This document shows, piece after piece, positions 1 through 20,488 of a stretch of DNA of 20,488 bases (position 1 is the first letter of the stretch; every line of letters starts with the position of its first letter). The notes below the pieces were generated by a model. The model was not told the origin of the DNA. It saw nothing but the letters and a program-made list of their open reading frames with translations, and searched no databases. This stretch comes from Acidobacteriaceae bacterium (lineage in GTDB: Bacteria; Acidobacteriota; Terriglobia; Terriglobales; Acidobacteriaceae). The stretch lies in assembly GCA_003133425.1 (NCBI GenBank), contig PKXI01000386.1:9833-30320 (forward strand). The letters are read 5' to 3'. A program made the position numbers and the translations under genes.

Positions 1-98
1 GCCTGCGTCCCCGAGTAGTCGAACTCCGCCGACTGCCCGATCACGATCGGCCCCGAGCCAATCACCAGGATCTTCTGAATGTCATTTCTACGTGGCAT
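1..98 (-). CDS. carB: Carbamoyl-phosphate synthase large subunit, N-terminal part
   Basis: Only the first 32 codons are inside the window; the gene continues past the left edge. Reading leftward from the ATG at 96-98 gives a protein beginning [20 protein letters not shown], followed by [12 protein letters not shown]. This is the near-invariant N-terminus of CarB, the start of the first ATP-grasp carboxyphosphate domain. The enzyme uses ammonia delivered by CarA, with bicarbonate and two ATP, to make carbamoyl phosphate for pyrimidine and arginine synthesis in the cytoplasm. It lies 47 bp downstream of a small secreted-protein gene that itself follows carA, so the three are probably co-transcribed. 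The family match is clear despite the short length. Confidence 0.95.
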
Positions 99-145
99 TT
101 GTCTGAGCTACTTCCTGTACATCGTTGATCGTGATGCTTTGAAAA

Positions 146-787
146 TCACCGCAACAATTCGGCCGGCAGTTTCAAATCGTCCCAGTCGTACGCCTTCGGG
201 AGAAAATCTGATGCTAAAGGGACTTCTGTGCCTGGTTTTGGTGCCGGACCGAGCTGCTCCCTACCATTCACATTGCGACGCAGGACAGTTGAGTACTTTC
301 CATTTTTACTTACCTTCCAGCGCTGCTCGTATCCCAACCAAACTGGCGTCGCATTAGGTTCGCTCTCGTCGGGAAGCGCCCAATCGATCTCCTCAACGAG
401 CCGAATCCGTTGGTTCTGCATGCAAAATAGATGGCGGGTTTCATAAGGTCCTTCCGAATCTATTCCCCATAGTTCGACCAAAATTCGATTCCCGCTAGAC
501 CTCACCACAACTGTGGAATAGAAGTCAGTTTCTTCATCTTCCCGAGCGTGCAACAGGTGTTCGACTACTTTCCATTTGTTGTGCGGCATCTGGGCGTAGC
601 GAGTCCTTGCGGTCTTCATGTCCACCCCGCATTCTTTCGCAAACCGCACCAGGGCGGGCTCGGGCCGATTGGCCCTTAGCTCCGTCAGGTACCAGTCAAG
701 GGGATTTGTTGGTTCGCTATTCTGAGCGAAGGAAAAAGAACTCCCCAGCCCTGCGAACAAAATCAGGACTGGAAGCCAACATCTCAT
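146..787 (-). CDS. Small secreted protein of unknown function between carA and carB
   Basis: This encodes 213 residues if it starts at the ATG at 785-787. That start overlaps the carA stop by four bases (ATGA), and a GGAGG sits about 10 bases upstream, so I prefer it to an in-frame GTG at 794-796. The N-terminus ([22 protein letters not shown]) is a typical signal peptide with a cleavage site near residue 22, so the mature protein is probably periplasmic or outside the cell. The rest is soluble, charged and rich in Trp, Arg and Glu, with only two Cys, and I recognise no domain or catalytic motif. Its coupling to carA means it is made with the carbamoyl-phosphate synthase subunits, but a secreted protein cannot act directly in that cytoplasmic complex. 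Function unknown. Confidence 0.8.
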
Positions 788-1929
788 CCCTTCCACTCCT
801 CCATCATGTTGCGGAAGTCGCGGAACAGATAGTGCGAATCATGCGGTCCCGGAGCCGCCTCCGGATGGTACTGCACACTGAACAGCGGCAGCGTCTTGTG
901 CCGCAAACCCTCCAGCGTCTGGTCGTTCAGATCCACGTGCGTCAACTCCACTTCGCTCACATTGATCGAATCAGGATCGACCGCGAAGTTGTGATTGTGC
1001 GCCGTGATCTCCACCTTGCCCGTCGCGTTATTCCGCACCGGATGATTCCCACCGTGATGCCCAAACTTCAGTTTGTAAGTGCGCCCACCCAGCGCCAGCC
1101 CCGTAAGCTGATGCCCCAGGCAAATCCCGAACACTGGCACCCGCCCCAGAAACTTGCGGATCGCCTTCACCGCATAATCCACCGGTTCCGGATCGCCCGG
1201 CCCGTTCGACAGGAACACTCCATCCGGCTTCAGTTCCAGCACGTCTTCTGCGCTGGTCTCCGCCGGCACAACCGTCACCCGGCAGCCCTCCCGCGTCAGC
1301 ATCCGAAGAATGTTGTGCTTGATCCCGAAGTCGTAGGCCACCACATGGAGCTTTCGCTCTTTAGCGTCTTGGACTAGATCCTTGGCCAGGAGTGGATCTC
1401 CCGACTGGTTCCGCGCATCAGCCGAATCGAAGCGGTAGACCGCCTTCGTCGACACCACCTTAGCCAGGTCCGTCCCATCCATCTTCCGGATGTTCCGCGC
1501 CCTCTGCACCAGCGCCGCCTCGTCGTCAGTCTTGGTCGAAATCACACCCCGCATCACGCCAAAGGTCCGCAAGTGTCGAACTAGCGCCCGCGTGTCGATT
1601 TCCGCAAGCACCGGAACCGCGTACCGCTCCATGTACTCGTCGGTCACCTGTTCGGAGCGCCAGTTCGAGCTGATAGCCGAGAACTCACGAACGATCAGTC
1701 CCTCAATATAGGGCTTGGCCGACTCGTTATCTGCCCGGTTGGTTCCGTAGTTCCCGATCTGGGGATTTGTGAGAACGACGATTTGACCGGCATAGGAGGG
1801 ATCGGTGGCGATTTCCTGGTAACCGGTAAGGGAAGTATTAAAAACGACCTCACCCTGGCATTCGCCGGGGTACCCATAGCCGTGGCCACGGAAGATGCGC
1901 CCGTCTTCGAGCGCTAAGATTGCCTGCAT
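784..1929 (-). CDS. carA: Carbamoyl-phosphate synthase small subunit (glutamine amidotransferase)
   Basis: CarA hydrolyses glutamine and channels ammonia to CarB for carbamoyl-phosphate synthesis. The chosen start is the ATG at 1927-1929, preceded by a GGAGAGG ribosome-binding site, giving 381 aa, close to the usual ~380. An open frame continues upstream to 2103, but that part looks unlike CarA and has no conserved content. The N-terminal small-subunit domain (about residues 1-150) carries the family signature [20 protein letters not shown]. The class I amidotransferase domain (about 192-375) has the nucleophile Cys270 in GICLGHQ and the His355/Glu357 pair in [10 protein letters not shown], so all three catalytic residues are present. 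It is the first gene of carA, secreted ORF, carB. An AT-rich leader lies upstream. Confidence 0.97.
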
Positions 1930-2148
1930 CGCCTCTCCGAGGAGTGGATTCAACCGGTTTTCGTCAAAGTGTACTATCCTCTTTATTATCAGTATTTCTC
2001 GAAATCGAAAACTGATTTTGTGGAAAATTCGTGGAAGAGGTTGAACACTATGCCGACCACCGAACCAGCATCCACATTGACTATACCAGTTTTCACACGC
2101 CATTCCGACACCTGCTCATGGCGGGAAAATCCACAGTGGAAACGCTGC
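1930..2148 (-). promoter_or_regulatory. Leader and probable promoter region of carA
   Basis: This non-coding stretch separates carA from the IS remnant and has a markedly AT-rich core (about 1960-2040). On the minus strand a GATAAT at 1985-1990 could be a -10 box, about 55 bases before the start codon, but no convincing -35 box sits at the right distance. I see no clear pyrimidine-type attenuator or PyrR-binding structure. The promoter position is inferred from base composition and gene layout only. Confidence 0.3.
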
Positions 2149-2201
2149 TGTCAAGGGCAGAGTAAAACCAGGCCACTGGGGCGGAGTAAAAGTAGGCCAG
2201 T
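2149..2201 (-). repeat. Probable IS21-family terminus with two direct repeats
   Basis: Two near-identical 22-base units lie 24 bases apart: GGCAGAGTAAAACCAGGCCACT at 2156-2177 and GGCGGAGTAAAAGTAGGCCAGT at 2180-2201, matching at 18 of 22 positions. They lie just outside the 3' end of an istB fragment. IS21-family ends typically start with TG and carry repeated transposase-binding sites, so a tip at the TGTCAAGG at 2149 is plausible. The opposite end and istA are absent, so the boundary is inferred. Confidence 0.5.
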
Positions 2202-2234
2202 TGTTTTGTTGCAAGATCGGGTTGTTGGGTATGC

Positions 2235-2281
2235 GGGGTAGAAGGGCCTCTGGAGCGTAGCGGAAGAGGCCCTTCTACCCC
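2235..2281. terminator. Perfect 17-bp inverted repeat (hairpin) at the end of the istB fragment
   Basis: GGGGTAGAAGGGCCTCT at 2235-2251 pairs perfectly with AGAGGCCCTTCTACCCC at 2265-2281 around a 13-base loop. The istB stop codon (TAG, 2275-2277) lies inside the right arm. There is no strong T-run after either arm, so it may stop transcription inefficiently, or it may be a structured element of the IS that blocks read-through between the GH gene and carA. The pairing is directly visible; the role is inferred. Confidence 0.55.
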
Positions 2282-2550
2282 GAGGTGCGTTCGGAGGATG
2301 GGGTCCGTTTGCGGCGGCTCTGCTTGAGGCGGTAGCTGTCGGCGTTCATCTCCAGGATATGGACGTGATGTGTGAGCCGATCGAGCAGGGCGCCGGTCAG
2401 GCGCTCCGAGCTGAGGACTTCGGTCCATTCCTGGAAAGGCAGATTACTGGTCACCATCGTTGAACCGCGTTCGTAGCCTGACGACAGCTGCACACTCTCG
2501 CAATTGACATGAAAGAGCAGTCCTGTTTGCGCTTGGCGAATTCCTATCAG
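2275..2550 (-). pseudogene. istB: IstB-like ATP-binding protein of an IS21-family element, C-terminal fragment
   Basis: The frame reads YERGSTMVTSNLPFQEWTEV, then SSERLTGALLDRLTHHVHIL and MNADSYRLKQSRRKR. This is the characteristic C-terminal third of IstB, the AAA+ helper ATPase of IS21-family transposition. The Walker A and Walker B segments and the whole N-terminus are missing. Homology fades upstream of GLLFHV (about 2520), with a short divergent stretch before YERG, and only about 20 bases separate this open frame from the stop of the upstream GH gene. No istA transposase is present. This is a dead remnant whose truncation point abuts the 3' end of the large GH gene, so a past insertion or recombination there is likely. 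Confidence 0.85.
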
Positions 2551-2567
2551 CAAACTTAAGGCATCGC

Positions 2568-5500
2568 TTACGGCTCCGGAGTTACCTTTACAGGATTGAG
2601 TGAGACTCCATCGGTCGCCTCGAGTGGACTATGGCCAACATTCACCACAATATAAGGTGTTTCCTTCGCCATGTCCGGGTAGATCTTGCCATTTCCCGCG
2701 TTGTCCATCACCTCGAACAAGTACATCAGGTCGAATTGAGGATTGAGATCTTGCGCAGGAATCGTCGCCTCATATTCGTTACCGCCCCCAGTGGGCAGCA
2801 TCTCCAGCGTCTTGAAATCCTGAAACTGGCTCACGCCGCGGTAGCGAAGATGAACCCACTTCACACCCGACGAATCTTCAACGTGCGCGGTAATTCGCAG
2901 CGGCTTCAGCGGCTCTGCAGACAAAATCGGTGTGTGATGCAGTGTTGGAGGCTCGTCATCTCTGGTGACCAAAACAGAGATCGGGTTAGCCCTGCCCTCC
3001 TCAGGAAAGGTGGAAATGCGCCCCGAGGAATCCGTCGCCTCCAGAAAATACGACATTCCCGCACGCAGTTTCGCTGCGGGAATCGTTCCCTCATACCGCG
3101 GTCCACCGCCCTGCAACTCAGTCATCGTGAAGCCGCGTCGTGCGTCGCCGAAATAGACGCGCACATTCACAATTGGCGCCGTGCCTGCAACCGTCGCCCG
3201 AAGCTTCAAGTCCTGCCCAGGTGCGAGCCGCGCCACGGGCACGTGCGCAATGACCGGATCAATCCGGGTCACAACCATCGTGCTGCCATACGCGTCCGCG
3301 CTTGTAGCGTGGTCGAGCAACACTTTCAGTTTTCCCCGGATCGCCGAAGCTTCAAGCGTCCGTTCAACGGTCTGCCCGGCCGGCACCTCAAAGATATCGC
3401 TGTACTCCGCTCCGTTCACATTCACCCACATCGGACCATGGATCGCTTTGTCATCATGAATACTCACTGCCACTTCGTATCGTCCATCCGGCACATTCAA
3501 CACCGCCAAATGACCTCCAGCGCTCCCGGTTGTCGCAATGCGCTGAAACCCCGGCAGCGTCGGCCCGAATCCAAAATCGTACCGGCCCACCACGCGCCGC
3601 CCCTCGAGTTTGTACTCCTCGCGCTGCTTCTTTAGGGCAGCAAGCCCGTCCTTCAGCTTCACCAGTTCATCCCGCCAGTGGCCGCTCAAATCATGCTGCG
3701 GAAGTCCCATCATCAAATCGAAGCCATACACATCGCCGGCGTCCTTGACCATCTCCGCCCAGCCGTTGGTAGCCTCCGTCTCCTGGTGGATCGCATCGTC
3801 GAGCTCATTCAGGTCGTGCGTCCTTTCAAACAACGCATAACTCAGACCGGCCAGGACGCGGTGCGAGTGATAATCCGCCAGGTCGGAAAGCATCTTCAAA
3901 TCGACCATCGTCGAAACAAACTCTTTGCTTGGATGCGGCCCCGCATTCTTCTCTGCCTCCCCAACCAGCGTCCTCACATCGCTGGATGCGCGAGCAAACC
4001 ACGCGCTTGTCCGAATCGGTGTCATCTTCGCCGAAGAATGTCCCCGTAAAATATCCTCGGCGGCATCCTTCAAGCTTTCAAACTGCTGCGTATCGCTCGG
4101 CGTCGCCTTCACGTACTCAGGTAAATCTCCCTCGCGCTGGCGTTCCGGCCACCCCTCCGTCGTCGGATAGTGATCGGGCGGCAGGCAATAGGCCGTAATC
4201 TCCGGAAGTATCTGGCTGGCCCGCTCCAATCCCCGTTTCACATAAGGCCCGGCACCCTCGCCGAAGTGCGCAACAAACCCGTGCTCCAACTCTTCCGTCT
4301 GCGTGCCTGGGTCGTAAGACAATCGTCCGAACACCTGGAAAAAATACCAGTAGCGCTGAAATTCATAGTCATAGTAACGGTAAGCGGGTTGAAGCAAATC
4401 CGGCGGCTTCATATCGTGAGTATGGCCCTGCATCTTCGTCGCCAACGGCTCATACACATCGAATCCGTCTACCCCGCCAAGATGGCTCATCGCAGCGAAG
4501 CGCCGCACATACTCCGGATCGCCCCACAGTAAAACACGCGTCGTACCCGACGTCCACAAAGTCCAATGCAGCTTGTAAATGCGCGGATACTTCAACATGT
4601 CCGCATACCCGCCGCGCCGGTTGAACTGGTCTGGCTCCTGCACATGCGTCGGCGAGAAGGGCAAGCCTACCTGCTCAGCCCAGTACTTCGTGTTGACCCG
4701 CATCTTCAGGCCGAGGTCGATTCCCTGCTTTACCAGATCGTCGGAGACGCCCTTGGCGCGAAGCTCGTATTGGATGTTGGGCGCTGCCTCCTTCAACGCA
4801 GGAAAGATATTTTTCCAGAACACCTTCATGTCCGAAGTCTTCAATCCCGACTCATCCATCATCAGCAGTTGAACGCCGTCAATTTCATGAAACTCCGTCA
4901 GGAACTGCTTGATCGCCGCCAGGGTATAAGCAATCAGGTTGTTTTCCGAAAGTCCCTCCACCGTATCCATAACCGGCTTTGAATGATCGACTAGCACCCA
5001 ACCCTTCATCGTGGAGTTAAACGGAATCGTGTTCCGGTAGTAGTGGCACCAGATCCCAAACGTCACGCGTATACCACGCGCGTGCGCCAGGCGGACAAGA
5101 CGATGAAGATCGGAAAGATTGCGTTGCTGGTCTTCCTTGCTCAGACCCGTGACCTTCACTTCCGGAAAACCATGCACGTCCATGTAGTACGGATAGACCG
5201 GACAGTTGTAGCCATTCGCCTCGTAGGCGAACATCACCTCGATCGAATTGAAACGGTCCTCCGCCAGCATGTCGAAGTATTTGACCCAGTAGTTCTCGTC
5301 GTGAAGGCGATCTTCATACTGATGCTTCTGCATCGTCGTGATCACCATGTCACGATCGGCAACGCTCGGGGATTCAACCGTGTCTTTCACTTCGCTGAGA
5401 GGCGCTGCTTTGACTTTCGCCCATCCAATTCGATCCGCAATCTCAAGCAGCGCATACATCAGGCCGCGGTCATCGCTCCCGCTCACCAGTAGCGCTTGCT

Positions 5501-5846
5501 TGCCTTGCCATTCCCCCCTGTGGATCACCAGCGATTCCGGTTTGTCCGGCATCTTCACGCCGAGCGCCCGAATCCTCTCAGCGACTGAGCCGGAAGCAGA
5601 ATCAAACCACGAGCCCGCTGCAATCAATACTTCGCCGTGCGCAGCTTTAGCATCGGAAACTTCTTCGTAGCGAACATCCGCCGCCGCAAGTGCAGCCTTC
5701 ACTTTGTCCCATCTGTGCATCGTCGCCGGGCCAGGCTGACCTTCTTGGACGATGGAAACTTGACACGCTCTATCTCCGCTGTGATTCGGCGCGATGGGAT
5801 TAATCAGTGAAAGAAGTGCAGTGACCAATGAGAAAAAATTTGTCAT
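2568..5846 (-). CDS. Large multidomain glycoside-hydrolase-like secreted protein
   Basis: This encodes 1092 aa with a hydrophobic N-terminal segment (residues 4-19) suggesting export. Residues about 30-160 resemble the alpha/beta domain that precedes the catalytic barrel in GH20 and GH67 enzymes (LLVSGSDDRGLMYALLEIAD). Residues about 165-500 look like a (beta/alpha)8 barrel, with RFNSIEVMFAYEANGY, ARGIRVTFGIW and an acidic pair Asp331-Glu332 in GVQLLMMDESG that is a candidate catalytic site. A helical region follows (about 510-745). Residues about 750-862 are a beta-sandwich beginning YDFGFGP, similar to carbohydrate-binding modules in pectin-degrading enzymes. Two tandem Ig/Fn3-like repeats span about 865-962 and 963-1071. 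I cannot assign an exact GH family or substrate. Its position beside a beta-glucuronidase-like GH2 and a TonB-dependent receptor suggests work on a uronate-bearing glycan. A truncated paralogue lies just upstream. Confidence 0.75.
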   Translation of the reverse strand: MTNFFSLVTALLSLINPIAPNHSGDRACQVSIVQEGQPGPATMHRWDKVKAALAAADVRYEEVSDAKAAHGEVLIAAGSWFDSASGSVAERIRALGVKMPDKPESLVIHRGEWQGKQALLVSGSDDRGLMYALLEIADRIGWAKVKAAPLSEVKDTVESPSVADRDMVITTMQKHQYEDRLHDENYWVKYFDMLAEDRFNSIEVMFAYEANGYNCPVYPYYMDVHGFPEVKVTGLSKEDQQRNLSDLHRLVRLAHARGIRVTFGIWCHYYRNTIPFNSTMKGWVLVDHSKPVMDTVEGLSENNLIAYTLAAIKQFLTEFHEIDGVQLLMMDESGLKTSDMKVFWKNIFPALKEAAPNIQYELRAKGVSDDLVKQGIDLGLKMRVNTKYWAEQVGLPFSPTHVQEPDQFNRRGGYADMLKYPRIYKLHWTLWTSGTTRVLLWGDPEYVRRFAAMSHLGGVDGFDVYEPLATKMQGHTHDMKPPDLLQPAYRYYDYEFQRYWYFFQVFGRLSYDPGTQTEELEHGFVAHFGEGAGPYVKRGLERASQILPEITAYCLPPDHYPTTEGWPERQREGDLPEYVKATPSDTQQFESLKDAAEDILRGHSSAKMTPIRTSAWFARASSDVRTLVGEAEKNAGPHPSKEFVSTMVDLKMLSDLADYHSHRVLAGLSYALFERTHDLNELDDAIHQETEATNGWAEMVKDAGDVYGFDLMMGLPQHDLSGHWRDELVKLKDGLAALKKQREEYKLEGRRVVGRYDFGFGPTLPGFQRIATTGSAGGHLAVLNVPDGRYEVAVSIHDDKAIHGPMWVNVNGAEYSDIFEVPAGQTVERTLEASAIRGKLKVLLDHATSADAYGSTMVVTRIDPVIAHVPVARLAPGQDLKLRATVAGTAPIVNVRVYFGDARRGFTMTELQGGGPRYEGTIPAAKLRAGMSYFLEATDSSGRISTFPEEGRANPISVLVTRDDEPPTLHHTPILSAEPLKPLRITAHVEDSSGVKWVHLRYRGVSQFQDFKTLEMLPTGGGNEYEATIPAQDLNPQFDLMYLFEVMDNAGNGKIYPDMAKETPYIVVNVGHSPLEATDGVSLNPVKVTPEP

Positions 5847-6456
5847 TCCCTGGGTGCTCCTGAATCATCTCGATGGTTTAAATGGTTTTGATCGGTTTGA
5901 GTATCGCTTCCGGCAGCATAGGAACTCAGCGAGCTGCCAGTTTGATTCCAATCATATTCCGCGCCAGGCGCTGCTCTTACTTGAACGGCGTTTGTCTCAG
6001 CAAACGATTATTGCACTCGCTGCCGGCTTGCGTACTCAATCTCACTCGACTAGAACTAAGAACTGCCACCGGCACCCCCTTCCGCACAAACTCGGGAAAT
6101 GAAATAGACATTACACAAGCAAGAAGCTTTGTTCTTTTGAGACGCCTGCACGATAGTTGAGCCGGCTGAAAGGGATGGTTCTCATTGAGGTAGGGGCAGC
6201 TCTGCTCTGTTTCTACTTTTTAAATGAGCGGCAGAAGGAGCGCTGCAAGATGTATTCCGTGAAGGGCACGATCACTGCCGTCCCCTCACAGATCAGCGAA
6301 AGCTGGCTCTATTCGCCTGATTACCTCACAACTATGCACATTCTCGAAAGTGCTTTACATGTTATGCGAGACATTGAAAGTCGCTTCAGAATCCGAGAAC
6401 ATAGAGCAATCTTCGCAAAGAAACCGGGCAGCAGGATGAAGCAAGCGGTCACCAGG
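5847..6456. other. Gene-poor gap between the GH-like gene and its truncated paralogue
   Basis: I searched both strands for the missing remainder of the truncated paralogue upstream and found no frame continuing its barrel, including any match to the DES motif of the intact copy. A plus-strand open frame starting at 6157 runs into the antisense of the paralogue and has no recognisable content. The stretch is less GC-rich than the genes and looks like decayed or foreign filler left by a rearrangement. The segment next to 5846 supplies the GH-like gene with an AGGAG motif some 10 bases before its ATG. Confidence 0.5.
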
Positions 6457-7413
6457 TCAATCCTTGTGAACTGTCTTAGGTGTGTAGGCCACCAGGTTCG
6501 AATCGGTCAACCCCTCCACCGGCCACCGAGGCCGGCGGCCGTTGATGATCGGAAGATGATCCCAAACGCCGTTGGTGTAATAGGAACTGTGGCCATCATA
6601 AATGTGGTCCCATATTCCCAGCGTGAACCTCAATCCACGCTCGTGTGTCATTGCGATTATCCGGTTCAGAGCATGCAAATATCGCTGCATCGCTTCTGGA
6701 GTGACGCCTGCCGCTTTCACCTCTGGAAACTCGGGAAGTTCAAAGAACCATGGATATGGTGGAGCAAGAAAGCCGGAAGACTCGTAGGCAAACAACAGAG
6801 AGAAATTGTTGAAGCGATTGCGCACCAGGTTGTTGAGGTAAACATCCCAGAACGTCTCATCGAAGAGGCGGCTCTCGAAGTATGCCTGCTGCATGGTATA
6901 CATCGATAGGGAACGGTCACGCACCGCGGGCGATTCACTCTGATTCCGCAGGGCCATTAGCGCCGACTGAGGACTTTCGCTGGTTTCTATTAGATCTGCG
7001 ATTGAATAAAGCGCATAGGCAAGCGCAAGTGCGTCAGCGCCACAAACAAGCGCAATATTCTTATTTCCCACCATTCCACTTTGAATAACGAAGGACTCTT
7101 TGCCGTAAGGGCTCGGAGCACCTAGCTGAGTGCTCAATTGGCGCACTGGGGAGGCTTGATCACTGCGGCAGCTGATGACCAACAGGTAATCTGCGAGTGT
7201 GTCATCGATCACCTGGACGCGCCTCAGGCCGACCCCTTTCTTCTCACAAGCGCGTTCAATCGCCTGCACCCCGAATGCTGCCGCCGGTCCGGCCGATTGA
7301 TCGAGATAGTATGCAATCTGGCGCGGCGGCTTTGACTGGACCGCAAAAGCGAGGAAGGAATTGTTCACGGTTGTAGCACCCACAACTCCCTGCACAAACT
7401 CTCGTCTGTTCAT
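6457..7413 (-). pseudogene. Truncated paralogue of the adjacent GH-like protein
   Basis: The frame gives 318 residues, starting at an ATG with AAAGGA six bases upstream. The N-terminus MNRREFVQGVVGATT carries a twin-arginine-like export signal, unlike the intact copy. Residues about 174-270 align closely with residues 172-267 of the 1092-aa neighbour: MQQAYFESRLFDETFW against MQKHQYEDRLHDENYW, FAYESSGF against FAYEANGY, and ERGLRFTLGIW against ARGIRVTFGIW. EGLTDSNLVAY matches EGLSENNLIAY, and similarity then ends abruptly with TPKTVHKD and a stop. The break falls about 20 residues before the putative catalytic Asp-Glu pair, so the product would have half a barrel and no active site. It is most likely a pseudogene made by deletion or recombination. 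A non-catalytic secreted binding protein is less likely. Confidence 0.8.
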
Positions 7414-7770
7414 CGTGTTCCTTTACCTGTCTCCCGCATTGTCGGTAATTCGACCTGTATGGCACTGCCACTACAGACGATGGCAATGCAAAGCGTAGCT
7501 CCGAACCAGCCCCCGTTTAACTCAAATCTGTTCGTGGACGGTTACTACGTAAGATTAGATTGGTGTCGACCAGATCGTTTCCATCTCTTTCTTCATCTAT
7601 GAATTCCCGCACTTCGTTTTCTGGAAGTTCGATGCAACATCCGCAATCGGATTAATGTACGCTGATGAAATACTCCAACATCTGATTGCGAAAGCCTCCC
7701 GTGAGCCGAAACTACAAAGAACAAATCAGATCTTGCCTGAATCTCGGGAGACTGGCCGACGCCGATTCAT
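7414..7770. other. Intergenic region downstream of the GH2 gene
   Basis: These 357 bases hold no recognisable gene on either strand. The ribosome-binding site of the truncated GH paralogue (AAAGGA) lies near 7420. Short complementary words (ATCTGATT/AATCAGAT and CTCCCG/CGGGAG, between about 7680 and 7750) interleave rather than nest, so they do not form a simple terminator. A promoter for the downstream genes could lie here, but no convincing -35/-10 pair stands out. Confidence 0.4.
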
Positions 7771-9630
7771 TTACTCCGCCTTCCCGTATGCACCATCCTT
7801 GTAGATCTTCTGGATGAAAAAGAACGCCTGCTTCTTCTTGCCGTCTTCCGAAATCAATCCCTTGCGGTTGTAACCGTCCTGAAGCAGAGGAATATTCCGA
7901 GTGGGCGAACGAAAGTCCATGAGCACCCATGGCGCGAAACCACGTATCTGCGGAATCCTGGAAAGCATCACGAAGTTGTGGCGATAGAAGTCAAGCTGGA
8001 ACTCTTCTGTCCATCGCTGGTCTTTGGGGCCATGGTTTCCGGCCTTGGCTTCGGCGCCGAATTCGCTGATGATGATAGGCTTTTCAGGCAACTCGAATTT
8101 GACGTTTTCTGCTTGATCGGGAGTGTAGGTGTACCACCCGACGTATTCATTGACGCCAACTACATCGAGCGCCTTGGCTAACGGGTCAGTAAGGATCTTC
8201 GTGTCTCCCGGAGTTTGAGGCTGAAGGAGGGCGCCTGTGACCAGGCGCGTGGAGTCGACTCTGTGAGCTTCAGAGGCCAGGTTCGTGAGGAACTCAGTGC
8301 GCGTGGCGTTGTCCGGTGTCTCGTTGGCCACCGACCACAGAATGACGGATGCTTTATCGCGGTCGCGGCGGATCATCTCATGCAGCATCGCAACTGCCTT
8401 GGCATACACGCTGGGCTTGTCATAGGAGATGTGTTGCCATATCGGAATCTCAGACCACACCATAATGCCGTTGCGGTCCGCCGTGCGCTCCATGCGTTCG
8501 TCCTGCGGATAGTGGCAAAGCCGTACAAAGTTCGCGTTAAGGTCCTTGAGGAATCCGAAGATCGCTTCGACATCTTTGTCTGAGTCAACGCGCCCGGTTC
8601 GGTAGGGCGCCTCGGCGTGAGCATTTGCACCGCGCAGAAAGACCGGCTTGCCGTTCAGCAGTATTTCCGTACCGTCAACGCGGATATCCCTGAAGCCGAT
8701 GTCATCGGTGAGCCGGTCCTGGCCAGTCTCAATCTGGACTTTATAGAGCTTCGGGCTTTCGGGCGACCAAAGACTCAGTTTCTTTGCTGGAATTTGAAAC
8801 TCCGCACGGCCGCTGGCGTCGGTTTTCACGGTGGCATCAAGCCCGGCCTCGGGAATGCGGATGGTCACCGGAGTTCCTTCGGTTGCGTCCTCTACGTGGA
8901 CATAACCGTCAATGCTGTCCATGGTCTCGGATTTAATATGCAAATCGAAGTCATCGACAAACGCCTTGGGCACATCCACGAGCGACACGTCGCGCGTAAG
9001 CCCTCCGTAGTTGTACCAGTCCGTATTGACACCGGGAATTCCGTCCACGAGGCGAGTCGAATCCACCGCGATGACGACGAAGTTGTTGCCGGGATGCAGA
9101 ACGGCCGTCACCTCGCAATCGAAGGGCGTGAAGCCGCCCTCGTGGTCGCAGATTCTCTTCTGATTGACCCAGACATAGGAGCGATAGTTGGCCGCACCGA
9201 TGTGCAGGAAGGTTCGCATATCCGGCTTAGGCTGGTAGTCAAAGTCGCGCTCATACCAGAGGATGCCTTCGTAGCGAAATAGCGTTGGCTCCTGCGTATT
9301 CCAGTCGCCGGGAACTTTGAGGGTGGGGGCGTTGGCGAAATCGTATTCCTGTACCCTGCGCTCGCCCACTAGCGTGGGATGCTCATTAAGCCCGTAGCCG
9401 TTGTCGCGCACCGTTCCCTCGGGGTTGTATAGACTTCTCCCAGTCATGTCCACCAGGTAGTGCCAATCCCCATCCAGGCTTGTCGCGGGTCGATGGTCGA
9501 CATCAACGATAAGGGTCTTCAAAGGCTGCTGCGCAAAGACGGAGGCCGCGCAGAGACCGCCGAGAATCATTACCCGGCAAATAATGCTAAGACTGCGAAA
9601 TGAACAAAGACTTCTTGAATACCACTCCAT
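7771..9630 (-). CDS. Secreted GH2 enzyme, probable beta-glucuronidase
   Basis: I chose the ATG at 9628-9630 because AGGAGAG sits just upstream; the frame is open to 9672. The 619-aa product begins with a signal peptide (hydrophobic 20-33, cleavage near VFAQ). The GH2 layout is present: sugar-binding domain (about 45-220, with GILWYERDF and GVNTDWYNYGGLTRDV), immunoglobulin-like domain (about 221-318) and TIM barrel (about 320-615). The acid/base is Glu437 in SVANE, and the nucleophile is Glu523 in IIISEFGAEA. Asn588-x-Lys590 in GYNRKGL corresponds to the N-x-K motif that binds the uronic acid carboxylate in beta-glucuronidases, and this favours glucuronidase over galactosidase. Length is close to that of E. 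coli UidA (about 600 aa). It lies downstream of a TonB-dependent receptor, separated by a strong hairpin. Periplasmic or extracellular removal of beta-linked glucuronate (or galacturonate) is the likely role. Confidence 0.88.
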   Translation of the reverse strand: MEWYSRSLCSFRSLSIICRVMILGGLCAASVFAQQPLKTLIVDVDHRPATSLDGDWHYLVDMTGRSLYNPEGTVRDNGYGLNEHPTLVGERRVQEYDFANAPTLKVPGDWNTQEPTLFRYEGILWYERDFDYQPKPDMRTFLHIGAANYRSYVWVNQKRICDHEGGFTPFDCEVTAVLHPGNNFVVIAVDSTRLVDGIPGVNTDWYNYGGLTRDVSLVDVPKAFVDDFDLHIKSETMDSIDGYVHVEDATEGTPVTIRIPEAGLDATVKTDASGRAEFQIPAKKLSLWSPESPKLYKVQIETGQDRLTDDIGFRDIRVDGTEILLNGKPVFLRGANAHAEAPYRTGRVDSDKDVEAIFGFLKDLNANFVRLCHYPQDERMERTADRNGIMVWSEIPIWQHISYDKPSVYAKAVAMLHEMIRRDRDKASVILWSVANETPDNATRTEFLTNLASEAHRVDSTRLVTGALLQPQTPGDTKILTDPLAKALDVVGVNEYVGWYTYTPDQAENVKFELPEKPIIISEFGAEAKAGNHGPKDQRWTEEFQLDFYRHNFVMLSRIPQIRGFAPWVLMDFRSPTRNIPLLQDGYNRKGLISEDGKKKQAFFFIQKIYKDGAYGKAE

Positions 9631-9803
9631 TTCAACTCTCCTGCACGCGTATAGGTTAGCCCACAAGCTCAACTAAGAGTTTCGTAGTGCGCACTCTATC
9701 AATTCTGGACATTCTCCGTTTAGTGGGTGCGAGAGGTTAGCGACCGCCTCTGATCAAGCCCGTCAGGAGCGACTGTCCACGGTATCAATTACAGGCAAAA
9801 CTT

Positions 9804-9850
9804 CGGCACTCCAACTTTACAGCGAAATCGGTTGTAAAGTTGGAGTGCCG
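9804..9850 (-). terminator. Rho-independent-type terminator after the TonB-dependent receptor gene
   Basis: CGGCACTCCAACTTTACA at 9804-9821 pairs perfectly with TGTAAAGTTGGAGTGCCG at 9833-9850, an 18-bp stem with an 11-base loop, 18 bases beyond the receptor stop codon. On the minus strand the stem is followed by AAGTTTTG, a short U-tract. It should end or reduce transcription before the GH2 gene, so that gene may have its own promoter between 9631 and 9803 or depend on read-through. Confidence 0.75.
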
Positions 9851-9868
9851 CGTTATGTGGTTTCGAGC

Positions 9869-12800
9869 CTAGAATGTCACCTTGGCACCCAACTGTAGCT
9901 GCCTGTTAGGATATGCTCCGTTCAGTCTACCGAACGAAGATCCGCTGGTCGCGGTCGTGCCCAGCGAGCTGTAGTTGCAATGGTTCAGGGCATTGAAAGC
10001 ATCAGCCTGGAACTTGAAGTTGACCCGCTCGGTGATGACGAACGCCTTGGTGAAGGTCAGGTCCACCTGCTGGAGCGAGGGGAGCTCAACCTGTCCGACG
10101 CCGGCGTTTCCGAAGGCATTGCCAGGAGCCGCAGTCCACGCGGCCTGGTTGAGCCATTGAGCCTGGTGACTGGCCAGGGCGAAGCGGCTTCCCTTGGCGT
10201 AGAAAGCCGAACCGGCAACGTAATTTGCGCGGCGGGTCCCAAGAGTTGGAGCGCTTCCGGTTATGGAGTAATACGGTCCGCTCTGGTAGCGGTAAACTCC
10301 GGTCAACTGCACCCCGCCGATTGCCTCGCGAATCAGAAGGTTTTTGCCCGCAAAGTTAGGCAACTGCCACGTCACCGTGTTGATGAACGCATGTCTGCGA
10401 TCGATGCTCAGCGGACCATAGTTGTATGCACGGTTCTGCCACCACTCCAGCCCCGTATTGTTCGTCGAAGAATCGCCCAGGGTCTTGCCAAATGTGTAAC
10501 CGCTGGTAAAGGTCAACTCACCTGTGCGCTTGGTGAGATAAACCTGCAGGGCGTTGTAGTTGGAGTTAGAGTCGCTTCGGTTCTGGGAAATCCCAGTGAA
10601 GCCCTGGTACTGGTTGAAATAATTTGTGTTGTAGCTGGTATTCGTTGCCACTTGCGCGGGAGTGGGCGTGTTGACATTCGGCTGACGCAGCAGGTGATGT
10701 CCCGCATTGCCAACGTAGGTAGTCTCCAGGAGCATACTCCACGGCAATTCCCGCTGAACGCCGAGGCTGTAGTCCTCAACATATGAGCTCTTCAGCTTTG
10801 GATCGATTGCTGAAATGCTTCCCTGCAAAGCGGTGTTGTTGGGCGTACCGCCGGAGATGTTTGCGAGATTTGCATTGTCGAATTCGACACTCTGCAACCA
10901 GGGCTGTACGTTGACCTGGCTGAAGGTTACGTTTCCTTCCACGCGGTAGTAAAAAATCCCGAAACCGCCGCGGACCGAAGTCTTTGAATCGGGAGCGTAG
11001 GCAAACCCGACGCGCGGGCCAAAGGCGCCCTTCATGTCGTAGAAACCGCGCGGCGCACCCAGCGGAATCTGCGGAAAGGCAGCAGTGTTTATGTTGGGCA
11101 CGCGAATTGCCTGATCGGAGGGAACGCCGTCGCCCGCGCGAACCAGGCCGTTGTAAGGGTTGCCGGAGCCGGGAACGACCTTTCCGGTGGTTAGGACCGT
11201 AATGACTTGGGATGCGCTATAGACAGAGGGGTCGAAATTTGACATGTTATTGCCCTGCGCATAGAGCGGGCTAATCAACTGCCAACGCACGCCGTACTCG
11301 AGACTGACCTTCTGGGTAGCTCTCCAGGTGTCCTGAACGAAAGCCTCCGGCTGGTTGAAGCGGAAGTGGCCGGTAGGATCGGCGCTCGCTTCCGTGTAGG
11401 CCTGGAAGTTGCCCAAGAGAGCATCTGCCAATGCATTGCCGGTTGTGTTTGTGCTGCTGCTGGTTGAGAAGTTGATCTGACCGTCGTATTGCGGCCGGCC
11501 ATTCTGGTCAACACGGTTGCGAATGTAGATTCCACCGAACTTGAATAGATGGTTGCCCTTGATGAGCGACATGGTATCTGCAAGCTGAATGTCTGTGGTC
11601 GGCGAATGCAACGCGAAGTTCGGACCCTGGAAGGAGGCGAAATTCTGAATCGTCACATAGGGTATCCCAGTCGGATAGGGCCCGGCGCCCGGGAAGAGCT
11701 TGTTGTACTGGAAGCCGTAAGTTGACCGTTTCCAGTTCACGCCGTAAGGAGGAATGTTCTGTGAGACCCAACTGAAGTTCACCGTCACCTGGTTGATCAT
11801 GGTCGGCCGGATCGTCCAGCTCTCGGATGCGAGGTAGCTCTGGCCGGGACGGTTGCGGGTAGTCGGCGTAGTTGGCAGGTTACTGCTGGAGAACGTTCCG
11901 AATGGATCGATCAGGCTGTTCGAGTCGTTGATCCATCTCCCAAAGAGGTTGTGCTTGGTGTTGATGGCGTAGTCGATCCTGACGATATCTTCGCGGTAGT
12001 TGAGCGGATTGAGCGGAATCAGGGTCAGGTTGTTGGTGGCGCCCGTTTGATCGGTATACGTACCGAGCTTATTCATTGTTGTGAAGACGTTCGCAATGGC
12101 TTTGCCGTCGGTCGTCATCATGGACGCGATGTTGTTATTTGGAATAGGATTCGTCGTCCCAGGGAAATTGAGTTGAGCCACGCCGGCGAAATTTCCGGCA
12201 AGTTGCGCGGAGCTTGGTGTGGTCTGCACAGAGGGAGACTGCTGCTGGCGAAGCCGTTTCCATTCCTCACCTGCGAAGAAGAACAACTTGTCCTTCAGTA
12301 TTGGACCGCCGACAAAGTAGCCGAAATTGTTGTAAACCAGTTGCGTCTTGATCGAGCTAAAGTACGGCCTGGCGTCAAGGTCATTATTGCGAAGGTACTC
12401 GACCGCGCCCCCATGGAACTGGTTGGTGCCGCCCTTGGTGACAATGTTGAACGCAGGCCCGGAGGTTCTGCCGAATTCCGCCGAGAAGTTGGAGGTCTCG
12501 ATCTTTACTTCCTTGATAAAGTCGGGGCTAACGTTGTTGATCAGGCTCCCATTGCTACCCGAAGCCTGGTTGAAAGCGCCGTCCACGGTCAGATTGGCGG
12601 AGTCGGCCCGGTTGCCGTTCACAACCTGGTTAGTCGAGTTCAGCCCGGTGGTAACCGAGAAGATATCCGGATTTGTTACGACCGCGCCAGGAATCAGCGT
12701 AAGCACCTGAGTGTAGTTGCGCCCGTTTAGCGGAAGCGCTTCGACTTCTTTCGTGTCAATGACGTGGGCAAGTTCGCCGCTGGTGGTATTCAATGTTTCG

Positions 12801-13180
12801 CCAGCGATTGCGGTCACCGTGACCTCTTCAGTGACTGCACCGACCTGTAATTGAAAGTTTGCAGAAAGGTGAGCATCCGCGATGACGGAGAGACCGGTGT
12901 GTCTCGCTGGGCCATAGCCCTCCTTCTTGACTGCCACCGAGTAGTCGCCGATGGGCAAGTTGGTGGCGATAAAGTATCCGTTATCGTCTGAGGTTGCTGT
13001 TTTGATGGCTCCCGTCCCGCCATTTGTGATGGTGATTGCAGCCCCGGGAATGATGGCGCCGGTTGTGTCGGTCACGACGCCGGAGATCTGCCCTAGTGAG
13101 GTTTGTGGATGCAGTGACGTGCTCAAGCCGATAACAACCATGAGCGTCACAGCCAATCGCGTAAGGAATTGTCGCGTCAT
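9869..13180 (-). CDS. TonB-dependent outer-membrane receptor with carboxypeptidase-regulatory domain (Oar-like)
   Basis: This encodes 1103 aa, with AGGAGA six bases before the ATG. A signal peptide covers about residues 1-28. Residues about 30-112 form a CarboxypepD_reg-like beta-sandwich (GQISGVVTDTTGAIIPGAAI, then GYFIATNLPIGDYSV). A plug domain follows (about 130-260) with LPLNGRNYTQVLTLIPG and FSAEFGRTSGPAFNIVTKGG, and the rest is a large beta-barrel ending in an aromatic residue (LGAKVTF), as outer-membrane barrels do. This architecture is highly expanded in Acidobacteriota and is thought to take up oligosaccharides or other large substrates using TonB energy. No SusD-like partner lies nearby, so it is not a Bacteroidetes-type PUL. 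The downstream GH2 and GH-like genes suggest a uronate-containing glycan as ligand. A malectin regulator lies divergently upstream. Confidence 0.92.
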   Translation of the reverse strand: MTRQFLTRLAVTLMVVIGLSTSLHPQTSLGQISGVVTDTTGAIIPGAAITITNGGTGAIKTATSDDNGYFIATNLPIGDYSVAVKKEGYGPARHTGLSVIADAHLSANFQLQVGAVTEEVTVTAIAGETLNTTSGELAHVIDTKEVEALPLNGRNYTQVLTLIPGAVVTNPDIFSVTTGLNSTNQVVNGNRADSANLTVDGAFNQASGSNGSLINNVSPDFIKEVKIETSNFSAEFGRTSGPAFNIVTKGGTNQFHGGAVEYLRNNDLDARPYFSSIKTQLVYNNFGYFVGGPILKDKLFFFAGEEWKRLRQQQSPSVQTTPSSAQLAGNFAGVAQLNFPGTTNPIPNNNIASMMTTDGKAIANVFTTMNKLGTYTDQTGATNNLTLIPLNPLNYREDIVRIDYAINTKHNLFGRWINDSNSLIDPFGTFSSSNLPTTPTTRNRPGQSYLASESWTIRPTMINQVTVNFSWVSQNIPPYGVNWKRSTYGFQYNKLFPGAGPYPTGIPYVTIQNFASFQGPNFALHSPTTDIQLADTMSLIKGNHLFKFGGIYIRNRVDQNGRPQYDGQINFSTSSSTNTTGNALADALLGNFQAYTEASADPTGHFRFNQPEAFVQDTWRATQKVSLEYGVRWQLISPLYAQGNNMSNFDPSVYSASQVITVLTTGKVVPGSGNPYNGLVRAGDGVPSDQAIRVPNINTAAFPQIPLGAPRGFYDMKGAFGPRVGFAYAPDSKTSVRGGFGIFYYRVEGNVTFSQVNVQPWLQSVEFDNANLANISGGTPNNTALQGSISAIDPKLKSSYVEDYSLGVQRELPWSMLLETTYVGNAGHHLLRQPNVNTPTPAQVATNTSYNTNYFNQYQGFTGISQNRSDSNSNYNALQVYLTKRTGELTFTSGYTFGKTLGDSSTNNTGLEWWQNRAYNYGPLSIDRRHAFINTVTWQLPNFAGKNLLIREAIGGVQLTGVYRYQSGPYYSITGSAPTLGTRRANYVAGSAFYAKGSRFALASHQAQWLNQAAWTAAPGNAFGNAGVGQVELPSLQQVDLTFTKAFVITERVNFKFQADAFNALNHCNYSSLGTTATSGSSFGRLNGAYPNRQLQLGAKVTF

Positions 13181-13254
13181 TTTGTCTCCTGAAAGTGTTG
13201 TGAAATCCGTCGCACCGGGACACGCATACGGCGGATAGCGTTTCGGTTGGAAAG

Positions 13255-13281
13255 CGGCAACAATTGAACATCCTGTTGCCG
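13255..13281 (-). other. Hairpin upstream of the receptor gene
   Basis: CGGCAACA at 13255-13262 pairs with TGTTGCCG at 13274-13281 around an 11-base loop. It sits 33 bases after the stop of the GH2 remnant and 75 bases before the receptor start. It has no T-run on the minus strand. It could be the old terminator of the vanished GH2 gene or a structure in the receptor mRNA leader. Confidence 0.35.
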
Positions 13282-13313
13282 CCCCGCTTTTCAGCCAAAA
13301 GGCGTGAGGCCTG

Positions 13314-13508
13314 TCAGGTCTCTTGCCATTTGGTGTAGTCTGTCTTGCCGGTGGTGCCCTCCCTGAAGATCCTTGCTTTGCGAAAGAACGCCTTTTCCTT
13401 GTTGACGCCTTCAGAGATCAAGCCTTTGCGGCTGTTGCCGTCCTTTAGCAACTGAATATGCCGCGCTTGAGAGCGAAAATCCATCAAGACTCAAAAGGCG
13501 AGCCCACG
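13314..13508 (-). pseudogene. C-terminal remnant of a second GH2 glycosidase
   Basis: Reading leftward from 13508 gives RGLAF, a TGA, then VLMDFRSQARHIQLLKDG, NSRKGLISEGVNKEKAFF and a natural stop at 13314-13316. The intact GH2 at 7771-9630 reads RGFAPWVLMDFRSPTRNI, then LLQDGYNRKGLISEDGKK in the same place, so this is the last ~65 codons of a paralogue. The conserved Trp codon has become TGA, the Asn of N-x-K is Ser, and nothing recognisable remains of the sugar-binding domain or catalytic barrel. It lies upstream of the receptor gene, in the same orientation. It is not translated as a functional protein. Confidence 0.85.
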
Positions 13509-14069
13509 CGATAATCGCCTAAAGTCTGACCGCGAAATCAACAAGCCACAACCCGTGTGATCGGCAAGGGCCGATTCCTGGATCCTCGCGCATTTTCCGC
13601 GCGCTAAATCATGGCCTCCCGAACCATGTCTTTTTCCCGACTGGAGGCTTCTCCGTCTCTTGCAGTGTCCTATTTCAATCTCAAAGACAGTTGCTTTATA
13701 AGATCGCGGAAAGAGTACCGGGTGGCGTTGCGGCAGGGTAGGTTACAGAAAGTTACAATTCAAGACGTTACATCGCAAGTTGTTGATAAATATTAAGTTG
13801 AATTTACGTTAACAACAATCTGGGTGGTTCAAATCGACCAATGAATAAGCTCTTTACGATTCGGTCACGCACACGCCAGATGTGTCGAATCTGCGAAGGA
13901 GGGTAGCGTGCGCGGCTTCTCCAACGCGTTGAGCGAGTGACGCATGTTGACCGTGTTCCTGTGAAGAATGGTTCATGTAAGCCATTTACTATCAGAATCT
14001 TACGATTATTGATTCGCGAATTACAGAGGTTGTATACTCTGGCTAGGAAGCTGATTCGGCAGAGGCATT
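13509..14069. promoter_or_regulatory. Divergent regulatory region between the receptor side and the malectin regulator
   Basis: No gene is visible in these 561 bases. The stretch from about 13740 to 13860 and the end near 14000 are AT-rich compared with the flanking genes. GTTACA occurs three times in the same orientation at 13742-13747, 13752-13757 and 13767-13772, spaced 10 and 15 bases apart, which is an operator-like pattern. The regulator's own promoter lies at 14009-14038. Outward transcription toward the receptor could also start here. Confidence 0.4.
14009..14038 (+). promoter_or_regulatory. Sigma70-type promoter of the malectin regulator gene
   Basis: TTGATT at 14009-14014 and TATACT at 14033-14038 are separated by 18 bases and resemble vegetative -35 and -10 boxes. 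The start codon follows 31 bases after the -10 box, with an AGAGG ribosome-binding site at 14061-14065. The motif match is good, but transcription is not demonstrated. Confidence 0.55.
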
Positions 14070-15701
14070 ATGAATCGGGATGAAAGCCTGATCGAGGAAG
14101 TCCCGGCAAGGCGGGATTTCCACGCAGAACGGCTGGAGCTTCAGACGGTTCTAGCGACTGCGCTGAACCGCTCCTCCAATATGAAGCGGCTGCTTCTCTA
14201 TATCTGCGATCGGTATTTTTGCGGGCAAGCTGCTGATATTAAAGAGTATAGTATCGCTGTAGATGCGTTCGGGCGCTCGCCGGAATTCGACCCGGCCGTT
14301 GACTCCATCGTTCGCGTAGAGGCGTTTCGCCTTCGCGCCAAACTTGCGCGCTACTACCAGCAAAAAGGCGCCCGGCAACGAGTTCAGATTGTGTTGCCCG
14401 TCGGAGGTTATGTCCCTCAGTTTATTCACCTGCCCGCCGACGAGGTGCCTGCGTCCGATAGTGAAGGTCCCTTGCACATGCTGCAAACGATTCGTCTTGA
14501 GGCGATCCCTGTAGTTCAACCTGCCGTTTTGGCTGTCCTCGACCGCCCAGAGAAGGCGAAGACAACCGTCCAATGGCCTACGGCTCGCTTTTGGTTTGTC
14601 CTCATCGCGGTAGCTGCTTTCCTGACTCTGGCCGCACTCTCTGTATGGCGCTTTGCAAAACCCGGCATGAATGCCTCCAATGCGCTGCAAGTTGGGGCGG
14701 TAGCCAACTCTGCTTTGGAGCCCAACACGCTCCAGGTCCCTACCCCGAATGATTCATCCGCAGTTCGAATCATGGCTGGAAGCAAGTCCTCTGAAGTGAC
14801 CGATGAGCGCGGAGAAATTTGGTGGGGCGACCGCTACTTTCAGGGCGGCGATCCTGAGGCTATCTCACCAAGAACTTTCGATTTCACCTCAACTCCGTCA
14901 CTCTATTTTCGTCGTCGCCGCGGAAGTTTCAGTTATGCGATTCCGCTCCGGAAGGGGATTTATGAATTGAAGCTTCATTTTGCCGATGCCTTCTTCGGAC
15001 AGGACAACCCGGAAGAAGGGGGCGAAGGCAGCAGGCTGTTCGATGTGAAGGCAAACGGCAAGGCCCTCCTGAGCGAATTTGATGTAATCGCGGATGCGGG
15101 CGGATCCAACACCGCGGACGTCAAGGTCTTCAGAGATATTCGACCGGCGACCGACGGTTTCCTGCATCTGGATTTCATCTCGCGCCGCAATGTTGCCTTC
15201 ATCAATGCCATTGAAGTCTTGCCCGAAACATCGCAAAAGATAATTCCGATTCGGATCTATGCGGGGACCACCGATTACAAGGATAGTGCGGGAATTGTCT
15301 GGAATTCAGACCGGTATTTTCGGGGCGGGGTCCATCATCACCAACTTGCAAACCAATCGGCAATTGCAGATTCGAGTGGATTCACGGATGAGCGATTCGG
15401 CAACTTCATATATCAATTGCCAGTTGCCGAAGACGGAGTCTATATCGCCAGATTGCGATTTTGCCCGGAAAACATAATCACTCCGCAACCTACCGACAAT
15501 CTCGGTAATATCTTCACCGTCCATTTGAACGGATCGACGCTTTTTGAAAATTTCGAGATACCGGCAGGGACGCAATCGACAGGCTGTGTCGTGAGACAAT
15601 TCACTGGACTCAAGCCCAATGCGCAAGGCAAGCTCATTTTCTCTTTTGTTCCCGTCCGCGGCTATGCTTCCGTAAGTTCCATCGCAATCGATGAAGAATG
15701 A
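14070..15701 (+). CDS. Membrane one-component regulator with two malectin carbohydrate-binding domains
   Basis: This 543-aa protein has three parts. Residues about 20-120 form a helical, basic domain (LLLYICDRYF, DIKEYSIAVDAFGRSPEFDP, SIVRVEAFRLRAKLARYY, VGGYVPQF). That pattern is common at the N-terminus of acidobacterial membrane proteins and resembles a winged-helix DNA-binding domain; I infer DNA binding. Residues about 173-195 (FWFVLIAVAAFLTLAALSVW) are a single transmembrane helix. Outside the membrane, residues about 232-385 and 394-541 are two malectin-like domains, each starting RI-AG, followed by a W--DRYF-GG motif and closing with a strand that reads INAIEVLP or VSSIAIDEE. Malectin domains bind oligosaccharides. 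The layout parallels CadC/ToxR-type sensors: sugar outside, DNA inside. It is transcribed away from the receptor and GH genes, as expected of their regulator. Loss of DNA binding in favour of a purely structural role is the alternative. Confidence 0.82.
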   Translation: MNRDESLIEEVPARRDFHAERLELQTVLATALNRSSNMKRLLLYICDRYFCGQAADIKEYSIAVDAFGRSPEFDPAVDSIVRVEAFRLRAKLARYYQQKGARQRVQIVLPVGGYVPQFIHLPADEVPASDSEGPLHMLQTIRLEAIPVVQPAVLAVLDRPEKAKTTVQWPTARFWFVLIAVAAFLTLAALSVWRFAKPGMNASNALQVGAVANSALEPNTLQVPTPNDSSAVRIMAGSKSSEVTDERGEIWWGDRYFQGGDPEAISPRTFDFTSTPSLYFRRRRGSFSYAIPLRKGIYELKLHFADAFFGQDNPEEGGEGSRLFDVKANGKALLSEFDVIADAGGSNTADVKVFRDIRPATDGFLHLDFISRRNVAFINAIEVLPETSQKIIPIRIYAGTTDYKDSAGIVWNSDRYFRGGVHHHQLANQSAIADSSGFTDERFGNFIYQLPVAEDGVYIARLRFCPENIITPQPTDNLGNIFTVHLNGSTLFENFEIPAGTQSTGCVVRQFTGLKPNAQGKLIFSFVPVRGYASVSSIAIDEE

Positions 15702-16237
15702 TACGTGGCCAAGGGACTCGCTCGCCATTGATTGCAGTTGCCTTGAGCTCATCCTTGGGCGTTTACGGGGAGTAATCCTGCCTACCGGACTGGAAACGGT
15801 CGATTTTGGGTTGTCGCGGGAGGCGGATATTCCAATTGACGTCGGTCTATCGGTTTCAAGGTCCATGGCAGGTTATTGCATAAGTGGTAACTGAAGTGGA
15901 AATCCCCGCATTGCTGGTACCGAATGAGGCCCTTCGTCATGCCAACATCCTACACTCCCACGTCTGAGAAGCGAGAAATGGGGCACCCGTTCATTTGTGG
16001 ATGGTCAGATGTGAGACACCGGCCAGTTCACCAACATTCCAGGACGAATTATCATCACAGGCGTGCGAGTAAAACGCGGATCAGGAATTTATCCGTGCGC
16101 GGCGATTGCAAGCACAAGTTCACTGCCGGCACTCAGCTTCACATCGCCCTTCCTGGTCGAAACGTAGACGCCGGAGTTGTTGCCGGCAATGCTGCTGTGA
16201 AGATCCACACTAGAGACCACGCCGATCTCGTCCAAAC
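15702..16237. other. Gene-poor gap between the regulator and the FAD oxidoreductase gene
   Basis: This region between two convergent genes has several short open frames but no recognisable complete gene. The only coding-like trace is a minus-strand frame at 16089-16235, listed separately. The plus-strand frames at 15691-15894 and 15924-16241 have unconserved-looking composition and no ribosome-binding site. No clear bidirectional terminator was found. Confidence 0.45.
16089..16235 (-). pseudogene. Possible C-terminal remnant of a surface or envelope protein
   Basis: The frame encodes 48 residues, reading SSIAGNNSGVYVSTRKGDVK and then LSAGSELVLAIAAHG before TAA. The G-x-L-x-L-x-A/R-G-x-E-L pattern recalls the C-terminal end of glycine-zipper or VirB10-like envelope proteins (an 'R-G-T-x-L' edge strand), but the match is weak. 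There is no start codon with a ribosome-binding site, and the frame overlaps none of its neighbours. It may be the tail of a gene whose 5' part was replaced when the FAD gene arrived. Low certainty. Confidence 0.25.
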
Positions 16238-18007
16238 CTAGGCTTTCTCACCCGCCGCTTCCTTGCCGGCGATGTATCCCTGACAAGTACACCGTGCCAA
16301 GCCGTGCTCGCTGAAGCCGCCAGCACACTCGCCTCCGGCGTACAGTCCGGGAATCATTTCCCCATGCAGATCGACCACCTGGCACTTGCCGTTGATGCGC
16401 ACCCCGGCGCGGGTGTCGTGAATCACCGGAGTTGCCCAGGCAGCATAGAAGGGTGCGGTCTGAATTTTGTATTTGGGTTTCGGTTTGTCAAAATCCGCGT
16501 CTGTGCCGGCATCGACAAACGAGTTGTAGCGGGCGACGGTGTCCAGCAGAGCCGCGGCGGGCAGCGGTTTCGCCTGGTACTTCATCGTGACCTTGCCGGC
16601 CAGTTCCTCGAGCGTATTGCCTTCGAAGAAGAATCCGTTAGCGGTATCCACGTCGGGCGGCCTCGAGTTCCAGTTTTCGCGCTTCACGGCATCGGCATCG
16701 AAGATCGCCCAAATCGGCCCGCCGCCGTTGACGGGCTCGCCGGTTCCCGCCATCGCGGCATCGAGGAAAGCCGTAGAACGAGCCTCCATCTTGACGTTGA
16801 GGAGGTTGCGATAACCGCCCTGCTCGTATGGTTGAACCATGCCGCTTCGATTGGAGCTGAACCCTTCGGCGGTTTCGTCGTAGAAGCGCAGGCCGGCCTG
16901 GTTGACCAGGATCACGTTCTGCCAATCGGATACGGTAAGACCGGAAGCACCGGCCTCCTTGAAATAGGCGCTTCCAGGCAGCCACTTCAGGGCGCGATAC
17001 CCGTACCGGCAGCCGACCGACCCCGGCTTGGTGATATTGATACCGAATTCGCCAATCTGGTTGTAGGCTCCCCACAAGGATGCCCCAACAGCCATGGCGG
17101 CCATTTCGCCGCTGGCGTCCTGGAAGGAATGCGGCTCGCCGGCCACGCCGCAATACTCTTCAGTCAAACGAGGATCGAAAATCCGACGGAAGTTCACATT
17201 TCCGGTCGAACCGCCGGTAGCCAGAATCACAGCCTTGCGGGCGCGGAAATTCAGCTTTTTCCCTTTGTTGTTCGCCACCACGCCGAGCACCCGGCCGGAA
17301 GTCTGGCTCTCCCGGATGAGGCTGTCCATGTGGTGGTCAAGCAGGATCGGGATATTGGCCCTTTTGGCGGCGGCCTCGAGCGGACGCATGAGGCCGACAC
17401 CGTGCGATCGCGTCTTCTTGAGTGACCCCTCAAAGGGCACACCCGCTTCGGGACGCACAAAGTCGAGCGGCGCGCAGTGCATTTCGCGAAGGACTGAGTT
17501 GCCAATCGACGTGCCTCCGACGTTGTCGGGCCCTTTGTCCACGAAAGTCACGCCCTGGGCCAACAGCCATTCAAACGTGGCAGGAGCATTGTCGGCAAAA
17601 GCGCGGATGATTTCGCGGTCATTGTAACGATATTCGGGGAAGCCATTGGGTTCGATCACGGACCAGTCCACCAGGTCTTTGAATAGAAGGTCGGGCGAAT
17701 CCGCAATGCCGAACTTCTTCTGCACGCTGGTTCCGCCGCCCAACGCCACGTTGCCAGCGCTGACAATGGCATGTCCGCCGACGTCGCGGGTCGCTTCCAG
17801 CAGCAGCACTGAAGCCCCGGCCTGCTGCGCGCGAAGCGCAGCAGGCAAACCCATCGCCCCCGCTCCCACAACGACCACGTCCACCTCCCGGTCCCACTTC
17901 ACGCGAACCGGAACAGCTGAAGCCGCTTGCGGAACCAAGCTGCCGGCGGCAACACCGGCGCCTGTAATCGCTGCCTTTTTAAAGAACTCTCGACGCGAAG
18001 TTTTCAT
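16238..18007 (-). CDS. Tat-exported FAD-dependent oxidoreductase (fumarate reductase/ketosteroid dehydrogenase-like)
   Basis: This encodes 589 aa, with GAGGGAA just before the ATG. The N-terminus has a twin-arginine signal (SRREFFKKAAITGAGVAAGS), so the folded flavoprotein is exported to the periplasm. A Rossmann FAD-binding site follows at residues 43-70 (GAGAMG at 48-53, then the acidic residue of LLLE). The C-terminal FAD segment is recognisable in GVRINGKCQVVDLHGEMIPG and LYAGGECAGG. The overall layout fits the FAD_binding_2 family, which includes fumarate and urocanate reductases and 3-ketosteroid 1-dehydrogenases. The usual terminal motif (NRLGGNAL) is replaced by GLARCTCQGYIAGKEAA, so the substrate is unclear. 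No cytochrome domain or cytochrome gene is adjacent, and the electron donor or acceptor is unknown. Its neighbours give no pathway clue. Confidence 0.85.
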   Translation of the reverse strand: MKTSRREFFKKAAITGAGVAAGSLVPQAASAVPVRVKWDREVDVVVVGAGAMGLPAALRAQQAGASVLLLEATRDVGGHAIVSAGNVALGGGTSVQKKFGIADSPDLLFKDLVDWSVIEPNGFPEYRYNDREIIRAFADNAPATFEWLLAQGVTFVDKGPDNVGGTSIGNSVLREMHCAPLDFVRPEAGVPFEGSLKKTRSHGVGLMRPLEAAAKRANIPILLDHHMDSLIRESQTSGRVLGVVANNKGKKLNFRARKAVILATGGSTGNVNFRRIFDPRLTEEYCGVAGEPHSFQDASGEMAAMAVGASLWGAYNQIGEFGINITKPGSVGCRYGYRALKWLPGSAYFKEAGASGLTVSDWQNVILVNQAGLRFYDETAEGFSSNRSGMVQPYEQGGYRNLLNVKMEARSTAFLDAAMAGTGEPVNGGGPIWAIFDADAVKRENWNSRPPDVDTANGFFFEGNTLEELAGKVTMKYQAKPLPAAALLDTVARYNSFVDAGTDADFDKPKPKYKIQTAPFYAAWATPVIHDTRAGVRINGKCQVVDLHGEMIPGLYAGGECAGGFSEHGLARCTCQGYIAGKEAAGEKA

Positions 18008-18099
18008 TGTTTCCCTCGCTCAGCATATTCTCTCGCCAGCCGCACCGCACGAACCGAATCCGTTGTTCGACCATCGAGAACCGCGGTGCTCCCGCGCAA

Positions 18100-18639
18100 T
18101 TAAACCGGAATTTGAACACTGCCTCTCGGCTCCCGAGCAATATACCAGAGTTGCCTCCGCTCACAATCTTCTTTGCATTTGGTCCAGGGCTTCTCGCTGG
18201 CAACACGGCGATCAAAGAACAGCACATTCGCCTTCACCCCCTGCGCGTAGAAGATGCCCGTAGGCAGGCGCAACAGCGTGTGCACATCGCAATCATGCAG
18301 CAACCGCCGTCGAATCAGCTCGCCCGCTCCGCCTTCAAACAGCACGTTGTCCGGCACCACCACCGCAGCACGGCCATCGATCTTCAAAATCGAGCGCACG
18401 TGCTGCACAAAGTTAAGCTGCTTGTTGCTCGTCGTCGCCCAAAAGTCGTCGCGCACAATCGTCAGCGTCTCGCGCTGCTCGTCGCCGTCTTCGCCGATCA
18501 CAGTAATGCTCGACTTCTTGCCGAACGGAGGATTGGTCAGCACCATGAGCTGCTCAATGTAGTCCTGATACGACAGGCCGTCATCGCGCAGGATGTTGCA
18601 GTAGTTCCACAGCTTCTGGACGATGGCGTTCGAGGTCAT
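18100..18639 (-). pseudogene. hsdM: Internally deleted type I restriction-modification methylase subunit (HsdM)
   Basis: The start ATG at 18637-18639 overlaps the stop of the TPR gene (ATGA). The 179-aa frame begins MTSNAIVQKLWNYCNILRDD, then GLSYQDYIEQLM, the N-terminal end of HsdM. It then jumps in frame to VLTNPPFGKKSSITV, which carries the N6-adenine methylase motif IV (NPPF). Normal HsdM has roughly 200 or more residues between these points, including the N-terminal helical domain and the AdoMet-binding motif (DPACGTGGF); both are missing. The part after NPPF is good (VVVPDNVLFEGGAGELIRRR, LPTGIFYAQGVKANVLFFDR), but the C-terminus ends early and unlike HsdM (AREPRGSVQIPV). No hsdS or hsdR is in view. 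It cannot methylate DNA and is probably a pseudogene, though the frame is intact across the deletion. Confidence 0.85.
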
Positions 18640-19631
18640 TGCACTCTCTTCCCTTTGATCGGAACTCTCGTGAGGGCAGCCTTGCTCGGAATCGCGCGGC
18701 TGCCTTCCGCCAATTGCCGATCCATCAGCCAGAACACTGCATCTTTGTGCAGCGACCAGGCGAGGCCCACGCCATCCATGCACATCGTAGCTTCTTCCTC
18801 GCTGCCCAGCGAGTACATGTCAGGCAACTCCTGCGGAATCGCCCTCTTGCCGGTCATGTAAAGCTCCACAAGAGGGTTTGCCTGCCGCGCCGTTTTCAGC
18901 GTGACAGCGGCGCCGGCGGGGTCGCCGGCCAGAAAGCGCTCCAGCACGCGGCCCCATGCAAAGTTCGCTCCAGCGTCGTCCTTGTAACTCTTTAGCAGTT
19001 TGCCCGCACCTACCAAATCGTCCGCGCACAGATACGCGCCCAGCAGCGAATCGCGCACGCCCTGGTTGTCGTTGGGATTCAGTTCCAGCATCCTCTCGTA
19101 GACGCGGATTGCATCCAGATTCAGTCCCTGTGCGAAAAGCAGGCGGGCAAGCTGCTCCATGGCGCGCATATACGGACGCGTCTCCATCAGCATCCAGAAA
19201 TGCCCCGTGTTCTCGCGGATGAACTCCGCGCCCAGCGAGCGCTCCCCGGCGGCCACCGCTTGCTGCAGACCCGCGATCATCGCCTGCGTCGTGCGCGCAT
19301 CCAGATCGGTCATCACTACCAACGCGTCTACGCAGTCCGGGGCCAGCCGCAGGGCGCGTTTGGCCAGCTTGCGCGCCTGCGCCTCGGTTTCAGCTTCCAT
19401 GGCCTCGAAAGCTAGATCCTGCGCCTCTGCCTTCGCATCCGCCTCTTCATCGCTCAATCCGTCCGTTGCAGACGGACCGTGCAGCGAGGCCAGCAGAGCG
19501 TCCAGATCGTCCTGCGTAATCAGATCGCCGCCCGCCATCAGCTTTTCCATCTGGCGCATTGCCGCTGCAATTTCTGTATTTGGAGCAGACTTTTTCTTCG
19601 AAGGAGATTTTTTCGCTGCCTTCTTCGTCAT
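18636..19631 (-). CDS. ST7-like tetratricopeptide-repeat protein
   Basis: This encodes 331 aa, with GAGGA six bases before the ATG. The Lys-rich N-terminus (MTKKAAKKSPSKKKSA) and absence of a signal peptide point to a cytoplasmic protein. An acidic helical stretch precedes TPR-type helices from about residue 75 to 255. The best-conserved block is ENTGHFWMLMETRPYMRAME, followed by RVYERMLELNPNDNQGVRD, which is typical of a widespread bacterial TPR family related to the ST7 domain; LPDMYSLGSEEEA lies near the C-terminus. TPR proteins act as scaffolds or chaperone-like adaptors, and no enzymatic motif is visible. The gene lies 37 bp downstream of the toxin gene and overlaps the hsdM fragment by four bases, so it sits inside a possible operon. 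Specific role unknown. Confidence 0.85.
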   Translation of the reverse strand: MTKKAAKKSPSKKKSAPNTEIAAAMRQMEKLMAGGDLITQDDLDALLASLHGPSATDGLSDEEADAKAEAQDLAFEAMEAETEAQARKLAKRALRLAPDCVDALVVMTDLDARTTQAMIAGLQQAVAAGERSLGAEFIRENTGHFWMLMETRPYMRAMEQLARLLFAQGLNLDAIRVYERMLELNPNDNQGVRDSLLGAYLCADDLVGAGKLLKSYKDDAGANFAWGRVLERFLAGDPAGAAVTLKTARQANPLVELYMTGKRAIPQELPDMYSLGSEEEATMCMDGVGLAWSLHKDAVFWLMDRQLAEGSRAIPSKAALTRVPIKGKRVQ

Positions 19632-19668
19632 CGCTGTCCTCGCTTTCTTGTGGTACTGGGCATCTCAA

Positions 19669-20172
19669 TCAAAGAGCTGCCCGAATGTCGGCCAAAGTTA
19701 CCATGAGCGTCATCGGCTCAATCGGGCTCGTGTCGAAGCCAAGCGCAAGATAAAAGCTCTTCGCCTGCTCCGATATTGCGTGAACCACGATGCCGCGAAT
19801 TCCAATCGCATCGGCTGCCTGCGCCACGCGGCCTACGGCATCGCGAAACAGGGCACGGCCGATGCCTCGCCCATGCCAATCCAAATCCACGGCAAGGCGG
19901 GCCAATACTGCGACAGGGGTGGAGTTGGGCATGTTCCGCCTGAACCGGCCAGGAGCATTTTCGACCGCGATCATGCCGGAAGCCAACGCATAATAGCCGA
20001 TCACGCGACTACCGTCGCACACAACGTAAGTACGGGAAGCGCCGCTTACCTGATTAGCGTGCGCGCGGCGTTTAAGCCAATCGTCAAGCGAGACTTCCCC
20101 GGAGCAGAATGCCTGGAATTCATGGTGACTCGCCAGCGTCTCGGGCGGCGTCGCCCGGCTTACTTCTCCCAT
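19669..20172 (-). CDS. tacT: GNAT-family acetyltransferase toxin (TacT-like)
   Basis: This 167-aa protein is preceded by, and overlaps by 13 bases, a DUF1778 antitoxin gene. It has the GNAT fold: acetyl-CoA loop HGRGIG at residues 100-105 after LARLAVDLDW, and a late Tyr (Tyr141 in AKSFYLALGF) at the position used as general acid in GNATs. Length and the order antitoxin-toxin match TacAT/AtaRT modules, in which the toxin acetylates the amino group of aminoacyl-tRNAs and halts translation. The sequence shows the fold and the context; the tRNA target is inferred from the family. No disrupting mutation is visible, so it is probably functional. Confidence 0.9.
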   Translation of the reverse strand: MGEVSRATPPETLASHHEFQAFCSGEVSLDDWLKRRAHANQVSGASRTYVVCDGSRVIGYYALASGMIAVENAPGRFRRNMPNSTPVAVLARLAVDLDWHGRGIGRALFRDAVGRVAQAADAIGIRGIVVHAISEQAKSFYLALGFDTSPIEPMTLMVTLADIRAAL

Positions 20173-20447
20173 GGCGCGGCAGTCCTCAGGGCGCGGCGCA
20201 ACCGTGCATTGGGCCGTGGCGGCGTATCGAGGCGCGCCAGGAACTCGGCGTAGGCCTTGGCGTTGACGGCAAACACAGTGCGGTCCATCAGCGCATCCTC
20301 GGCGGCGTGACGGGCGGCATTCAGCACGAAATCCGTCCGATTCTTGCCCGTCGCCATCGCGGCCCGATCAATGAGCCCGCGGAGTTCGGGTTTGATACGA
20401 AGATTCAGCGTCTCGCGTCTGCTTTTTTCCTGCTGCGGCACGGCCAT
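20160..20447 (-). CDS. tacA: DUF1778 ribbon-helix-helix antitoxin (TacA-like)
   Basis: This encodes 95 aa from the ATG at 20445-20447, preceded by AGGAGAT. The frame extends upstream to 20480, but this start is the one with a ribosome-binding site. Residues about 9-50 (RRETLNLRIKPELRGLIDRA, AMATGKNRTDFVLNAARHAA) form the ribbon-helix-helix DNA-binding domain of DUF1778 proteins. The C-terminal tail (about 60-95), ending RLRRALRTAAPWEK, is the part that wraps around and neutralises the GNAT toxin in this family. It is expected to repress its own operon together with the toxin. It comes first in the pair and overlaps the toxin gene by 13 bases. Confidence 0.92.
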   Translation of the reverse strand: MAVPQQEKSRRETLNLRIKPELRGLIDRAAMATGKNRTDFVLNAARHAAEDALMDRTVFAVNAKAYAEFLARLDTPPRPNARLRRALRTAAPWEK

Positions 20448-20470
20448 CGGATCTCCTCGCACGAAGAGGC

Positions 20471-20479
20471 AGCATAGCA
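20471..20479 (-). promoter_or_regulatory. Extended -10 promoter of the tacA-tacT operon
   Basis: On the minus strand TGC-TATGCT at 20479-20471 matches the extended -10 pattern (TGn then TATnnT), 23 bases upstream of the tacA start codon. The -35 region runs off the window edge and cannot be judged. Because DUF1778 antitoxins repress their own promoters, an operator overlapping this box is expected, but I see no clear palindrome. Confidence 0.4.
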
Positions 20480-20488
20480 CACCGTAAT

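Follow-up and report, generated by a model that had tools for sequence, protein, structure and literature searches.

Transcription regulators of the CadC/ToxR type carry an OmpR/PhoB-like winged helix, a single transmembrane helix and an extracytoplasmic sensor in one polypeptide and act on a neighbouring operon. Direct repeats one helical turn apart suit DNA-binding domains of the OmpR/PhoB type, and the sites of PhoB are themselves direct repeats. In Bacteroidota, SusR/HTCS proteins are local membrane sensors, each dedicated to one outer-membrane receptor locus of its own. According to the accessible part of PMC5430869, the two sites of CadC (TTAxxxxT) are arranged head-to-head. As far as the available text of a survey of transmembrane regulators goes, DNA-binding domains were identified there by Pfam models, and Acidobacteriae were among the groups with more such regulators per genome on average (PMC10269533). 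Our literature searches, mainly of freely accessible papers, returned none on malectin-type regulators in Acidobacteria or other bacteria and none on a CadC winged helix in Acidobacteria. Matches for malectin together with TonB-dependent proteins or Acidobacteria were judged from the listing to be unrelated, and malectin and CadC are not mentioned in the accessible part of PMC3174227.

Here we describe a malectin-type protein, P0001, encoded in a window of 20,488 nucleotides (the whole stretch of DNA that was analysed) from an Acidobacteriaceae bacterium (Table 1). It is best filed as a variant of the CadC/ToxR-type transmembrane transcription regulators, with which it shares the order of domains and, by inference, the action on a neighbouring operon. 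It differs from them in that its sensor is a tandem of malectin domains and that its predicted winged helix is too diverged for the Pfam cut-off and, as modelled, begins with an additional helix. The initial annotation had guessed correctly that this is a membrane one-component regulator; the open reading frame was as it had described it, and Pfam and AlphaFold2 together gave the layout of a helical N-domain, one transmembrane helix and two malectin modules.

Table 1. Coordinates of P0001, its domains and the surrounding features in the window.
Feature	Position	Strand	Remarks and basis
Malectin-type transmembrane regulator (P0001)	14070..15701	+	543 aa, ATG start
N-domain, residues 18-120	14121..14429	+	Predicted OmpR/PhoB-like winged helix
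Single transmembrane helix, residues 173-195	14586..14654	+	
Malectin domain 1, residues 231-387	14760..15230	+	Pfam, model
Malectin domain 2, residues 391-543	15240..15698	+	Without W-F-G-P, which the family consensus has
Intergenic region common to divergent receptor and regulator	13181..14069	.	ORF map
Candidate operator, GTTACA at 13742, 13752 and 13767	13742..13772	+	Sequence; phased direct repeats of GTTA across the family
Outer-membrane receptor (OMP_b-brl_4, CarboxypepD_reg), presumed target	9869..13180	-	PF25183, 630 bits
GH2 glycoside hydrolase behind the receptor, possible co-target	7771..9672	-	Pfam

The Malectin family (PF11721) matched P0001 in two stretches with 98.1 bits, above the cut-off of 23 bits, and the Pfam scan gave nothing else at E <= 1. 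In the AlphaFold2 model (79 aligned sequences, mean pLDDT 79.6), beta-sandwich regions at about 232-385 and about 394-542 follow one long helix at 173-195. At the position of this helix, a hydrophobic 19-mer was above threshold in 78 of the 79 aligned relatives; the flanking K/R residues were more numerous before the helix in 36 of them, equal in 16 and more numerous after it in 27. Homologues at E <= 0.001 numbered 699 (scored among the 7996 candidates with the most words in common), and most of the 120 homologues listed cover at least 95% of P0001, so the layout is more than a product of chance. Malectin domain 1 is closest to the malectin domains of GH2 beta-glucuronidases, proteins which, like malectin itself, differ from P0001 in not being regulators. 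The second malectin domain of the family has a W-F, absent from P0001, that aligns to the Y-F of malectin, which we take to be part of the sugar site. Malectin pairs also occur in the plant CrRLK1L receptors (ANX, FER). These are eukaryotic receptor kinases, and the placement of their two malectin domains differs from that in P0001, as the rmsd over the pair is 7.5-8.0.

The N-domain had been described as basic and putatively DNA-binding. With 18 K/R against 17 D/E in residues 1-125 it is not notably basic. The fold check, through predicted structure and profile evidence, pointed to a DNA-binding domain of the winged-helix type. The model has helices at 18-30, 36-50, 59-66 and 80-97, and strands 105-108 and 117-120 form a closing beta-hairpin. 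Foldseek alone returned zero significant matches for the N-domain; in a second structural comparison, the ten best rows were all OmpR/PhoB-type winged helices. Trans_reg_C (PF00486, cut-off 26.2 bits) did not match the N-domain of P0001; in three genomes with 24 N-domain places, none of the places reached the cut-off and one lay below it with 22.6 bits. In a Pfam scan of 81 N-domains, Trans_reg_C was matched in 12 members. The same scan gave AAA_assoc_C in 8 of the 81 (best 0.026) together with 13 further families, each in one or two members; all of these we regard as noise. When PDB sequences were searched with a profile of the N-domain, the designed-looking entries cs207A and cs207AB (E about 1) came up and were discarded. 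The model supports a diverged OmpR/PhoB-like winged helix that is predicted to bind DNA.

Genes around relatives of P0001 were compared in the best 80 of 260 relatives, which come from named genomes and are all from Acidobacteriota; all neighbourhood counts rest on greedy ORF calls, which limits them. A divergent OMP_b-brl_4 receptor lay within 1.5 kb in 35 of these 80 and a divergent secreted TPR protein in 29. The profiles used for these counts derive from 25 receptor and 18 TPR neighbours, some of which are counted again here. Among the remaining relatives, one had a same-strand receptor, 12 had neither partner, and three, with less than 700 bp of upstream sequence, yielded nothing. Among 260 random genes from the relatives' genomes (20 regions of 20 kb), three had a divergent receptor and none had a divergent TPR protein. 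The pairing with a divergent receptor that had been noted for this locus recurs in many of the relatives, and the evidence supports a conserved divergent pairing of regulator and outer-membrane receptor. In five of the 12 partnerless loci (L034, L039, L049, L056 and L072), a same-strand receptor and a TPR gene lie upstream. The TPR partners are small, apparently secreted proteins of about 250-290 aa (L007, L010, L011, L025, L048, L062, L071 and others). In a tree of 66 receptors, those linked to malectin regulators cluster, with 11 label changes against a mean of 21.4 and a minimum of 15 in 500 shuffles, a statistic that ignores the shared history of related genomes. The intergenic region in the window is longer than the 13509-14069 of the initial annotation. 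A small gene inside it was considered and rejected, as the only ORFs wholly inside are of 61 aa or less; terminator-like sites numbered 0 (1.5 expected) and promoter-like sites 1 (0.7 expected).

Control of glycoside hydrolase genes had been proposed as well. A GH2 gene does adjoin the receptor in the window, its nearest NCBIfam models being beta-glucuronidase (249.1 bits, below the cut-off of 544), but relatives of it were found in only one of the 80 loci (best 80 of 260). Relatives of a 1092-aa protein encoded at 2568-5846 (-) were likewise found in only one of these 80, and for these reasons the linkage is not general. Complete same-strand ORFs behind the receptor were available at 16 of the 35 divergent-receptor loci. 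They gave 40 genes, with TPR families in 12, FG-GAP in five and UnbV in four (E <= 1e-6); the three contributed by L080 could be fragments of a receptor frame that is broken up. Individual scans of nine genes lying first behind a receptor gave four TPR, one cytochrome c, one FG-GAP/UnbV, one GH9, one GH130 and one without a family, and hence two glycoside hydrolases in nine. A general linkage of the malectin regulators to glycoside hydrolases is not supported; of the two conserved linkages expected of a regulator of a polysaccharide-utilisation locus, that to an outer-membrane receptor was found and that to carbohydrate-active enzymes was not.

Other genes of the window were also inspected. 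The 1092-aa protein has no Pfam family at E <= 0.001, and its beginning shows a weak similarity, at 33.4 bits against a cut-off of 1300, to a model of alpha-galacturonidase. A 318-aa ORF at 6457-7413 (-), 34% identical to the 1092-aa protein over residues 29-308, stops early, and the remainder is absent from the window; it looks like a shortened paralogue. At 18100-18783 (-), a 227-aa ORF overlaps a TPR ORF at 18636-19631, and its match to N6_Mtase is confined to the central part of the profile (127-235 of 311); it has the appearance of a DNA methylase gene fragment.

In 65 regions between regulator and partner, exact 6-mer direct repeats of any word were over-represented at a spacing of 10 bp, an excess to which one tandem array in L045 contributes and which has to be seen beside peaks at other spacings in control regions. 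Removal of 22 redundant regions left 43 (33 with a receptor and 10 with a TPR partner). In these, the recurrent word GTTA, picked from the same data in which it was counted, formed 42 pairs 9-11 bp apart against 6.6 by random placement, 32 pairs at 20-24 bp against 10.7 and 24 pairs at 31-34 bp against 8.0. None of 2000 random placements reached the observed count at any of these spacings, and no peak like that of the direct repeats was found for inverted arrangements in the 43 regions. The pairs are oriented, with 34 in the sense of the regulator and 8 opposite (23 and 1 without GTTAA), and lie at a median of 161 bp before the start of the regulator match. GTTA-N6-7-GTTA was present in 24 of the 43 divergent regions, or in 23 of 42 when the window is left out; among control divergent regions the count was 5 of 90. 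The peaks of direct repeats in control divergent regions (flanks of L001-L080, and L133-L152) are strong and lie at 7, 14 and 21 bp.

The GTTA pattern is mainly a feature of divergently arranged loci. No pair preceded the regulator in the 13 loci without a divergent partner, and pairs were also rare in the 400 bp upstream of random genes (2/229). Upstream of the receptors of partnerless loci and of L043, an N6-7 pair was seen in one of nine, with one more (L060) at N5; for receptors taken from the surroundings of non-malectin N-domains or from random regions the count was 4/36. Nine further loci from a phylum search, in which L205 is the gene of L074 again, had a pair at N5-7 in three. As CadC sites are described as head-to-head in the accessible part of PMC5430869, the arrangement at P0001, where the candidate site is a direct repeat, would be nearer to that of PhoB.

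We consider it fairly probable that P0001 is a transmembrane transcription regulator that senses a ligand through its external malectin pair, binds the GTTA repeats through its winged helix and sets the expression of the receptor operon. It would lie in the inner membrane with the winged helix inside and the tandem malectin module outside. A ligand met outside would change the malectin pair, and this change would pass through the single transmembrane helix. Inside, the winged helices, possibly as an oligomer, would bind GTTA(C/A) in oriented direct repeats spaced by about one helical turn and thereby set transcription of the divergent receptor operon, by activation or by repression. A glycan or sugar is a plausible, putative ligand, and this might be a uronate. 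The malectin pair might instead sense a protein or peptide (the partner TPR protein, the receptor or its cargo) and so monitor the state of the receptor system; the resemblance of domain 1 to malectin domains of GH2 beta-glucuronidases and the GH2 gene beside the receptor in the window speak against this, and we hold it to be the less likely kind of ligand.

As for the DNA side, the repeats could be read by another transcription factor, with P0001 acting on the receptor system otherwise. The pair is present in many divergent regions and not in every one, control intergenic regions show a weaker GTTA excess of their own (13 pairs at 9-11 bp against 3.4), and no covariation of the recognition helix with operator presence was seen, all of which would fit such a factor. 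Yet the pair stands beside both kinds of partner (15 of 33 receptor and 9 of 10 TPR regions), with the regulator as the common element, and in-phase repeats recur beside N-domain proteins with other sensors, where 19 regions contained 6 pairs spaced 9-11 bp (0.5 by random placement) and four of the regions had an N6-7 pair. Direct repeats one turn apart also fit OmpR/PhoB-type domains, and we regard a separate factor as improbable. Even less probable, in our judgement, is that the winged helix binds a protein rather than DNA, given the Trans_reg_C matches in several members, the conserved, R-rich predicted recognition helix, and the phased, oriented repeats between regulator and partner genes. 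Binding of the GTTA repeats by P0001 itself remains the reading that we prefer.

The N-domain extends beyond the malectin proteins. Its profile was used to search eight genomes, chosen because each holds a malectin relative, and found 52 genes: 13 with malectin, 30 with a domain of about 230 aa, four with TolB/TPR or PD40 and five with no type assigned. A divergent receptor accompanied 7 of 13, 19 of 30, none of four and none of five, respectively, and another 4 of the 13 malectin genes had a divergent TPR protein. The TolB/TPR and PD40 proteins thus have the N-domain of P0001 and differ in their C-terminal parts and in the missing divergent receptor; outside this group, the N-domain also occurs in proteins named TolB-like protein and adenylate cyclase. 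The 30 proteins with the domain of about 230 aa (L082-L083, L089-L095, L099-L100, L103-L105, L108, L110-L112, L117-L119 and L124-L132) have the same N-domain as the malectin regulators and, in most, one transmembrane helix; they form an unnamed sensor family, and no Pfam family was found in the seven scanned. Across the phylum, the N-domain was found at E <= 1e-10 in 26 of 199 genomes, with up to 19 copies, and a malectin relative at E <= 1e-30 in 8 of 396 (both samples include the centre genome G003).

We give about even weight to a wider reading, in which the N-domain would define an uncatalogued class of membrane-bound winged-helix regulators acting as local controllers of outer-membrane receptor loci in Acidobacteriota. 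Its members would share a conserved DNA-reading head and act on related operators made of GTTA-type direct repeats. Their sensors would be exchangeable (the malectin tandem and the unnamed domain of about 230 aa, among others), and each would be assigned to an adjacent receptor of its own. SusR/HTCS of Bacteroidota would then be the functional counterpart: P0001 would work like them as a local sensor of its own receptor locus, although it is without a kinase or AraC part and none of the tests showed relatedness.

Acidobacteriota are major soil bacteria, and they hold many outer-membrane receptor paralogues (PF25183 matches numbered at least 44 in seven of the eight genomes and 10 in the remaining one). 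As the survey in PMC10269533, in its accessible part, relied on Pfam models, proteins of the P0001 type are probably missing from its counts. A regulator family invisible to Pfam-based surveys may help to find out what the individual receptors take up, and the candidate operator, together with the assigned neighbour, makes receptor regulation directly testable.
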